A DNA stretch of 64,000 bases from Desulfomonile tiedjei DSM 6799 (GTDB lineage: Bacteria > Desulfobacterota > Desulfomonilia > Desulfomonilales > Desulfomonilaceae), in NCBI RefSeq assembly GCF_000266945.1, contig NC_018025.1:5398001-5462000 (forward strand), written 5' to 3'. Made by a program: the position numbers and the translations under genes. Under the pieces are notes generated by a model. That model was not told the origin of the DNA. It ran no database searches and saw only the letters and a list, made by a program, of their open reading frames with translations. Shown here piece after piece: positions 1 through 64,000 of the stretch (its first letter is position 1; every line of letters begins with the position of its first letter).

Positions 1-1125
1 TATGCGGTAGAAGTGGAGGCTCCAGATATCTGTCCCGAATGCGGGGGTATTCTTGAAAAGAAAGGGGTGGAAGAGAGGAGTGTCCTGGATACGCCTTCTC
101 AAAAACCCGAACGAATAGTATTTCGCTTACCCAAAAGGTATTGTTATCGTTGTGAACGCACGTTTACTCCCCAGACTCCCGGGGTGCTTCCCAAGAGTCT
201 TTACGGAAATCAACTCATTGCCAATGCCATGACGATGTATTACTTCTATGGTCTTCCCATGGGACGAATCTGTGAACAGACTGGAGTAAGCGAAGGAAGC
301 CTGATGGAGGTATATCATCGAATGGGGCGACTTTTTGAAAGAGTTCCCCAGAAGCTCATTGAAGAATATCGACAAGCTCCTGTGAAACACGCAGATGAGA
401 CGAGCTGGCGCACTGACGGCAAGAACGGATACGTTTGGCTCTTCGCCACTCCCGATTTGAGCATTTTCCAATTTGGCAAGAGTCGCTCGTCCCAAGTAGC
501 TCATGCAGTCCTCGGCAAAGATCGGCTACCGGGCGTTTTGGTTGTGGATCGTTACCGCGGCTACAAGAAAGCTCCATGTGAGATTCAATATTGTTACGCT
601 CACCTTCTGCGAGATGTCCAGGATTTGGAAAAAGAGTTTCCCGAAGAAGCAGAGGTCTCAACTTTTGTGGCTGTTGTGGCTCCTTTACTTGCACTCGCTC
701 AGGGACTTCGCAGCCAACCGATTACGGATAAGCAATTCTATCGTCGAGCGGCTAAGCTTCGGACTGAAATTAAGGCCGCAATGGAACGACCGGCCCGCCA
801 TATGGGCATTCGCCGGATCCAAGGTATCTTCCGTGAAAATGAAGAGAGGCTCTATCACTGGGCTCGAGACCGAACGATTCCGGCAGAAAACAATTTAGCC
901 GAAAGAGATCTGAGACCCACTGTTGTGGCAAGGAAGGTCAGCTATGGATCTATTTCTGATAACGGAGCCAAGACGCGCAGTATTCTCACAACCGTCCTCA
1001 CCACCCTCAAGAAACGAGGTAACGACCCTGCAGAACAGATGAAGAAAACTCTCGATCAATTAGCAACGAATCTTAAGCTGGACCCCTATGAACTCCTCTT
1101 TCAAAGAAACGGCCCTCAAGAATAG
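1..1125 (+). CDS. IS66 family transposase (TnpC-like), 5' end outside window
   Basis: The DDE transposase of an IS66-type insertion sequence, which would catalyse cut and paste of its element. The frame is open to base 1, so the true start and the usual N-terminal leucine-zipper region lie upstream; the first internal start is GTG at 13. Visible are the zinc-finger region (CPECG then CYRCERTF), the IS66 core with the acidic residues in HADETSW, VVDRYRGY and NNLAERDLRP, and the C-terminal basic tail after residue 340. The C-terminal half looks intact. The accessory IS66 genes tnpA and tnpB would be upstream. I could not identify a right inverted repeat between 1126 and 1200. Whether the element is still complete cannot be judged from this window. 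Confidence 0.9.
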   Translation, partial: YAVEVEAPDICPECGGILEKKGVEERSVLDTPSQKPERIVFRLPKRYCYRCERTFTPQTPGVLPKSLYGNQLIANAMTMYYFYGLPMGRICEQTGVSEGSLMEVYHRMGRLFERVPQKLIEEYRQAPVKHADETSWRTDGKNGYVWLFATPDLSIFQFGKSRSSQVAHAVLGKDRLPGVLVVDRYRGYKKAPCEIQYCYAHLLRDVQDLEKEFPEEAEVSTFVAVVAPLLALAQGLRSQPITDKQFYRRAAKLRTEIKAAMERPARHMGIRRIQGIFRENEERLYHWARDRTIPAENNLAERDLRPTVVARKVSYGSISDNGAKTRSILTTVLTTLKKRGNDPAEQMKKTLDQLATNLKLDPYELLFQRNGPQE

Positions 1126-1194
1126 CTATATCCATCACAATTGCTCCCGCGAATAACTGAAGCTTTACCCTAAATCTAATCCATTTAGTTATCC

Positions 1195-1296
1195 GTCGGG
1201 AATTCGCTCCTGCTCTTTGTCCCAAAGGGCCGAAGGAGAATAGGCGGGTAATTCATTGCCGGGAATGTGTGTATCAGCCGTCTTTCATCGAAGTCG
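1195..1296. repeat. Dispersed hairpin repeat, family R6 (copy 1)
   Basis: This stretch after the transposase contains TTTGTCCC..., a GGTAATTCATTGCCGGG hairpin half and TGTGTATCAGCCGTC. The same words occur in inverted orientation at about 60105-60262, including the AATTCATTGCCGGGAAT core. The rest of 1126-1496 carries no gene I can see apart from the HU promoter. Confidence 0.6.
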
Positions 1297-1408
1297 GGGG
1301 GATTCAGACAGCAAAAAGTGGCACGATCGCTCGATGAATGCATGCCTGATCTCTTTTTCTTATTGAGACGCGTGCATCAATCAGGATTGTTGATCTTGTC
1401 AATTTGTC

Positions 1409-1437
1409 TTGACAAATCACCAGAGTAGAACTAACAT
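1409..1437 (+). promoter_or_regulatory. Sigma-70-like promoter for the HU gene
   Basis: TTGACA at 1409-1414 and TAACAT at 1432-1437 are separated by 17 bases. They lie about 60 bases upstream of the HU start codon, which has a strong AGGAGG Shine-Dalgarno site. The -35 box is perfect and the -10 box has two mismatches. Confidence 0.6.
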
Positions 1438-1496
1438 TCTGCATCTTTACATCTTTTTTGGTTTTTCATGCATTTTTCCCGTGTTAGGAGGGTACC

Positions 1497-1781
1497 ATGA
1501 CCAAGGCTGAAGTTGTTAACCGCATGGCCGAACAGGCCGGCATTTCAAAAAAAGCCGCGGCCACAGCGCTAAACGCTCTTGTTGGAGCCATTCACGAGTC
1601 GCTCAAGAAGAAGGAAGGCAAGATCCGGATCGCCGATCTCGGCACTTTTCGCGTCCTCAAGAGGAAGGCTCGTAATGGAGTAAATCCCCAGACCCGAGAG
1701 AAGATTAAAATCGCTGCAGCCAAAGTTCCTCGGTTTGCTCCGTCCAAAAGCCTGAGAGACCTAGTCAGAAAGGCCAAGTAA
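1497..1781 (+). CDS. HU family DNA-binding protein
   Basis: A small basic nucleoid protein that bends DNA as a dimer. The 94 residues follow the HU fold: an N-terminal helical pair (TKAEVVNRMAEQAGISKKAA), the IADLGTFRV strand, then the beta-arm with basic residues (RKARNGVNPQTREKIKI) and the C-terminal AAKVPRFAPSKSLRDLV. The start is ATG with AGGAGG eight bases upstream. It is followed after 18 bases by a second, divergent HU/IHF paralogue, so the two are probably co-transcribed from the promoter at 1409. Family assignment is firm; HU versus IHF subunit is not decided by the sequence. Confidence 0.95.
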   Translation: MTKAEVVNRMAEQAGISKKAAATALNALVGAIHESLKKKEGKIRIADLGTFRVLKRKARNGVNPQTREKIKIAAAKVPRFAPSKSLRDLVRKAK

Positions 1782-1799
1782 GTGAAAAAGGAAGATGCC

Positions 1800-2081
1800 A
1801 TGAACAAGTCAGATCTTATTGCGGCCTTGGCCAAGGAAACGGACCTTCCCTTGAGAAAATCGGAAGAAATCGTCAATCTCGTCTTCGACACTATGTCGGT
1901 GGCACTCGTGGAGGGTAACCGGATCGAAATACGAGGATTCGGCTCCTTTATGGTAAAAGAGTATCAGGGCTACACAGGGCGGAATCCGAAAACCGGTGAT
2001 AAAATTGCAGTAAACGAAAAAAGACTGCCTTTTTTCAAAACTGGAAAAGAATTGCGCGAGCACGTGGACGAACCGGAATAA
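1800..2081 (+). CDS. HU/IHF-like DNA-binding protein (second paralogue)
   Basis: A second member of the HU/IHF family, 93 residues, starting at ATG 1800 (MNKSDLI) with AGGAAG seven bases upstream. An in-frame GTG at 1782 directly after the HU stop is possible but has no better ribosome site. The body shows IEIRGFGSF and the arm sequence GYTGRNPKTGDKIAV followed by LPFFKTGKELRE, closer to IHF-beta than its neighbour is. The acidic C-terminus (EHVDEPE) differs from the upstream HU, whose tail is basic. The tandem pair suggests a heterodimer, which is an inference. Confidence 0.93.
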   Translation: MNKSDLIAALAKETDLPLRKSEEIVNLVFDTMSVALVEGNRIEIRGFGSFMVKEYQGYTGRNPKTGDKIAVNEKRLPFFKTGKELREHVDEPE

Positions 2082-2250
2082 TCCCGAATAACAGGCAAGC
2101 GGTCAAATCTGCATCGCAGGCTCATCATATTTTCGCTTGCCTCACATACCTTCTTGATTCAGGTCCCCCCAGTCATTATCATGCGTACTCGTGATCAGGC
2201 ACGACAATGAAGTGGTCTGTACACCCAATCATCATACTTGGTGTTGAAAA

Positions 2251-4116
2251 GTGCACTTGTACGACGACATTCATCTGATAGCTGAAATACTCTATTCAAA
2301 TGGTTATCTGGATGATAACGGTTTGCTCAGATTACAGGAAGCCGAGCTTTACATAAAAGACCGTCTCGCGCAGGAACGCGCCAAACAGGTGCGGGAATCG
2401 GTTCCTCATGCTCATCAGACAACCGCGCTGGAAATTATCGTTGAAATGAAACTCTCCGGGCCCAGGGGCACCCTGGAGGAACCAGTTCTTGTGGAAGCCA
2501 TGGCGAACTACATGGGCTATCCCTTCATGCGCCTGGAATCCCTCGAACTTGACCCGGATTTCGTGACTCGCGTGCTCCCGCAGAAGTTTTCCGACCGGTT
2601 TCTCATCATTCCTCTACAGGAGACTAATGGAAAACTGAAGATTTCCATTTACGACCCTTCCCAGCGTGAAGTGCTTGAAGATGTCTCCAGAGTCTCGGGG
2701 AGAGAGCTCGATATCGTGATATCGCCCAAAACCGATATCATGAAAATTATTCTCGAATTTCACGGGTTTCGAGGATCGATCAAGGCTGCTGCCGAAAAAC
2801 ATGTAAAGTACTTCAAGGAATTGTCCGACCTCGAGCGTCTCGCTGAAGTCAAGAGCCTTGAAGAAATCTCCCACACTGACAAAAATATCCGTACCGCTGT
2901 GGACGCCATGTTTCGCCGGTCCCTGTCACTCAGGGCCAGCGACATTCACATCGAGCCGAAGCGAACCAAGACCCTGATCCGGATGCGCATCGACGGAGTA
3001 TTGCACGATGTGGACTGGATACCTGCAGCTCTGCATCAGGCTTTCACCTCCCGCGTAAAGACCATGTCCCAGATGGACATCGCGGAAAAACGACGTCCTC
3101 AGGATGGCAGAATAAAGTTAGACACTCGGACGTACGAAGTCGAGGTCCGTGTCTCCACGGTTCCCACTGCTTTCGGTGAAAAAACGGTGTGCAGAATACA
3201 GGACCCGGAACTGTTGTTCATGGACCTCGAAGAACTGGGATTCAACCCATTCGATCTCACCACATTTCAATCGTTCATAAACAAGCCTTTTGGAATCATA
3301 CTCGTCACCGGTCCCACGGGCTCGGGTAAAACCACAACCCTGTATTCCGCAATGAAGGTGCTTTCCACATCGGAAAGAAATATTACGACCATCGAAGATC
3401 CTGTGGAAATGGTGTACGAAAAATTCAACCAGATCGCCGTCAATCCTGCAGTGAGCATGCTGCACAATCCCGAAGAAAAGATGACTTTCGGGCCCATGTT
3501 GCGGCACGTCATGAGACAGGACCCGGACGTAATCATGATTGGTGAAATCCGGGATGAGGAGACTGCTTCCCTGGCGGTTCAAGCAGCTCTGACGGGGCAT
3601 CTGGTCTTTACCACGGTGCACACGAACGATGCTTTGAGTTCCATCAACCGCCTGTTGGATCTCCGTGTACCAAGTTTCCTCCTTGCGGGAACCGTTGTGG
3701 GAATGATTGCTCAAAGACTGATAAGAAGGGTCTGCCCCTACTGCCGTCAGGAATACTCCGTCAGCATAAAAGACCTGAACAAAAGAGGATTCAACTTTGA
3801 AGGTCCGGAGAAGATATTGCTGAAACGCGGGAGCGGGTGCCACGAATGTCGCGATACAGGCTATTTTAAACGGGAAAGTGTCTATGAAGTAGTGGGAGTC
3901 GATGACGACATCGCAAAATTGATTGTGGATGAACCGGATATGCTCGCGTTAAAGGAAATGGTACGAAAGAAAAAGTTCAGCACCTTATGGGAAAATGCCA
4001 TAAGAAAGATGCTGCACGGAATCACCACGCCAGAAGAGGTTTTGAGAGTTGCACAAGCCGATCCGCATTTTCGGGAACCGATCCACCTCCGCAAGACTAT
4101 GGAATGGTCTGATTAA
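2251..4116 (+). CDS. GspE/PilB family ATPase (type II secretion or type IV pilus assembly)
   Basis: A hexameric ATPase that powers pilus extension or type II secretion from the cytoplasmic face of the inner membrane. At 621 residues it has the family's usual length. In order: an N-terminal T2SSE_N-like domain (about 60-170), the Walker A motif GPTGSGKTTT near residue 354, an Asp box, Walker B with MIGEIRDEETA, the His box (TTVHTNDA) and the tetracysteine zinc motif (CPYCRQ...CHECRDTG) near residues 495-535. The start is GTG, the first start after an in-frame TGA, with only a weak ribosome site. No other pilus or secretion genes are adjacent, so the partner system cannot be named. Confidence 0.92.
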   Translation: MHLYDDIHLIAEILYSNGYLDDNGLLRLQEAELYIKDRLAQERAKQVRESVPHAHQTTALEIIVEMKLSGPRGTLEEPVLVEAMANYMGYPFMRLESLELDPDFVTRVLPQKFSDRFLIIPLQETNGKLKISIYDPSQREVLEDVSRVSGRELDIVISPKTDIMKIILEFHGFRGSIKAAAEKHVKYFKELSDLERLAEVKSLEEISHTDKNIRTAVDAMFRRSLSLRASDIHIEPKRTKTLIRMRIDGVLHDVDWIPAALHQAFTSRVKTMSQMDIAEKRRPQDGRIKLDTRTYEVEVRVSTVPTAFGEKTVCRIQDPELLFMDLEELGFNPFDLTTFQSFINKPFGIILVTGPTGSGKTTTLYSAMKVLSTSERNITTIEDPVEMVYEKFNQIAVNPAVSMLHNPEEKMTFGPMLRHVMRQDPDVIMIGEIRDEETASLAVQAALTGHLVFTTVHTNDALSSINRLLDLRVPSFLLAGTVVGMIAQRLIRRVCPYCRQEYSVSIKDLNKRGFNFEGPEKILLKRGSGCHECRDTGYFKRESVYEVVGVDDDIAKLIVDEPDMLALKEMVRKKKFSTLWENAIRKMLHGITTPEEVLRVAQADPHFREPIHLRKTMEWSD

Positions 4117-4125
4117 GGTTCCTCT

Positions 4126-5022
4126 ATGAGCGACCACGAAGCAACGCCTTTCCCTCCTTTTGTATTTCGACCCCCCAGAAAATCCTGGACAATCCATATT
4201 GTACTGTTTGTCCTCACGGTACTAACGACTACGTTTGCCGGAGCGCTGATTTTTGTGGATCAGCAGCAGTCTGACGGGTGGCTGCTTTCTTTTCTGAGAG
4301 GTTTCTATTTTTCCATACCGCTTATGTCCATACTGCTGGTTCATGAAATGGGTCACTATCTGGTGGGCAAGCGAAGGCTGCTCGACGTGACGCCGCCTTA
4401 TTTTATACCGGCGATTCCGCCTCTCGGTACTTTCGGGGCCTTCATCAAGATTCGATCGGTGATTACCAATTTGCGGGTGCTTGCGGAGGTGGGAGCTTCC
4501 GGTCCCATTGCGGGTGCTTGTCTGGCTATTCCTCTTCTGTTTCTTGGACTCTGTCTTTCGGAAGTCCGCCCTGGTGTTGCTCCCGCGTCTTCCGGGCTCG
4601 AATTTGGATCTTCGATTATTCTGGAACTACTCTGTCTGCTCCGATTCGGAGATTTTTCTTTTAATACGACGATTATTCTGCATCCTACGGCTGTTGCCGC
4701 GTGGTTCGGACTATTTGTGACCGCGATGAACCTGCTTCCCATAGGCCAGCTTGACGGCGGTCATGTCGTCTTCGCGCTGTTCGGACCCCGGATTGCCCAG
4801 CGCATTTCCATAGCGGCCTTTTGCCTGCTGATTCCTCTCGGCATTCTCCTGTGGCCGGGCTGGTTGATGTTTGCGCTGCTCACATTGATTCTTGGGTTGA
4901 AACATCCGCCTCCTCTCGATCCGTACACTCCTCTGGATGCCGCAGGCAGAAAGCTAGCCTGGACCGCAGTAGCCCTCTTTGTGCTGACGTTCATCCCAAT
5001 TCCGGTGAATGTTATTGAATGA
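4126..5022 (+). CDS. Site-2-protease type (M50) membrane zinc metallopeptidase
   Basis: An intramembrane protease of the M50/S2P family, 298 residues with about six hydrophobic segments. The zinc site is HEMGH at residues 73-77 inside a membrane segment. The third ligand motif NLLPIGQLDGGH lies near residues 204-215, both canonical. No PDZ domain is visible, so it resembles the PDZ-less SREBP-protease-like group rather than RseP. It starts ten bases after the PilB-like gene, so the two are probably in one transcript. The substrate is unknown. Confidence 0.88.
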   Translation: MSDHEATPFPPFVFRPPRKSWTIHIVLFVLTVLTTTFAGALIFVDQQQSDGWLLSFLRGFYFSIPLMSILLVHEMGHYLVGKRRLLDVTPPYFIPAIPPLGTFGAFIKIRSVITNLRVLAEVGASGPIAGACLAIPLLFLGLCLSEVRPGVAPASSGLEFGSSIILELLCLLRFGDFSFNTTIILHPTAVAAWFGLFVTAMNLLPIGQLDGGHVVFALFGPRIAQRISIAAFCLLIPLGILLWPGWLMFALLTLILGLKHPPPLDPYTPLDAAGRKLAWTAVALFVLTFIPIPVNVIE

Positions 5023-5168
5023 TGGGAGATTTTCCGAGTTTCTTGCATTCTTCGGTGAATCGCAACTCGGCTTTTGACATCTAAATTTACGGGAAGACCT
5101 TGCGGGTACTTCACCGTGCTGTGAACTGTTTTCTTCGTAAACTACCTTGAAACGACTGGGGGTATCGT

Positions 5169-5384
5169 ATGAAAGCCAACTCCGAGAAAGACGCTTCTCC
5201 TGTAGACACGGAATCAAGACTCCGCGCGGAAATCGATAGATTTGTGCTCTGCCGTACATCTACCTGTGATTGCCGCATAGATCGCGGAAAGTGTGAGGAA
5301 GGAACGGAAGTAAGATCCTTCCAATCCGAAAAGGAGGCTCATGAAGCTCTCGTCCACAGATGGGAAAAGGGAACTTGTTTTTAG
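5169..5384 (+). CDS. Small Cys-containing hypothetical protein
   Basis: A 71-residue reading frame starting at ATG with a GGGGG ribosome site six bases upstream. It has four closely spaced cysteines (CRTSTCDCRIDRGKC) and a fifth near the C-terminus. The ends are charged and there is no membrane segment. I do not recognise the family. The cysteine spacing could bind a metal, but this is inference. It lies between the M50 protease and a large repeat. Confidence 0.5.
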   Translation: MKANSEKDASPVDTESRLRAEIDRFVLCRTSTCDCRIDRGKCEEGTEVRSFQSEKEAHEALVHRWEKGTCF

Positions 5385-5422
5385 TTTTTATTGGAGAAAG
5401 AACAATCCCGTGCGGCTGTTCA

Positions 5423-5822
5423 GCGACTGCCAAAAATTCTGACGTTTATCCCATGCTCCTACAAATATACTAGTGGTGACCGGCGTCTCTGCATCTCGAA
5501 ACTGTCTCAAAAGTCTCGAACGCACAAAAATCGTGCCACGATTCATCATCCTTGTAGGGGCAGGTCTCGTGCCTGCCCTCCCGCAATGACCGGCACGGAG
5601 GCCGGTCACTACCGGGCACCCACGAGGGGCGCCCCTACAATCAGGCCGTGAAGATGATAAGAATTTCGTGCCACGATCTGGGACAAATTTCGACTTCTGA
5701 GACAGTCTCTCCCTGCCGGTCCATTCTATGGATGTCATTCATTATATTGAGGAGGTGCCGGCACGGAGACACGGCACCCACCAATATCCCTATTTTCAAC
5801 TGGACACTAATATTGACGGTGA
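5423..5822. repeat. Nested intergenic repeat: R1 element interrupted by a second repeat
   Basis: The outer parts match the R1 family: GACTGCCAAAAATTCTGACG at the left, the ACCGGCGTCTCTGC / CCTGCCGGTCC hairpin, the GTGCCGGCACGG hairpin, and a CTAATATTGACGG right end. The R1 hairpin is split by about 218 bases at 5493-5710. This occupies most of the gene-free stretch 5385-5857. A copy with the same organisation in inverse orientation lies at 52606-52979. Confidence 0.85.
5493..5710. repeat. Inner repeat with inverted TGTCTCA ends inside R1
   Basis: The segment is bounded by GAAACTGTCTCAAAAG on the left and TTCTGAGACAGTCTC on the right, which are inverted repeats. Inside it a third level is bounded by TGTAGGGGC (5553) and GCCCCTACA (ending 5639) and holds further hairpins, including ACCGGCACGGAGGCCGGT. 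ATCGTGGCACGA-type words flank this innermost part on both sides. Confidence 0.75.
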
Positions 5823-5857
5823 TGGCAGATTATGAAATTTGATCAGGAGATCGGCTG

Positions 5858-7135
5858 TTACCTGTTCAGTGCCTTTTTTCCTATATCTTTGCGGTAATGC
5901 ACTCCATCCCAGCAGATTTTTGCCACGGCTTCGTAGGCTTTTTCTATGGCAACGGAAATTCCTGCTGCGCGGGCAGTTACTCCCAGCACGCGGCCTCCTG
6001 CGGTGACGAAACCATTCGGACCGTTTGCCGTTCCCGCGTGAAATACTTTGACTCCATCAAGGGAATCCGCTGCTTCGATTCCGGTAATAACTTTCCCTTT
6101 TTCGTACGATCCCGGATATCCTCCTGAAGCCATGACAACGCATACTGCATCTTCGGGGAGCCACTCGATGGTCTGCCGGTCAAGGGTTCCTTCCAGGGCA
6201 GCCACCATAAGCGGGATCATGTCGCTTTTCATACGAAACAGGAGAGGTTGCGCCTCAGGGTCTCCCATGCGTGCATTGAACTCCAGGACTTTCGGCTGTC
6301 CGTTGTCGATCATGACTCCCGCATAAAGAAAACCCATGTATGGGATACCTTCTTTATCCATAGCCTGCACCGTCGGGATCATGATCTGATTCATGATGAG
6401 GTCGTGGATTTCACGAGTAACCACCGGTGCAGGTGAATAAGCTCCCATTCCACCGGTATTAGGGCCGCTGTCTCCGTCGAATATCGCCTTGTGATCCTGA
6501 GAACTGGCGAGCGGCAGAACATGCCGCCCGTCCGTAAACGCTATGAATGATGCTTCTTCTCCCTGCAGGCAGTCTTCCACGATGACCAGATCACCGGCGG
6601 AACCGAAGATTTTGTCCTTCATGATAGCCGATAATGCGGAAAGAGCCTCTTCTCTGTCGCGGCACACGAAAACACCTTTACCTGCAGCAAGGCCGTCGGC
6701 CTTCACGACAGTAGATCCGGTTCGTCCTTTGATATAAGATTCTGCTGCATCGAAGGTGTCGAAAACCTCGAAATCTGCGGAAGGGATATTGTACTTGGCC
6801 ATGAGACGCTTGGTAAAAACTTTGCTTCCTTCCAGCGCCGCAGCTCGAGCTGTAGGACCGAAAACTCTCAGACCGGCTTCGCGGAAAGTGTCGGTTATGC
6901 CTGCGACAAGGGGGGCTTCAGGTCCCACTATGACCAGATCCACTTTCTCGGACAGTGCCAGATCCTTCAAAGCAGGAATATTTTCAGCCGAAACATTTGC
7001 AAGGCGGCATTTAGGTTCACGGCTGATTCCCACATTTCCGGGGGCTGCGATTACTTCGGTCACCAGGTCCGATTGAGCCGCTTTCCACGCCAATGTATGT
7101 TCTCGACCGCCTGAACCGATTATCAGAATCTTCAT
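5858..7135 (-). CDS. purD: Phosphoribosylamine-glycine ligase (GAR synthetase)
   Basis: Catalyses ATP-dependent joining of glycine to 5-phosphoribosylamine, the second step of purine synthesis. The N-terminus is MKILIIGSGGREHTLAW and the rest is a complete ATP-grasp enzyme of about 425 residues with KADGLAAGKGV, GEEASFIAF, GPNTGGMGAYSP and the PurD signature RMGDPEAQ. I place the start at MKIL (7135). An ATG two codons upstream (7141) overlaps the stop of the preceding gene in an ATGA arrangement and is equally possible; GGGAG stands four bases before it. It is thus translationally coupled to the SNase-fold gene at 7138-7629. Confidence 0.95.
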   Translation of the reverse strand: MKILIIGSGGREHTLAWKAAQSDLVTEVIAAPGNVGISREPKCRLANVSAENIPALKDLALSEKVDLVIVGPEAPLVAGITDTFREAGLRVFGPTARAAALEGSKVFTKRLMAKYNIPSADFEVFDTFDAAESYIKGRTGSTVVKADGLAAGKGVFVCRDREEALSALSAIMKDKIFGSAGDLVIVEDCLQGEEASFIAFTDGRHVLPLASSQDHKAIFDGDSGPNTGGMGAYSPAPVVTREIHDLIMNQIMIPTVQAMDKEGIPYMGFLYAGVMIDNGQPKVLEFNARMGDPEAQPLLFRMKSDMIPLMVAALEGTLDRQTIEWLPEDAVCVVMASGGYPGSYEKGKVITGIEAADSLDGVKVFHAGTANGPNGFVTAGGRVLGVTARAAGISVAIEKAYEAVAKICWDGVHYRKDIGKKALNR

Positions 7136-7137
7136 AG

Positions 7138-7629
7138 TCATTTCGCTCCCGAACCCGGCTGACTCCACATGCCCCGCTTTTCCCGTTTTGCTTCCTGCTC
7201 TAATTCGATGTACGGCCGGATGTCAAAGGCCGTTTCTTCCCTATCGATTTCGGCCAATCCCATTCTGATCATGCGAGCATTTATTTCTTCGCCGGAAATA
7301 AACACAAATCCTTCTTTCAGATCTTTCCCTTTATCCCTGATGGGCTTGAATCTGACCCATTTAGTTTCCAATGTTTTTGTGAGGTAATCTTTTGCAGCGG
7401 CTTCCTGGTTTTTCGGTATTTTCAGTCCGATCAGCCTCATATGAATCTCACTGCCGCTTCCACGCGCAAGGATCGTCTTGTCATCTTCGACCTTTTCCAC
7501 TCGCCACAGGTATTCGCCTCCTTCCATGGGAGGCCTGCTCGCGAAATAAAGATATAAGACCACTCCGAGCAGGAGAATCCCGATTCCTAACCACATTTTC
7601 CATTCGCCTTGTAAGCGCAACTTCGCCAT
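7138..7629 (-). CDS. Membrane-anchored SNase-fold protein with degenerate active site
   Basis: The 163 residues have one N-terminal membrane anchor (about 11-30) and then a staphylococcal-nuclease-like domain. The framework is recognisable: MRLIGLKIP, GFVFISGEEINARMIRMGLA and the family's C-terminal EAKREKRGMW. The usual catalytic pattern (Arg, then Asp-x-Pro-Glu, then an Arg in YGR) is not seen: D-x-P-E is replaced by LKIPKNQE, and the YGR strand reads KGKDLKE. It is therefore probably not an active nuclease, which is inference from motif loss. The start is ATG with AAGGAG. Its stop overlaps the purD start region. Confidence 0.75.
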   Translation of the reverse strand: MAKLRLQGEWKMWLGIGILLLGVVLYLYFASRPPMEGGEYLWRVEKVEDDKTILARGSGSEIHMRLIGLKIPKNQEAAAKDYLTKTLETKWVRFKPIRDKGKDLKEGFVFISGEEINARMIRMGLAEIDREETAFDIRPYIELEQEAKREKRGMWSQPGSGAK

Positions 7630-7711
7630 ACGTACTCCTTGGCTATGACGGTCCTCGAGGAAACGTTTCTCGGTCGAGGACTTGGTTCGCGATCAGCTTA
7701 GAACCGACGAG

Positions 7712-7933
7712 TCACCGGACAATTCGTGCCGTATTCTCTTTGGGTTCACGTAGCTGAGCGACTTCGGCCTCAAAGACATCCTCCGCTATGGAAAGATCCG
7801 GACCAATGTAACGGTTATGGAGTCTGACGTCTGAAGGGAGCCGAACAATCACCGCGAAATCTTCCGAATCGAGTTGCACGAGTCTTACAAATCCGCCGTT
7901 TTCACCCAGCACTTCTTTGGTCACGTTGAACAT
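7712..7933 (-). CDS. Small hypothetical protein
   Basis: About 73 residues from ATG 7933 (MFNVTKEVLG). A longer version starting at TTG 8002 adds a hydrophobic stretch that overlaps the region upstream of the ABC gene and seems less likely. The sequence is acidic, with no membrane segment and no family I recognise. The ribosome site is weak. It is included because the frame lies tail-to-head with the SNase-fold gene on the same strand and has no competing frame. Confidence 0.4.
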   Translation of the reverse strand: MFNVTKEVLGENGGFVRLVQLDSEDFAVIVRLPSDVRLHNRYIGPDLSIAEDVFEAEVAQLREPKENTARIVR

Positions 7934-8053
7934 CCCGCCAATATACCACAGGACCGAAAAAAAAGGAGGAAATTCGCAAGTCGCTTGCAGAAACAGGACC
8001 AAAATGGTTATTGTAAAGTATCCTTTGTGGGGTGCTAATCGCTAAGGAGTGTT

Positions 8054-8821
8054 GTGGCCGGTATGCAGAATCACGTAATTATCGAAACCGTGGACCTGGT
8101 GAAAGACTATGTAGATGGTACAAATCTGATCCATGCGCTCAGGGGTGCCAATATCAAGGTATATCAGGGTGAAATGGTCGCCATAATGGGACCTTCAGGA
8201 TCGGGAAAATCTACTTTGCTTTATGTGCTGGGATTATTACAGCCTCCGACATCCGGCACGTACCTGTTCAAAGGACAGAATATCCTTGAGTATTCCCGTG
8301 AAGAGCAGGCAGAGTTCAGGAACAAGGAATTGGGTTTTGTTTTCCAGAGCTGTGATCTGCTTCCCAATTCCACAGTCTTCGAGAATCTGGAATTACCACT
8401 CATCTATGCCGAATCAGACCGCCGGGCGCGAAGAAGAAGAATTCTCGAGGCACTTGATAGAGTAGGTCTTTCACATCGGGTGGATCATTGGTCCAATAAG
8501 CTGTCCGGAGGAGAGCGACAAAGGGCTGCTATCGCCAGAGCACTCGTGAATAGCCCTTCCTTGATCCTTGGTGACGAACCCACAGGCCAGCTCGACCAGA
8601 AGAACACGGAAATTGTGGTGAACCAATTGAGAGCAATAGCCGGCCAGGGATTTACCGTTGTGCTCGTCACTCATGAAGAGGATATCGGCCAAGCTTGCGA
8701 TCGTATCATCAGGATACGCGATGGATCTGTCGTCTCCGAAGGATTCGAGACAGGATACGTTCCGGCAATTCTGAGGGGTGTGTTACCGGATACACACGCA
8801 TTTGCCAACCAACAACTCTGA
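8054..8821 (+). CDS. ABC transporter ATP-binding protein, LolD/MacB type
   Basis: A nucleotide-binding subunit of the LolD/MacB/FtsE class, 255 residues. Walker A GPSGSGKST is at residues 46-54, the Q-loop is in VFQSCDLLPN, the signature LSGGERQ is near 150, Walker B LILGDEPT near 173, and the switch His is in LVTHEED. The start is GTG at 8054 with AAGGAG four bases upstream; ATG at 8063 is an alternative. No permease gene lies next to it, so its partner and substrate are unknown. The roughly 25 residues after the ATPase core are unusual and may be a small partner-binding tail. Confidence 0.9.
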   Translation: MAGMQNHVIIETVDLVKDYVDGTNLIHALRGANIKVYQGEMVAIMGPSGSGKSTLLYVLGLLQPPTSGTYLFKGQNILEYSREEQAEFRNKELGFVFQSCDLLPNSTVFENLELPLIYAESDRRARRRRILEALDRVGLSHRVDHWSNKLSGGERQRAAIARALVNSPSLILGDEPTGQLDQKNTEIVVNQLRAIAGQGFTVVLVTHEEDIGQACDRIIRIRDGSVVSEGFETGYVPAILRGVLPDTHAFANQQL

Positions 8822-8930
8822 CCCGCGACCGCGAATGCACGGCAGAAAAATTCCGAGACTCGGCTGTCAAACAGGAGCCGTAAAGGTACGTCTTCCCGAA
8901 AAAGAATACGCGCGCATTTCTCCATTTTCT

Positions 8931-9119
8931 TTATAGTCAGTGCCAAAAATTCTGTCGTTTATGCCGCGTGTGAATTACAGGATATTGGTAGGGACCGGCG
9001 TCTCTGCCGGTCCATCATAGCGATATCATTTATTAATATTGAAGATGTGCCGGCACGGAGGCCGGCACCTACCAATACGCTTTTTCTGAATCAGACATTA
9101 GTTTTGGCACTTACTATAA
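8931..9119. repeat. R1 element, intact copy with 18-bp terminal inverted repeats
   Basis: The left end TTATAGTCAGTGCCAAAA and the right end TTTTGGCACTTACTATAA are inverted repeats with one mismatch in 18. Between them are two GC-rich hairpins (GGGACCGGCGTCTCTGCCGGTCC and GTGCCGGCACGGAGGCCGGCAC, in part). The length is 189 bases with no reading frame of note. It has the layout of a non-autonomous miniature element. It fills the gene-free stretch 8822-9196. Confidence 0.85.
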
Positions 9120-9196
9120 GTCCGGATGTATATTATTTTTCAGTATTCTCCCAGTATCCGGGGATAAGCCGAACAGTGTAATTTCAGGAGGGCGAA

Positions 9197-10876
9197 ATGC
9201 TCAACGGGGCTGAGGATGTACTCGACCTCAAGCTCGATTCCAGGCTTGCCGAATATGAATTGTTGGAACGAAGACGGTTCGAAGCTCATCGGCTCGCAAT
9301 TGCCTTCTTGTGGAAATCGACACTTCCTGCAGGTTTTCCTTTGATTTTGTGTTTTATGGGCGGCACGGGCACGGGAAAGAGTACGCTATTCAACTCCGTT
9401 GTCGGTCGTGCCATCAGTGAAGTCGGCACCAGAAGACCCTTCACCTTCAATGCTGTAATCCTTGTCAACGAATCCTGGTTAGAAACCCTCAAAACATGCC
9501 CCTTTCTCTCCCAAGATATTGCGGATGCGAGGATTGTCGTGGATTCCGGGACGCATCCATACAATGAAATAGTAATAGACACCCCCGACTACGACAGCAT
9601 CCAACTTTCGAATAAACGCATTGCAGAAGACTACTTCATCATCGCCGATCTTATGGTGTTTGTGACTTCCCAGGAAAAATATGCGGACCTCGCGGGGCGA
9701 CGTATAACGGAAATGGCCCGGGAATGGAATAAACAAACCATTTTCATCATGAACAAAGTTGTTTCCGAAACAGCATATAAGGACTTCACCGGCATGCTCG
9801 CGGCCAACGGTTTTACTCAAGTCCCACTGAGAGTGGAGCGTGTCGAGCCGGCTCCGCAATTCATCCCTGGTTTGCGAGAAAGAAAAGGTTTTGCGGAAGT
9901 ATTCGCACCGCCGGATCTCAACCAACTGGAACTCATAAGAAAACAGGAGATTGGACGATTAAAAGAACAAACCGTCGAGAGCATTCATGCATTTCAGTCT
10001 TCTCTTGAAGCTCATGTCCGGAGAGTGGATTCAGTAACAGTTCAGATCCGGGACATGCAGAAAAACGTTTCCGAAGAAATGGAAGCGCAGTTGGACGCCT
10101 TGGTGACCGAGGACGTTCAGGCTAAAATCCAACAGCGATTGCAGGGGCTTCTGCGCAAGTACGATGTCCTCTTCGTTCCCAGAATGATGGTCCGAAACGC
10201 TATTCTCGGAGTATTCGGCTCCCTTGCCAAAATTTTCGGAGATTCCTACCCCGAAGGGGCCCAATCCACAGAAAAAGACATCAGGAATGAAGACTTGGAA
10301 CAGGCACGCTCCGCGGTGAGACTCAGGCCGCTTGAATCCGCGATTGCCGACCTGAATTTCCGCATTGCGCGCTTGTTGTCAGCGGATCGATCGCTCCAGG
10401 ATCTTCGTTCTGCAGCACAGACAGGCGTTCCGCGATTGGGGACTGTAGAAATCGGCGAGCTGTACGATAAGGCGTTTCCTGGTATCGAGCATCTTCTGGA
10501 AGAGGAGTTCAATCGATTCAAGGATGGATTGTCGCGTAAAGACGAACTGAAACTCTACAGTTCGTATACTGCGTGGGCATTGTTTATCATTACTGCGGAA
10601 ATAGTAATGGGAGGCGGCTTTACTTTGTTAGATGCATTACTCAATACGGTAATTGTACCGTTTATACCGAAATGGATGGTCAATCTGAAAGTACTGGATG
10701 TATTGAGAGACATAGGTGAACGGGTGGACAGGAATCATCGTGCAGTCCTGGAAGGCATTCTGGAAAAGCAAGCCAACCTGTACGTTGAATTATTTCGGGG
10801 TCTGATTCCGGATAATGAAACACTCAGGCAACTTGAGACTCTAAAGGAAAAGATCGAATCCCATCACGTCCCGTGA
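9197..10876 (+). CDS. Predicted membrane-associated P-loop GTPase
   Basis: A 559-residue protein with an N-terminal GTPase domain: G1 motif GGTGTGKST at about residues 55-63, a G3-like DTPD at 128-131 in place of DxxG, and a G4-like NKVV at 186 in place of NKxD. A long, mostly helical middle region with coiled-coil character (residues 250-330) follows. A hydrophobic hairpin lies near residues 455-495, and the C-terminus is charged. This dynamin-like plan (GTPase, helical stalk, membrane hairpin) suggests a membrane-remodelling role, but that is inference. The start is ATG with AGGAGG. It stands alone between a repeat and the M16 gene. Confidence 0.7.
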   Translation: MLNGAEDVLDLKLDSRLAEYELLERRRFEAHRLAIAFLWKSTLPAGFPLILCFMGGTGTGKSTLFNSVVGRAISEVGTRRPFTFNAVILVNESWLETLKTCPFLSQDIADARIVVDSGTHPYNEIVIDTPDYDSIQLSNKRIAEDYFIIADLMVFVTSQEKYADLAGRRITEMAREWNKQTIFIMNKVVSETAYKDFTGMLAANGFTQVPLRVERVEPAPQFIPGLRERKGFAEVFAPPDLNQLELIRKQEIGRLKEQTVESIHAFQSSLEAHVRRVDSVTVQIRDMQKNVSEEMEAQLDALVTEDVQAKIQQRLQGLLRKYDVLFVPRMMVRNAILGVFGSLAKIFGDSYPEGAQSTEKDIRNEDLEQARSAVRLRPLESAIADLNFRIARLLSADRSLQDLRSAAQTGVPRLGTVEIGELYDKAFPGIEHLLEEEFNRFKDGLSRKDELKLYSSYTAWALFIITAEIVMGGGFTLLDALLNTVIVPFIPKWMVNLKVLDVLRDIGERVDRNHRAVLEGILEKQANLYVELFRGLIPDNETLRQLETLKEKIESHHVP

Positions 10877-10946
10877 ACTCACCGTAGTTCCCGGCCAGAT
10901 ATCTTGCGGATTTTGGTTTCAGGAGTATATTTCGAGAAATCATTCT

Positions 10947-13619
10947 ATGGAGATGATGATGGCTTATTTTGCAAAAATCAGGTTAACTCAGGCTTGGTTG
11001 ATTGGGCTGTTATTTTTGTTGATTTTGCCATGCAACGTTTATGCCCAGGAGGACGATTTGAAACATTTTACGCTCCCGAATGGCTTGGATGTCTTCGTAA
11101 AAGAAGATCACGCCAGAAAAGTCGCCACTATTCAGATTTGGGTCAAAGTGGGCAGTGCTGATGAAGAGCTATCCGAACTTGGAATCAGCCATCTTATCGA
11201 ACATATGGCGTTCAAAGGCACAGAAAAAAGAGGCGTCGGGCAAATTGCATCGGAACTGGAAGCCTTGGGGGGAGAAACCAACGCATATACCAGTTGGGAC
11301 GAAACCGTTTTCCATGTGACTGTTCCCTCCACCGGCGTTTCTCAAGGATTGGACATCCTGACAGATGCAGTCTTCAGGCCGAGCATCGATCCCGATGAAC
11401 TGAACAAAGAAAAACAAGTTGTTATTGAGGAAATCCTGGAAGGTGAAGAACGACCGGAACGCAAAGCATCAAAGTTGCTCTTCCATACCGCGTACGAAGT
11501 GAGTCCGTACAAATACCCGATAATCGGATACAAAGATGTCGTGGCAGGTTTTACCCGCGACAACATCATACAGTTTCGGAAGAAATGGTACGTGCCTGAA
11601 AACATGTTCATGGTCATTGTTGGAGACATAGATCCCAATCAGGTGCGCACAGATCTCGAAAAGTATACCGCTGATTTGAAGCAGACCGGTTTTTTCAGAC
11701 CTCCTCGGCCGAGCGAGCCCGTTCAGAAGGAAATCCGCGGTGCGGTGCTCAGGGACCGGAATTCTCGTGAAACCAGACTTTACGTGGCGTTTCATATTCC
11801 TTCCCTTTCGAGTCCGGATGTGAATGCCATCGATCTGATGGCAGATATACTCGGCGCTCGGGACAGCTCGAGACTCGTACAGACCCTCAAGAAAGACAAA
11901 GGTCTTGTCAACTCGATATCGGCATATGCGCTTACGCCTAAGAAGCCGGGCCTTTTCGCGATTTCCGCCACATTGGATGGAAAGAATCTCGAGACTGTCA
12001 CAAAAGGCATCATGGAGGAAGTGGCAAAGCTCCAAAAGCAGCCTCCCTCTGCCGAAGAATTGGATCGCGCAAAGACTCACATAGAATCACAGCATATCTA
12101 TGCCAGGGAAACGGTCCAGGGCATGGCGAGAAGTATCGGAAGCTTTGAGGCTGATCTTGGGGATGCATCGTACGAAGAAAAGTACCTGAACCTCAACAGA
12201 CTTATTACTCCTGAACAGATTTCTGCCACAGCCAAGAAATACCTTACCCCACCGAACGTTACTGTCACCGTGCTTATACCGGAAGACGTGGAACAGGATT
12301 TCCAGATCGAAAAGCTGACCGGTGTCGTCAAACATTTTGGTGCATCTCAAACCGCACAGACTGCAGCAGCCGGAAAGGAAGCCGCCGCAATTGTGCGTAC
12401 GTTTCCCAATGGGCTTAAGGTGGTGCTCCAGCCCGATAATTCCAATCCTGCGGTTTCCTTCAGAATCGCAATGATGGGTGGAAAACGATTCGAGACCAAG
12501 GAAACTGAAGGCATCATGAATTTCATCTCTCAGATGCTGGATAAAGGAACCTCAAAGATGTCCGAGCAAGAAATTGCTCAAAAGGTGGAGGACATGGGGG
12601 GACGCCTGAACGGATTTTCCGGGTACGATTCCTTTGGCGTATATGCGACTTTCTTCAGCAGGAACACTGACGAAGGCCTCGAAATGCTGGCTCGCATTTA
12701 CACGGATCCTGCATTTCCCGAGGACAAGCTTGAAAGAGAGCGGAATCTGATTATAAATCGGATCAAAACCGAACCGGACAGACCAGTTCAGTACACGGTA
12801 AATGTCCTGAATCAGACGGTATTCAAAGATCATCCGTACGGCTTTGTAAAAGAAGGGACTCTTGCGACTGTCGCGGGATTCACGGCAGACGATCTGAAGC
12901 AGACGTACGAACGGTTCGCGGTTCCTGCAAATACGGTCATCACAGGCGTTGGAGCGCTCGATCCCGAAAAGACCATGGCTCGTATCGAACAGCTTTTCGG
13001 CAAACTGGAAGCCAGGCAATTCGTTCCTCCTGTAGTGCCTGCTGAAGAGCCGATCGCCAAAGTCCGGGAGAATGTGGTTCAGATTCCTCGGGCCAAGGCT
13101 CATATTGCAATCGGCTTCAGAGGCGTCAGCGTTTCGGATGAGGATCGATATCCTCTTGAAGTGCTCAACAACATCCTGGCCGGACAGGGAGGTAGACTTT
13201 TCCTGCAGCTCAGAGACAAAGAATCTCTGGCCTATGTAGTGACTTCTTTTGTGCGTCCGGCTGTTGAACCGGGTCTGTTCGGTTTGTATATCGCCACCGA
13301 ACCCTCGAAAGCGGACACGGCTCTCAAAGGATTGTTCCGGGAACTGGAGCAGGTCAAGTCTCAGCCGGTAAACGGAGCGGAACTGGAGAGATCTATTACC
13401 AATCTTATCGGCAATCACTTGATTTCGCTGCAAAGTTCATGGAATCGAGCGGAAAATTCGGCCTTGAATACACTCTATGGCTTGGGCTATGATTATGATA
13501 AGGAATATATCGCTAAAGTATCCAAAGTGACTTCCGATGACGTTATGAGAGTAGCTCGCAAATACCTGGAGTTGGACCATTGCGCGATCGTGAAGATCAT
13601 GCCCGAAAAGGACGCATAG
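10947..13619 (+). CDS. Exported M16 family zinc metallopeptidase, two M16 units in one chain
   Basis: An insulinase-type peptidase of 890 residues with a signal peptide (hydrophobic run ending in NVYAQ). The first unit carries the inverted zinc motif HLIEH at residues 82-86 and a downstream acidic ligand region (VVIEEILEGEE). In the second unit (from about residue 480) the motif position reads FISQM, so it is catalytically dead, while its C-terminal part keeps the conserved Arg and Tyr (LRDKESLAYVV). This matches fused heterodimeric M16 enzymes such as the Pqq/YmxG-like periplasmic group. The start lies in a run of ATG codons (10947, 10956, 10959); the first is used here. Its substrates are not predictable. 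Confidence 0.9.
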   Translation: MEMMMAYFAKIRLTQAWLIGLLFLLILPCNVYAQEDDLKHFTLPNGLDVFVKEDHARKVATIQIWVKVGSADEELSELGISHLIEHMAFKGTEKRGVGQIASELEALGGETNAYTSWDETVFHVTVPSTGVSQGLDILTDAVFRPSIDPDELNKEKQVVIEEILEGEERPERKASKLLFHTAYEVSPYKYPIIGYKDVVAGFTRDNIIQFRKKWYVPENMFMVIVGDIDPNQVRTDLEKYTADLKQTGFFRPPRPSEPVQKEIRGAVLRDRNSRETRLYVAFHIPSLSSPDVNAIDLMADILGARDSSRLVQTLKKDKGLVNSISAYALTPKKPGLFAISATLDGKNLETVTKGIMEEVAKLQKQPPSAEELDRAKTHIESQHIYARETVQGMARSIGSFEADLGDASYEEKYLNLNRLITPEQISATAKKYLTPPNVTVTVLIPEDVEQDFQIEKLTGVVKHFGASQTAQTAAAGKEAAAIVRTFPNGLKVVLQPDNSNPAVSFRIAMMGGKRFETKETEGIMNFISQMLDKGTSKMSEQEIAQKVEDMGGRLNGFSGYDSFGVYATFFSRNTDEGLEMLARIYTDPAFPEDKLERERNLIINRIKTEPDRPVQYTVNVLNQTVFKDHPYGFVKEGTLATVAGFTADDLKQTYERFAVPANTVITGVGALDPEKTMARIEQLFGKLEARQFVPPVVPAEEPIAKVRENVVQIPRAKAHIAIGFRGVSVSDEDRYPLEVLNNILAGQGGRLFLQLRDKESLAYVVTSFVRPAVEPGLFGLYIATEPSKADTALKGLFRELEQVKSQPVNGAELERSITNLIGNHLISLQSSWNRAENSALNTLYGLGYDYDKEYIAKVSKVTSDDVMRVARKYLELDHCAIVKIMPEKDA

Positions 13620-13697
13620 ATGATGTAATACTGCTTTTAAGCACATTGGGATGAGACGTGATGGAACTGCTGCGGGACCGGCAATATTCGCAGATAG

Positions 13698-15506
13698 ATG
13701 GGTCGGGCCCGCGCAATCTCGCTCAGGATAGTCGACACCATATTAAAGGATGGAACGGAAGAAAGATCGTTCAACGCAATGCGCGAAACAAGAGCTAAGG
13801 CCGGAAAAGAATCCGGGTTGCATGCGGTTTACGGGTTGACCCGCGGGTTGAAACACTCTCAAAAAATCCGACTGGAAAAGTTGGCTCTCAGGAGAATTCC
13901 TGCCAATCGTGTAATCACACAGGAGATGGCCAGGCATCTCACGGAGATCAGTTCCGAAATTCGTCGTCAAATCGGTATCCTGGTAGACAGGCAAGGAAAC
14001 ATATATAGAGTTCTCGTGGGAGATGCCCGATCGATTCTCATTCCCAGACTCACGGGATGGCGTGTGGGTGTAGGCAGATTACGAGGTCTGCGACTTATTC
14101 ACACGCATTTGAAAGACGAGCACCTGACCGAGGAAGATCTGACCGACCTGGCGTTGCTGCGTCTGGATCTGGTTGCCTCGGTAGGAGTGGATTCCCAGGG
14201 ACTGCCCACAGTTATCCACATCGCACATCTGCTCCCCGATAATCCCATGAAACAAATCTGGCAGTTGCTGGATCCCACACCACCTTCACTTTTGGATCTG
14301 GACTTCAGCGCATTCATCCGGTCGCTCGAAGACGAAATCTCGCGGTCTATAAGTACGCGATCCGTCAAAGCAACACAGGATCGGGCGTACTTGATAGGAC
14401 GCACTGTCGGCAAAGATTGGGAAATCGAGGAGTCTCTGGACGAATTGAACGAGTTGGCCAAATCCTGCGGTGTAGAGGTGGTGGGAACCTCGATTCAGAA
14501 ACGCAATACCGTAGATCCGCATTTTCTCGTGGGAAAAGGAAAACTCAGAGAAGTAGTCATCGATGCGCTGCAAAAGGGGGCGGATCTTCTGGTTTTCGAT
14601 GCGGAATTGAGCCCAAGTCAGGTCCGCAGCATTGGTGATTTTACAGAATTAAAAGTCATAGATCGCTCCCAGCTAATCCTGGACATTTTTGCGCAACGCG
14701 CTAAATCCAGGGAAGGAAAGATCCAGGTAGAATTGGCTCAGCTCAAGTACGCATTGCCGCGGCTGGCGGAAAAAGATGATGCGCTTTCGCGGCTTACCGG
14801 TGGAATCGGCGGAAGAGGCCCTGGAGAAACCAGGCTGGAAATAGATCGAAGGCGTATTCGAAGCAGGATCGATTTCCTTGAAAGGCAAATCGGACAACTG
14901 GGCAAGCGTCGGGCGCTTCGACGACAACTTCGCAACAGACGTGAGGTGCCGATCATTTCTATTGTAGGGTATACCAATGCGGGCAAATCGACATTGCTGA
15001 ACAATCTGACCAAATCGGATATTCTGACGGAAGACAAATTGTTCGCCACCCTTGACCCTACAAGCAGAAGATTGCGTTTTCCCCGGGAAACGGAAGTAAT
15101 CATTACGGATACCGTGGGATTCCTCAAGGATTTGCCGGAAACTCTCGTTGCAGCGTTTTCTGCCACACTTGACGAATTGGCGGATGCGGATCTTCTGATC
15201 CACGTCATTGATTGCTCGAACGAGGCGTTCGAAGCGCAAATGCAAGCGGTGGAAAAACTGCTGGAACAATTGGGTTTGAATCTCATTCCCCTTATTCGAG
15301 TATTTAACAAACAGGATCTCATGAACCCCGAAATGGTGCGAAATATCTCCGCAAGCTACAATGGAATCGGAATCTCTGCGAACGATTCCAAGAGCTTTCC
15401 CCCGCTCATACGACGCATGGAGGACGAAATTCTGACTGCCCTCTCGAACAGAATGAACGATGCTCCGCAACAGTCATCCGGCACCGTGACTGGAGTGACG
15501 GCATGA
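13698..15506 (+). CDS. hflX: Ribosome-associated GTPase HflX, long form
   Basis: A GTPase that splits stalled 70S ribosomes and binds the 50S subunit. The classical HflX part starts near residue 230 (RAYLIGRT...) and contains the glycine-rich linker GIGGRGPGETRLE, G1 GYTNAGKST near 424, G3 DTVGF, and G4 in FNKQD. About 200 extra residues precede it, compared with the 426-residue E. coli protein. This N-terminal domain (GILVDRQGNIYRVLVGD) is also seen in other deltaproteobacterial HflX proteins, as I recall. The ribosome site is weak. Its stop codon overlaps the next gene by four bases (ATGA). Confidence 0.93.
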   Translation: MGRARAISLRIVDTILKDGTEERSFNAMRETRAKAGKESGLHAVYGLTRGLKHSQKIRLEKLALRRIPANRVITQEMARHLTEISSEIRRQIGILVDRQGNIYRVLVGDARSILIPRLTGWRVGVGRLRGLRLIHTHLKDEHLTEEDLTDLALLRLDLVASVGVDSQGLPTVIHIAHLLPDNPMKQIWQLLDPTPPSLLDLDFSAFIRSLEDEISRSISTRSVKATQDRAYLIGRTVGKDWEIEESLDELNELAKSCGVEVVGTSIQKRNTVDPHFLVGKGKLREVVIDALQKGADLLVFDAELSPSQVRSIGDFTELKVIDRSQLILDIFAQRAKSREGKIQVELAQLKYALPRLAEKDDALSRLTGGIGGRGPGETRLEIDRRRIRSRIDFLERQIGQLGKRRALRRQLRNRREVPIISIVGYTNAGKSTLLNNLTKSDILTEDKLFATLDPTSRRLRFPRETEVIITDTVGFLKDLPETLVAAFSATLDELADADLLIHVIDCSNEAFEAQMQAVEKLLEQLGLNLIPLIRVFNKQDLMNPEMVRNISASYNGIGISANDSKSFPPLIRRMEDEILTALSNRMNDAPQQSSGTVTGVTA

Positions 15507-16225
15507 CAGAACTGAGCCGGGAAGACTTCCGTAAACTCGTTATATCTCTGAGTCTGATCGTCATTTTGACAATAGCTCTCGTGGTATCATGGCTAATGGG
15601 GTGGCTGAATCCCATCGTGTCAACTATGATTGCTATGTTTAGCGGTCGCGAACAGCTCAGATCTTACGTGGAAAGCTGGGGCTCATGGGCTCCTGCGATC
15701 TTCATGAGCATCCAGGCGCTCCAGGTGGTCTTTGCGCCTATTCCCGGCGAGTTGACAGGAGTGGTTGGCGGGTTCATCTTCGGAGTTGCGCCCAACATAC
15801 TCTACTCCACCATAGGACTCACGGCGGGATCGATGCTTGCGTTTACGGCATCCAGGTTGATAGGGCTTCCTCTTGTCAAGCTGGTGGTGCCGAAAGATTC
15901 GATGGAGCACTTCGGTTTTCTCACGCGAAGTCGAGGAATATTTCTTGCCGCGGTCTTTTTTATTTTCCCCGGATTTCCCAAGGATATACTCTCATATCTT
16001 CTGGGACTCAGCCCCATGGGGTATGTAACGTTCTTCCTGGTGTCCGGTTTAGGGAGAATTCCCGGCACTATTATGTTGAGTTACAGCGGTGCCGCGGTTT
16101 ATCATGAAAACTGGACATTGGTCATCGTCCTGTCGGTGTTCTGTGCCGTACTAGTGGGAATAGTGTATTTTCGGCGCGAGAGGATTGAGCGTTGGCTCCG
16201 AACAAGGAGCAACCAGCCTGTCTAG
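15503..16225 (+). CDS. TVP38/TMEM64 (DedA-like) membrane protein
   Basis: An integral membrane protein of 240 residues with about six hydrophobic segments and the VTT-domain core (GELTGVVGGFIFG, FLTRSRGIFLAAVFFIFPGFPKDI, GLGRIPGTIMLSYSG). Members of the family are thought to act in lipid scrambling or membrane homeostasis. It is translationally coupled to hflX through an ATGA overlap. The C-terminus is basic (RRERIERWLRTRS), probably cytosolic. Confidence 0.88.
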   Translation: MTELSREDFRKLVISLSLIVILTIALVVSWLMGWLNPIVSTMIAMFSGREQLRSYVESWGSWAPAIFMSIQALQVVFAPIPGELTGVVGGFIFGVAPNILYSTIGLTAGSMLAFTASRLIGLPLVKLVVPKDSMEHFGFLTRSRGIFLAAVFFIFPGFPKDILSYLLGLSPMGYVTFFLVSGLGRIPGTIMLSYSGAAVYHENWTLVIVLSVFCAVLVGIVYFRRERIERWLRTRSNQPV

Positions 16226-16250
16226 ACAACGCGACCGTTCCTTTTCTCAC

Positions 16251-16700
16251 ATGAAACTCTATGAGTGCCACATTGGAGCATCTGTGGAATCGGGCTTCCA
16301 TGCAGAAGAAGAGTATCGGGTAGATAGTTTTTTTCACAGAACTATAGATCTCTTCGATGCCGTGGACCGGCACGAAAAGCTGTTTCCAAAAGTGTGTAGG
16401 GCCTGTGGCAGGACCTATCCCGATTTGTCTACATATATTAGTGAGACCAAGCCCAAAGGTCATACGATGGACGATTGCAGTGAAGTCATGGGAAAGCAGT
16501 TCACCATGCTTTATCGACATTGTCTTTGTGGAAATACGCTGGTCCTTACTTTCACGGACGACATATTTCCTCTCTTGGCCGTCTTCTGGTCAAACATGAA
16601 GGAAGAGGCTCGTTCTTGCGGAATGACGTTGAAAGATTTCACTGCTGAATTTGTGGGAAAATGGGAACTACTGATACTCTCCCGTAAGCCCTTGAAGTAG
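16251..16700 (+). CDS. Hypothetical protein with CxxC and CxC cysteine pairs
   Basis: About 149 residues from ATG 16251 (MKLYECH). The frame is open further upstream to a TTG inside the previous gene, which I reject as a start. It has CRACG near residue 55 and CLCG near residue 95, a spacing that would suit a structural zinc or redox site. No membrane segment is present. The family is not recognised. It is placed between the TVP38 and flavodoxin-like genes with short gaps, consistent with one operon. Confidence 0.65.
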   Translation: MKLYECHIGASVESGFHAEEEYRVDSFFHRTIDLFDAVDRHEKLFPKVCRACGRTYPDLSTYISETKPKGHTMDDCSEVMGKQFTMLYRHCLCGNTLVLTFTDDIFPLLAVFWSNMKEEARSCGMTLKDFTAEFVGKWELLILSRKPLK

Positions 16701-16709
16701 AGTTTTTTC

Positions 16710-17186
16710 ATGTCCGCAATGGAACCCTCCGACAAAACCTTGTTGATCGTCTACCATTCGCAGTCAGGCAATACTGATCGGCTTTCCCGAGCAGTAGAGC
16801 GAGGCGGCTCACGCGAGAATGCAGTCACGGTCAAGAGGCTGCAAGCCGCATCGGTCGGAAAGAACGATTTAGTTCATTGCAGGACTCTGGTGATATGCAG
16901 TCCCGAATATTTCGGGTACATGGCAGGAGCAATCAAAGACCTGTTCGATCGAACATATGAAGACGTGCGCCCCATGATGGCCGGCAAAGCTTATGCAATT
17001 GTGATCGCAGCCGGAAACGACGGCAGGGGGGCACTCCAGAGCATAGAACGTATCCTGGCGGGATTTAAGCTGAAGAAAGTGCAGGATCCCGTCATTCATT
17101 GCGGTCCCGTTACCCCGGAAGTCATATCCCGATGTGAGGAATTGGGCCAAACCCTTGCTGCCGGCATGGAGTTCGGGATCTATTAA
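16710..17186 (+). CDS. Flavodoxin-like / NADPH-dependent FMN reductase family protein
   Basis: A flavodoxin-fold protein of 158 residues. The FMN phosphate loop is SQSGNTDRL near residues 17-25. The SPEYFGYMAGAIKDLFDRTY stretch is typical of NAD(P)H:quinone or FMN reductase-like proteins. A central AGNDGRGA loop precedes the last helix. The start is ATG 16710, nine bases after the previous stop; ATG 16719 is also possible. It probably carries electrons with bound FMN; the partner is unknown. Confidence 0.82.
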   Translation: MSAMEPSDKTLLIVYHSQSGNTDRLSRAVERGGSRENAVTVKRLQAASVGKNDLVHCRTLVICSPEYFGYMAGAIKDLFDRTYEDVRPMMAGKAYAIVIAAGNDGRGALQSIERILAGFKLKKVQDPVIHCGPVTPEVISRCEELGQTLAAGMEFGIY

Positions 17187-17264
17187 AAGCAGAGAGCGTC
17201 GGATTCCAGAAAGACCGACCATTAATACGGACTTGCAGTCAAAATAGTTTTTACTGAGACGGAA

Positions 17265-17377
17265 GCACGGACCTGCCCCACAGGTCCGTGGCACCCAAAA
17301 CCGTCGTGGGGTTCGGTACGGGGGTGCCACTGACCTAGCTCCGCAGGTCAGTGGCATAAGCACCTTGAATGCAAGGT
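17265..17377. repeat. Dispersed double-hairpin repeat, family R2 (copy 1)
   Basis: Two hairpins are visible, ACGGACCTG...CAGGTCCGT and CACTGACCT...AGGTCAGTG, followed by CACCTTGAATGCAA. The same order occurs at 63211-63328. In both places R2 lies next to an R1 element. Confidence 0.75.
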
Positions 17378-17433
17378 ATAAATCGACTCTGCAACAGCAT
17401 TCCAGTTTCACGCATTTCTCCCGCGCATGGAAC

Positions 17434-17606
17434 GATTGCCAAAAATTCTGACGTTTATCCCGTGCTCCAATACAAGATATTGGTGGGGACCGGCGTCCCT
17501 GCCGGTCCATTTTATTAATATCATTGATCATATTGAAGCTGTGCCGGCACGGAGGCCGGCACCTACCAATACTGCTACCCTCAATCTGATCACATTTTAG
17601 CAATTC
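17434..17606. repeat. R1 element (copy 3)
   Basis: The left end GATTGCCAAAAATTCTG and the right end CATTTTAGCAATTC are imperfect inverted repeats. Both internal GC hairpins are present and uninterrupted (GGCGTCCCTGCCGG and TGCCGGCACGGAGG). Together with R2 it fills the gene-free stretch 17187-17707. Confidence 0.8.
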
Positions 17607-17707
17607 CTGTAATCGATTCTTTTCTCGATGATACTTTTCGCAATATGGTTCCGGCTGTGCTATTACTGCACAGATGAATAGGCCTATTAACCAGGAGGGT
17701 CTTATAA

Positions 17708-18565
17708 ATGGAAGTTAAAGTGTTTGGTGTGATTGGGGCCGGACAAATGGGCAACGGTATAGCACACGTGGCTGCTGCTTCCGGCCTGCAAGTAATCATG
17801 AACGATGTAAAAGATGAATTCGTTCAGAAAGGTCTTTCATCGATTCGGAAGAATCTTGAACGAGCAGTTTCTAAAGGAAAAATGACCGAGCAGGAACAGT
17901 CCGACATTCTGGGACGCGTAAAAGGCAGCACCAGCCTGGAAGATTTTAAGGATGCGGATTTTGTGGTAGAGGCTATTATAGAAAGCTTCGATCTGAAGAA
18001 GACTGTCTTCGAAGCACTCGATACTATCGTCCCCAAAGAATCCATACTGGCGAGCAACACTTCATCGATTTCCATCACCAAGCTTGCTTCCTGCACGAAA
18101 CGTCCAGATAAATTCATCGGCATGCATTTCATGAATCCTGTACCGGTAATGAAGCTGGTAGAAGTCATAAATGGTGTTGCAACATCTACAGATACAACCG
18201 AAGTAACGGTGGAACTCGCGAATAAATTCGGGAAGACTCCCGTAGAAGCCAACGATTACCCTGGATTCATCGCTAATCGCATTCTGATGCCCATGATAAA
18301 CGAAGCAATTTACGCCTATTTTGAAGGTGTGGGGACCCCCCAGGCAATCGATGAAGTGATGAAACTTGGTATGAATCACCCTATGGGGCCGTTGACATTG
18401 GCAGACTTCATCGGGCTGGATACCTGTTTGGCAATCATGAATGTTCTGTTCGAAGGATTCGGAGATCCCAAATACAGAGCATGCCCTCTCCTGAAAAAAT
18501 ACGTGGAAGCCGGCTACCTCGGAAGGAAGAGCGGTCGCGGCTTCTATGATTACTCCGGCCAATAA
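17708..18565 (+). CDS. 3-hydroxybutyryl-CoA dehydrogenase
   Basis: An NAD(P)-dependent dehydrogenase interconverting acetoacetyl-CoA and 3-hydroxybutyryl-CoA, used in butyrate or beta-oxidation metabolism. At 285 residues it has the usual length of the single-domain bacterial enzyme. The Rossmann motif [14 protein letters not shown] is at residues 8-21. The catalytic region [18 protein letters not shown] with the essential His is near 140, and the C-terminal domain has the Asn/Pro-rich [16 protein letters not shown]. The start is ATG with AGGAGG. No other acyl-CoA gene is adjacent, so the pathway is not fixed by context. Confidence 0.95.
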
Positions 18566-18630
18566 GACGCAAGATCGGCACTGATGAGGAGTTTGCGTAC
18601 AAATGGGCACCCCCTACCATTAAGAAGGCC

Positions 18631-18672
18631 ATCAAAGTCCCCCTTTTCTAAAGGGGGATTCAGGGGGATTTC
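18631..18672. repeat. CCCCCTTT/AAAGGGGG hairpin repeat, family R8 (copy 1)
   Basis: CCCCCTTTT and AAAGGGGGATT form a hairpin with a five-base loop, followed by CAGGGGGATTT. A larger double copy is at 55166-55258. It could act as a terminator for the dehydrogenase gene, although no T-run follows directly. Confidence 0.55.
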
Positions 18673-18816
18673 ATGGACTCAACTCAAAATCCCTCCTTGT
18701 ATGTTGGGTTACAGGTATTCCCTGTTTTCTCAGGGATGCAGCGAGAGTGAGGGGACGATACTTGTACTTGCCAGGATAAGTACCGTTGGACAAAGGGGAC
18801 TGGCACGGGCGTGACA

Positions 18817-18846
18817 CCTGTCATTGCGAGCGAAGCGAAGCAATCG
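18817..18846. repeat. GTCATTGCGAGCGAAGCGAAGCAATC-type dispersed repeat
   Basis: The words CATTGCGAGCGAAGCGAAGC belong to a short palindromic repeat that I recall from many unrelated bacterial genomes. Only one copy is visible in this window. With R8 it accounts for the 18566-18895 stretch, where I see no gene. Confidence 0.6.
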
Positions 18847-18895
18847 CCTGAGATGAAGCGCCTGAGTCAGGAAATTTTCCGACAATATTCTTCCT

Positions 18896-19183
18896 TCAAA
18901 GCCCGGGCACTTCGTAACCCACGAATCCCCGATCGATCAGATCTTTAATAAACTCAGCTAGATGAGCACTTGCATCCGCAGGCACTGATTCAAAATGTTC
19001 CTCGATATGAGCGAGGATCTCGTGTTCCGTGTGCTCGCCGTCCAGCAGTTTCCAGACAAACACCCCTATAGGATTCATCCCGAAGCCGTCACCGGTGTCG
19101 GGATCGAATAATATTGCCCAATCGTCGAATTCTTCCCTCAGAACCAGTTGCGAGTTTGCTATGGGTTTTGCGTTCTTATCCAC
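18896..19183 (-). CDS. PqqD family RiPP-precursor chaperone-like protein
   Basis: A 95-residue protein of the PqqD fold, which in characterised systems binds the leader of a peptide and presents it to a radical SAM enzyme. Visible are LREEFDDWAILFDPDTGDG, the hallmark LNPTG-like segment (GMNPIGVFVWKLLDG) and HIEEHFE..., then a C-terminal helix. The sequence resembles the ScmD type from the SynChlorMet cassette as I recall it, a tentative link. The start is GTG with a purine-rich upstream run. The nucleotidyltransferase-fold gene upstream on the same strand is a common companion, but no radical SAM enzyme or precursor peptide is visible nearby. Confidence 0.8.
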   Translation of the reverse strand: MDKNAKPIANSQLVLREEFDDWAILFDPDTGDGFGMNPIGVFVWKLLDGEHTEHEILAHIEEHFESVPADASAHLAEFIKDLIDRGFVGYEVPGL

Positions 19184-19360
19184 AAGAATTCTTTCTATCG
19201 TGAGATCTAATCGAGGCTGTCGGGCGACTTGAATCAGATCTGCTCTTCGTTAGCGATCATGCCCTATTGCGGATAGTGGAAGATATTCCATCAGACTGCC
19301 CATTTATGTCAAGGAAGAAAATGATCCGGAAAATTCAAGGCTTGACGTAAGTAGTCTTTA

Positions 19361-20467
19361 TCAGCGTTTGTTGGTGAAAAGGTTTCTGAAGCTCAGCCAC
19401 TTGGACTTTACATATTCCAGGGGATCGCTGGTACGGAGCACAGCCATACGGTATTCCGCGGAAGGAAACAGCCTGAGCTTCACGAAATGCAGTTTACTCG
19501 CCCAGTCAGGTTCTTGGAGTATTCGGGCAACTATTCGCCACACGTAACGAAACCGGTTCTGCGCAATTCTCTTTTCCATTGCAGACGGTCTGTACGCGGC
19601 AAAGGACTTCAAAACGGCTGCCGGCACTTGAGCACCCCAGGCACTCGCCAATTCCTGCATCATAATCCCCACAGGATAGACCACACCGAGATTCTCACAG
19701 AGAGACAGGATCTCGTTCCAATCCGTTTGTAGTCTTTCCAGCATTAGCATGAGATCCAGATAGTCTCTGAAGCGTGTGGCAGAGCTCAAAGCATGGATCG
19801 CCACATTGATTGTGTTCAGTTCAGGCGAGAGAAATCGTATCTTGCAACCAAAGATCTCAGTGTCGTAGGAATGTGCCCATACATCGCTTTCAGGTAAACG
19901 GTAATAATCAAGAAGCCTCAGCTCGGAATGGAGGTCCACCACTTCAGGCCTGATTCCGGGCCGCATATAGGGACGGGATGGGTAAAGGTGCGGTTTGAAA
20001 GATTCCGGGACATCGATCATGAGGACATATCCGAGGGTTTTCAGGATCTCCTGCACGACCGCAAGGTCTTTTCGCAAGACCATTACATCTACGTCGCACA
20101 TGGGTCTGATAGCGGGATTCTTGTACACGAATGTGCCGAGATATGCTCCCTTGAGGAGAACCAGTGGAACGTCCTGTTGAGAGCATGCTTCTGCGATGCG
20201 ACGCATACACGATTCGTGTATGAGGTTTTCTAAACAGCTTTGGTGGTAATCTTTCCGTAATGCGTCGAGAAAAGGTTCCGAGAATCCCAATTCAGGTCTG
20301 GTGTGAAGAAAAGCATAAAGCCAGGGAGCAAGGCCATGCAGCCGTATCGAACGTAAGTGTCTTTCGTCCCAGTGGGCGCACCAGTCTTCCGAGGGTACTC
20401 TGTCGAATACCGATTCCCGGCATAAAAGGCGGACCTGTTCCTGAATATCAACCGGATTCTGAATCAT
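19361..20467 (-). CDS. Nucleotidyltransferase-fold protein (NTP_transf_5 type)
   Basis: A protein of about 368 residues with the nucleotidyltransferase core LLKGAYLGTFVYKNPAIRPMCDVDVMV. The Gly-containing loop and the paired Asp residues DVD would bind metal and nucleotide. The rest is helical. This family typically occurs in polysaccharide or RiPP-like gene clusters beside PqqD proteins. The start is ATG 20467 (MIQNPVD); a TTG three codons upstream is less likely. It lies 177 bases upstream of the PqqD gene on the same strand. The stretch between them holds nothing I can identify. The substrate is unknown. Confidence 0.78.
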   Translation of the reverse strand: MIQNPVDIQEQVRLLCRESVFDRVPSEDWCAHWDERHLRSIRLHGLAPWLYAFLHTRPELGFSEPFLDALRKDYHQSCLENLIHESCMRRIAEACSQQDVPLVLLKGAYLGTFVYKNPAIRPMCDVDVMVLRKDLAVVQEILKTLGYVLMIDVPESFKPHLYPSRPYMRPGIRPEVVDLHSELRLLDYYRLPESDVWAHSYDTEIFGCKIRFLSPELNTINVAIHALSSATRFRDYLDLMLMLERLQTDWNEILSLCENLGVVYPVGIMMQELASAWGAQVPAAVLKSFAAYRPSAMEKRIAQNRFRYVWRIVARILQEPDWASKLHFVKLRLFPSAEYRMAVLRTSDPLEYVKSKWLSFRNLFTNKR

Positions 20468-20639
20468 GAACACCAAAAACTCTTTACATAACGGTTACGT
20501 CTCAACACATCCGAGCGTTGCGGAATTAATGCTTGCCTTTCCGTACGCTGCCATCCATAATCACCGATAACACCAATCCGCTTTCAAAAAGGTTCCTCGA
20601 GTATTACCGGATTCCGCGGCAATGATCCACAGTTATTGT

Positions 20640-20669
20640 TTGACTTGAATGCTCACAATAGAGCATAAC
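20640..20669 (+). promoter_or_regulatory. Possible sigma-70 promoter before the CapD-like gene
   Basis: TTGACT at 20640-20645 and CATAAC at 20664-20669 are 18 bases apart, about 90 bases upstream of the start codon. This is the spacer between two divergent genes. The match is moderate. Confidence 0.35.
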
Positions 20670-20757
20670 AATCGTTCTTCGTCGTAACGATTGATTCTTG
20701 CGGCCGAATATCCCCCAGCCTAAACAGAACAGTCAGCAATGGGGAGACTGACAGACA

Positions 20758-22707
20758 ATGACTTCCACCGAGCTTCTCAAAATCATTCTCAGGAAAGGTC
20801 AGCTCATCGTTAAGGTCCTGGGAAAGTACATCAGCTTTAACCAGTGTCTTTTTGCGGCGGTCTTCCTTTTGTCTGCGGCAAGCTTTTGGCTCTCCTATGA
20901 AATCCGTTTCGATTTTAACGTGCCGCACCACTTTGCCGGACAGCGCCTTCTTTTGCTCCTGTATGTTTCCCTTCTCAAACTGACCTTCTTTTATCTTTTG
21001 CGGGGACATGGCAGTAACTGGCGGTATGTAGGTATTAGCGATGTCCCGAATCTCTTTTTTCATTGCGTGCTCTGCAGCACCACATTGTTTGCTGTAGGGT
21101 ACGTGTCGGAGCGTCTGTGGATTCCACGCGGCGTAGTGCTGATCGATTTTTTCATGAGCATCGTCTTTATTGGCGGAAGCAGAGTAGGATTGCGCGTTCT
21201 CAGGGAAAAAATACGGCTCATACTGCGGACACGCTCATCCGGTAAAGAGACTCGCGCAGTGATTATAGGCGCTGGCGATGCAGGAGAGATGATCGTTCGG
21301 GAAATTGCGCGAGATACCGGCTCAAGAATCAAGATTGCTGCTATCTTCGACGATGATCCGAAGAAGCAGGGTCATACCATACATGGAATAAGAGTAGTGG
21401 GAGGAGTGGACCACATTTCCGCTTACGCCCAGGACAACAAGTTCGATACCGCTATGATAGCAATTCCTTCCGCACGCAATGCAGACATGCGGCGGATACA
21501 CCGCATCCTCAAGACTCTGGATATCAAGGTCAAGACATTGCCGGGTCTCAATGAGATTATTCATGGATCGGCAAAGCTGACCCAGTTGCGGGACATTACC
21601 ATTTCCGACCTCCTCGGCCGCGAAGAGATCAATATAGATACCGAACTCCTGAAAAAACTCATTTTCCGGAAAACTGCTCTGGTTACCGGAGCAGGAGGGA
21701 GCATCGGCTCGGAGCTTTGCAGACAGATACTAAAACGCGAGCCTGAGCGGTTAATTCTCTTGGAACGGACAGAGAACAGCCTTTTTCATGTGAACAGGCA
21801 GTTGAGAGAAGTGCACCCGGACATCCCCATTGTCCCTGTCCTGTGTGATGTGAGGGACACGGTAAGAGTGGAGGAGGTGTTCCAAGAATTCAGACCTGAA
21901 TTGGTGTTTCATGCCGCGGCTCATAAGCATGTTCATATGCAGGAACTCAATCCCTCGGAATGCGTCAAGAATAATATTGCAGGAATGCAGACATTGGCAC
22001 GCACGTGCGATCGACACGGAGTCTCCCGTTTTCTCCTCATTTCCACGGACAAGGCGGTGAATCCCACGAGCGTAATGGGGGCCACCAAGAGAGTCTGCGA
22101 GCTATACTGCCAAGCATTCGGCATGGTCAGCGACACAAAATTTCTCTCTGTTCGATTCGGAAATGTGCTGGCATCCGAAGGGAGTGTCGTCCCAATCTTC
22201 ATGGATCAGATCGCCCGAGGCGGTCCAATCACGGTGACTCACCCGGAAATGCGCCGTTATTTCATGACAATCCCTGAGGCCGTGACATTGGTGCTCCAGG
22301 CGGCTGCTCTCGGAAACTCAGGCGAAATCATGGCCCTGCAAATGGGTGAACCAATCAAAATCATGGATTTGATACAACATCTGCTTATGCTCATGGGAAA
22401 AGAGCCTGATGAGATTCCCATCGTATTTGTAGGGCCCAGACCGGGTGAGAAGCTCTTCGAAGAATTGACCGCGCCTTCAGAGAGCAACATGGCCACCACA
22501 CATACAAACATCAAAATATTTAATCGAGATAGCGTCGATCCAGGGAAACTGATCGCTTCCATTGACAAGGCTGTGGAACGCGTCATGAGAGGGGTCGATG
22601 CAGACACAGTCCGGCTGATATTGCAGGAGCTTGTCCCGGAATACTCTCCGGCTGAAGGCTCCGAATACCCGAAGCTTTCTGCATATGCGGGATCGAGATC
22701 GAATTAA
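20758..22707 (+). CDS. CapD/WbpM-type UDP-sugar 4,6-dehydratase/epimerase, membrane-bound
   Basis: A 649-residue enzyme for nucleotide-sugar synthesis in capsule, O-antigen or glycan pathways. Residues 1-140 hold about four membrane segments. Next comes a CoA-binding-like Rossmann domain (VIIGAGDAGEMIVREI near 165) and then the catalytic extended SDR domain with GAGGSIGSELCRQI near 311. The active-site stretch STDKAVNPTSVMGATKR (about 430) has Met in place of the usual Tyr, as is normal for this family. The length and order match WbpM/FlaA1-related long forms. It begins divergently from the nucleotidyltransferase gene, suggesting a shared envelope-glycan role. Confidence 0.93.
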   Translation: MTSTELLKIILRKGQLIVKVLGKYISFNQCLFAAVFLLSAASFWLSYEIRFDFNVPHHFAGQRLLLLLYVSLLKLTFFYLLRGHGSNWRYVGISDVPNLFFHCVLCSTTLFAVGYVSERLWIPRGVVLIDFFMSIVFIGGSRVGLRVLREKIRLILRTRSSGKETRAVIIGAGDAGEMIVREIARDTGSRIKIAAIFDDDPKKQGHTIHGIRVVGGVDHISAYAQDNKFDTAMIAIPSARNADMRRIHRILKTLDIKVKTLPGLNEIIHGSAKLTQLRDITISDLLGREEINIDTELLKKLIFRKTALVTGAGGSIGSELCRQILKREPERLILLERTENSLFHVNRQLREVHPDIPIVPVLCDVRDTVRVEEVFQEFRPELVFHAAAHKHVHMQELNPSECVKNNIAGMQTLARTCDRHGVSRFLLISTDKAVNPTSVMGATKRVCELYCQAFGMVSDTKFLSVRFGNVLASEGSVVPIFMDQIARGGPITVTHPEMRRYFMTIPEAVTLVLQAAALGNSGEIMALQMGEPIKIMDLIQHLLMLMGKEPDEIPIVFVGPRPGEKLFEELTAPSESNMATTHTNIKIFNRDSVDPGKLIASIDKAVERVMRGVDADTVRLILQELVPEYSPAEGSEYPKLSAYAGSRSN

Positions 22708-22780
22708 CGCTGTTCAAAGCAGCAGCATACGGGAAATTCTCCTAATGGCCGTCTGTGGTCCGGTGGATCACGACAATGCA

Positions 22781-22862
22781 GATCTGGTAGGGGCATCTCT
22801 TGTGGGTGCCCGGTAGAACCGGCCTCTGTTCTGGTCATTCCCCAGAGGCAGGCCTCCGTGTT
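22781..22862. repeat. Solo copy of the innermost repeat, family R7
   Basis: GGTAGGGGC, GTGGGTGCCCGGTAG, ACCGGCCTCTGTTCTGGTCATT and CAGGC follow in the same order as the reverse complement of the innermost segment of the 5.4 kb nested repeat. It is here free of the outer layers. It lies in the gene-free stretch 22708-23270. Confidence 0.6.
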
Positions 22863-22994
22863 TGAGGACCCCTGTCGCTGGCTGCAGCCGCGATTCCAAC
22901 ACTCCGTACGCCAGGGATAAACCCGACATTTTCGATTCAGAGCTGAGCCCGATTCTTAAAAGATTTCTCCAATTCGTAATCATTCAGTTTTGAG

Positions 22995-23240
22995 CGGGCA
23001 TTAGGGAGTTCTGCGCCCTGGAAGGGCGGCTCAATACTAGCCACGGGTGTCAACCCGTGGACAGCGCCAAGTCCATGAGTATGGTTCAACGACCCTGAAA
23101 GGGTCGACCAAAAGGCAATGATTTCCAAATCCATTGGTGGACCCTTTCAGGGTCTTGAAGGCAAAAGACTTCCCGTCGCTTCCGTGGGTTTGCACCCACG
23201 GCTACTATTGGGTAGCCCCTGTGGGGCTGCAGAAACCTTT
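22995..23240. repeat. Multi-hairpin repeat, family R5 (copy 1)
   Basis: A chain of short hairpins: CCACGGGTGTCAACCCGTGG, GACCCTGAAAGGGTC, GGACCCTTTCAGGGTC, CGTGGGTTTGCACCCACGG and GCCCCTGTGGGGC. The same kinds of hairpin in the same order occur at 57903-58145. Confidence 0.7.
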
Positions 23241-23270
23241 TCCATACATAACTGAATGGTTACTCCAATT

Positions 23271-24098
23271 TTACCTGTTCGATTGAATATCCGAATAAAT
23301 CGTTTTCGGCGTCCCGAGATTCCCTCCATCCTTCAGCCAAAGAAAAAGCATTCCCAGATATTCGTGGATCGCCGTATTGCACTCGGCCAGGGCGTTCGCT
23401 CGAGGGAAAAGGCGCGCCACGGTAGGCACGAAGGTCTTCCCTTGAAAATCGCATGGAGCCGGAATAGGATCCAATCCAACCCGCCTGAAATTCACGAGTG
23501 CTCGGTTCATATGACTCGCGCTTGTTACCAGGGCAAACTTTTGGTTTTCGAGAAGTGGTTTCAGCAAGCGAGCTTCTTCTTCAGTGTCCAGAGAACGGCT
23601 TTCCAATATGATCGCATCTCCGGGAATACCCATTTCATGCGCAAAAGCAGCCATTCCTTCTGCCGTAGTTATGACCCCCGGACTATCGCTTCCTCCGGAA
23701 AAAACCAGCTTGGCTCCGGGAATTCTTTTCCACAAACGGATACCCTCGAGCGTTCGTATCAGGGATGTGCTGGCGATCCGATCCGCTGGAGTCAGGCTGC
23801 CGGCCCTGACGTCTCCACCAAGCACAACTACATACCGGACGTCCAGCCGCGAAAGCTCCGATGGATCGGCATAGGTTCCCGCTTTGCTTTCAAGATTACG
23901 GAACAGATTGAAGGATGTTATCGGCAGAGACATGATCAACAAAATCGCCCCCGATCCCGCGAAAAAAGCGAAGCAGATCTTGTTCTTTTTTCCGGCAAGC
24001 CACAGCACCATTCCCATGAGCCACAGGAGGAGAGAAAACCCGACCGGATAAACAAACACACTTACAACCTTTTTGAGAGTGTACGCCAAAAAATCCAT
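23271..24098 (-). CDS. YdcF/ElyC family (DUF218) membrane protein
   Basis: A 275-residue protein with two N-terminal membrane segments and a DUF218 domain: YVVVLGGDVRAG, LVFSGGSDSPG, AIILESRSLDTEEEA and LVTSASHMNRAL. ElyC of E. coli, of the same layout, is involved in envelope integrity and undecaprenyl-phosphate metabolism; SanA and YdcF share the fold. The start is ATG with AAGGA seven bases upstream. The long frame on the opposite strand is a shadow. It stands as a single gene between repeats and a small secreted protein gene. Confidence 0.85.
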   Translation of the reverse strand: MDFLAYTLKKVVSVFVYPVGFSLLLWLMGMVLWLAGKKNKICFAFFAGSGAILLIMSLPITSFNLFRNLESKAGTYADPSELSRLDVRYVVVLGGDVRAGSLTPADRIASTSLIRTLEGIRLWKRIPGAKLVFSGGSDSPGVITTAEGMAAFAHEMGIPGDAIILESRSLDTEEEARLLKPLLENQKFALVTSASHMNRALVNFRRVGLDPIPAPCDFQGKTFVPTVARLFPRANALAECNTAIHEYLGMLFLWLKDGGNLGTPKTIYSDIQSNR

Positions 24099-24376
24099 TC
24101 AGTTATCCTTGAAATATAAAATCGTGTTCCGCGTCCGGCATCGATTACGGTTTGGAGGCATTCGTTCAAAGGAAAAATGTGCCTCTTTACCCCAGTCGTG
24201 AGAAGAAAATCTCCCGATTCCATCGGCATTTGAAAACCGATTATCACCGCATAGCAAAATAAGATGCATTTTTCAATGGTTGAAGCAAATGTCTCGATTT
24301 TCTTCATGCATATTTGTGTTGACATCCCTTGGAAAAAAATGTATCCATGGAGCATCAATCTGTCGGAAAGTAAGCC

Positions 24377-24616
24377 ATGAAAAAGAAGATTCTGGTACTC
24401 TTAATGATTTTGAGCCTATCCTATCCGGCTGCATCCCATGCCTTCGGGATATTGAGATACACGTTTGATGCAATTGCGAATCAGCTCGGTCTGGATAGGG
24501 GACCCGTGCCTAAAGTATTTCCTCAACTGCCTCCGACCGGTTTCGATGCCCACGGAAAGCCGTTGAGCAATCATCCCGACGCCAATCGAATCTATATTCA
24601 GGCCGAAGGTTTCTAG
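24377..24616 (+). CDS. Small secreted hypothetical protein
   Basis: A 79-residue protein with a clear signal peptide (MKKKILVLLMILSLSYPAASHA, cut near residue 22). The short mature part is rich in Pro and Gly (LDRGPVPKVFPQLPPTGFDAHGK). The start is ATG with GGAAAG. There are no cysteines in the mature part. I do not recognise a family. It would be a periplasmic or surface peptide of about 57 residues. Confidence 0.6.
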   Translation: MKKKILVLLMILSLSYPAASHAFGILRYTFDAIANQLGLDRGPVPKVFPQLPPTGFDAHGKPLSNHPDANRIYIQAEGF

Positions 24617-24767
24617 TTCGGATACGATTGCCGGTCTTCTTCTGTTCCCCTTTTCTTATGAGTGCGGTTCCACTTGAATGTGGTTCTGCGGCACGTAAGA
24701 GCCATTCATTCCCATCGCGAAATCCCTTCCACTCGCCATACGTGTAGATTCTATAATAGAAAGCGTG

Positions 24768-25691
24768 CTATCTGTTCAGGGAGCTGTTGAGTATCGGCAA
24801 GATGTCGTCCAGAGTCAAAGAAGAAGGCGATTCGGTTCCGCCATAAAGAGAAAGCGGAAGTGAAACGAGCTTTCGAGTCTCCACCGCTTGCAACATTGCA
24901 GGAAGATTATCGGCAGTCTTTCCTCGATCGTGCAGGAGGACAACATCCCGCGGTTTCGCTCGATACATCGTTCCGATAACTTGCGCGGAAGAGCGCGCAT
25001 ACCAGTACAGTTCCATGCGCCAATCATTCGTGTCCAAGTCCCACCCGGCAATTTGGTAACCCAGATCCAATAATACTTCGTCACAGGCTTGTCTCGTGCT
25101 CTGCGAACCTGAATCGCCGTATGGAAATCGGAAGAATCTGTTTTGATTTGTGGGCGAAACTCCGGATTCCTCGATTACCTCTTCAATTAGCGCATGAGTG
25201 GCAGTAATTTCTTTCTGTGCCCGCTTGGTGGAAATCCAGGAAAAATTGGGATGCTCGTATGAGTGATTGGCTATCTCATGGCCTTCATGTAATGCTTTTA
25301 CAGCCAGGTGCCGAAGCTTGGGATTAGCCAGATTCCGCCCGATCACAAAGAAGGTGGCCTTGTGTTTTCTCGCTGCAAGGTGCTCCAATATGTGCGCAGT
25401 GCAGAACATGGGGCCGTCGTCGAATGTGAGAAATAACGGCTGCTGGACATCGCCGGTATCATCATGCACTTTATTTTGTTGCTGTTTTTTCGGAGGCGAC
25501 ATTTCGCCTCGTCTGGGTTCTATGTAATCAGGATGCGAATACAGGAGAGAAGTCAACTCATCCACAAGAGAAAAGCCCGGTGAATTGGTCACGACAATTC
25601 CACTAGTACTCAGTGCAAGGAAACGTCGTCTGGTCAAACGAGTTTCTCGACTCCTGGATTCGGCGTGAATCTTCACAGTGAACGATGTCAT
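24768..25691 (-). CDS. Tat-exported polysaccharide deacetylase family protein
   Basis: A NodB-type carbohydrate esterase (CE4) of 307 residues. The N-terminus carries a twin-arginine signal (TRRRFLAL near residues 20-27 followed by a hydrophobic run). The catalytic motifs are TFDDGP (motif 1), the zinc His pair in HSYEHPNFSW, RFPYGDSG (motif 3) and DLDTNDW (motif 4). It would remove acetyl groups from peptidoglycan, chitin-like or exopolysaccharide substrates in the periplasm. It is a single transcription unit with a weak ribosome site. Confidence 0.87.
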   Translation of the reverse strand: MTSFTVKIHAESRSRETRLTRRRFLALSTSGIVVTNSPGFSLVDELTSLLYSHPDYIEPRRGEMSPPKKQQQNKVHDDTGDVQQPLFLTFDDGPMFCTAHILEHLAARKHKATFFVIGRNLANPKLRHLAVKALHEGHEIANHSYEHPNFSWISTKRAQKEITATHALIEEVIEESGVSPTNQNRFFRFPYGDSGSQSTRQACDEVLLDLGYQIAGWDLDTNDWRMELYWYARSSAQVIGTMYRAKPRDVVLLHDRGKTADNLPAMLQAVETRKLVSLPLSLYGGTESPSSLTLDDILPILNSSLNR

Positions 25692-25922
25692 TGCAAATCC
25701 GAGAAAAGTTGTTCGGAAGCGCTATTATATAAATAACAGGTTCTAAAGTCAAAAATATAGTGCTATTTCATGCAAAACACGCCTAATCTTTCTTAGAGAT
25801 TGGCGCCGGCGGATGTTGCAGCCTAATGAGTTACAATTTCCAACATATGGCTGAATGCAGAGAGATGCATTATACTCTCTGATGAAATGGTCAAGAATCG
25901 TTAAGGAAAATCGAACCCATCT

Positions 25923-26867
25923 GTGTGGATTAGGAAGCACGTGATTGCAGAACAGAAACCAAAGATTATCATTGTTGCAGGCCCCACCGCTGCGGGCAAG
26001 ACCGATATAGGAATCCGACTTGCCGAGCGCATTCAGGGAGAAATCGTATCCGCCGATTCAGTCCAGGTCTATCGGCACATGGATATCGGGTCGGCGAAAC
26101 CTTCACCGGACGAACAAGCTATCGTGCCCCATCACATGATCGACATAAAGGACCCTGATGAGAGCTTTTCAGCGGGCGAATACGTTCGTGAAGCGCGGAA
26201 AATAATACAGGATATCGTGGAGCGAGGACGTGTTCCTCTTGTTGTGGGAGGCACAGGACTGTATATTAAATTATTACGGGCGGGAATGGCTGACCTTCCG
26301 TCTGCAGATGAGAACTTGAGAAATATGTTGCGTGAATCCGAGCAAAACGAGCCGGGCTCTCTTTTCACGAAACTTTCTGCAATCGATCCGCAGACTGCCA
26401 TTAAGACCGGCCCCCGCAATCTGACCAGAATCATCAGAGCTCTGGAGATTTATGAAATTACCGGGAAAAAAATGTCTCAGATTTATGAAGAACATGCTTT
26501 CAGAGACATGCCGTACACTTTTCTTTATATCGGATTGACACCCGAGAGGTCACATTTGTACGAACGGATTGATAACCGGGTTGACAGTATGATAGAGGGT
26601 GGATTATTGGATGAAACGGAAACGTTATATGAGCTCGGCTACGGCCGGGAGCTAAAATCCATGCAATCTCTCGGATATCGACATGCCGGGATGATTCTAG
26701 CCGGAGAAATGGATCTCCAGGCGGCAACGGACCTGCTGAAGAGGGATACCCGACATTTTGCAAAGAGGCAGTTTACTTGGTTTCGTTCCGAACCCGATGT
26801 CTTGTGGTTTGATCCTAGAGAAATCAAGGGGATCGGATGTGTGGTTACAAATTTTCTCGGCGCATAG
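25923..26867 (+). CDS. miaA: tRNA dimethylallyltransferase
   Basis: Transfers a dimethylallyl group to A37 of tRNAs that read UNN codons. The P-loop is GPTAAGKTD near residues 20-28. It is followed by SADSVQVYRHMDIGSAKP, the family hallmark, then VVGGTGLYIK and GPRNLTRIIRALEI. At 314 residues it has normal length. Two GTG starts are possible, 25923 and 25941; AGGAAG precedes the second by only three bases, so the start is uncertain. It lies directly upstream of hfq, the usual miaA-hfq order. Confidence 0.95.
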   Translation: MWIRKHVIAEQKPKIIIVAGPTAAGKTDIGIRLAERIQGEIVSADSVQVYRHMDIGSAKPSPDEQAIVPHHMIDIKDPDESFSAGEYVREARKIIQDIVERGRVPLVVGGTGLYIKLLRAGMADLPSADENLRNMLRESEQNEPGSLFTKLSAIDPQTAIKTGPRNLTRIIRALEIYEITGKKMSQIYEEHAFRDMPYTFLYIGLTPERSHLYERIDNRVDSMIEGGLLDETETLYELGYGRELKSMQSLGYRHAGMILAGEMDLQAATDLLKRDTRHFAKRQFTWFRSEPDVLWFDPREIKGIGCVVTNFLGA

Positions 26868-26941
26868 CTTGTGACCGGGATTTTTCCCCCGGATCGGCTT
26901 GATCTGCCGTTACCTGGGGATGAGTGCACGGGGGTGCGGAA

Positions 26942-27175
26942 ATGCCGAAGACTCATTTCAATATTCAAGATCAGTTTCTTAATCAAGTTCGAAAAGCACG
27001 TATAGAAGTGCAGGTGCTTCTCGTGTCGGGCGAATCCATTAAGGGATATGTCCGCAGTTTCGACAGCTTTTGCATAATCATTGAAGACAGGGATGACATC
27101 AGGCTGGTGTACAAGCATGCTCTCAGTCTTATTCAGGCTGCGGAGCCCGGTGCCAAGATACCTGGGCTTGTATAA
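26942..27175 (+). CDS. hfq: RNA chaperone Hfq
   Basis: An Sm-like hexameric RNA chaperone that pairs small RNAs with mRNAs. The start is ATG 26942 (MPKTHFNIQDQFLNQVRKAR) with GGGGGTG upstream; a start six codons earlier is possible. The Sm1 motif VLLVSGESIKGYVRSFDSF and the Sm2 equivalent DDIRLVYKHALSLI are present, with Tyr-Lys-His in place of the usual YKHAIS site. The 77 residues lack the long C-terminal tail of the enterobacterial protein. It is 74 bases downstream of miaA. Confidence 0.95.
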   Translation: MPKTHFNIQDQFLNQVRKARIEVQVLLVSGESIKGYVRSFDSFCIIIEDRDDIRLVYKHALSLIQAAEPGAKIPGLV

Positions 27176-27239
27176 AAACATTCGGATCGGATTCGACAAG
27201 GGTGGGGTTCCGGTTGAACAAGGAACTCCGCCTGTCCGT

Positions 27240-27376
27240 AATACCGATTCGCTTTTCTTCTCATAATCTGGGAGGCCGAGGTATCCTTCGCTCCGGACGA
27301 TGCAAAGCCGTCTAATCACTCCGCTGAGAACACCTCGGCCTTCGCCATCTTATATGCATAATTGCGAAATGATATA
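27240..27376. repeat. Dispersed repeat, family R3 (copy 1)
   Basis: Begins AATACCGATTCGCTTTTC, contains GGTATCCTTCGCTCCGGACG and GCCGTCTAATCACTCCGCT, and ends TATGCATAATTGCGAAATG. Other copies are at 46486-46622 (same orientation) and 44885-45015 (inverted). The ends are partly inverted (ATACCGATTCGC versus the reverse complement of GCGAAATGATAT). It fills the hfq-xth gap. Confidence 0.8.
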
Positions 27377-27474
27377 AGATCGCTCCCTGGAGGGTACCGT
27401 CCTGCGTACAGCGGGGTGGGCGCTTTCACAATCAAAGATGATCCCCACAAGGTTCTTTTAGAAATGATGGGAAT

Positions 27475-28254
27475 CTAAGCCGTTTCCAAATCGACGCCGA
27501 CAGGACAGTGGTCGGATCCCATCACTTCCGGCATGATGTAGGCTCGCTTCACGGAGGGTAACATTTCTTTCGTGACGAATACGTAATCGATTCTCCAACC
27601 CACGTTCCTCTTTCTCGCCCCTGATTTCAGATCCCACCAGCTATACTCAACCGCATCAGGATAGGCATGGCGAAACGTGTCAACATACCCCTCCGAGACC
27701 ACCTTATCCATCCATCGACGTTCTATCGGCAAAAAACCGGAAACTTTCTCGTTCGCTTTGGGGCGGGCCAGGTCTATTTCGTTGTGAGCGGTATTCACGT
27801 CCCCGACAAAAACAAGGCGAGGCTGCTCTTTTCGTAATTCCTGAAGCATTGAGAGGAATGCATCATAAAATTCCATTTTGTACTGCAGTCTCTCCGGCCC
27901 CATCTTCCCATTGGGGAAGTACACATTGAACAAGATGAAATCAGGAAAATCCAAACGCAAAAATCGGCCCTCCACATCGAATCGATCGATACCCATAGTC
28001 AGTCCTACGCTTGTAGGCCGCTCTTTCGTGTACACCGCCACACCGCTATATCCTTTTCTCTGGGCGCAATTCCAATAGGAAGTGTAGCCGGGGGGCTCTG
28101 TCAGGCATATTTCGAGATTATCCGGTTGAGCTTTTATCTCCTGGAGACACAGGATATCCGGAGACTCTCTCTCCAGCCATTCCAGAAAGCCCTTCTTTTG
28201 AACTCCCCTGATTCCGTTTACATTCCAACTGAGCAGTCGCGTGATCCTTGACAT
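27475..28254 (-). CDS. xth: Exodeoxyribonuclease III (AP endonuclease)
   Basis: A repair nuclease with 3'-5' exonuclease and AP endonuclease activity. It has 259 residues with the classic motifs LLSWNVNGIRG, LCLQEIKA, the YSGVAVYTK loop, FVGDVNTAHNEIDLA, WWDLKSGARKRNVGWRIDYV and the catalytic GSDHCPVGVDL at the end. The start is ATG with GAGGA. It is a single gene, convergent with the miaA-hfq unit. Confidence 0.96.
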   Translation of the reverse strand: MSRITRLLSWNVNGIRGVQKKGFLEWLERESPDILCLQEIKAQPDNLEICLTEPPGYTSYWNCAQRKGYSGVAVYTKERPTSVGLTMGIDRFDVEGRFLRLDFPDFILFNVYFPNGKMGPERLQYKMEFYDAFLSMLQELRKEQPRLVFVGDVNTAHNEIDLARPKANEKVSGFLPIERRWMDKVVSEGYVDTFRHAYPDAVEYSWWDLKSGARKRNVGWRIDYVFVTKEMLPSVKRAYIMPEVMGSDHCPVGVDLETA

Positions 28255-28288
28255 GATGGTCCTCGCAACCGATAGACGGCGTGTTTTT

Positions 28289-28446
28289 GTACCAAAGTGC
28301 TTTCATAGAAGGAATATTGAGAAACCTGTTATTTGCCGATCCCGGCAAATCTCCTTCGCTACGAACGGCACCGCCTGACTTCGCTTCGGAGACATGCCGG
28401 TCCGGGATTTGCTGGACGTTACTTCTTTGAACGCACATTTGTATAG
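28289..28446. repeat. Dispersed repeat with inverted ends, family R4 (copy 1)
   Basis: The left end TACCAAAGTGCTTTCATAGA and the reverse complement of the right end (TACAAATGTGCGTTCAAAGA) are imperfect terminal inverted repeats. Inside is GCCTGACTTCGCTTCGGAGAC. A second copy with the same ends and the same inner word is at 50080-50236. Confidence 0.75.
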
Positions 28447-28493
28447 TAGGTCCCAAAACTAAAAAATCCGACCATGGGGCCGGAATCGTTTTC

Positions 28494-28581
28494 TGGTGCC
28501 GAAGGCCGGACTCGAACCGGCACGAGCTTTCGCCCGCCACCCCCTCAAGATGGTGTGTCTACCAAGTTCCACCACTTCGGC
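28494..28581 (-). tRNA. tRNA-Leu, anticodon GAG
   Basis: Read on the minus strand, the acceptor arms GCCGAAG and CTTCGGC pair. The D-arm has TGGTGGAACTTGGTAGACAC. The anticodon stem CCATC/GGTGG encloses loop TTGAGGG with anticodon GAG. A long variable arm (GCGGGCGAAAGCTCGT) marks a class II tRNA, and the T-arm is GCCGGTTCGAGTCCGGC. The discriminator is A and the CCA end is encoded. Confidence 0.97.
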
Positions 28582-28696
28582 ACATGGGTAGTGTATCTAT
28601 CGAGTCCGTTTTCGTCAAGCCCAAAACACTGATTTGTAGTTACCTTTCACTCATGGACGGAAAAATTGAATTCCGAGCCTTTGGACGAACCGTCCA

Positions 28697-28874
28697 TCGC
28701 AATTGTCAAAATGAATGTCCGATTGAAGATTAGGAATATTGGTGGGTGCCGTGCCTCCGTGCCGGCACATATTCAATAATCAATGATATCGAGAGAATGG
28801 ACCGGCAGAGACGCCGGTCCCCACCTGTAGCTTGTATTGGAGCATGGGATAAACATTAGGATTTTTGGCAATCT
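28697..28874. repeat. R1 element, inverted orientation (copy 4)
   Basis: Ends are GCAATTGTCAAAATGAATG and ATTTTTGGCAATC, with both GC hairpins between them (GTGCCGTGCCTCCGTGCCGGCAC and GACCGGCAGAGACGCCGGTC, in part). The AT-rich stretch from 28875 to 29067 has no gene. Confidence 0.8.
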
Positions 28875-29067
28875 TATAAAGACACACAGGTGTAATCCTA
28901 AAGATGCATACCAAAATTCGTCCTGAATAACTCTAACGAGATCGTCTGTCGATGCCGTATCGTGCTTCTTAGTCCAGGAGCCTGAAACCGATTGATTTTT
29001 AAATGATGCGCTCAAAAAAACCATGTATTTTAAATATTAATTCACAAAAAGACAAGCAAAAAATAGC

Positions 29068-29094
29068 TTGACATTGGAAGGTTCCGGTTATAGT
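29068..29094 (+). promoter_or_regulatory. Candidate promoter of the dcw cluster
   Basis: A perfect TTGACA at 29068-29073 is followed by TATAGT at 29089-29094, a spacer of 15 bases, in an AT-rich region. This is 130-155 bases upstream of the likely rsmH start, so a leader of more than 100 bases is implied. The spacer is one to two bases short of ideal. Confidence 0.5.
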
Positions 29095-29223
29095 GTTTTT
29101 TTAGAAGATCCGGAACCATCGACCGCCGGCCCGTTGCTGGAAATACGCAAAAGCCCCCAGAGGATGGTGGCGCGGTTCGGGGTCCTTTCTTCCGGCGAGC
29201 CTATACTCCCTCTGGAGGTCAAC

Positions 29224-30126
29224 TTGCATGTCCCCGTGCTCCTGCGAGAGGTCCTGGAGGCCCTCAGTCCGAAATCAGGCGGCATCTATTTCGATGGTAC
29301 GCTTGGCGGAGGAGGGTACGCGGAAGCAATTCTCGAGGCATCAAACCCCGATGGGAGACTTGTGGGAGTCGATTTGGACCGGGAAGCTGTCGCAAGGTCT
29401 GCCAAGCGCCTGGAAAGGTTCGGGGAAAGATTCACGCCCGTTCACAGCGGCTTTCATCATGCCCGAACAATTCTCGCAGAGCTGGGAATTGCCGCTTTAG
29501 ACGGAGCAGTCCTGGATTTAGGCTTGTCATCGTATCAGTTGGAAGATGCCGAGCGCGGCTTCAGTTTTCAAGGAACAGGCCCTCTTGACATGAGATTCGA
29601 TACTACCGCGGGACAATCGGCACTCGAGTATTTGCGCAAGATTTCCGTGAAACAACTTGAAGAAATACTTGCAACATATGGTGAGGAGCGCTATTCAAAG
29701 AAATTAGCTCGATCGTTGATCGTCGCCAGAGATCGTGGAGAGCTGGTCACGACTCAGGATTTAGCCAGAACAGTCTCCCGGACTCTGGGTGGGAGGAGAG
29801 AAAAGATACATCCGGCAACACGGACTTTTCAGGCGCTCAGGATTGCAGTCAATGCCGAACTGGAAAATCTGGAGACGGCTTTGGAGCAGATTCCGCTCCT
29901 CCTGAATAAAGGGGGGCGTTTTTGCGTCGTATCGTATCACTCACTGGAGCACCGGGCCGTAAAGCATTCCTTTCAGAGGAAGAAACCAGATGTCCAAAAC
30001 TGGAGGATTTTGACTCCCAAGCCGATCAAACCTTCGGCTGAAGAATCCAGGTTGAACCGCAGATCCAGATCTGCCCAGATGCGGGTTATCGAAGCACTGT
30101 CCGATATGACGGCAGAGTTGGGGTGA
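29224..30126 (+). CDS. rsmH: 16S rRNA (cytosine1402-N4)-methyltransferase
   Basis: Methylates N4 of C1402 in 16S rRNA and is usually the second gene of dcw clusters (old name mraW). I take TTG 29224 as start because it gives the family N-terminus MHVPVLLREVLEAL and has GGAGG six bases upstream. The frame is open to 29068, but that upstream start is the -35 box of the candidate promoter. Motifs: FDGTLGGGGYAEAIL (SAM site), VGVDLDREA, LDLGLSSYQLE, GPLDMRFD, HPATRTFQALRI and the C-terminal VSYHSLEHRAVK. It has 300 residues. mraZ, the usual first gene, is not upstream. Confidence 0.93.
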   Translation: MHVPVLLREVLEALSPKSGGIYFDGTLGGGGYAEAILEASNPDGRLVGVDLDREAVARSAKRLERFGERFTPVHSGFHHARTILAELGIAALDGAVLDLGLSSYQLEDAERGFSFQGTGPLDMRFDTTAGQSALEYLRKISVKQLEEILATYGEERYSKKLARSLIVARDRGELVTTQDLARTVSRTLGGRREKIHPATRTFQALRIAVNAELENLETALEQIPLLLNKGGRFCVVSYHSLEHRAVKHSFQRKKPDVQNWRILTPKPIKPSAEESRLNRRSRSAQMRVIEALSDMTAELG

Positions 30127-30130
30127 CAAC

Positions 30131-30478
30131 GTGAAACGACCTCAGGCAAAAGGGCTGTTTTCCAGATTATTCTCCAGTGTTTTCTTGAGAAACGCTCTGG
30201 ATAATTCAGGCATTCGCCGGGCAAGCCCTGCCATGGTAATGGCGCTTTCCGTGGCCATCCTTTTTGTCGGACTGTTCTATGTGTGGACGAGAATGCAACT
30301 GGTCCAGATCGGATACCAGATATCGAGCGCAGAAAACAAGAACAATGACCTGAAAAAGCGGAAACGGGAACTTCTCCTGGAAATTGCCTCTTTGCAGTCT
30401 CCAAGGGAACTGGAAAACAAGGCATCGAAAATCGGTCTCGTATTTCCCTCCGTGGGAAAGGTGATCCATGTACCGTAA
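30131..30478 (+). CDS. ftsL: Cell division protein FtsL-like
   Basis: A bitopic divisome protein that bridges FtsQ/FtsB and FtsW/FtsI. The 115 residues have a basic cytosolic N-terminus, one membrane segment (MVMALSVAILFVGLFYVW) and a periplasmic coiled coil with leucine and charged heptads (ENKNNDLKKRKRELLLEIASL). Sequence identity within the family is always low, so the call leans on this layout and the position between rsmH and ftsI. The start is GTG four bases after rsmH. Its end overlaps ftsI by 11 bases. Confidence 0.85.
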   Translation: MKRPQAKGLFSRLFSSVFLRNALDNSGIRRASPAMVMALSVAILFVGLFYVWTRMQLVQIGYQISSAENKNNDLKKRKRELLLEIASLQSPRELENKASKIGLVFPSVGKVIHVP

Positions 30479-32435
30479 GCCAAAATCCGTAAACTGGGAA
30501 GTGTATCGCATACTCCTGGTAGCAGTTTTTTTCGCAGCGGGAACGCTCTATCTCGTGGTGCAGGCTTACAAGCTACAGATCGCAGATGCTGAGTACCTTC
30601 AGAAACTTGCCGAAAAACAGCGTACCATGGTCATCCATCTGGAGGCTCGAAGAGGCATGATCCTCGACAAATCCGGAGAACAGATGGCCGCAAGTTTGGA
30701 AGTAAATTCAATTTATGCAAAACCCAAGAGGGTGACGGATAAAAAAGTGTCGGCAAAGACGCTGGCAGAAATTCTGGAAATCAGTGAAAAAGAAATCCTG
30801 CAAAAGCTTGACGACGACAGGACTTTTGTGTGGATTGCGCGGAGGGTCTCTCCTATTATCGCGGAAAAAGTCATTAAAGCTCATCTGCCGGGGATTGAGA
30901 CAAGTACCGAATATCAGCGCTTTTATCCACTCAAGAGTTTTGCAGCTCATGCCATAGGTTTCGCAGGGATCGATTCCAAGGGGCTGGAAGGGCTGGAACT
31001 GAACTATGATGATGATCTCAAGGCCGAGCCCATCCCCATCACTGCTCAGAGGGACGCTCTGGGACGGCCGGTAATGTTTACGTCTGTAGGTCAGGATCCT
31101 AACAGACGCGATCTGCACCTGACCCTGGACCGCAACATTCAGTATATCGTCGAAAAGGAATTGGATCAGACGGTTGAAAAAGAGCAGGCCAAGAGCGGAA
31201 CCGTGGTGGTCATGAATGCCGACACGGGCGAGATTCTGGCTTTGGCTGTTCGTCCGACGTACAATTTGAATGTCTTTCAGAAAGTGCCCGCGGAAGTTCG
31301 GCGAAATCGTGCTGTTGCGGACACTTTTGAACCGGGATCGACCTTCAAGGTTTTCCTGGCAGCCGCGGCACTCGATTTAGGAAGAGTTACGGCGGGCGAG
31401 ATGTTTGACTGCCGGAACGGCATATACAAATATAACGGAGCGGAAATTCACGATATTGTTCCTTACAAAAAACTGTCCTTTGAAGATGTGATCATTCACT
31501 CGAGCAATATTGGTGCAGTGCGAATTTCGGAACAGCTCAAGAAGACTGAATTTTATGCCATTCTGGCAGCTTTCGGTTTCGGCAGTCCTACTGGAGTAGA
31601 TCTCCCCGGAGAACGGCCCGGAATGCTGGCCATGCCGGCAAAATGGTCGGTGTTGACTAAAGCTAATATCAGCTTCGGCCAGGGAATATCGCTCAATGCG
31701 GTGCAATTGGCTTCGGCATTTGCTGCAGCAATCAATGGTGGATCGCTGTACCAGCCACATCTTATGAAAAGCGTAACGAACGCGGTTGGCGAGACTATCA
31801 GAGAGAATTCGCCGGTTCTGGTCCGGAAAGTAATCAAAGAGTCCACATCCGAGAAGATCGTCGAGATTTTGCGAGGTGTTGTGGATCGAGGAACCGGACG
31901 TGCCGCAGCAATACCGGGAGCTGACGTTATCGGGAAGACCGGCACCGCGCAAAAGGCGGATCCTGCAGGAGGTTATTCTCCGGACAAATATGTGGTATCG
32001 TTCGTAGGCGCGCTTATGAGCGTAAAACCCAGGCTGGTAATTTACGTGGTAATTGATGAGCCTGCCGGCAAGAACAGAACCGGCGGGAAGGTTGCTGCTC
32101 CATTATTCCGCAGAATTGGCGAAGCAGTGCTGTCTTTGTGCGGCAGTAAACCCAGTGCTCCGGAAATCATCCTTGCATCCTCATCAGGTGGCTTCCAAAA
32201 ACCGGTTTCGCTGCCGAGGAGTGTGCACGTGCGCAAAGGGAGCAAACCCGGCGAATGGATCGTTCCGGACTTGAAAGGTCTGGACATGAGACAGGCGCTC
32301 GAGGTTTGCGGCAAAATGAAATGCGACGTCACGTTTCAGGGAACCGGTCAAGCAGTAAAGCAAAGCGTAAAACCCGGTCAAGCTATCAAGGAAGGGGCGC
32401 CTTTCACCGTATTTTTTGAAGGGCAGCAGTCGTAA
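30468..32435 (+). CDS. ftsI: Septal peptidoglycan transpeptidase FtsI (PBP3) with PASTA domain
   Basis: Class B penicillin-binding protein that crosslinks septal peptidoglycan. It has 655 residues: a short cytosolic tail, one membrane segment (about 15-35), the dimerisation domain with RRGMILDKSGE, and the transpeptidase with STFK (S291, K294), SSN (345-347) and KTG (490-492). A single C-terminal PASTA domain starts near residue 590 (VPDLKGLDMRQAL). The PASTA extension is common in Gram-positive PBP2x and Spo-type proteins and also occurs in deltaproteobacteria. A good AAAGGTGAT ribosome site lies inside ftsL. Confidence 0.95.
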   Translation: MYRKPKSVNWEVYRILLVAVFFAAGTLYLVVQAYKLQIADAEYLQKLAEKQRTMVIHLEARRGMILDKSGEQMAASLEVNSIYAKPKRVTDKKVSAKTLAEILEISEKEILQKLDDDRTFVWIARRVSPIIAEKVIKAHLPGIETSTEYQRFYPLKSFAAHAIGFAGIDSKGLEGLELNYDDDLKAEPIPITAQRDALGRPVMFTSVGQDPNRRDLHLTLDRNIQYIVEKELDQTVEKEQAKSGTVVVMNADTGEILALAVRPTYNLNVFQKVPAEVRRNRAVADTFEPGSTFKVFLAAAALDLGRVTAGEMFDCRNGIYKYNGAEIHDIVPYKKLSFEDVIIHSSNIGAVRISEQLKKTEFYAILAAFGFGSPTGVDLPGERPGMLAMPAKWSVLTKANISFGQGISLNAVQLASAFAAAINGGSLYQPHLMKSVTNAVGETIRENSPVLVRKVIKESTSEKIVEILRGVVDRGTGRAAAIPGADVIGKTGTAQKADPAGGYSPDKYVVSFVGALMSVKPRLVIYVVIDEPAGKNRTGGKVAAPLFRRIGEAVLSLCGSKPSAPEIILASSSGGFQKPVSLPRSVHVRKGSKPGEWIVPDLKGLDMRQALEVCGKMKCDVTFQGTGQAVKQSVKPGQAIKEGAPFTVFFEGQQS

Positions 32436-32437
32436 CG

Positions 32438-33994
32438 ATGAAACTGTCTGAAATTGCACATGCTCTCAATAATGCCCAGATTGTGGGAGATCCCTCGGTA
32501 GAGATTACCGCGGTACACCATGACAGCCGGAAGAGTCTTCCGGGCTCTCTGTTCGTAGCCATGCGCGGCGAAGTTGTCGATGGGCACAATTATATCGGTG
32601 CGGCACTAAAGGCCGGGGCGTCTGCAGTAATGGCAGAGCGCCGGTCCATACAATCTCAGGAAGTGCCGGAGATACTAGTTCCGGACACGAGGGCTGCTCT
32701 GGGTATTGCTGCAGCGGAAGTCTACGGCAGACCTACGGAGAAACTGTCACTCACCGGGATCACGGGTACAAACGGAAAAACAACGCTGACGTTTCTCCTC
32801 GAATCCATTGTCAAAGCAGCAGGCGGATATCCCGGTGTTGTGGGCACTATTTCGCATCGTTGGGGAACGGCTGAACAGGCCGCAGCACATACCACTCCGG
32901 AAGCGTCGGATCTTCAAATGCTTTTTCGCGATATGGTCCGAGACTCGGTCACCCATGCTTTCGTGGAAGTGTCCTCACACGGGCTCCATCGCGGCAGACT
33001 CGAGGGCTGCGAGTTCGACCTGGGAGTCTTCACGAATCTGACTCAGGACCATTTGGATTATCACGGCAGCCTGGAAGAGTACTATCTGGCCAAACGCATC
33101 CTGTTCGATCGGCTCTTGCCGTCCAGCTCCAAATCCAAAAAGGCGGCGGCGATCAACTGGGAAGATCCATACGGATTGCGATTGATCCGGGAAACTCAAG
33201 GGTACCCGATTATCGGTTACGGCATTGGCGAAGATTCCGAGGTTCGGCCTCTGAACATCACCGTAGATCCCGACGGTATTCGCGGTACGATAGTGACTCC
33301 CAGAGGCAATGTGCGAGTGGAATCCGCACTCGCGGGTTCATTCAATCTCATGAACATTCTTGCTGCTGTCGCGGTATGCGAATGTCTGGAGATACCCATT
33401 GCTGCAGTACAACAAGGACTGGCTGCAGTTCGCGCTGTCCCCGGCAGGCTGGAGCGAGTGGAATCGGAACAGGGAATAATATTCGTCGATTATGCTCATA
33501 CGCCCAATGCCTTGAAGAATGTCCTCGATGCGCTTCGAATCATGAAACGGTCCCGTATCGTTACCGTGATGGGATGCGGCGGCGACCGCGATACCGCGAA
33601 ACGGCCGCTCATGGGAGCCGAAGCTGCTGCCGGAAGCGATTTCGTGATTGTCACATCCGACAATCCGCGTTCTGAAGATCCGCTCGATATCATTCGTCAA
33701 GTGGAAGTTGGAGTGCGGGATTCCGGGTACAAACTTTTGCCCGCGGATCTGAATGGAAAAACCCTGCACCCCGGCTGCTACAAAGTGATTCCCGATCGCG
33801 GGAATGCCATAGCATGGGCGATTGACCGCCTTTCCCGAGACGATATTCTCCTCGTGGCAGGAAAGGGACACGAAACGTACCAGGAGATCAAAGGAGTTCG
33901 GTATCCTTTTGATGATAGAGAAGTGATACGGAAAGAATTGAGAAAACACGCATCCGGAACAGGTCCGAATGGAGAAAGGAAAGGCTCGTTATGA
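32438..33994 (+). CDS. murE: UDP-MurNAc-tripeptide ligase, meso-diaminopimelate adding
   Basis: Adds meso-diaminopimelate to UDP-MurNAc-L-Ala-D-Glu. It has 518 residues with the Mur ligase ATP loop GTNGKTT at about 110-116 and the central domain with THAFVEVSSHGLHRGR. The C-terminal DNPR motif at 408-411 marks diaminopimelate rather than lysine specificity. It starts two bases after ftsI and overlaps murF by four bases. The C-terminal tail after the ligase fold ([16 protein letters not shown]) is short and basic. Confidence 0.96.
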   Translation: MKLSEIAHALNNAQIVGDPSVEITAVHHDSRKSLPGSLFVAMRGEVVDGHNYIGAALKAGASAVMAERRSIQSQEVPEILVPDTRAALGIAAAEVYGRPTEKLSLTGITGTNGKTTLTFLLESIVKAAGGYPGVVGTISHRWGTAEQAAAHTTPEASDLQMLFRDMVRDSVTHAFVEVSSHGLHRGRLEGCEFDLGVFTNLTQDHLDYHGSLEEYYLAKRILFDRLLPSSSKSKKAAAINWEDPYGLRLIRETQGYPIIGYGIGEDSEVRPLNITVDPDGIRGTIVTPRGNVRVESALAGSFNLMNILAAVAVCECLEIPIAAVQQGLAAVRAVPGRLERVESEQGIIFVDYAHTPNALKNVLDALRIMKRSRIVTVMGCGGDRDTAKRPLMGAEAAAGSDFVIVTSDNPRSEDPLDIIRQVEVGVRDSGYKLLPADLNGKTLHPGCYKVIPDRGNAIAWAIDRLSRDDILLVAGKGHETYQEIKGVRYPFDDREVIRKELRKHASGTGPNGERKGSL

Positions 33995-35391
33995 GAGCAT
34001 CCAGCGGACCTTATATTGCAGCCGACGTTGTTCGGGCATGTGCGGGGACGCTTTTGTGCGGATCTCCGGAGACGGCTTTTGCTGCAATATCGACGGATTC
34101 AAGAGATATAACAGCCGGAGATCTGTTCGTTCCTTTGAAAGGAGACAGTTTCGACGGCCATGATTTTGCCCTTCCGGCCCTGGAAGCCGGAGCCCGAGGA
34201 TGTCTGTGGAGCGGCGATGATACCAGGGAAAACCTCAAACGTTTCCCCAATATTGTCCTGATCCAGGTTCAGGACACTCTCCGATCGTTGTCTGACCTTG
34301 CATCAGCCCACCGTTCGAAAAGTCACGTCCCCCTGATCGCCGTCACGGGTTCCTCGGGCAAAACTACAGTCAAGGAGATGATAGCCTCAGCAGTGGGGCG
34401 TTCCCATAGGCCTTTGGTTTCCAAAGGCAATCTGAACAATATGATCGGTCTGCCCATGACCGTTCTGAACCTTGGCCCTCATCACACCTTGGCAGTGGTG
34501 GAAGCAGGGATAAACACCAATGGTGAAATGGAACATTTAGCTCGAGCCGCTCTGCCGGATGTAGCCGTGATAACCACTATAGGTCCGGTTCACCTTGAAG
34601 GACTCGGCACGATCGAAAACGTGGCAGCGGAAAAGTTCAAGCTGGTTCGAGCACTGGCCGATTCCGGTACAGCGGTGCTTCCCCACGGGAATTCGTATTT
34701 GGAGAGTCTGACTCGAGAAGTCTCCTGTAAAATCGTGAGGTTCGGTATCGAATCAGGAGATTTCAGAGCTGAAGATATCGTGTCGTTGTCGGAAAGAACC
34801 GTTTTTCAGCTTCGGTCGCCTGGAGGCAAGGCAGAGATAAGCCTTCGGGTACGGGGAAAGCACAATATCAGCAATGCGCTTGCTGCTGCGGCAGCGGCAT
34901 ATGCAGTGGGAGTCACTCCGGACGACATCGCGGAAGCACTGAGCAACTTTGCTCCTCCAGCTTTACGCATGGAGATCGTTCAGCTTTCCGGCGGTCGAAT
35001 ACTGATCAGAGACTGCTACAATGCAAATCCGCAATCCGTACGAGCTGCACTGGAAGTTCTGGCGTCAAGACCCAATCATGGGAAACTTGCGCTTTTAGCT
35101 GACATGAAAGAATTGGGCAGCCAATCGGAATTGCTCCACAGCCAAATAGGAGAGGAAACGGCACGGTTGGGCATCGATCGAATAATCTTTATCGGCAGCT
35201 TCGGACAGGCTTTTGCTTCGGGTTTTCAAGCTGCGGGCGGAAGCGCTGACAGACTGATCTTGGCCGGGGACAAGGATGAAGCCTGGAGCATAATCGGTTC
35301 TGATATTAAGCAGTTCGGTTCTATTCTGGTCAAGGGATCACGTGCTATGAAGATGGAAACCATGGCCGATCGGATTCTGGAGGCGCAATAG
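33991..35391 (+). CDS. murF: UDP-MurNAc-tripeptide D-alanyl-D-alanine ligase
   Basis: Joins D-Ala-D-Ala to the tripeptide, the last cytosolic step of the stem peptide. It has 466 residues with the ATP loop [13 protein letters not shown] near 118-130, [13 protein letters not shown], the [14 protein letters not shown] stretch and the [16 protein letters not shown] motif of MurF. It overlaps the murE stop by four bases (ATGA). The ligase for D-Ala-D-Ala itself (ddl) is not in this cluster. Confidence 0.96.
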
Positions 35392-35393
35392 CC

Positions 35394-36470
35394 ATGTTGT
35401 ATCATCTGCTCTATCCCTTGAGTTCACAGCTTATCTTGTTTAATGTATTCAAGTACATAACGTTTCGAGCGATCATGGCTACGCTCACCGCACTTATGAT
35501 TAGCTTTTTACTCGGTCGTCCACTTGTGGATTATCTTCGAGCGTTCCAGATCGGCCAAATGGTACGGGATGACGGCCCAAAGAGTCACCTTGAAAAGAGC
35601 GGCACGCCAACCATGGGCGGACTCCTGATAATTTTCGCCATGACTTTCTCGTGTTTGCTTTGGACAAGGCTGGATAACCTGTATTTCTGGATTGTCCTGC
35701 TGGTTGTCCTTGGATATGGGGCAATCGGTTTCTTTGACGATTATCTCAAGATAACCCGCAGGAACCACAGAGGACTCTCAGGAAAACGGAAACTCCTGTT
35801 TCAGTTTCTCATAGGCGGTATTGTCGGGTTCGTGCTATGGCTCGATCCTGCATTCAAGACAACGCTTGCGGTTCCTTTTTTCAAGAACGTAAACCCCGAC
35901 TTGGGAATTCTGTATATCCCGTTTGTTGCCCTGGTTATTGCCGGGGCTTCTAATGCAGTCAATCTGACTGATGGGCTGGACGGTCTGGCAATCGGTCCTG
36001 TGATGATCTGCGCGGCCACATACCTGGTCTTTGCTTATATCGCAGGTCATTTGAAGCTGGCGCATTATCTCCAGGTTTCTTACGTGCCTGGAGCCGGAGA
36101 GCTGACAGTCCTCTGCGGCGCTATGCTGGGCGCAGGTCTGGGATTCCTCTGGTACAACGCATACCCTGCGGAAGTGTTCATGGGAGACGTGGGGTCGCTG
36201 TCACTCGGAGGATTGTTGGGTGCCGTGGCAGTGGTAACCAAACATGAAATTCTTCTGGCGATTGCAGGCGGCGTATTCGTTATTGAAGCGGTGTCGGTGA
36301 TTCTGCAGGTAGCGTCTTTCAAGACCACTGGCAAACGAATCTTCAACATGGCGCCCATTCACCATCATTTTGAGCTGAAAGGCTGGCCCGAGCCCAAGGT
36401 GATTGTACGATTCTGGATCATATCCGTGATCTTCGCTCTCTTGGCATTGGGAACCTTGAAGCTCCGGTAA
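35394..36470 (+). CDS. mraY: Phospho-MurNAc-pentapeptide translocase
   Basis: A ten-segment inner membrane enzyme that makes lipid I from UDP-MurNAc-pentapeptide and undecaprenyl phosphate. It has 358 residues with the family motifs [19 protein letters not shown] (catalytic DD), [32 protein letters not shown] and the MAPIHHHFE loop. The start is ATG with GGAGG, two bases after murF. Confidence 0.97.
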
Positions 36471-36708
36471 ACGAACTGGAGGGGAAATCGCAGTGAAAGG
36501 AAGAAAGAAGAATTATTACGGAGTTCGATTAGGAAACGTCGATCGAATGTGCTCCGTTTCCTGCTCGATCTTGCAGTCCGGCAATGCGAACCTTTGCGGA
36601 TCTACCGAGAAAAATCCTCAAACGAGAAAGCTTCCCGGAAAATTTCCCGGGGCGGAATCGTATCAGCCGCTCAGACGTATGGTCTGAGAATCTTTCCGAG
36701 AGTAACGT
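36471..36708 (+). other. Gap at the expected murD position, with a 64-codon frame
   Basis: In most proteobacterial dcw clusters murD stands between mraY and ftsW; here only 238 bases do. They contain a GTG-initiated frame at 36493-36687 with a strong GGAGGGG site nine bases upstream. Its 64-residue product (MKGRKKNYYGVRLGN...) matches nothing I know. In another frame, from about 36540, the words VLRFLLDLAV and PLRIYREKS vaguely recall the start of MurD after its glycine loop, so a decayed murD start is possible but unproven. Either a small new gene, a relic, or untranslated linker. Confidence 0.35.
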
Positions 36709-37872
36709 ATGGAACCTGCCCTGACCCCGCAAATCCCAGGAAATTCCCCCGCACGGAGAATGTTGGGACCCGATCCGTTTCTTCTGGCGCTGGTGGTTGT
36801 GATTCTGACCATAGGAATCGTCATGGTTACCTCCGCGGGGTATATGATTGCGGTTGCCAAATTCGGAGACGGGTTCTACTACACGAAGAAACAGGGCCTG
36901 GCCATGGTGGTGGGGCTCGGAATAATGTACCTGGTCTCTCTGATCAACCCGGACTTCTGGAAACGAACTGCCGTGCCGCTTATGGTTCTCGGCATGTTGG
37001 CCCTCATACTTGTGTTCGTTCCGGGAATCGGGGCCAAAATGGGCGGCTCTAACAGATGGATCAGTTTGCCTTTGGGTTTTTTCTTGCAGCCTTCGGAGTT
37101 CATAAAATATGCGCTGATCATATTTCTTGCCCGGTCTCTTGCCAAGAAAGGCGACGGGATACGAGACTTTGCTGTGGGATTCCTGCCTCACATCCTGGTC
37201 ATGGGAGTAGTGGTGTTCTTCGTGCTTTTACAGCCGGATTTCGGTACCGCGGTGATCGTGACCATAGTTGGATTCCTCATGCTCTTTGTCGCCGGCGTGC
37301 GGCTGCAGCATCTGGTGGGCAGCGCAATCCTGTGTTTACCCTTTCTCATATATGTGGCTGTGAGTGCTGATTACCGATGGGCGCGATTAATGGCCTTTCT
37401 GAATCCGTTCGGGGATCGCCTGAATACGGGCTTCCACATCATTCAGAGCCTGATAGCGTTCGCGTGTGGGGGTTGGACAGGAGCCGGGATCGGGAAAGGA
37501 ATCCAAAAGCTTTTTTACCTTCCTCAACCTCACACGGATTTTATTTTCTCCGTTGTGGGGGAAGAGTTGGGTCTTCTCGGTGTCCTCTTCATGATTCTCT
37601 TGTTCTATCTCCTGATCTGCCGAGGACTGGTTGTTGCGATCCGAAACACCGATAAATTTCAACGGCTGCTTGCATTCGGCATCACTTCACTTATTGGATT
37701 GCAGGCTATGGTCAATATGGCAGTCACCATGGGACTGCTTCCCACGAAAGGATTGCCATTGCCGCTGGTTTCGCTTGGCGGCACCTCTTTGGTCATGAAC
37801 CTTGCCGGAATAGGAATTCTTATGGCAATAACCCGGAGCGCACAATCGAAAGCTCGTGAGGAGAAGCCATGA
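36709..37872 (+). CDS. ftsW: Septal peptidoglycan polymerase FtsW
   Basis: A SEDS-family glycosyltransferase that polymerises lipid II with FtsI. It has 387 residues and about ten membrane segments. Family features are GGSNRWISLPLGFFLQPSEFIKYALI, LLQPDFGTAVI, the HIIQSLIAFACGGWTGAGIGKG stretch, HTDFIFSVVGEELG and the C-terminal TKGLPLPLVSLGGTSL. Its N-terminal tail (about 25 residues, Pro-rich) is cytosolic. It overlaps murG by four bases. Confidence 0.96.
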   Translation: MEPALTPQIPGNSPARRMLGPDPFLLALVVVILTIGIVMVTSAGYMIAVAKFGDGFYYTKKQGLAMVVGLGIMYLVSLINPDFWKRTAVPLMVLGMLALILVFVPGIGAKMGGSNRWISLPLGFFLQPSEFIKYALIIFLARSLAKKGDGIRDFAVGFLPHILVMGVVVFFVLLQPDFGTAVIVTIVGFLMLFVAGVRLQHLVGSAILCLPFLIYVAVSADYRWARLMAFLNPFGDRLNTGFHIIQSLIAFACGGWTGAGIGKGIQKLFYLPQPHTDFIFSVVGEELGLLGVLFMILLFYLLICRGLVVAIRNTDKFQRLLAFGITSLIGLQAMVNMAVTMGLLPTKGLPLPLVSLGGTSLVMNLAGIGILMAITRSAQSKAREEKP

Positions 37873-38954
37873 GATTAGTTATTGCCGGAGGCGGAACAGG
37901 CGGACACTTATTCCCGGCGCTCGCAATCGCCCGTGCGCTGAAATCCGAAGATCCCGGCGCAGAGGTTCTCTTTGTGGGAACAAAAAACGGTATCGAAGCC
38001 AGAATTATTCCGACAACCGAATTCCCCATCAGATTCATCACCGCTCGGGGAATGATGAAGACCGGCATAATCAACAGCATATTGTCAGCCGTGGAAATAC
38101 CTGTAGGAGTGCTTCAGTCAATATTTCTTCTCAGAGAATTCAAACCGGGATGCGTTTTGGGCGTGGGCGGCTATGCGTCAGGACCGACGGTGTTTGCCGG
38201 CAGAATCATGGGCATACCCACGGCGATTCAGGAACAGAATTCTGTCATGGGAACAACGAATCAGGCCCTTACGAAGATTGTGGATCGTATTTTTATATCA
38301 TGGCAGGACACCGAGCCTGTTACTCCATCCAACAGGACGATCCTGACCGGCAATCCTGTGAGACAGGAAGTCTTGCTGAGTAGCAGAGAATTTCCGAAAC
38401 AGCAGGATGAATTCAGGCTTCTCATCTTTGGAGGTTCCAGAGGTGCAAGGAGTATTAACCAATCCATTATCGATAATGTGTCGAGTATCGCGGAATTTGC
38501 GGATCGCCTCAGAATTCTTCATCAGACCGGCCGTGATGCGGTGGAAGAGGTGAAATCGGCGTATGAAGAAGCAGGGATTCAGGCTGAAGTAAAAGAATTC
38601 ATCAATGATATGGGATCCGCGTATCATTGGGCGGATCTGATCGTGTGCCGAAGTGGAGCTGCCTCCCTGGCGGAAATCACAGCACTCGGAAAACCCGCTA
38701 TAGTGATCCCGTACCCGTACGCAATCGGCGATCACCAGGCTCGAAATGCAGCGGTGCTCGAAGCGATAGGGGCTGTCCGCGTGGTGAAAGATTCGAATTT
38801 GATGAATGGTACACTGCTCAAAGAAATAGGAAAATTAATCGATAACGGAGAATTACTGGCACAGATGGCAGAGAATGCAAAACAAGCAGGACGTCCTTAT
38901 GCTGCTCGAGAAATCGCCCGGGAACTTCTCAACCTGGAAAGGAGCCCGAGATGA
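37869..38954 (+). CDS. murG: UDP-GlcNAc:lipid I N-acetylglucosaminyltransferase
   Basis: Makes lipid II from lipid I on the inner face of the membrane. It has 361 residues with the glycine loops AGGGTGGHLFPALAIA, GVGGYASGPTV and FGGSRGARSIN, plus CRSGAASLAEI and the sugar-binding PYPYAIGDHQARNAAVL. The start overlaps the ftsW stop (ATGA) with GAGGAG upstream. The next gene, murC, overlaps by four bases. Confidence 0.97.
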   Translation: MRLVIAGGGTGGHLFPALAIARALKSEDPGAEVLFVGTKNGIEARIIPTTEFPIRFITARGMMKTGIINSILSAVEIPVGVLQSIFLLREFKPGCVLGVGGYASGPTVFAGRIMGIPTAIQEQNSVMGTTNQALTKIVDRIFISWQDTEPVTPSNRTILTGNPVRQEVLLSSREFPKQQDEFRLLIFGGSRGARSINQSIIDNVSSIAEFADRLRILHQTGRDAVEEVKSAYEEAGIQAEVKEFINDMGSAYHWADLIVCRSGAASLAEITALGKPAIVIPYPYAIGDHQARNAAVLEAIGAVRVVKDSNLMNGTLLKEIGKLIDNGELLAQMAENAKQAGRPYAAREIARELLNLERSPR

Positions 38955-40351
38955 TCGGAACGCTCTTCAAACAGGTTAAAGACGTTCATTTCGTCGGCAT
39001 CGGCGGTGTGGGCATGAGCGGGATTGCCGAAATCATGCTGGCGCTTGGTTTTGGCATAAGCGGATCTGATGTTCGTGGTTCGGGCATGACCGAACGACTG
39101 AAAGAACTCGGGGCTCGCATCTGGATCGGTCATCACAGGGACCACCTGGAAAAGGCAGACGTGGTGGTTTTTTCATCAGCCGTTTCTATGGATAATCCCG
39201 AACTTATGGCTGCGCGGGAACGCATGATTCCAATTATTCCCCGTGCTGAAATGCTTGCCGAATTGATGCGCATGCAGACGTCCGTAACGGTTGCAGGAAT
39301 GCACGGCAAGACCACGACCACTTCGATGATTGCATCGGTCTTGTCTGCAGCGGGACTGGACCCCACCGTAGTCATCGGCGGAAAACTGGATACCCTGGGC
39401 AGTGGTGCACGGCTCGGTGCAGGAGATTTGCTCGTTGCCGAGGCTGACGAGTCGGATCGATCGTTCCTGAAACTGTTTCCCACAATAGCAGTGGTCACGA
39501 ATATGGATCTGGAGCACCTCGATTGTTACAGCTCCATCGAGGAGATCAGGTCCGTATTCCTGGAATATATCAATCGCATTCCCTTTTATGGATATGCCAT
39601 CGTGTGCCTGGACGATCCGCAGGTTCAGAACATTATTCCGCATATCGAGAAGCGATTCATCACGTATGGATTGTCGACCCAGGCAAATTTTCATGCTCGC
39701 AGACCGGTCTTCGAATCCGGGGTGACAAGCTTTGAAGTGTACAAGGAACACACGCGACTCGGTGAAATTCGTCTTCCTATGCCGGGTATCCACAATCTGG
39801 TCGATTCGCTGGCAGCAGTAACAGTGGCGGATCTCTTTGATGTTCCTTTTGCATGCACCCAGGAAGCTCTTGAGAGTTTCCCCGGTGTTCAGCGTCGCTT
39901 TACGGTTCGGGGAAAAGCTGACGGGATTACGATAATCGACGATTACGGACATCATCCGACGGAAATTCGTGCAGTGCTCCAGGCGGCACGTCAGATTGCC
40001 CCCAGCAGGATCGCGGTGTTGTTTCAACCCCATCGGTACACGCGAACCCAGGCGCTCTTTCAGGATTTTCTGACGTGTTTCCACGATGCGGACTTGCTCT
40101 ATGTCATGGATATTTACCCTGCGAGCGAAAAGCCGATTGAAGGCGTAACAGGCTGGGCCTTGAGCCAGGGAATTCACAGCAGGGGTCATAAAACAGTGCG
40201 CTTTCTCCCGGACAGGCAGGCAATACCTGCAGAGGTGGCAAAGGATCTCAAACCCGGAGACATGCTGATAACCCTCGGAGCTGGTGACGTCACCCGGATC
40301 GGACCGGAAATCCTGGAAGAATTGCGGAAAAGAGAGGAATCCCGGAAGTAA
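38951..40351 (+). CDS. murC: UDP-N-acetylmuramate-L-alanine ligase
   Basis: Adds L-Ala to UDP-MurNAc, the first step of the stem peptide. It has 466 residues with the N-terminal Rossmann loop GIGGVGMSGIAEI, the ATP loop GMHGKTTTTSM near 115-125, VAEADESDRSF, and the C-terminal DDYGHHPTEI and FQPHRYTRT. It has an AAAGGAG ribosome site. The stop overlaps the murB start by one base (TAATG). The long frame on the other strand is a shadow. Confidence 0.97.
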   Translation: MIGTLFKQVKDVHFVGIGGVGMSGIAEIMLALGFGISGSDVRGSGMTERLKELGARIWIGHHRDHLEKADVVVFSSAVSMDNPELMAARERMIPIIPRAEMLAELMRMQTSVTVAGMHGKTTTTSMIASVLSAAGLDPTVVIGGKLDTLGSGARLGAGDLLVAEADESDRSFLKLFPTIAVVTNMDLEHLDCYSSIEEIRSVFLEYINRIPFYGYAIVCLDDPQVQNIIPHIEKRFITYGLSTQANFHARRPVFESGVTSFEVYKEHTRLGEIRLPMPGIHNLVDSLAAVTVADLFDVPFACTQEALESFPGVQRRFTVRGKADGITIIDDYGHHPTEIRAVLQAARQIAPSRIAVLFQPHRYTRTQALFQDFLTCFHDADLLYVMDIYPASEKPIEGVTGWALSQGIHSRGHKTVRFLPDRQAIPAEVAKDLKPGDMLITLGAGDVTRIGPEILEELRKREESRK

Positions 40352-41286
40352 TGCTCGTGGAACGCCACATCGAAGAAATCCGAAACATCATCAGAGGCAG
40401 ACTGCTGCAAAACGCTGCCCTGAGCGGGTTTACTTCGTTCAAAATCGGCGGACCGGCCGACCTTTTGGTGGAACCGACAAATTCCAGCGAACTCGGGAAC
40501 TTGCTCCGTTATCTGCACGAAGAACACATCGATTACCTCATCCTGGGGGCAGGCACGAACGTGCTCTTCCATGACAACGGCTTCCGGGGTGTGGTCATCC
40601 GGACCGCGGCACTGGATGAATGGGAAATTCACCAGAACGGATCGGACCGCTGTCGTGTCACCCTGAGCGCCGGCGTGCCTTTGCCGGCCGCAGTTTCACG
40701 TGCGTGCAAAGCCGGGCTCCATGGAATGGAAGCTCTTTGGGGTATTCCCGGATCTTTCGGTGGAGGCGTGGCGACAAATGCAGGAGCCGGTGGTATTTCC
40801 ATAGGAGATCTTCTTGAAAGTATTTCCCTCGTAGATCGCGCAGGTAAGGAAATTTTGATACCGAAAGAAGATCTGAACTATACGTATCGAACCATGTGCC
40901 TGCCTGCAGGCTCCGTGGCCATCAGGGGCATCATCAGGCTTGTTCGTGCAGAACAGGGCTTTATCGAAGAAGAACTGGAATCGGCTCGGTCCCTCCGCAG
41001 GAAAAAGCAACCTACTGACAGGCCGAGCGCCGGATGCGTATTCAAGAACCCGTCGCCCGACCTCCCGGCAGGTTCGCTCATCGATCGATTAGGATTCAAA
41101 GGAATGCAGGCAGGTGGGGCACAGGTCTCCGAAGTGCATGCGAATTTTATCGTCAACACTGGAAACGCTACTGCTGAAGATGTTCTTCGGCTCATAGAAA
41201 CGATCCGGAATGAAGTGTTTCGGAGAGAGCATGTAGATCTTGAACTCGAGCTCTGTGTTATAAGCGAGGGTTCGACCCATGAGTGA
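40351..41286 (+). CDS. murB: UDP-N-acetylenolpyruvoylglucosamine reductase
   Basis: An FAD enzyme that reduces UDP-GlcNAc-enolpyruvate to UDP-MurNAc. It has 311 residues and is of the type II form. FAD-binding words are FKIGGPADLLV, LGAGTNVLF, WGIPGSFGGGVATNAGA and the catalytic Ser region SAGCVFKNPS, ending with GGAQVSEVHANFIVNTGNATAEDV. It overlaps murC by one base and ftsQ by eight. Confidence 0.96.
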   Translation: MLVERHIEEIRNIIRGRLLQNAALSGFTSFKIGGPADLLVEPTNSSELGNLLRYLHEEHIDYLILGAGTNVLFHDNGFRGVVIRTAALDEWEIHQNGSDRCRVTLSAGVPLPAAVSRACKAGLHGMEALWGIPGSFGGGVATNAGAGGISIGDLLESISLVDRAGKEILIPKEDLNYTYRTMCLPAGSVAIRGIIRLVRAEQGFIEEELESARSLRRKKQPTDRPSAGCVFKNPSPDLPAGSLIDRLGFKGMQAGGAQVSEVHANFIVNTGNATAEDVLRLIETIRNEVFRREHVDLELELCVISEGSTHE

Positions 41287-42118
41287 AATGCGACGTCCTC
41301 TGATTATTGAAAATAGGCTTCCGAAACCAGGTCAAGACGATCCTTCGGCAAAAAAGAACCGTAATCGCAAGCTCCTGAAGTATGCTCTCTTCACCTTTCT
41401 CGGAATTGACGCTCTTCTCGCGGCTGTGCTTATCTATATTCTGTTTCTGCACGTTCCCTATTTCAATCTTAAACAGGTGGATGTGACCGGCAATCGTAAG
41501 CTCTCCAGAGCCGAAGTTGTGGAAGCTTCGGAACTGGAAGGGAACATCAATCTGCTTACCGTAGACCTGAGCGCCATTGCGGCTCGCCTCAAGAGACATC
41601 CGTGGATACGATCCGCGTCCGTTTACAGGCGCTTTCCCGGGCAGCTTATAATCGAAATCGAAGAACGGACTCCCAGGGCAATTCTGGTGGCGGGGAATCT
41701 GTACTACGTCGATGAACAGGCGGAGCCCTTCACAAGGCATCTGCCCGGAGATCCCCTTGGTCTGCCGCTGTTCACGGGTGTCCGACCGGAAGATCTGAAG
41801 ACCAAGGGTGCCGAAATTCAGGAAATGATCAGGATCGGTCTTTTGCTCCTGGACAGTGTGGAAAGATCGGGTGCGGAACTCGATCCTAATGGCATATCCG
41901 AAATCAGAATCGATCCGGATGAAGGACTGACACTGCAAACAGGTTCAGGAAAAACCATTGTACTCGGCAAGAATGATTTTGAAGGCAAACTCCAAAAGTT
42001 CGGGCGACTCAAAAGATTCTTGACGCAAAAGGGAGAATGGAATAACGCCCGAATAATAAATCTCGACTTCGAGGACCGTGCGCTGGTCCGATGGGACAAG
42101 GCACACCTCCAGGGGTAG
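41279..42118 (+). CDS. ftsQ: Cell division protein FtsQ/DivIB
   Basis: A bitopic divisome scaffold protein. It has 279 residues: a basic cytosolic N-terminus (about 40), one membrane segment (LFTFLGIDALLAAVLIYILFL, in part), the POTRA domain (FNLKQVDVTGNRKLSRAEVV) and the beta domain with HPWIRSASVYRRFPGQLIIEIEER-type sequence. It overlaps murB by eight bases, and the ddl gene often found between them is missing. It is followed after six bases by ftsA. Confidence 0.93.
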   Translation: MSEMRRPLIIENRLPKPGQDDPSAKKNRNRKLLKYALFTFLGIDALLAAVLIYILFLHVPYFNLKQVDVTGNRKLSRAEVVEASELEGNINLLTVDLSAIAARLKRHPWIRSASVYRRFPGQLIIEIEERTPRAILVAGNLYYVDEQAEPFTRHLPGDPLGLPLFTGVRPEDLKTKGAEIQEMIRIGLLLLDSVERSGAELDPNGISEIRIDPDEGLTLQTGSGKTIVLGKNDFEGKLQKFGRLKRFLTQKGEWNNARIINLDFEDRALVRWDKAHLQG

Positions 42119-42124
42119 AAAAAT

Positions 42125-43357
42125 ATGTTACGAAGCGAGAACACCGTTGTCGGCCTGGATGTCGGAACCACCAAAATTTGCGCCATAATCGGCCAGGTGA
42201 ATAGCGAGGGTCTGATAGATGTCATCGGTCTGGGCACTGCTCCCTCCAAAGGATTGCGCCGAGGCGTGGTGGTGAATATCGATCAGACGGTATCCAGTAT
42301 CCGCAAAGCTGTTGACGATGCGGAACTTATGGCGGGCTGCCGGGCGGAGACCGTGTTCGCCGGGATTTCGGGAGGCCACATAAAAGGTATCAACTCCCAC
42401 GGAGTCATAGCCATCAAGAACAGGGAAGTGACCGCCGTCGATGTGGCGAGAGTAATCGATGCAGCCCGGGCCGTTGCCATTCCCATGGATCGGGAAGTGA
42501 TCCACATTCTACCCCAGGAATTCATGGTAGACGACCAGGAAGGCATAAAAGAACCCATCGGAATGGCCGGGGTTCGCCTGGAAGCAAAAGTACACATCAT
42601 CACCGGTGCGGTCTCTGCTGCCCAGAATATTATCCGCTGCGCCAACCGCAGCAACTTGAGGGTCAATGATTTGATCCTTCAGCAAATGGCTGCAGCAGAA
42701 GCTGTTCTCTCATCCGACGAAAAAGAACTGGGAGTGGCTCTTGTGGACATAGGCGGTGGAACAACCGACATAGCGGTGTTCTCCGAGGGGTCCATACAGC
42801 ATACCTCGGTGATCTCGGTAGGCGGAGAACAATTGACCAACGACATAGCCGTGGGGCTCAGGACACCCATGGTGGAAGCGGAAAAGATAAAGAAACGCCA
42901 CGGTTGCGCACTGGGCTCCATGGTGAGCAAGGATGAGACCATTACCGTTCCGGGAGTAGGCGGACGACAGCCTCGCGTCCTTTCGAGAAGCGGGCTGGCA
43001 GACATCACGGAACCAAGGTTGGAAGAGCTTCTGGGGCTTGTCCGCAGAGAGCTGGAACGATTCAACCTGCTTCCAACCATTGCGTCAGGGATTGTCCTGA
43101 CAGGCGGCACCGTCGCCATTGAAGGAATTTGCGAGCTCGCGGAACAGATTTTCGATATGCCCGTGCGCCTGGGATACCCTGTGGGGATAAGCGGACTTGT
43201 GGACGTAGTGAATTCACCTGTCTATGCGACCGGAGTCGGACTGGTACTCTGGGGGGCACGGAACAAGAGCGTAGACATCACGTCCTACCAGGCGGGCAAC
43301 GGAATGTTCGACCGGGTAATGGGGCGCATGAAACAATGGTTTACCGAAGCATTTTGA
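42125..43357 (+). CDS. ftsA: Cell division protein FtsA
   Basis: An actin-fold ATPase that tethers FtsZ to the membrane. It has 410 residues with the phosphate loops GLDVGTTKICAIIG and LVDIGGGTTDIAVF, the 1C domain, and the ATP-adenosine loop GIVLTGGTVAIEGI. The C-terminal amphipathic helix (FDRVMGRMKQWFTEAF) is the membrane-targeting sequence. The gap to ftsZ (93 bases) is the longest within the second half of the cluster and may hold an extra promoter. Confidence 0.96.
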   Translation: MLRSENTVVGLDVGTTKICAIIGQVNSEGLIDVIGLGTAPSKGLRRGVVVNIDQTVSSIRKAVDDAELMAGCRAETVFAGISGGHIKGINSHGVIAIKNREVTAVDVARVIDAARAVAIPMDREVIHILPQEFMVDDQEGIKEPIGMAGVRLEAKVHIITGAVSAAQNIIRCANRSNLRVNDLILQQMAAAEAVLSSDEKELGVALVDIGGGTTDIAVFSEGSIQHTSVISVGGEQLTNDIAVGLRTPMVEAEKIKKRHGCALGSMVSKDETITVPGVGGRQPRVLSRSGLADITEPRLEELLGLVRRELERFNLLPTIASGIVLTGGTVAIEGICELAEQIFDMPVRLGYPVGISGLVDVVNSPVYATGVGLVLWGARNKSVDITSYQAGNGMFDRVMGRMKQWFTEAF

Positions 43358-43450
43358 TGAAATACATGTAATGCAATATGCCGGCACGTCGGAGGAATTC
43401 GGCATTGTCTGGAAGGGACGAAAGATTTCTAATGTGAGGAGGTACCGGCT

Positions 43451-44662
43451 ATGCTGGACTTTGAAGTCCAATCCGATCGTAACGCTCTGATTCGAGTAAT
43501 AGGTGTAGGCGGCGGAGGCGGAAACGCCGTAAACAACATGATACGGTCAGGTTTGACCGGCGTGGAATTCATTGCCGCCAATACTGACGCTCAGTCCCTC
43601 CAGAATAATTTGGCGGAAACAAAGCTGCAAATCGGAAATCAGCAGACAAAAGGGCTTGGAGCAGGAGCAGACCCTGAAGTTGGAAGAATAGCGGCAAATG
43701 AGGATTACGACAATCTCCGCGACTTGCTGGAAGGCGCCGACATGGTGTTCATTACCGCTGGTCTCGGTGGTGGAACAGGTACCGGCGCTGCTCCCATCAT
43801 TGCACGCATTGCCCGGCAGGAAGTAGGAGCACTCACTGTTGCCGTCGTGACCAAGCCTTTCTTGTTCGAAGGCAAGAAGCGGATGCGTCAGGCCGAAGAA
43901 GGGATCGAAATGCTCCGCCGCGAGGTGGACACGTTGATCATCATCCCCAATCAGCGGCTCCTGTCATTGAAAAAGGATATCTCCTTTCTCGATGCATTCC
44001 GCAAGGCCGACGACGTGTTGCTCCAGGGTGTACGCGGAATTTCGGATCTCGTAACCGTGAACGGTTTGATCAACCTCGACTTCGCGGACGTGCGGACCAT
44101 TATGCAGGAAAAAGGCATCGCACTTATGGGGACTGGCTCGGCAATCGGCGAAGGTCGTGTCGAAGAAGCCACTCGCATGGCGATCAACAGCCCGCTCCTG
44201 GAAGATATTTCCATGACCGGCGCACGTGGAGTTCTCATCAATGTGACAGGCTCTTCCAATATGACCTTGTCGGAAATCAACGACGCTGTCTCTGTTATTC
44301 AAAATGAGGCCCATGATGATGCAAACATCATCTTCGGTGCAGTAATCGACGAAGAAATGGGCGATGCCGTCAACATCACCGTGATTGCCACCGGATTCGG
44401 CAGAGACTGCATGGTTCAGCAACCCGAGCAGGTCCAGGTAAGTCCTCGAACCCCCGCCTCTGCCGCTCATGTCGACGAACCGAAGGTCGAGCGTTCGTCA
44501 GCTCGGACTATCGTTCCACCGGAACCGAAAGATTCCCACATGCCTGCATTCATTCGACGCACCCAGCGGGAAAAGAACAGCAGGCATCTCACCGTTGTGG
44601 ATGAGTTTGGCATGGAAACCGAAGAAGATCTGGATATCCCTACCTTCCTGCGCAAGAGTTAA
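43451..44662 (+). CDS. ftsZ: Cell division protein FtsZ
   Basis: A tubulin-like GTPase that forms the Z ring. It has 403 residues with the N-terminal [13 protein letters not shown], the tubulin signature [10 protein letters not shown] near 105-114, the T7 loop [11 protein letters not shown], and a 75-residue variable linker. The conserved C-terminal peptide DIPTFLRKS binds FtsA/ZipA-type partners. The start is ATG with GAGGAGG. The last gene of the cluster; two strong hairpins follow its stop. Confidence 0.98.
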
Positions 44663-44668
44663 GAAAAT

Positions 44669-44700
44669 TGGGGGAAACTTCTTGAAAGAAGTTTCCCCCA
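44669..44700 (+). terminator. Hairpin downstream of ftsZ, probable terminator
   Basis: Perfect 13-bp arms GGGGGAAACTTCT and AGAAGTTTCCCCC with a four-base loop, seven bases after the ftsZ stop. The run ACCCCCTTCAAGAACTTTT follows, so the T-run is some 15 bases away. The hairpin words look like those of a common deltaproteobacterial repeat, so it could be both. Confidence 0.6.
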
Positions 44701-44715
44701 AACCCCCTTCAAGAA

Positions 44716-44776
44716 CTTTTATCATCCCCTGAAACCGAATTTCTGAACGAAATTCGGTTTCAGGGGATGATAAAAG
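44716..44776. repeat. Perfect 28-bp inverted repeat with 5-base loop
   Basis: The left arm (44716-44743, starting CTTTTATCATCCCC) and the right arm (44749-44776, ending GGGGATGATAAAAG) pair without mismatch around TGAAC. The arms contain AAACCGAATTTC/GAAATTCGGTTT. As RNA this would be an exceptionally stable stem in both orientations. It is located 54 bases after ftsZ. Confidence 0.95.
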
Positions 44777-44884
44777 CGCCTTGGAGGAGATTCAGGGACA
44801 CACTCTTGTCAAGAGAGAATCCTCCACTATTCCCTCTTCAATGCAAAGTAGTATCGGTAGCGGTCGGCCTCCGTGCCGACCGAC

Positions 44885-45015
44885 ATACCATTTCGCAATT
44901 GTGCATATAAGATGGCGAAGGCTGAGGTGTTCTGAGCGGAGTGATTAGACGGCCTTGCGTCGTCCGGAGCGAAGGATACCTCAAGCCTGCCACATTACAA
45001 GAACAAAAGCGGACC
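44885..45015. repeat. R3 repeat, inverted orientation (copy 2)
   Basis: Contains CATTTCGCAATTGTGCATAT, GCGGAGTGATTAGACGGC and CGTCCGGAGCGAAGGATACC, the reverse complements of the other two R3 copies. The side near 45000 is more diverged. A piece of R7 (GGTCGGCCTCCGTGCCGACC) lies just before it. Confidence 0.75.
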
Positions 45016-45081
45016 GGTACTACTTGATAGGGCGGATTCGTTCAGTGTATTCTCAATATATTTCTCGGAGGCTACACAGCG

Positions 45082-45360
45082 TTGTCGCTGAAATCTTCTC
45101 TCAAAGATGTTGCGAGTACCTTGAAAGCTCGCCTCGATGTTTACCGGGCCGTGTACCGGCATCCCAAGACTCCGAGAACGGCAAAGGTGCTCTTATGGCT
45201 CGCGCTGGCTTATCTCATGTCTCCCATCGATTTGATTCCCGATTTCATCCCGATAATCGGCCATCTGGACGATCTGGTTATTGTGCCCGGACTGATTCTC
45301 CTTGCTTTGTGGCATATTCCTGAGAATGTTCTTTCGGAATGCGGGTACAATTATACCTGA
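45082..45360 (+). CDS. YkvA family (DUF1232) small membrane protein
   Basis: A 92-residue protein with the family signature LMSPIDLIPDFIPIIGHLDD at about 48-67, flanked by two hydrophobic stretches. The start is TTG with GGAGG ten bases upstream; no better start exists. The function of the family is not established. It lies alone between R3 and the ketopantoate reductase-like gene, which is on the other strand. Confidence 0.85.
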   Translation: MSLKSSLKDVASTLKARLDVYRAVYRHPKTPRTAKVLLWLALAYLMSPIDLIPDFIPIIGHLDDLVIVPGLILLALWHIPENVLSECGYNYT

Positions 45361-45415
45361 ACGAGGGGATAATTCTGTTCCCCGAGTCCCAAAACGGAAT
45401 TTCCGACATGAGAAA

Positions 45416-46336
45416 TCAAGCTCTGGTTTGCTCCAGCACATGGATAATGCTCAGTACAACTTCGTTTGCAGGTGTCGGTATTCCGTGGATTTTGCCCAGT
45501 TCAACCATTTTCCCGGCGAATGACTCTACCTCCGTTTTTCGTCCTGCTTCAATATCCTGGAGCATAGAAGTCTTTCCCTGAGGGGACAGGGAATTAAGAA
45601 CTTTAGACCACTCGTTCAGGTCCTGCTCAACGAGGTTCACCCTGAGACGATGTGCTAATGCCAAGACCTCCCGCATTAACATTTCCATTAATTTTTGGGC
45701 ATCCGGAGAAGTCTGAAAGACTCCGTAGGGCACCCGCATGACAGCAGACGCCTGGTTTATCCCCACGTTGATCATGAATTTCCACCACAGCATGCGCATC
45801 ATATCGGCAGGTATCTCAGATGCGAGCCCGGCTCGTTCGAATGCATTCCGAACATTCAGGACTCGTTCGTTGGGAATCGTATTGTCGGACTCCCCAAAAT
45901 AAATCTTGCCCGGATTGGTGTAAGTGATTTCGTTTCCTTGCCGAAGAGCATCAATGCCAACGGCTATGGCATAGAGCACTTTATCCATGCCATAGATGGA
46001 GCCGAGATATTCTTCGCTGTCCAGGCCGTTCATTACGGAAATGAGAGTTGTTCCCTCACCGACCAGATTCTTCAAATCGTGTGCCGCTTCTGGAAGATGG
46101 TGGTTCTTAAGGGCCACGATTATAAGATCGGCGGGTGAAGCAGTTTCATCCGGGTGTACCACGGGTATGGAATAGTGCTTTCCGTTGACCGTCAGACCTT
46201 CAGCTTTCAATCGATCGTGTCTTGGATTCCGGGCAAGCAGCACGGTAGAAAATCCGGATGATTCGAAAAACCTGGATGCATAGTATGCACCCATAGCGCC
46301 TGCTCCGAAGATTGCTACGTTTTTGATCTCTTTCAC
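45416..46336 (-). CDS. Ketopantoate reductase family protein (PanE/ApbA)
   Basis: An NADPH-dependent reductase of the 2-dehydropantoate 2-reductase family. I choose GTG 46336 (giving MKEIKNVAIFGAGAMGAYYA) because GGAGG lies five bases upstream; an ATG 16 codons earlier has no ribosome site. It has 306 residues with the Rossmann loop FGAGAMGAYYASRF, the conserved Lys in VALKNHHLPEA, the NG of ISVMNGL, the C-terminal WWKFMINVGINQASAV and the basic-acidic pair TSMLQDIEAGRKTEVE. Proteins of this family do not all make pantoate, so the exact substrate is open. Confidence 0.88.
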   Translation of the reverse strand: MKEIKNVAIFGAGAMGAYYASRFFESSGFSTVLLARNPRHDRLKAEGLTVNGKHYSIPVVHPDETASPADLIIVALKNHHLPEAAHDLKNLVGEGTTLISVMNGLDSEEYLGSIYGMDKVLYAIAVGIDALRQGNEITYTNPGKIYFGESDNTIPNERVLNVRNAFERAGLASEIPADMMRMLWWKFMINVGINQASAVMRVPYGVFQTSPDAQKLMEMLMREVLALAHRLRVNLVEQDLNEWSKVLNSLSPQGKTSMLQDIEAGRKTEVESFAGKMVELGKIHGIPTPANEVVLSIIHVLEQTRA

Positions 46337-46433
46337 CAAATCCTCCAGTGTTTTTGTGTCTGTTTCAGATCTCTGTTCTGGCATGCATTGGGAAACGTTT
46401 CAAGCCGGAAATCTTCTATCCATTCACGTATAG

Positions 46434-46622
46434 AGCGATTGCCAAAAACTCTGACGTTTATCCCATGCTCCAATACAAGATAATTATACCGATTCGCTTT
46501 TCTTTTCATAATCCGGCAGGCTGGAGGTATCCTTCGCTCCGGACGACGCAAGGCCGTCTAATCACTCCGCTCAGAACACCCCAGCCTTCGCCATCTTATA
46601 TGCATAATTGCGAAATGGTATT
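46434..46622. repeat. Truncated R1 fused to R3 (copy 3)
   Basis: The first 52 bases are an R1 left end (GATTGCCAAAAACTCTGACG through CAATACAAGATA). The sequence then changes abruptly at about 46486 to R3 (TATACCGATTCGCTTTTCTT through GCATAATTGCGAAATGG). This is consistent with R3 inserting into, or recombining with, an R1 element. Confidence 0.75.
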
Positions 46623-46671
46623 AGTTCGGTTGAGAGTCAGTGAGAAATCCTGGTGATGGTTCTCCCTGGTC

Positions 46672-46745
46672 CGGCGGATCAGGTAAGTGCCCGGTAGCGA
46701 CCGGCCTCCGTGCCGGTCATTCGGGACGGACAGGCACAAGGAAAC
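46672..46745. repeat. Solo R7 repeat (copy 2)
   Basis: GTGCCCGGTAGCGACCGG, CCTCCGTGCCGGTCATTC and GACAGGCAC are the same series as in the innermost part of the 5.4 kb nested repeat and at 22781-22862. No gene is visible between 46337 and 46865. Confidence 0.6.
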
Positions 46746-46865
46746 TGTCTTGGAATGCCGATCCAAGGTTACTGGTGTTGAGGTTGTTCCCCCATTTGAA
46801 CCGATTCATAGGAAATACGTCTTCCTGATAATCCTCTCCGGCTATCTCCCTTTCGACCTGAATTG

Positions 46866-47282
46866 CTACCGGCGTTCTTCCACGAGATGGAGCCAGTAGG
46901 ATGCGACAATCCCCCATATGGCATTGACTAACAACACAAACAGTGGTGTCGCAGTCCCGAGTGGAAGACCGAGCATTCCATTGGGAACTCTCGTGGGGAA
47001 TATGATGAACAGCGTAACAAGGGATGGAAGGATGCTGTAGACAACGCCTCTGAGAAACAGGGATTTTTTCAGAAAAGGCAAGAGAAACAAAAACCCCCAT
47101 AGCCCTCCCCACACAAGTCGAGGATACAGCATGGCGGCGGTCAGGGCAGGAGCAATTTTTACACCTATTGCTGCCGTTATCCCCAGATATCCGAACAGCC
47201 ACACAGCGAGACCGTTGGCTAAACCGCCAGCGCTACCCGCTGCATAAGCCAACGACAATCTTCTTAACGTGTTCATCTGCAT
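46866..47282 (-). CDS. Hypothetical membrane protein with about four segments
   Basis: A 138-residue, very hydrophobic protein with four predicted membrane segments and short basic ends. It has a Gly-rich first segment (AYAAGSAGGLANGLAVWLFGYLG in part). The start is ATG with GGAGGA upstream. I do not recognise a function. It ends the minus-strand series that begins with cstA, 59 bases after the preceding gene, and may be co-transcribed with it. Confidence 0.7.
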   Translation of the reverse strand: MQMNTLRRLSLAYAAGSAGGLANGLAVWLFGYLGITAAIGVKIAPALTAAMLYPRLVWGGLWGFLFLLPFLKKSLFLRGVVYSILPSLVTLFIIFPTRVPNGMLGLPLGTATPLFVLLVNAIWGIVASYWLHLVEERR

Positions 47283-47341
47283 CTAGTCCTCCGTTAGTTA
47301 TACAGGATGCATGATGAACCGTTTCGGTTCCGCCGGAGATC

Positions 47342-47872
47342 TCACTGTACTTGTTTGATATACGAGCGTACCGCTTTTGTGACAAACTCTGAAAAGGAAT
47401 CCTCCCCGCGATGCTCGTCTATCAGTTCGATGACGCTGACAGGAAAATGTACTGCTTTGTACCGCAGAATCTCCTGAGCAACTGCGGTAACAACTACAGG
47501 ATCTGCTTCGCGAGCTTTTTCACGTACTCTTGGGACGAATTCCACAGGGATTTTAGAATCGATGGCAAAATGTGGAATCAGAATTTTAAATTCTTCGTCA
47601 CTGAGGGACAGATTGCCGAACCCGACATGATATGTACCGGAATCGTCTGCTTTCACCCAGTCAATGGTTCCATGGCAGGTCATCTTCTTGGTCCCGCGGT
47701 TTACGACTATCCTCAGTTTGACATTGCGTCCTACCTCGGGGCCTGAGTATTGTCCCGGTTCTATGAGGCAGGGCGCCTGAATTCCGTATTCCGAGGCAGA
47801 CTCCGAATTGATGATAGGAGGGCTCAGGGCGTAACGCGAATATACCGCACCGTCAATGTTCTTGTATTCCAT
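47342..47872 (-). CDS. Hypothetical protein, possibly PilZ-like
   Basis: About 176 residues from ATG 47872 (MEYKNIDGAV) with AAGG eight bases upstream; the frame is open 18 codons further. The central part (VKLRIVVNRGTKKMTCHGTI through HVGFGNLSLSDEEFKIL) has the alternating strand pattern of a PilZ beta barrel. The RxxxR and D/NxSxxG c-di-GMP motifs are not clear, so this is tentative. The C-terminal half is helical. It lies 155 bases after the first ArsA-type gene on the same strand. Confidence 0.6.
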   Translation of the reverse strand: MEYKNIDGAVYSRYALSPPIINSESASEYGIQAPCLIEPGQYSGPEVGRNVKLRIVVNRGTKKMTCHGTIDWVKADDSGTYHVGFGNLSLSDEEFKILIPHFAIDSKIPVEFVPRVREKAREADPVVVTAVAQEILRYKAVHFPVSVIELIDEHRGEDSFSEFVTKAVRSYIKQVQ

Positions 47873-48027
47873 TAAAGAGCCTTCTTTCAAAAGCATGTGA
47901 CAGAAAAAAATGCGTCTCATGCTCATTCAGCAGAGAGAAGAACACGTTGCTTTTGAGGTCGCGCTGGCCGCGATAAAGTTGAACTCGGTGAACCTTCTTT
48001 CGAGAAAGCAAGGTTCAAGGAGAGAAA

Positions 48028-49020
48028 TTATACCGTATTGTCTACCATAAGATGATCCACAAGACGATTAAGCATAGTGCTGCCTTTCACTTCAGTCTCG
48101 AATAGAGGAACTATGGCACGGACTCTGTTATCAAAAATCGTCCATATCTCCTCCATATGTTCCTTCTGCATTTGCACCCGATTTCGGACGAATTCCGCGG
48201 AACCCGCTTCCAACTGGTTCTCGGGGATTAACCCGTTTACCACGACTCCACCCACGGGAATGCCGAATTCATAGAACCAGTTCATGAATCTTGTGATAAC
48301 CGCTATGGGAAGGCTTTCCGGGAGGGTCACGAAGAAGAAAGCCGTGAGAGCTTCATCCGTGAGCAGTTCTTTGGCGTGAGCCATTCTTTCCCTGAACCCC
48401 AGAAGATAATCCATGAGCGGGTCTTTTTCCTGTTTCTTGGAAAAGGAGAGCAACTCTCGTAAAGATTTTGCTTCTTCCCGGCTTTTCACCATTTTTTCCA
48501 CCCAGAGGCCGTACACTTTGGACATTCCCAAGAGCCGACGGGCATTGGCAGTGGGAGCAGTATCGAAGACGTAAAAATCGTATTCGTCTTTGAACATGAG
48601 ATCCATCATGTTTTCAAACATGGCGGACTCTTCAAATGCAGGATTCATGGTCGCGGATTCGATGAACTCTTCGGCATTGGTCGTTATATCTGCGAACTTG
48701 AGAAACCAGTTTATCTTTTCCCGGATCTCTTTCTTGGAACGTTCGATTGTATCCCGGGTGTCAATTTCGAAAGCGTAACAGTTCGCCTCATCACAAACCG
48801 TAACAGGTTTGCCGAATACGTTCTGCTCGAACAAGTTCGACAGGCTGTGCACCGGATTGGTCGATGCGAGCAAAGTCCTTTTGCCCTGTTTGGCAGACCA
48901 AAGTGCCGCGGCCGCTGCCATTACGGTTTTGCCTACGCCGCCTTTGCCGCCGAAGAAGATGTATTTGAGACGGGGACGATCTCTGAAAAAATGCTTCATG
49001 TCTATGGATATTTCGTTCAC
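48028..49020 (-). CDS. ArsA/Get3-type ATPase, first of a pair
   Basis: A deviant Walker A ATPase of 330 residues: GGKGGVGKTVMAAAA near 24-38 with the signature Lys, an A-loop STNPVHSLSNLF, and the switch II region FDTAPTANARRLLG. In true ArsA/Get3 this last motif is DTAPTGHTLR. Its start GTG has GGGGGTAA upstream and lies 17 bases after the stop of the second paralogue, so the two are one unit. No arsenic genes are near, so an arsenite role is unlikely. A membrane-protein assembly or transporter-associated function is inferred. Confidence 0.85.
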   Translation of the reverse strand: MNEISIDMKHFFRDRPRLKYIFFGGKGGVGKTVMAAAAALWSAKQGKRTLLASTNPVHSLSNLFEQNVFGKPVTVCDEANCYAFEIDTRDTIERSKKEIREKINWFLKFADITTNAEEFIESATMNPAFEESAMFENMMDLMFKDEYDFYVFDTAPTANARRLLGMSKVYGLWVEKMVKSREEAKSLRELLSFSKKQEKDPLMDYLLGFRERMAHAKELLTDEALTAFFFVTLPESLPIAVITRFMNWFYEFGIPVGGVVVNGLIPENQLEAGSAEFVRNRVQMQKEHMEEIWTIFDNRVRAIVPLFETEVKGSTMLNRLVDHLMVDNTV

Positions 49021-49037
49021 AGTTACCCCCTCTCTTG

Positions 49038-50015
49038 CTAAAAGTCGCCAAACATGGCGCGAGCCATTTTTTCGATCATGGGCAAGCCTGTCACGTCTCT
49101 TTCCATTTCCGGGACCGATGCGAGGATCTGGCCTGAGAAATCCCTGTCGATCACCTTGAGATAATGCTCTTGCATGGAAAAGCGATTCTTCAGGTACTCG
49201 GGGATGTTCTGTGCTTTCAGCTCCTCAGGCAGCACGCGATTCACGATATATCCGCTAATGGGCACATCGAACTTTGAGAAGAGCTCTGCCGCTTTCATCG
49301 TGTCTTTGATAACCATTTCCTCTGCGGTGAGCACGAAGAAGAATGCTGTTTTGGCTTTATCCGTGAGTATGCTGGATGATTTGTTTATACGATCTTTAAT
49401 GAAGAGCAGCTCGTTGAGAATGGCATCTTCTTCCATGTCCTTTTCGCGACGGATAACAGCGGCAACCTGATCGTATTCTCTCATTTGCTCGCGAAGAGCA
49501 GTGATCTTGTCTATCCAGGCATCGTACACCGAAGCCATGCTCAAGTAGTAGAGCGCGTGGCCCAGTGGAACGAGATCATAGATGTAATAATCGTAACCAC
49601 CTCTCACTACGATGTCTACTACTTCATCGAAAATAGCGCTCTCTTCCATTGCCGGCTCGGCTGCTGCCGCCTGGATATAACTCTCTATCTCCTCGGGAAT
49701 GGTTTCCATGCCGTACATGTCGAGAATCTTCTGACGTATTTCTTGTTGGTACTCTTTTACCCTGCGATCGGCATCGATTTCTTGCGCATAGAGATTGGGC
49801 ATAATCTCGGTGGGCCCTTTGCCGAAAATATCTTTCTGAAAAATGTCCGTCAGCGATGCCTGAGGATCCACAGAAAACACCAGGACCTTCTTTCCATTCT
49901 TCGCCAGATAGTAGGAAGCGGCTGCGGAAAAAGTCGTTTTCCCTAATCCGCCCTTACCGCCGAACATGATGTATCTTCGATCGGGATATTGTTCAAAGAT
50001 TTTGGCTAGAGACAT
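49038..50015 (-). CDS. ArsA/Get3-type ATPase, second of a pair
   Basis: A paralogue of the next gene, 325 residues from ATG 50015 (MSLAKIFEQYP) with GGAGGAGC upstream. It has the loop GGKGGLGKTTFSAAASYYLA, SVDPQASLTDIFQKDIFGKG (the ArsA-like A-loop, well kept), and a switch II region that reads DLVPLGHALYYLS. The DTAP core has changed to DLVP, so ATP use may differ between the paralogues. Both proteins are about half the length of double-domain ArsA and could form a heterodimer. Confidence 0.85.
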   Translation of the reverse strand: MSLAKIFEQYPDRRYIMFGGKGGLGKTTFSAAASYYLAKNGKKVLVFSVDPQASLTDIFQKDIFGKGPTEIMPNLYAQEIDADRRVKEYQQEIRQKILDMYGMETIPEEIESYIQAAAAEPAMEESAIFDEVVDIVVRGGYDYYIYDLVPLGHALYYLSMASVYDAWIDKITALREQMREYDQVAAVIRREKDMEEDAILNELLFIKDRINKSSSILTDKAKTAFFFVLTAEEMVIKDTMKAAELFSKFDVPISGYIVNRVLPEELKAQNIPEYLKNRFSMQEHYLKVIDRDFSGQILASVPEMERDVTGLPMIEKMARAMFGDF

Positions 50016-50079
50016 TCCAATAGCTCCTCCAGGAGTTTCGCACTTCATTTACATCCGCGGGAATGCCGCAAGATTATCT

Positions 50080-50236
50080 TGTACCAATGCGCTTTCATAC
50101 GAGTAACATCGGGAAGCCGATCGGTTGCCGGCTCCAGCGGATCTCCTCCGCTTCAGACGGCGCAGCCTGACTTCGCTTCGGAGACCCACCGGAGCCGGCT
50201 TCAGCATTGTCACTTCTTTGATAGCGCATCGGTATT
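50080..50236. repeat. R4 repeat (copy 2) inside the cstA-arsA group
   Basis: Left end TGTACCAATGCGCTTTCATA and right end TCTTTGATAGCGCATCGGTA are inverted repeats; the inner word GCCTGACTTCGCTTCGGAGAC matches the copy at 28289-28446. It occupies the 286-base space between the 90-residue protein and the second ArsA-type gene. Confidence 0.75.
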
Positions 50237-50301
50237 ACCGGTGTTCGTCAGCCGCCGGACGGGTTTCCGGCGGCAATTGTGTGCGGGCTGTGTTTTGGCC
50301 T

Positions 50302-50574
50302 TTAAGCCAAGGCGTCTGTCAAGTCTTTCTCTCTCAACATCCTGCGCTTCCATGTGGAGATCTGGGGAACTACGTAGGGCAAGAGTCTGAGAGAATAGTA
50401 CGGCGGTAAAATGGGAACTCCCAGCATGTCCCCCATGGTAATCAGAATGAAAAGATGTTCCATGCTCGCCCGGGTCTTCAGCGCAAAACGGGCTGAATCA
50501 TGGGCCGCTACTCCGTAAACGAATTCCTTGATGGATTGGAGAAACTTAAAGCGTCGCTTTTCTTCTTCTGACAT
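50302..50574 (-). CDS. Small hydrophobic protein following cstA
   Basis: A 90-residue protein with ATG start and AAGGAG eight bases upstream. It is basic at both ends with one central hydrophobic region (LFILITMGDMLGVPILPPYY). It starts 56 bases after cstA on the same strand. In E. coli the CstA and BtsT transporters are followed by a small partner (YbdD/YjiX) and a P-loop GTPase; this gene sits in the position of the partner but does not resemble it in sequence. The function is otherwise unknown. Confidence 0.7.
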   Translation of the reverse strand: MSEEEKRRFKFLQSIKEFVYGVAAHDSARFALKTRASMEHLFILITMGDMLGVPILPPYYSLRLLPYVVPQISTWKRRMLREKDLTDALA

Positions 50575-50630
50575 ACAGTGAACTCCTTAATGAGAGAACC
50601 GAGGAACAGATCCTCGGTATTCTATTTCCA

Positions 50631-52319
50631 TTACGCTCTGGAAGGGGCTCCTGCGGTACGAATCGCACGGAATCTACCGAAAGCCTTAAGACCTTCAACG
50701 GCAAGGATGAGAGCGGCAACCACGAGGAAAAGTGCTGCAAATCCCATTACTCCATTGCCGATGATTTGCTCGGTTGCCTTGAATGCTCCTCCGAAAACCT
50801 GCGAGAGGAGCCTATACGAAGTGACGAGCAGAGCAGCTATTGTGGTTATGAACATGAAAATCATGGGATAAAATGTCCAGGCTGTAGGCTTGCCTTCGGA
50901 CATGAGCCATGCAGTTGTCAACAGCAAGGCAAGTGAGGCCATAAGCTGATTCGCCCCCCCGAAGAGTACCCAGAGATACTGCCACCAGCCGGTCAAGACG
51001 AGCAAAATTCCAAGAGCACTCGCGATCAATGTCCCTACGTGCGGATTCCTGAATACGGGGCTTACATCGCTGAGGAGTTCCGAAGTCGCAACCCGCATGA
51101 ATCGGACAACCAGTTGCATGATGGTGATGGCAAGAACTATCATCATGACCGATCCGTAAGCCTGTCCCAACTCCAGAGGCAATCCCAAAGCATTGAGGAA
51201 CTTGGCAACACCCGCGGCAAACACCCGGGCAGGTCCGGCCGCCACCGCTGCAGCATATTCGTTTGCAGAAGCATAAATGGTTCCTGCTATAATGAGAGCA
51301 AAAAGGGCGAGCATCATTTCCAGGAACATGACTCCTGCGCCGACAGGTCGTGCGTCAAGCTCGTTTTCAAGCTGTCTGGCCGTCCCGGAGCTGGACACGA
51401 TGCTGTGCCATCCCGAAATCGCTCCACACGCTATGGTCACGAACATTATCGGCCAAAGAGGGCCGATTTTGATGTCGAAACTGGTGTAAGCAGGAAGCGT
51501 GAAATCCGGTCTCAGTACGAAAATTCCGATTATGCCGAACAACAGTCCGAGGAAGACTATGTACGCCGCCACATAGTTGATGGGAAGCGCGAATCTCCAA
51601 ATGGGGAGCACAGCCGCGAAATAACAGAATACGAAGGCTGCAATTGCCCATAAGACCCGGCTGCCTGCCAGATCGGCTCCCAAAATGCTGTCGGAAGGAA
51701 TCCATCTGCCTAAATAGATACCTATCATGGCGATCAACACAGTGACTACTGTGGTAAGTATGATGTCCCGCTTCCACCTGTAAATCATCTGACCGCAAAG
51801 GACACCTGCTATGGTCAGGAACAACCACGCCATGGGAGCAGCTTTCAAGGTTACCGCGGTGCTCACGACGACGTTTCCGAAAGCTCCGACGATGAGCAAA
51901 AGGTAGAAGTAGATAAACGAGAGCAAAATGAGCCTCGCCCTAGGTGAAATCAAGCGGTGACTCAATCCGCCGAAAGATGCCCCGTCATTTCTCATTGCAA
52001 TTACTGCGCTGGAGTAATCATGCACCCAACCAATAAAGAACGTTCCTGCCAGAATCCAGATGAGAGCAGGAAGCCAGCCCCACTGTATCGCTATTATGGG
52101 GCCTATTATCGGGCCGGCGCCGGCGATTGATTTGAATTGGTAGCCGTAGAGGATATTTTTGCTGGTCGGCATGAACTCCACGCCATCCATGTACATCCTG
52201 GCAGGCGTCATTCTCTTTGAATCAGCCTGAATCACCTTGCTGTCGATGTACCTGGCATAGAATCGATAGCCGATTACAGCAACGACGAAACCCACGATGA
52301 GAACCACCATCGAATTCAT
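50631..52319 (-). CDS. cstA: Carbon starvation protein CstA, short form
   Basis: A multi-segment inner membrane transporter of the CstA/BtsT family, taken to import peptides or pyruvate. It has 562 residues against about 700 in E. coli, because the C-terminal part is shorter. Family words: RMTPARMYMDGVEFMP, the QFKSIAGAGPIIGPI signature, WGWLPALIWILAGTFFIG, and GWHSIVSSSGTARQL. ATG start with GGGGGT upstream. It heads the minus-strand group with the 90-residue protein and the two ArsA-type ATPases. Confidence 0.93.
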   Translation of the reverse strand: MNSMVVLIVGFVVAVIGYRFYARYIDSKVIQADSKRMTPARMYMDGVEFMPTSKNILYGYQFKSIAGAGPIIGPIIAIQWGWLPALIWILAGTFFIGWVHDYSSAVIAMRNDGASFGGLSHRLISPRARLILLSFIYFYLLLIVGAFGNVVVSTAVTLKAAPMAWLFLTIAGVLCGQMIYRWKRDIILTTVVTVLIAMIGIYLGRWIPSDSILGADLAGSRVLWAIAAFVFCYFAAVLPIWRFALPINYVAAYIVFLGLLFGIIGIFVLRPDFTLPAYTSFDIKIGPLWPIMFVTIACGAISGWHSIVSSSGTARQLENELDARPVGAGVMFLEMMLALFALIIAGTIYASANEYAAAVAAGPARVFAAGVAKFLNALGLPLELGQAYGSVMMIVLAITIMQLVVRFMRVATSELLSDVSPVFRNPHVGTLIASALGILLVLTGWWQYLWVLFGGANQLMASLALLLTTAWLMSEGKPTAWTFYPMIFMFITTIAALLVTSYRLLSQVFGGAFKATEQIIGNGVMGFAALFLVVAALILAVEGLKAFGRFRAIRTAGAPSRA

Positions 52320-52605
52320 GTTGACCCCCTGTTTTTATGGTCACATTAGGTTCCTTGGAACCGTATATTCGTTGGAAGATCATCGTATGCACCTGGAAAG
52401 TCCGATTGTCGGCTTTCCAATCAGGCGGGGCGGGTAGCAAAACCAAGCTGGCGGAAACCGGGTTTAAACGCGTCGACTTAACTCTTGAAGTAATATGGAC
52501 CACGGCATCCGGCCCAGTTAGCTAGCATCCACGTTTACGCGCTTAAATAACCTATTTTGCAGATTACCATTGAGGATTGCTGCGAGCAAGACTTATTTTT
52601 TCATC

Positions 52606-52979
52606 TATAGTAAGTGCCAAAACTAATGTCTGATTCAGAAAAAGGAGTATTGGTGGGTGCCGGCCTCCGTGCCGGCACATCTTCAATATTAATATATGAT
52701 ATCGCTATAATGGACCGGCAGAGAGAGACCGTCTCAAAAATCGAAATTTAACCCCAGATCGTAACACGAATTCCTCATTGGCTTCCCGGCCTGATTGTAG
52801 GGGCGGACCTGCGAGTCCGCCCAAATGTGGGTAGGCACTAGGCCTACCCCTACAATGATGGTGAATCGTGGCACGATGTGTTGCGTATTCGAGAATTTTG
52901 AGACAGCCTCGAGACGCCGGTCGCCACCAATATCCTTGTAATTCACACGCGAGATAAACGACAGAATTTTTGGCACTGG
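52606..52979. repeat. Nested repeat: R1 (inverted) interrupted by the same inner element
   Basis: Outer ends are CTATAGTAAGTGCCAAAACT and GACAGAATTTTTGGCACT. The R1 hairpin is split after GGACCGGCAGAGA, and resumes with GAGACGCCGGTC. The reverse complement of the 5.4 kb copy splits at the same place. This accounts for the gene-free stretch 52320-53010. Confidence 0.85.
52724..52910. repeat. Inner repeat with a different innermost core
   Basis: Bounded by GACCGTCTCAAAAATCG and GAATTTTGAGACAGCCTC as inverted ends. The innermost part (52796-52854) is again bounded by TGTAGGGGC and CCCCTACA but its contents (GGACCTGCGAGTCCGCC, GGTAGGCACTAGGCCTACC) differ from those in the 5.5 kb copy. Confidence 0.75.
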
Positions 52980-53010
52980 TGTAAATGGGAATGAGGGACG
53001 ATTCGAGGGA

Positions 53011-53883
53011 TCAGACTTCTTTGCAGATGGCAGCCGGGGTCACAGGGAGTACTCCGGGAATCGAGTGAAGGGCATGCGTACGTTCCTTTACCAAAGGCGA
53101 AGCCTCCGCTTTCACAATGATGTTCCAGCCGAGCCGGTTGTAAGGGAATATTCCTCCAAGAATGCGATCTACTTCGCTGAGAACATCAATGCGGAAGAAC
53201 TCTTTGCCTGACCCCGGAGGTGCCGGAAGCTTATACGGGATGAGGTATACCGACCTCCAATCAGTGCAGGAGAAGCCTGCTCTCTTGAGCTTCCGTTTCA
53301 GGGACATAGAAGTGTAAAAACGCACGTGGGTCTCATCCCATCCGTACCAATTTTTGTTACCCAACCACCATCGATGATACGTACCTTGAATCAAGTAATT
53401 CACGGAGAGTGCGTTCTGGGTGCTCACGATGAGCTGTCCTCCAGGGACCACGGCCAAAGCGGCTTTATCGAGCAGTGCAGCATCGTCCAGGACGTGTTCG
53501 ATGACGTCTTTCATGAGAATGACATCAAAGCGTTCACCATTGGGAAACGTGGGAAATTCCTCGTGCACCATGAACGTGCACATGGATTCGACACCCTCAC
53601 GCATGGCAAAATAGCGTGCCGTTTCCAGAGCGGATTCCTCGGCATCCACAGCGATAACGCGAGCAGCGCCGTTCTTTGCTGCATGAACCGCGAAAAGACC
53701 TCCTCCGCAGCCGTAATCGAGGACCCGCTTACCTCGCAGGTCTCCCAGCAATTCCTGCACGAACCCGTTCTTCGTGCGGCTGTAGGCCAGACTCTGTTGC
53801 CTTAGGTAAGTCTCGAGAGCCTGCTCAGGGTTTTCGGACCTGAGCCAATGGTTTTCGGGATACGGTCTTCTATTTGAGCCCAT
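53011..53883 (-). CDS. SAM-dependent methyltransferase, class I
   Basis: A 290-residue methyltransferase of the UbiG/Methyltransf_11 type. Motif I is VLDYGCGGGLFAVHAA, the acidic motif is IAVDAEESALE, and motif IV is FDVILMKDVIEH. The C-terminal third (YGWDETHVRFYTSMSLKRKL) is as in sugar- or lipid-related methyltransferases from glycan clusters. Its ATG directly follows the stop of the glycosyltransferase gene (TGAATG), so the two are translationally coupled. The substrate is not known. Confidence 0.85.
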   Translation of the reverse strand: MGSNRRPYPENHWLRSENPEQALETYLRQQSLAYSRTKNGFVQELLGDLRGKRVLDYGCGGGLFAVHAAKNGAARVIAVDAEESALETARYFAMREGVESMCTFMVHEEFPTFPNGERFDVILMKDVIEHVLDDAALLDKAALAVVPGGQLIVSTQNALSVNYLIQGTYHRWWLGNKNWYGWDETHVRFYTSMSLKRKLKRAGFSCTDWRSVYLIPYKLPAPPGSGKEFFRIDVLSEVDRILGGIFPYNRLGWNIIVKAEASPLVKERTHALHSIPGVLPVTPAAICKEV

Positions 53884-55077
53884 TCAGAACTCCAGCAATT
53901 CTCTATACAATTCACGCCATGCATAAAACTCCCGGTCTGAAGAAAATTTGCGCATTCTTTCACGGCCGGCCAAACCCATGTTTCGTGCCAGTTCAGGATT
54001 CTGCATCATGTGTGACATTGCTCCTGCAAGAGCTTTGGAATCCCCCCATGGCACGATCAGTCCGGATGTCCCGTTCTCGATCAGTCCGCCGATTGCTCCG
54101 GTGTTCGTGGCAATGGAAGGCACTCCCGAAGCCATCGCTTCCATGAGAATATTGGGGCACCCTTCCGATACTGAAGGGAGCACAAAGAGATCCAGGGAAT
54201 CCATCCATTCCGAAATCCGTTCGTGAGTCACAGGTTCCAGGAGATGCACATGTCCGCTCATTCCGGTATGTTCCAACATTCTGTCAAAAACCTGGGTCTC
54301 CGATTCTCGCAAATGTCCCCGGAGCTCCAAGACAAATCCATACTCGTGTTTCAGTAAGGCCGCAGCTTTTAACAGGTATGGCAATCCTTTGGCATACTTG
54401 AATATTCCCGCACACCCGATCCGGGTCATCCCCTGTTTCGTGACTCTCTCGTTCCTATAATAATCCGGAACCCTTACAGAATTGTATATAATTCTGGATT
54501 TTTCTTCAATGCGAACTAACGCGTCGGCCATTTCGACGAGATCTCTGCTCAAGCCGACAATTCGATCGGCATTCTCCAGTCCTATGCGGCAGATGGCAGC
54601 CTTTTCAGGACTAAAGGTGTACTTCTTGATATCATTGCCGACAATGGTAACGATGGACGGTTTCCGAAATCGTCGCGACACGAGACCTGCCACATAACCC
54701 GCGGGATACAGGAAGAATGAGTGGAACAAATCGAACTGCTCTCTTGCATGGAGTATTTCCAGAGACTGGTACATCATCCGAACAGTATACGTGTGAGGGC
54801 AGTCCCAGATTTCCCGAGAAGATTCGTTCATCTGTTGTTTGCCGACTGTAATGTGATGAACGGTTACTCCGTCCAGCGATTCCGACCTGTGGTTTTCGTC
54901 GAGCAAAACGAGATTCTCGGGATCGATGGAAAAGACTGCCACGTGGGTGTTCAATCCCATGTCACGAGCATGATAAGAAACGCGCTGCACGGTTCTGGCG
55001 AGTCCTCCCCATTGTTCCGGCGGGTATTCGGGCGTGACAATACATACTTTTGGTTTCGCTCTATTCCGTTGTTGCAT
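53884..55077 (-). CDS. Glycosyltransferase family 4 protein
   Basis: A GT-B glycosyltransferase of 397 residues. The N-terminal domain starts KVCIVTPEYPPEQWGGLARTV. The C-terminal domain carries IGCAGIFKYAKGLPYLL and the GT4 donor site LFVLPSVSEGCPNILMEAMASGVPSIATN with the EX7E acidic pair. The start is ATG with GGAG. It belongs with the adjacent methyltransferase and, across the divergent promoter region, with a second glycosyltransferase and a radical SAM gene. Confidence 0.88.
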   Translation of the reverse strand: MQQRNRAKPKVCIVTPEYPPEQWGGLARTVQRVSYHARDMGLNTHVAVFSIDPENLVLLDENHRSESLDGVTVHHITVGKQQMNESSREIWDCPHTYTVRMMYQSLEILHAREQFDLFHSFFLYPAGYVAGLVSRRFRKPSIVTIVGNDIKKYTFSPEKAAICRIGLENADRIVGLSRDLVEMADALVRIEEKSRIIYNSVRVPDYYRNERVTKQGMTRIGCAGIFKYAKGLPYLLKAAALLKHEYGFVLELRGHLRESETQVFDRMLEHTGMSGHVHLLEPVTHERISEWMDSLDLFVLPSVSEGCPNILMEAMASGVPSIATNTGAIGGLIENGTSGLIVPWGDSKALAGAMSHMMQNPELARNMGLAGRERMRKFSSDREFYAWRELYRELLEF

Positions 55078-55165
55078 GTGGACTCCGGTCAGGTGCTCGT
55101 TTCGTTACCGTTCAGTTACGCGGGGTAGAGAAGATCTTCTCCTGTGATCATGATACCACTGACTT

Positions 55166-55258
55166 TCAAAATCCCCCCTAACCCCCCTTTATTAAGGGGG
55201 GATTGGCATGTGTCTTTTTCACCCCCCTTTTGTAAAGGGGGGGAGGGGGGATTTTTCC
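55166..55258. repeat. CCCCCTTT/AAGGGGGG hairpin repeat, family R8 (copy 2)
   Basis: Two successive hairpins: AATCCCCCCTAACCCCCCTT with AAGGGGGGATT, and ACCCCCCTTTTG with AAAGGGGGGGAGGGGGGATT. It lies in the divergent space between the two glycosyltransferase genes, just before the plus-strand gene. Confidence 0.7.
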
Positions 55259-55351
55259 CACGCATAACTGAATGGATACCTCGTTTCTTCCCCTACCATT
55301 TTGGGTCTGACTAGTTTAACGTAATCGCGTCCCAATACCGGAGATGTTTCC

Positions 55352-56386
55352 ATGCGCATCGGAATAGTTTTCCACAAAAACCCTTTTCTCCAACCCACCG
55401 GAATCGACCTGGTGAGATTGAGAGCCATTGCAGGCGGTCTTATCCGGAAAGGAGTGCACGCGGAAATCATAGCCCCGGTGCAGCAGGACGGCAAAATCGA
55501 CGGATCTATCCCGGTGCGACGAATCGAAGTTCTCAACAATTCTTCTCAGTACGATATTCTCAAGACTTCGTATCATTATTCCATCGAGCTGATCCGCGAG
55601 TACTCAGGGCCGGTGGTCTCTCGGATCGTCAGGGTGGTTGACGCGGAACTCCCGGAGCGAGACGAGCCATTCAGAGCGCGGCTTCTCGCGTGTCAGGAGC
55701 TGATCCGTAATCGTGCATCGGCTCTTGTGCTCAATAATCAAGAAAACGCCGATCGCTGGCACACTCTCTACGGAGACCAGCCGCATACTGAGCTTATCCC
55801 TACGGGTTGCCCGTCCGAACTACCGTCCGAACAGGGGAATCCGTTCAGCCACGATCGACCCGTCTTGCTGTTTCTGGGGAGTCTCGCTGCCCCCCGCATG
55901 GTCAACATGGTGAACCGCGTTGCCGAAATGATGGCGGGCCGGTGCAAAATCCATTTCATCGGTGCGAATAAAGCTTGCATGTACGGAGGGGACGAATCAT
56001 GTTCGCTCAATCCGTTGATAACAGATCACGGCGAGCTTCCCGAACCTTTGATCTGGGACTATGTGCGTCACGCTTCCATTGGGCTTGCCCTTGCCACCGG
56101 GCCGTATCCATTCGATAACGACGTATCCAAAATTCTCAATTATCTGCGCGGAGGCCTTCCGGTGCTCTCGGAAGAACCTATCGTGAACAACGGACTGGTG
56201 CAAAAGATGGAATTTGGCGATACGTTCCGCTTCGACGATGTGGAAGACCTGGTTTCCAAGGCTGAAAACATGTTACATCACGATTTTAGACGTACGCGAC
56301 AAAAAGTAATGCACACTATGGCTTCAGAGCATTCCTGGGACAGGCGGGTGGAATCATACATCCGCTTGTTCCGCACTCTTGTCTGA
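55352..56386 (+). CDS. GT-B fold glycosyltransferase-like protein
   Basis: A 344-residue protein that begins MRIGIVFHKNPFLQPTGIDLVR, the start of a GT-B N-terminal domain. The C-terminal half has RPVLLFLGSLAAPRMVNMVN, IGLALATGPYPFDNDVSKILNYL and GLPVLSEEPIVNNGLV, which resemble the donor site of GT4-like enzymes with the final acidic residue in SEEP. It is short for the family and divergent. ATG start with CGGAG. It is 15 bases upstream of the radical SAM gene. Confidence 0.72.
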   Translation: MRIGIVFHKNPFLQPTGIDLVRLRAIAGGLIRKGVHAEIIAPVQQDGKIDGSIPVRRIEVLNNSSQYDILKTSYHYSIELIREYSGPVVSRIVRVVDAELPERDEPFRARLLACQELIRNRASALVLNNQENADRWHTLYGDQPHTELIPTGCPSELPSEQGNPFSHDRPVLLFLGSLAAPRMVNMVNRVAEMMAGRCKIHFIGANKACMYGGDESCSLNPLITDHGELPEPLIWDYVRHASIGLALATGPYPFDNDVSKILNYLRGGLPVLSEEPIVNNGLVQKMEFGDTFRFDDVEDLVSKAENMLHHDFRRTRQKVMHTMASEHSWDRRVESYIRLFRTLV

Positions 56387-56401
56387 GAGGATTCCCCCGA
56401 A

Positions 56402-57802
56402 ATGAAAGCTGTTCTCGTACGGCCCCCGTTTTACGCATTGTTCGGGGTCACGACTCCCAAAATGAAGACGTATCCTTTGAATCTTCTCTATCTGGCTACG
56501 TACGCAAAAAACCGGAGCCAGCACGACATTGCTGTCATAGACGGCGAGAACATAAGCGTCCCCGGGTTAGAACCTCCGCAGGGCGAGACGGACCCTGAAA
56601 TCATCATGAATAACGGCATACCCCGGATGATCGAACTCCTTGAAAGCGCTGACCATGCTCTTTGGCTGGAAATCGAAAAGAGAATCCTGGCAGAGAATCC
56701 CGGATTGGTGGGCATCACTTGTAATTCCGGAAACATGGATACGGTGAAGTTGCTGGTCCATAGATTGAAGAAAGCAGGACTGCCCGTGGTGCTCGGAGGA
56801 AGTCACCCTACGGTGCTCCCTGAGCAGAGCATGCAGTACACCTCTGCAGATATGGTTATAATGGGAGAAGGCGAGGAGACTCTCGTCGAACTGCTCCACA
56901 AATTTGAGAAATCGGAATCGTACAAAGATGTTCCCTCCCTCGCGTGGAGATATGATACTTCCATAACAGTCAATCCGCGGGGAAAACTCATTGAATCCAT
57001 AGACTCTTTGCCCATTCCGGACCGGTCTCTCATTCCCAGGGAAGACTACTTTGGCGAAGTCATCATGACCGGGCGAGGATGCCCTTTCAACTGCGGGTAC
57101 TGCGCATCCAGAAATATCTGGGGCAAGAGCGTTCGGCTGAGATCGACGGATTCAATTGTCCAAGAACTGCACATGCTGGCGAGAAGTGCAGAGTCACGGC
57201 CTGATTATCCCGGCAGGTGGGTCGTCAAAGTCGTGGACGACACGTTTACGGTAAACCGCAAGCGTACGATTGCACTCCTGGAAAGAATCATTGCAGAAAA
57301 CCTCAATCGATTCGAGTTCACCGGTGGAGTTCGAGCGGACACTCTGGATGAGACCCTTGTTGAAAAAATGCACCAGGCAAATTTCAAAAGGGTCACCCTG
57401 GGAGTGGAAAGCGGCAGCCCGAAGATACTGAAATCCATCCGTAAAGGAGAAACGAACGATCAGGTCAAGAGGGCGTTGTCGCTCCTGCGGGGTGCAGGAA
57501 TCCGTTCCCACGCCTTCTTCATGATCGGTTTTCCCGACGAGGGACCGGAAGATGTGGAACTCTCCAAAAAGCTGATTGAAGATGCAAAACCGGATCACGT
57601 GGAAGTCAATATGGTAACTCCGTATCCCGGGACAGAGCTTTTTGAAAAGTTGATCGACGCGGACCCTATGTCCATAGATCGCTGGTACAGATGGTTCCAT
57701 CAGGGCCTGGCAACCCATTCTCACAAATTAAACTACGATCTGGATACAGCCTACGCCGACTTCTTGAAGTTTGCAGGAGATTACAACAAAACTCGACTGT
57801 AA
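56402..57802 (+). CDS. B12-binding domain radical SAM protein
   Basis: A 466-residue enzyme with an N-terminal cobalamin-binding domain (residues 1-160; the GGSHPTVLPEQ stretch) and a radical SAM core. The iron-sulfur cysteines are in GRGCPFNCGYCASRN near residues 224-238. Further core motifs are FTGGVRADTL, VTLGVESGSPKILKSIRKG and HAFFMIGFPDEGPEDV. This class (BchE/HpnJ-like) carries out methylations or rearrangements of unactivated carbons. The glycosyltransferase context suggests a modified lipid or glycan. GAGAGGAT precedes the start. Confidence 0.9.
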   Translation: MKAVLVRPPFYALFGVTTPKMKTYPLNLLYLATYAKNRSQHDIAVIDGENISVPGLEPPQGETDPEIIMNNGIPRMIELLESADHALWLEIEKRILAENPGLVGITCNSGNMDTVKLLVHRLKKAGLPVVLGGSHPTVLPEQSMQYTSADMVIMGEGEETLVELLHKFEKSESYKDVPSLAWRYDTSITVNPRGKLIESIDSLPIPDRSLIPREDYFGEVIMTGRGCPFNCGYCASRNIWGKSVRLRSTDSIVQELHMLARSAESRPDYPGRWVVKVVDDTFTVNRKRTIALLERIIAENLNRFEFTGGVRADTLDETLVEKMHQANFKRVTLGVESGSPKILKSIRKGETNDQVKRALSLLRGAGIRSHAFFMIGFPDEGPEDVELSKKLIEDAKPDHVEVNMVTPYPGTELFEKLIDADPMSIDRWYRWFHQGLATHSHKLNYDLDTAYADFLKFAGDYNKTRL

Positions 57803-57902
57803 AACAAATGCGCGCTTTCATAGCAGTAATATGTTGGAATCGTCTTTGAAAATGGATTGTTCCTTTAGTTAGGCTATTAAGGCTAGTGTGGCTGAGACGT
57901 GC

Positions 57903-58145
57903 TGACCGGAGCCCTAGTGGGGCGATCCAAAGGTAGCCATGGGTGCAACCCATGGAGAGAATTATAGCAAAACCAAGCAATGAGGACCCTGGCGGGGTCC
58001 ACTATTGTTGAATTTGAACTCAGATGGATCCAATGGCGGACCCTTTCAGGGTCAGAGCCCTTATAATGTGGTGCCGCTGCCCACGGGTTTGCACCCGTGG
58101 CTATTCATGGTTCGTCCCTTTGGGACTCTCGAGCCTTGAGCCGAG
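57903..58145. repeat. Multi-hairpin repeat, family R5 (copy 2)
   Basis: Hairpins CCATGGGTGCAACCCATGG, GGACCCTGGCGGGGTCC, GGACCCTTTCAGGGTC, CCACGGGTTTGCACCCGTGG and GTCCCTTTGGGAC follow in the order seen at 22995-23240. It fills the gene-free stretch 57803-58262. Confidence 0.7.
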
Positions 58146-58262
58146 TGGCACTCAAATGCAAAGCCAGGAAATTGGCTGAGGCAAGAGCATATTATAATTC
58201 ATCTGTAAGAAGGTTCCCAACCCATCCAAAAAACTTCTAATACTCGTATAGCGAATGCTCCG

Positions 58263-58724
58263 CTATACCCGCGATTTGAATGCTGCTGCAGATGCGGCAG
58301 CCTGACTTCTGGGGTATTCGCTCAAGAGTTTCTGGAGAAAGAACCGTGCTTTGGGTTTGCGACCCTGAGCGATAAAGGCTTTGACATTCCCCAACATGAG
58401 AGCTGGTATGAATTCTTCCGGCGGCAGAAATCCCACAGTTCGATCTTGTTCTCTGCCTTCTTCATCCAGCGTGAGTACAGAAGGTGTGTACTGAATTACA
58501 AAGCGGCTTGCCCAAGGTGGAGCGGAGGAGACATTTACTCGAAGGGGGATCATGAAATCGTGGACAAATGCAACAGTTCGCGAATTGGAATACGTAACCG
58601 CATCCAGTTGTTTGCACGCGCCTCAACCGGGATTGAAAAAGTCGAGGAGTACGTTTTTCTCCTGGACTCTGGCCATGGACAGCGCCATTTCAAAATCGTT
58701 TTCCCATCGAATGCGTGTTTCCAT
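58263..58724 (-). CDS. Thioredoxin-like protein with in-frame UGA, probable selenoprotein (UxxC)
   Basis: From ATG 58724 (GGGGAG ten bases upstream) the frame reads METRIRWENDFEMAL..., then VLLDFFNPG, then TGA at 58623-58625 as codon 34, then GACKQLDAVTYSNSRTVAF... and runs on in the same frame to 58263. The result is a 153-residue thioredoxin-like protein with UGAC, a UxxC version of the CxxC redox site, in the correct place after the first strand. C-terminal features FVIQYTPSVLTLDEEG and FLPPEEF are as in thioredoxin folds (cis-Pro in YTPS), followed by a helical tail. A standard gene call would begin at Met58 and lose the active site. Reading UGA as selenocysteine is an inference; a nonsense mutation is the alternative. 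Confidence 0.8.
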
Positions 58725-58853
58725 TGTGATGATCTCCCCAACTCTGGACAAATCCTAATATTGTGAAGCAAAGGCGAAACACTCTCTTGTAGGAAGTGGT
58801 TTACCATTCTTTTTCGCCCAGTTCCTTCTTTGTTCATGAGACCGCATACGGAA

Positions 58854-59180
58854 TTAATGGTTCGTTCCGGACATATTTACACCGATTACGCCTATGATGA
58901 TGAGAAGAATGGAAACAGCTTTCATCAGAGTCATGGATTCTTTGAAATACACTGCTCCGATAATGGCGATCAAGAGCGTTCCCAGACCCGACCAGACGGC
59001 ATACGCTACGCTCACGTCTATATACTTAAGACATATCGTTAAAGTAGCAAAGGACAAGCTGTAGAACACGAAAATAAGGATGGAAGGCAGCAGTTTCGTG
59101 AATCCTGCGCTCAACTTCATGCAAGTGGTGCCGCACACTTCAAGCAGAATAGCCATCAGGAGATATGGCCAGGCTCCCAT
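58854..59180 (-). CDS. Small multidrug resistance (SMR) family transporter
   Basis: A 108-residue, four-segment proton-coupled exporter of the EmrE/QacE family. The essential Glu14 is exactly at residue 14 (ILLEVCGTTCMKLS), and the family motif AYAVWSGLGTLL is in segment 3. The final segment ends with GVNMSGTNH. The start codon shares its A with the stop of the upstream truncated antitoxin gene (TGATG), so translation is coupled. The substrate could be a cationic compound or guanidinium. Confidence 0.92.
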   Translation of the reverse strand: MGAWPYLLMAILLEVCGTTCMKLSAGFTKLLPSILIFVFYSLSFATLTICLKYIDVSVAYAVWSGLGTLLIAIIGAVYFKESMTLMKAVSILLIIIGVIGVNMSGTNH

Positions 59181-59371
59181 CAGGAAAGACCTTCAAGTAT
59201 GGAATGCCGCATTCCAACTTTGAAATGGGCTTCCTCGTATTTGTCAACCAACGTGAGTAGAATCTCAAGTTCATCATCTTCGGGGGTTCCGGGCTCTGCG
59301 TGAAAAATTTCGTCGATTCTCCGGCAAGCAGTGTCATAATCTTCATCTGTTCGTATCGGTTTGATATTCAT
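59180..59371 (-). pseudogene. Truncated HigA-type antitoxin N-terminal domain
   Basis: A 63-residue frame, MNIKPIRTDEDYDTACRRID with EPGTPEDDELEILLTLVDKYEEAHF, which is the N-terminal part of HigA-type antitoxins. In those proteins an HTH domain follows; here the frame ends 13 residues later with MRHSILEGLS and no toxin gene is adjacent. It overlaps the SMR gene by one base. It may be a relic or a reduced stand-alone protein still used for translational coupling. Confidence 0.6.
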
Positions 59372-59373
59372 GA

Positions 59374-60036
59374 CTATTGCTCCTTCTCAATCGCACAAAC
59401 AGTCTGCTTGTTCTCTTTAGCGTTCTCTCCCGGAGTAGGCAGCAAGTCCTCTCCTACAAACAACCGGAAAGGAGGTTTTATGTACCAACCTTCTTCAGAA
59501 ATCATCTCCCCTATGACTCGTTTGCCAAGAAGCAACTGAATCCGGGGTTTTCCCGAATTCTCGAAGCGGACCACACGCGGCTTCACTGGAAGCAACCGGG
59601 CAAATATTCCGGAAACACACTGCATGCGATAGATCGACCGGAAAGAGGCAACGGCAACATTGATCGCTGTCTTCCTGGCTCGTACATAGAGCGCCTGTAT
59701 GCGACCGCATAACCCGCCCTGAAGCCTTTTGCGACACCCTTTGCGTTCAAACTGCTCCACTTTCCCCAGGATATCGGAAATACGTACCGGAAAAAGATCG
59801 GTGCTTGGGTTGTTATCGCCTCTGGTTTTAATTTCGTTTTCGCCAACGGATACGACACGGTGCGCTATTGGCGTATTCTCGCGAGGGCACAGGTAGACTA
59901 CAACGTCACCTGGAACAACTTTGACGGCAGGTTTAACGAAGAGCGCATCTCCTGCACGCAAAGTGGGATGCATGCTTCGGCCGCGTAGCATCACCATCAA
60001 AGGTTCGGTTGAATTCGGAGATGGATTATTCTGCAT
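59374..60036 (-). CDS. S24/S26 family signal peptidase-like protein (SipW-type)
   Basis: About 220 residues from ATG 60036 (MQNNPSPNSTEP). The catalytic Ser is in LRGRSMHPTLRAGDALFV. The second site is GDVVVYLCPRENTPIAHRVV, with His where bacterial type I enzymes have Lys, and then KTRGDNNPSTD. This is the ER/SipW-type Ser-His signature. No N-terminal membrane anchor is visible. The frame is open 56 codons upstream, but those codons coincide with repeat R6 and are probably not translated. It ends two bases before the truncated antitoxin gene. Such peptidases accompany PqqD/nucleotidyltransferase systems elsewhere. Confidence 0.75.
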   Translation of the reverse strand: MQNNPSPNSTEPLMVMLRGRSMHPTLRAGDALFVKPAVKVVPGDVVVYLCPRENTPIAHRVVSVGENEIKTRGDNNPSTDLFPVRISDILGKVEQFERKGCRKRLQGGLCGRIQALYVRARKTAINVAVASFRSIYRMQCVSGIFARLLPVKPRVVRFENSGKPRIQLLLGKRVIGEMISEEGWYIKPPFRLFVGEDLLPTPGENAKENKQTVCAIEKEQ

Positions 60037-60104
60037 GATTCCAGAACTCTCTATTAACGCACGCCCTGCTGCCTCATAGGGGTCAACTTCTCGTGTCTTT
60101 GGTC

Positions 60105-60262
60105 GTTTGTTCCAGAGGAACAACTGACAATAGACCGGCGATTCATCGCCGGTTAAGGAAAAACCTAATGATTTTCGAGTCCCGGAGGGACGGCTGATAC
60201 ACAAATTCCCGGCAATGAATTACCGGGCTATTTTCTTTAGTCCCTGCGGGACAAAGAATTAC
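60105..60262. repeat. Dispersed hairpin repeat, family R6 (copy 2, inverted)
   Basis: Hairpins CCGGCGATTCATCGCCGG, GTCCCGGAGGGAC, CCCGGCAATGAATTACCGGG and GTCCCTGCGGGAC follow in order. The GACGGCTGATACACA and GGCAATGAATTACC words are the reverse complements of those at 1195-1296. Confidence 0.7.
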
Positions 60263-60285
60263 AGCAAAGTCAGCGAGCCTGCGTC

Positions 60286-60861
60286 CTACAGCCCCAACGT
60301 GTCGGCTATCTTGCACATGGAACCGATACTGAGTTCGATAAACTCATCCAAAGGTATTCCGATCTGTTCGCAGAGAAGTATGTGATCGCGGTTGACGGAT
60401 CGCGCGAATTCCTTGGCCTTCATTCTTTTTTTGACCGATTTCACCTTCAATGACGAAAGCTTCTTGTCCGGGTTGATCAAAGCTGCGGCAACCAGCATGC
60501 CGGTAATGGTCTCAGCCGCGGTGAGCGCAATATGTATGGTTTCGGACCTGACCAGGCCCAGATTTTCGGCATTATGATGCTTGATGGCATCGATTATCTC
60601 GGGATGTACACCGCGTTTCTCAAGAATAGATGCAGTCATCAACCCGTGCTGATTCATAGTGTCTTTGGTTTCGTTGTAATCCACATCGTGGAGCAAACCT
60701 GCAAGCCCCCACATGTCCGGATCGCCGCCGAATCTGGGTGCAAGGTCGCGCATAATCGCTTCCGAAGCCAGACAGTGCTTTCGCATGCTGTCTGTTTCGA
60801 GATACTGCTCCATAAGGGCCACAGCCTCGTCCCGGGTGATTCCCCAGGGTGAAGAACTCAC
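60286..60861 (-). CDS. HD domain phosphohydrolase
   Basis: A 191-residue metal-dependent hydrolase. I place the start at GTG 60861 (MSSSPWGITRDEAVAL) because GGAGGTGA lies five bases upstream; an upstream ATG 25 codons earlier has no such site. The HD signature is GLLHDVDYNET with the first His in RKHCLASEAIM and later HHNAENLG. It may act on nucleotides or cyclic nucleotides. It is divergent from the cysteine desulfurase-like gene, with a 167-base space between them that I cannot resolve into clear promoters. Confidence 0.87.
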   Translation of the reverse strand: MSSSPWGITRDEAVALMEQYLETDSMRKHCLASEAIMRDLAPRFGGDPDMWGLAGLLHDVDYNETKDTMNQHGLMTASILEKRGVHPEIIDAIKHHNAENLGLVRSETIHIALTAAETITGMLVAAALINPDKKLSSLKVKSVKKRMKAKEFARSVNRDHILLCEQIGIPLDEFIELSIGSMCKIADTLGL

Positions 60862-61028
60862 GATAATCACCTCCAACGCCGTCTTTTCGTAATGCGTTTG
60901 AATTTGTTTATCACGGCCGGATTCTTTTGTGAACAATTCTCCAAAAGCGAGTAGCTCGTTGACAATTGCCGGAACAATAATTTACGTTTGTTTGACGTCT
61001 TATATTCCTCTGTCGACATTTAACGGAG

Positions 61029-62222
61029 GTGGTTCGAATGAAAACCATAAACATGGATCATGTTGCAGCAAGTTCGCTGCTTCCTGAAGTTGTGGAAGCA
61101 ATGATGCCGTTCCTATCGGAAAAGATGGGGAATCCTTCCAGTATGCACAGTCTCGGAGAAGAGGTCACGGAAGCGCTCGAAGAAGCCAGGGGCCAGGTGG
61201 CCGGGCTCATCAATGCTTCGGATCAGGAGATGGTGTTCACTTCAGGGGGCACAGAGTCCAATAACTGGGCATTGAAGGGAATGGTTCTTGCCAATCGGTC
61301 TCGAGGGAATCATATTATTACTTCCTCCATCGAGCACTTTTCCATCATGCATGCAATCAAGGCTCTGGAAAAGCAGGGAGTTGAAGTTACACGTCTCCCG
61401 GTGGACAAGTACGGTATCGTGGACCCTGATGATGTCCGGAAAGCAATCACACCGCGGACCATTCTCATTTCCGTAATGCACGCGAACAATGAAGTGGGAA
61501 GCATTCAGCCCATAGCGGAAATCGGAAAGATAGCCCGCGAACACGGTGTACCCTTCCACACGGATGCAGTTGCAACGGTGGGGGTAATTCCTGTGGATGT
61601 AAAGGCCTTGAATGTGGACCTCCTTTCCCTGGCTGCAAACCCGTTTTATGGTCCCCTCGGTACGGGCGCGTTGTATGTCCGGAAGGGCGTCAGAATCGAA
61701 CCCCTCATCGACGGCGGTATTCAGGAACAAGGCTTGAGAGCCGGTACAGAAAACGTTTTAGGTATAGTGGGGATGGGCAAGGCCGCGGAAATTGCAGCAG
61801 GAGAGTTGGAATCCAGAATGGCACACTTGATTCCTCTGCGGGACAGGCTTATAAATGAAATTCCTGCGTCCATCGAAGAAGTTGAGCCGGTCGGTCATCG
61901 GACCCAAAGACTTCCCGGGAATGCAAGCGTTTTGGTCAGGTATGTGGAAGGTGAATCCATGCTCTTGTTCCTCGATATGGAGGGGATCAAGATTGCGAGT
62001 GGGTCCGCTTGTATTTCTCGTTCGCTGAAGGTCTCTCATGTGATGTTGGCCATGGGAATCGATGCAGGAAATGCGCAGGGCTCGCTGCTGTTCACGTTGG
62101 GCAAAGACAATACGAATGAAGACGTGGACGAAGTCGTACGAATCCTGCCGCCTATCGTGCAGAAATTGAGAGATATGTCGCCTCTGTACAAGAGAACAAC
62201 CAAGTTCAAGGCGATAGGTTGA
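61029..62222 (+). CDS. NifS/IscS family protein lacking the PLP-binding lysine
   Basis: A 397-residue member of the class V aminotransferase fold. It looks like IscS/NifS throughout: [26 protein letters not shown], the PLP-stacking His103 in [18 protein letters not shown], and the mobile-loop Cys328 in SGSACISRS. At the Schiff-base site, where NifS has SAHK, it has [10 protein letters not shown]: the lysine is replaced by Pro205 and the His by Asn204. The PLP-contact Gln is also lost (DAVA at 179-182 instead of DAVQ). Archaeoglobus IscS is a known case with this lysine replaced. The gene is followed by an IscU homologue, so a structural role in Fe-S assembly is plausible. Confidence 0.9.
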
Positions 62223-62313
62223 GCTACTACGGGTTCGGTTTCTCGCTGAGAACCGCAATCCGAACAAAAAAAATCCGGTTCTTATGGGCCGAAGCATCCA
62301 GGGGGTGTGCGGT

Positions 62314-62802
62314 ATGTATAGCGATGTGGTGATGGATCATTTCAAGAATCCTCGCAATGTGGGTGAGATTCCGGACGCGGATGGTGTCGGCGAAGTGGGA
62401 AATCCAGCGTGCGGCGACATTATGGCATTCTATATCAAGGTAAATAATAACGTTTTGGAAGACGTGAAGTTCAAGACGTTCGGATGCGGCGCGGCTATCG
62501 CCGTATCGAGCATGGTGAGCGAAATGGCCAAAGGCAAGACCCTTGACGAAGCGATGCAGATTTCTAACAAATCGGTTATCGACGCGCTCAACGGTCTTCC
62601 CAAGAAAAAACACCATTGCTCGAATCTAGGAGCTGATGCCCTTCATCGCGCAATCGAGGATTACAGATCCAAGCAACAGGGAAAGATCGCAGAGAGACCG
62701 CTTGACGGCCCCGAAGTGTGCTCCTGCCCGGTTTGCGACGTGAACGATCCGGAAGAAGCGCCGTACTGCAGCTCGGTTTGTGAACGAACCACGGGAAAAT
62801 AA
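62314..62802 (+). CDS. IscU/NifU-N scaffold protein with C-terminal cysteine tail
   Basis: An iron-sulfur cluster scaffold of about 162 residues. The start is ATG 62314 (MYSDVVMDHFKNPRNVGEIP) with GGGGGTG upstream; a longer frame from 62284 is less likely. The three ligand cysteines and the Asp are in GNPACGD (C33, D35), KTFGCGAA (C58) and KHHCSN (C102). A 30-residue tail after the fold adds five cysteines (CSCPVC, PYCSSVC), not found in standard IscU. It is 91 bases downstream of the lysine-less IscS and probably co-transcribed. Confidence 0.93.
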   Translation: MYSDVVMDHFKNPRNVGEIPDADGVGEVGNPACGDIMAFYIKVNNNVLEDVKFKTFGCGAAIAVSSMVSEMAKGKTLDEAMQISNKSVIDALNGLPKKKHHCSNLGADALHRAIEDYRSKQQGKIAERPLDGPEVCSCPVCDVNDPEEAPYCSSVCERTTGK

Positions 62803-63028
62803 ACCTGTCATCCTGATTTCAAGTTGAGGAAGAGAATCGGAGAGGGATTTTTTTGTGATTCCGCGTTCTAGCGTGAACTCTCCGAATCCTCGCTTGTATG
62901 TCAAGTCTGCTCATCGTACAGATTCGCAATCAAAGAGGTAAAACGGGGGAAAACACTTCTTTCAAGGAGGGTTTCCCTAGCTATTATACTGGCTTGCAGC
63001 AAGATATTTCTCATTGAGGCGTTGGACT

Positions 63029-63207
63029 GATTGCCAAAAAATTCTGACGTTTATCTCACACGGTTCAATTCAACATATCGGTGGGGACCAGCGTCCCTGC
63101 CGGTCCATTCTATTGATTTAATTTATTATATTGAAGATGTGCCGGCACGGAGGCACGGCACCCACCAATATTTCTATTTTCAATCGGACACTAATTTTGG
63201 CAATTGC
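63029..63207. repeat. R1 element (copy 7)
   Basis: Left end GATTGCCAAAAAATTCTGAC, right end CACTAATTTTGGCAATTGC (inverted), two hairpins between. R2 follows within five bases. Together they fill most of the gene-free stretch 62803-63373. A loose GGGGGAAAACACTTC...GGGTTTCCC hairpin at 62946-62978 may terminate iscU transcription. Confidence 0.8.
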
Positions 63208-63210
63208 GGT

Positions 63211-63328
63211 ACCACGGACCTACAGGGTAAGTCCGTGGTACCCAAGATTGACATTTGGGCCCGGATACAGGGGTGCCACTGACCTGCGGAGTCAGGTCAG
63301 TGCGGTTAGCATCTTGAATGCAAAATGG
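63211..63328. repeat. R2 double-hairpin repeat (copy 2)
   Basis: Hairpins ACCACGGACCTAC...GTCCGTGGT and CACTGACCTGCGGAGTCAGGTCAGTG (in part), then GCATCTTGAATGCAA, the same order as at 17265-17377. Confidence 0.75.
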
Positions 63329-63373
63329 TGATACTGCTTTTGAAAGCGCATTTGTATCAGTTCCTCTACACAA

Positions 63374-64000
63374 TTACCGAACTGATACTCCGCAATTCTT
63401 TGTCCATGCTTGAGCTGCCATCTGAATCGGATCCCAGGGGCTACTCAGAGGCGGAGTATAGCTCAAATCGAGATCGCTCAACTGCTCGACCGTCAAGTTA
63501 CTGAAAAGCGCTGCAGCAACTATATCAACTCGTTTAGATATCTCAGACTTGTAATGTCCGAGAATCTGAGCACCCAGCAGCCTGTGGGTGTTCCGATCGC
63601 CGGTAATGCGGATAATTATCTTCTCAGCACCGGGATAGTACACCTTGTGATCCCAGGTTTCGAAGTAATCGGTGAAGGGATCGAATCCTTCGTCTCGAGC
63701 TTCACTATCACGAAGCCCTGTGCGAGCCGCCACCAGATCGAATATTTTAACAGCCTGGGTGCCGAGAGAGCCAGCGAACTCACGATTGCCGCCCGCTGCG
63801 TTTTCACCTGCTATGCGCCCCTGTTTGTGAGCTGTAGTTCCCAGCGGAAGATACGTGTACTTCTTTAGAAGATTGTGCCAGGTTTCTACACAGTCCCCGG
63901 CTGCATAGATGTCCGGAACATTGGTTTCCATGCGCCGATTCACTTTAATAGCGCCCTTCAGCCCTGTTTCAATACCGGCTCCTGCAGCCAGTGTAGCGGA
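63374..64000 (-). CDS. FAD-dependent pyridine nucleotide-disulfide oxidoreductase, C-terminal part
   Basis: The C-terminal 208 residues of an NADH oxidase/CoA-disulfide reductase type flavoprotein; the frame is open to the window end, so the N-terminal FAD and NAD domains lie outside. It shows the second FAD motif VPDIYAAGDCVETWH, LPLGTTAHKQGRIAGENAAGG and the dimerisation domain (FAGSLGTQAVKIFDLVAARTG, HRLLGAQILGHY). The Cys redox site would be in the missing part. The enzyme may use oxygen, CoA disulfide or polysulfide. Confidence 0.9.
   Translation of the reverse strand, partial: SATLAAGAGIETGLKGAIKVNRRMETNVPDIYAAGDCVETWHNLLKKYTYLPLGTTAHKQGRIAGENAAGGNREFAGSLGTQAVKIFDLVAARTGLRDSEARDEGFDPFTDYFETWDHKVYYPGAEKIIIRITGDRNTHRLLGAQILGHYKSEISKRVDIVAAALFSNLTVEQLSDLDLSYTPPLSSPWDPIQMAAQAWTKNCGVSVR

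Follow-up and report, generated by a model that had tools for sequence, protein, structure and literature searches.

Thioredoxins of the DsbD-gamma and DsbH types carry a CxxC active site and are exported or membrane-tethered. Researchers have counted 119 families or subfamilies of prokaryotic selenoproteins, one of which is a "thiol:disulfide interchange protein" with the Pfam domain PF13098, a UxxC motif, and the representative WP_011366075.1 (PMC13188914), and a selenoprotein of this name was reported from Syntrophus aciditrophicus, Geobacter metallireducens, and G. uraniumreducens (PMC1794560). The same catalogue describes the geometry of the bacterial SECIS (bSECIS) as a loop of 3-9 nt, a stem of at least 4 pairs, a G in the first two loop positions, and a loop lying 16-37 nt after the UGA, and its model sets -7.5 kcal/mol as the upper limit of the minimum free energy (PMC13188914); in the E. 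coli-type element, the loop bases G23 and U24 are fixed and a bulged U17 in the stem is required (PMC8659212). Two other reports are also relevant: selC* tRNA-Cys, some with a UCA anticodon, occur with a second selB in an arrangement known in deltaproteobacteria (PMC7609411), and CnoX joins a thioredoxin domain and a TPR tail in one chain (PMC6282202).

The gene discussed here lies at 58263..58724 on the minus strand of the window (the whole stretch of 64,000 nucleotides of Desulfomonile tiedjei DSM 6799 DNA that was analysed), and it is almost certainly a UxxC selenoprotein gene, in which UGA at codon 34 would be read as selenocysteine (Sec) with the help of a hairpin acting through SelB, and whose product would be a thioredoxin-fold oxidoreductase with TPR-like helices. 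The initial annotation had proposed a UxxC selenoprotein at this place, and this reading is supported by the conserved TGA, the Cys homologues, the covarying hairpin, and the Sec machinery; only the SECIS stem it had suggested was wrong. From 58724 to 58263, a single frame of 153 codons runs to a terminal TAG and contains one TGA only, at codon 34 (58623..58625), exactly as had been claimed. The translation around codon 34 is METRIRWENDFEMALSMARVQEKNVLLDFFNPG-U-GACKQLDA, with the active site FFNPG-U-GAC and the UxxC motif UGAC; the TGA, which aligns with TGA in relatives, occupies position 1 of this motif, and the second, presumably resolving Cys is encoded by TGC at codon 37 (58614..58616), which is invariant in alignment A1, built from 27 of the first 30 loci. 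When the TGA is read as Cys, Thioredoxin_2 spans codon 34 (residues 21-109, 39.5 bits, cut-off 27) and Thioredoxin_7 also matches (38.8 bits, cut-off 27), in agreement with the earlier view that the residues flanking the TGA belong to one thioredoxin-like domain, which we place at residues ~4-109. The start codon also agrees with what had been noted, as the ATG at 58724 is preceded at 10-15 nt by GGGGAG (58734..58739, minus strand), a likely ribosome-binding site, and no such site precedes Met58. When the window gene was compared with L014, L015, L016, L018, L017, and L054, codon positions 1 and 2 were better conserved than position 3 on both sides of the TGA in all six cases, and both sides can therefore be regarded as coding.

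The predicted model of the protein (Cys for Sec) has a pLDDT of 92.8 and a pTM of 0.88, and it places a strand at residues 24-30, codon 34 just before a helix at 35-44, and C-terminal helices at 102-119, 123-136, and 141-152, which make up the TPR-like part of the chain (residues ~102-152). The top solved folds were of the DsbD-gamma/DsbH types, with 1uc7 at Foldseek rank 1, and VIA-align 2 gave 3f9u (Z 15.2, rmsd 2.1, 120 aligned) and 2ju5 (Z 14.3). Thr80-Pro81, which we take to be the usual cis-proline site of thioredoxins, is invariant in alignment A1, and no signal peptide was visible by eye in the window protein. We conclude from the model that the protein would consist of a DsbD-gamma-like thioredoxin domain followed by a TPR-like helical hairpin, and this architecture suggests a role of the tail in client choice. 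A narrower form of our best explanation is that the protein is a selenium chaperedoxin whose TPR tail would hold unfolding clients, similar to CnoX (YbbN), which is characterised by a holdase activity and by the transfer of clients to DnaK and GroEL. By analogy, such a role is possible, given that a thioredoxin domain is followed by TPR-like repeats in one chain, that TPR_6 is over the cut-off in the paralogue L054 of the same genome (30.0 vs 26.3) and is matched by 18 of the 27 members at E 0.001, and that E. coli YbbN (3qou) appears at Foldseek rank 11. However, the best-ranked folds for the thioredoxin domain are of the DsbD-gamma/DsbH types, the tail is short, and TPR_6 in the window protein stays below the cut-off (19.1 vs 26.3), and we consider this narrower form unlikely.

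The broader reading as a UxxC selenoprotein depends on a Sec machinery in the genome, as the initial annotation had pointed out, and selA, selB, selD, and a tRNA-Sec(UCA) are all present. The genome of D. tiedjei (6.5 Mb, two contigs) has one selA (599 bits), a selB of 404 bits and a second selB of 291 bits, a selD with one in-frame TGA (C1:3873142-3874065), and a tRNA-Sec with the anticodon TCA (UCA; 69.5 bits). Among the 198 relatives, selA was found in 180 (178 over cut-off). The 47 best matches to the window gene come from 37 genomes, 33 of which have selA over the cut-off, as judged from E-values; G189 has a partial selA match, and G046, G082, and G117, which are of one genus and 62-79% complete, have no selA match, with selB over the cut-off in G046 and G117 and none in G082. 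The genomes without any selA match number 18, too few for a strong co-occurrence test, and 15 of them have none of the 47 matches.

The second selB lies ~130 nt downstream of a tRNA-Sec-like gene, which recalls the selC* tRNA-Cys described with a second selB, some of them with UCA, and it might be supposed that UGA is read as Cys by such a tRNA-Cys and its own SelB. However, the tRNA-Sec-like gene of this genome has the anticodon GCA, which cannot pair with UGA, among the tRNAs examined the UCA anticodon belongs to the tRNA-Sec, selA is intact, and selD with its in-frame TGA is present, which makes this reading very improbable. Sec is the expected reading of UGA in this genome on sequence grounds, because the selC*-like anticodon GCA cannot read UGA. 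The selC*/selB* arrangement itself comprises the tRNA-Sec-like gene (L044 1501-1588; anticodon GCA, with U before CCA) and a second full-length selB (L002, C1:3562734-3564838).

A homologue at E <=0.001 was found in 107 of 198 related genomes. The 47 best matches (the window gene and 46 others), which reach down to 66 bits and include the long paralogue of the same genome, contain exactly one TGA each, and in 47 of 47 it stands at the aligned codon, position 1 of UxxC. A second scan covered named genomes, partly the same as those of the first search, with a query alignment (A2, 26 of 47) that begins after the TGA codon. Of the 139 relatives it gave, the best 80 were retained, and every one of these 80 loci has TGA at the aligned codon, 79 as parsed and the 80th, L170, after its position was corrected; a third alignment, A3, holds 39 of 80 candidate rows. 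According to the record titles, the loci of the second scan are mostly from Deltaproteobacteria/Desulfobacterota, including Geobacter sp. AOG1 and Geomobilimonas luticola, and some metagenome-assembled genomes (MAGs) are labelled Nitrospirota, Nitrospinota, Planctomycetota, or Bacillota, labels which may be misassigned. Different in-frame stops or random residues at this codon in relatives had been named in the initial annotation as evidence against Sec; instead, the close relatives examined carry TGA, in line with its argument that a TGA falling on the first active-site Cys is not a random nonsense mutation, and seven full-length matches without a stop carry TGC.

Below the best 47, 10 weaker TGA-bearing matches were listed, of which nine were inspected by eye and rejected, and G127:C38 was left out. 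L076, L078, L079, L081, L082, L083, and L084 appeared to be readthroughs near terminal stops, and L077 and L080, joined later by L183, belonged to a different UxxC family. This other thioredoxin-like family, in which a leader was recognised by eye, has WUTFC, WUTYC, or WUAFC around the active-site in-frame TGA; the best Pfam match of L077 is Thioredoxin_2 (59 bits), and this family, too, could correspond to the catalogued PF13098 selenoprotein.

Covariation, geometry, and loop conservation indicate that the hairpin GGAUGCG-GUUA-CGUAUUC at 58605-58588 on the minus strand is likely the SECIS. In the window gene, the stem GGAUGC/GUAUUC has 6 pairs (a seventh is possible) and an apical loop with GU (58597..58598, minus strand); the hairpin begins 17 nt after the UGA and the loop lies ~24 nt after it. 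The family consensus is GGAUGCG-GUUA-CGUAUCC, also from 17 nt past the UGA, and all 117 non-identical members, among them the window gene, form the hairpin with a G in the first two loop positions. The window gene has the loop size, stem length, loop G, and spacing of the bSECIS geometry; its local hairpin folds at a modest -6.7 kcal/mol, compared with the -7.5 or lower of the model, and the 60-nt stretch at -14.7 kcal/mol, and the 70-nt region is no more stable than its own shuffles (z 0.23). The Rfam matches at E <=1 for 9 loci did not include a SECIS family, which is weak as evidence. The stem put forward in the initial annotation (CGU with ACG and AAC with GUU) proved not to be conserved: two of its six pairs are formed in 5 and 9 rows out of 115 and the other four in 79-112 rows, which gives 61% of cells paired versus 92% for the conserved hairpin.

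Pairs were counted in 115 distinct rows (48 nt) or 116 (66 nt). In the 115 rows, the 92% of paired stem cells were accompanied by double changes in 20 cells at 4 of the 7 stem pairs, and 0 of 1000 shuffles reached as high in either respect, tests which the relatedness of the rows makes generous. When the partners were shifted as a slide control, 21-71% of cells paired; the 71% was reached at shift -2, where the 33 double-change cells are confined to a single pair, namely the loop pair, and shift +3 gave 17 double-change cells at 3 pairs. Some of the double changes alter two amino acids, as in MEAVTFP (A-U for U-A) and MNTGPYS (GAAUACG/CGUAUUC). Two stem pairs are broken in four distinct rows with GGACGCGGUCGCGUACCC, which may use a shifted hairpin. 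Among 10 further Sec members, seven form the hairpin and three deep ones (L177, L178, and L186) lack it; by eye, an alternative hairpin with GG in the loop, nearer the UGA, is possible in these three. A UGA + hairpin pattern built from the family occurred at two places in the genome of D. tiedjei, the window gene and the long paralogue, and at 0 in the control. The peptide pattern of the second scan, QM[DG]AVTYP, covers the hairpin, so the pattern itself accounts for part of the stem conservation in those 80 loci; the third-position and synonymous tests are unaffected by this pattern.

These synonymous tests used 117 of 126 sequences, rows identical around the codon being removed and L170 left out. 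For Thr44 the codon ACG is used in 108 of 108 cases, compared with 24% in the remainder of these genes (p 8e-67); for Val43, GTT or GTC is used in 102 of 114, compared with 55%. The first loop base is G in 115 of 115 distinct rows, and the base after it is U in 112 rows, with G in the remaining 3. The loop GU is flanked by the third positions of codons 42 and 43 (58599/58596 in the window gene), which make a standard base pair in every one of the 116 rows (A-U 48, G-U 34, G-C 23, C-G 10, U-A 1), including 110 of 110 among the rows with Ala and Val codons. The mutual information of this pair, 0.70, ranks first of 210 third-position pairs, with the next at 0.19, and 0 of 10000 shuffles gave pairing as high.

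It is also conceivable that the UGA terminates by design and that a downstream ATG yields a separate 96-residue protein, as the mechanical open reading frame does start at Met58. However, besides the missing ribosome site at Met58, such a truncation would split the thioredoxin domain of the predicted model between the strand and the active-site helix, and the upstream peptide is kept in frame, which together leave this reading extremely unlikely. If relatives were disregarded, a lone in-frame stop would resemble a pseudogene or sequencing error, with an ordinary CxxC thioredoxin gene interrupted by a nonsense TGA. The probability of this reading is negligible, and the sequences already refute it: all 46 other close matches and all 80 loci of the second scan have TGA at the same codon, both sides of the TGA are under coding constraint, and the hairpin downstream of it covaries.

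The reading of codon 34 as Sec is further consistent with an exchange between Sec and Cys. In 297 genomes of the phylum, a sample which overlaps the related set of 198, 63 matches reached 130 bits or more (counted by hand). Of these, 56 contain one TGA and 7 have no stop, and 7 of 7 of the latter, which are more distant homologues, have TGC at the Sec site; the initial annotation had recommended aligning the product with proteins that have Cys at position 34. Ser replaces the second Cys in the TGC forms L070, L172, L174, and L175, and the weaker L173 (120 bits, no stop) has no Cys at the Sec site. In a tree of 64 proteins (the 47 best matches and 17 of 39 further fetched loci), the TGC form L171 is nested within a clade of TGA orthologues of one family (support 100/99 with L181), a position which indicates that a Sec-to-Cys replacement has probably occurred. 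L171 is without the hairpin, which the TGA-bearing sisters L181 and L182 have retained with seven pairs.

The predominant subfamily is a long UIGC form of ~189 aa. The window gene falls in a clade of five short members (L013, L014, L015, L016, and L018; 153-159 aa; support 100/100) with the motif UGAC, or UPAC in L018, and all five genomes are of the Desulfomonilaceae, the family of the window. Genomes of this family also contain L055, L060, and L061, which have an N-terminal leader by eye and the motifs UMGC, UTGC, and ULGC. The long UIGC paralogue of D. tiedjei is found at L054 2279-2848 (C1, ~3240778-3241347) with the same UGA and hairpin, and a transposase-like gene, named by eye, is located near it at L054 435-1874. 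No conserved operon or partner was found within <=3 kb of the 80 loci and the window gene, where the most frequent neighbour cluster is shared by 9 of the 80 loci and the window, in varying place and strand, and no conserved neighbour of the window gene indicates a pathway. Promoter and terminator scans gave no more than chance. Elsewhere in the window, the palindromic repeat AGCCACGGGTGCAAACCCGTGG has two copies, at 58081-58102 (-) and 23039-23060 (+), with 0 and 2 mismatches (0 expected), and the copy at 58081-58102 lies inside a sub-threshold Rfam match to Acido-Lenti-1 (~58081-58127, 31.7 bits, gathering 37).

We propose that the UGA at codon 34 would be decoded as Sec by the tRNA-Sec(UCA) delivered by SelB, which would recognise the hairpin 17 nt downstream of the UGA through its exposed loop GU. 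The product would be a cytoplasmic thioredoxin-fold thiol-disulfide oxidoreductase (its N-terminus judged by eye) with the site Sec34-Gly-Ala-Cys37, in which Sec34 would most likely attack a substrate disulfide or an oxidised thiol (sulfenate), Cys37 would resolve the mixed selenyl-sulfide, and the helical tail may help to select the client. Gene finders which treat every UGA as a stop would annotate this gene as a fragment. For three proteins of the family, the window protein, L155, and L092, no listed NCBIfam model was over its cut-off, so automatic naming probably misses the family, and the family alignment can seed an annotation model. In this one family, the recoded codon, the RNA hairpin, and the Sec-to-Cys exchange are all readable from sequence, and the covariation at the SECIS loop gives a testable rule for SelB recognition in Desulfobacterota.

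Among the described systems, the catalogued PF13098 UxxC family is similar in that the window protein has Thioredoxin_2 (PF13098) over the cut-off together with UxxC, and in that the long form was found in records titled Syntrophaceae and Geobacter. In Geobacter sp. AOG1, one of eight PF13098 matches carries TGA, and it belongs to the thioredoxin-TPR (Trx-TPR) family. The long form is probably the catalogued "thiol:disulfide interchange protein", to which we liken it by Pfam domain, motif, and taxa rather than by the representative's sequence, and the wide Desulfobacterota family may be the same entry. Other candidates for this entry exist, because further TGA-bearing PF13098 matches are found in Geomobilimonas luticola (3 of 12) and G329 (2 of 11). 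No Trx-TPR selenoprotein was found in the titles and abstract beginnings of the literature searched, and the short UGAC/UPAC clade was likewise not found described in the literature consulted. The window gene would thus add a member to a known kind, with a short clade that is apparently undescribed in the literature searched, and it differs from the catalogued-type long UIGC form in having ~35 fewer C-terminal residues. It seems doubtful to us that Trx-TPR is instead a separate, uncatalogued selenoprotein family of Desulfobacterota and some other phyla, namely a selenium chaperedoxin of anaerobes, with the short UGAC/UPAC clade as a specialisation of the Desulfomonilaceae and the covarying SECIS loop as a report of SelB reading.

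The NCBIfam selenoprotein models TsoB, VPGUxxT type 2, and Trx7/PDZ have a Thioredoxin_2/7-like domain in common with the window protein, but it scores 42.3, 22.5, and 13.3 bits against them, far under their cut-offs of 805, 275, and 300, and for the classical thioredoxin TIGR01068 it scores 33.9 bits vs the equivalog cut-off of 96.8. The fold is like that of the DsbD C-terminal (gamma) domain and of DsbH-type thioredoxins, from which the window protein differs as a free-standing chain with no visible signal peptide, with Sec, and with TPR-like helices. Like CnoX (YbbN), it would combine a thioredoxin domain and a TPR-like tail in one chain, but its thioredoxin domain is of another subfamily by profile and fold rank, its tail is shorter, and it would have Sec for Cys/Ser. 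The proposed SECIS resembles the E. coli-type bacterial element in being a hairpin just after the UGA with a fixed G and U in the loop, and it differs in that the bulged U17 required there has no visible counterpart in the hairpin of this gene family. The bases flanking the GU of the E. coli SECIS loop pair with each other, and the family of the window gene is characterised by a stem of 6-7 pairs from 17 nt after the UGA and by a loop GU that is closed by a covarying third-position pair.
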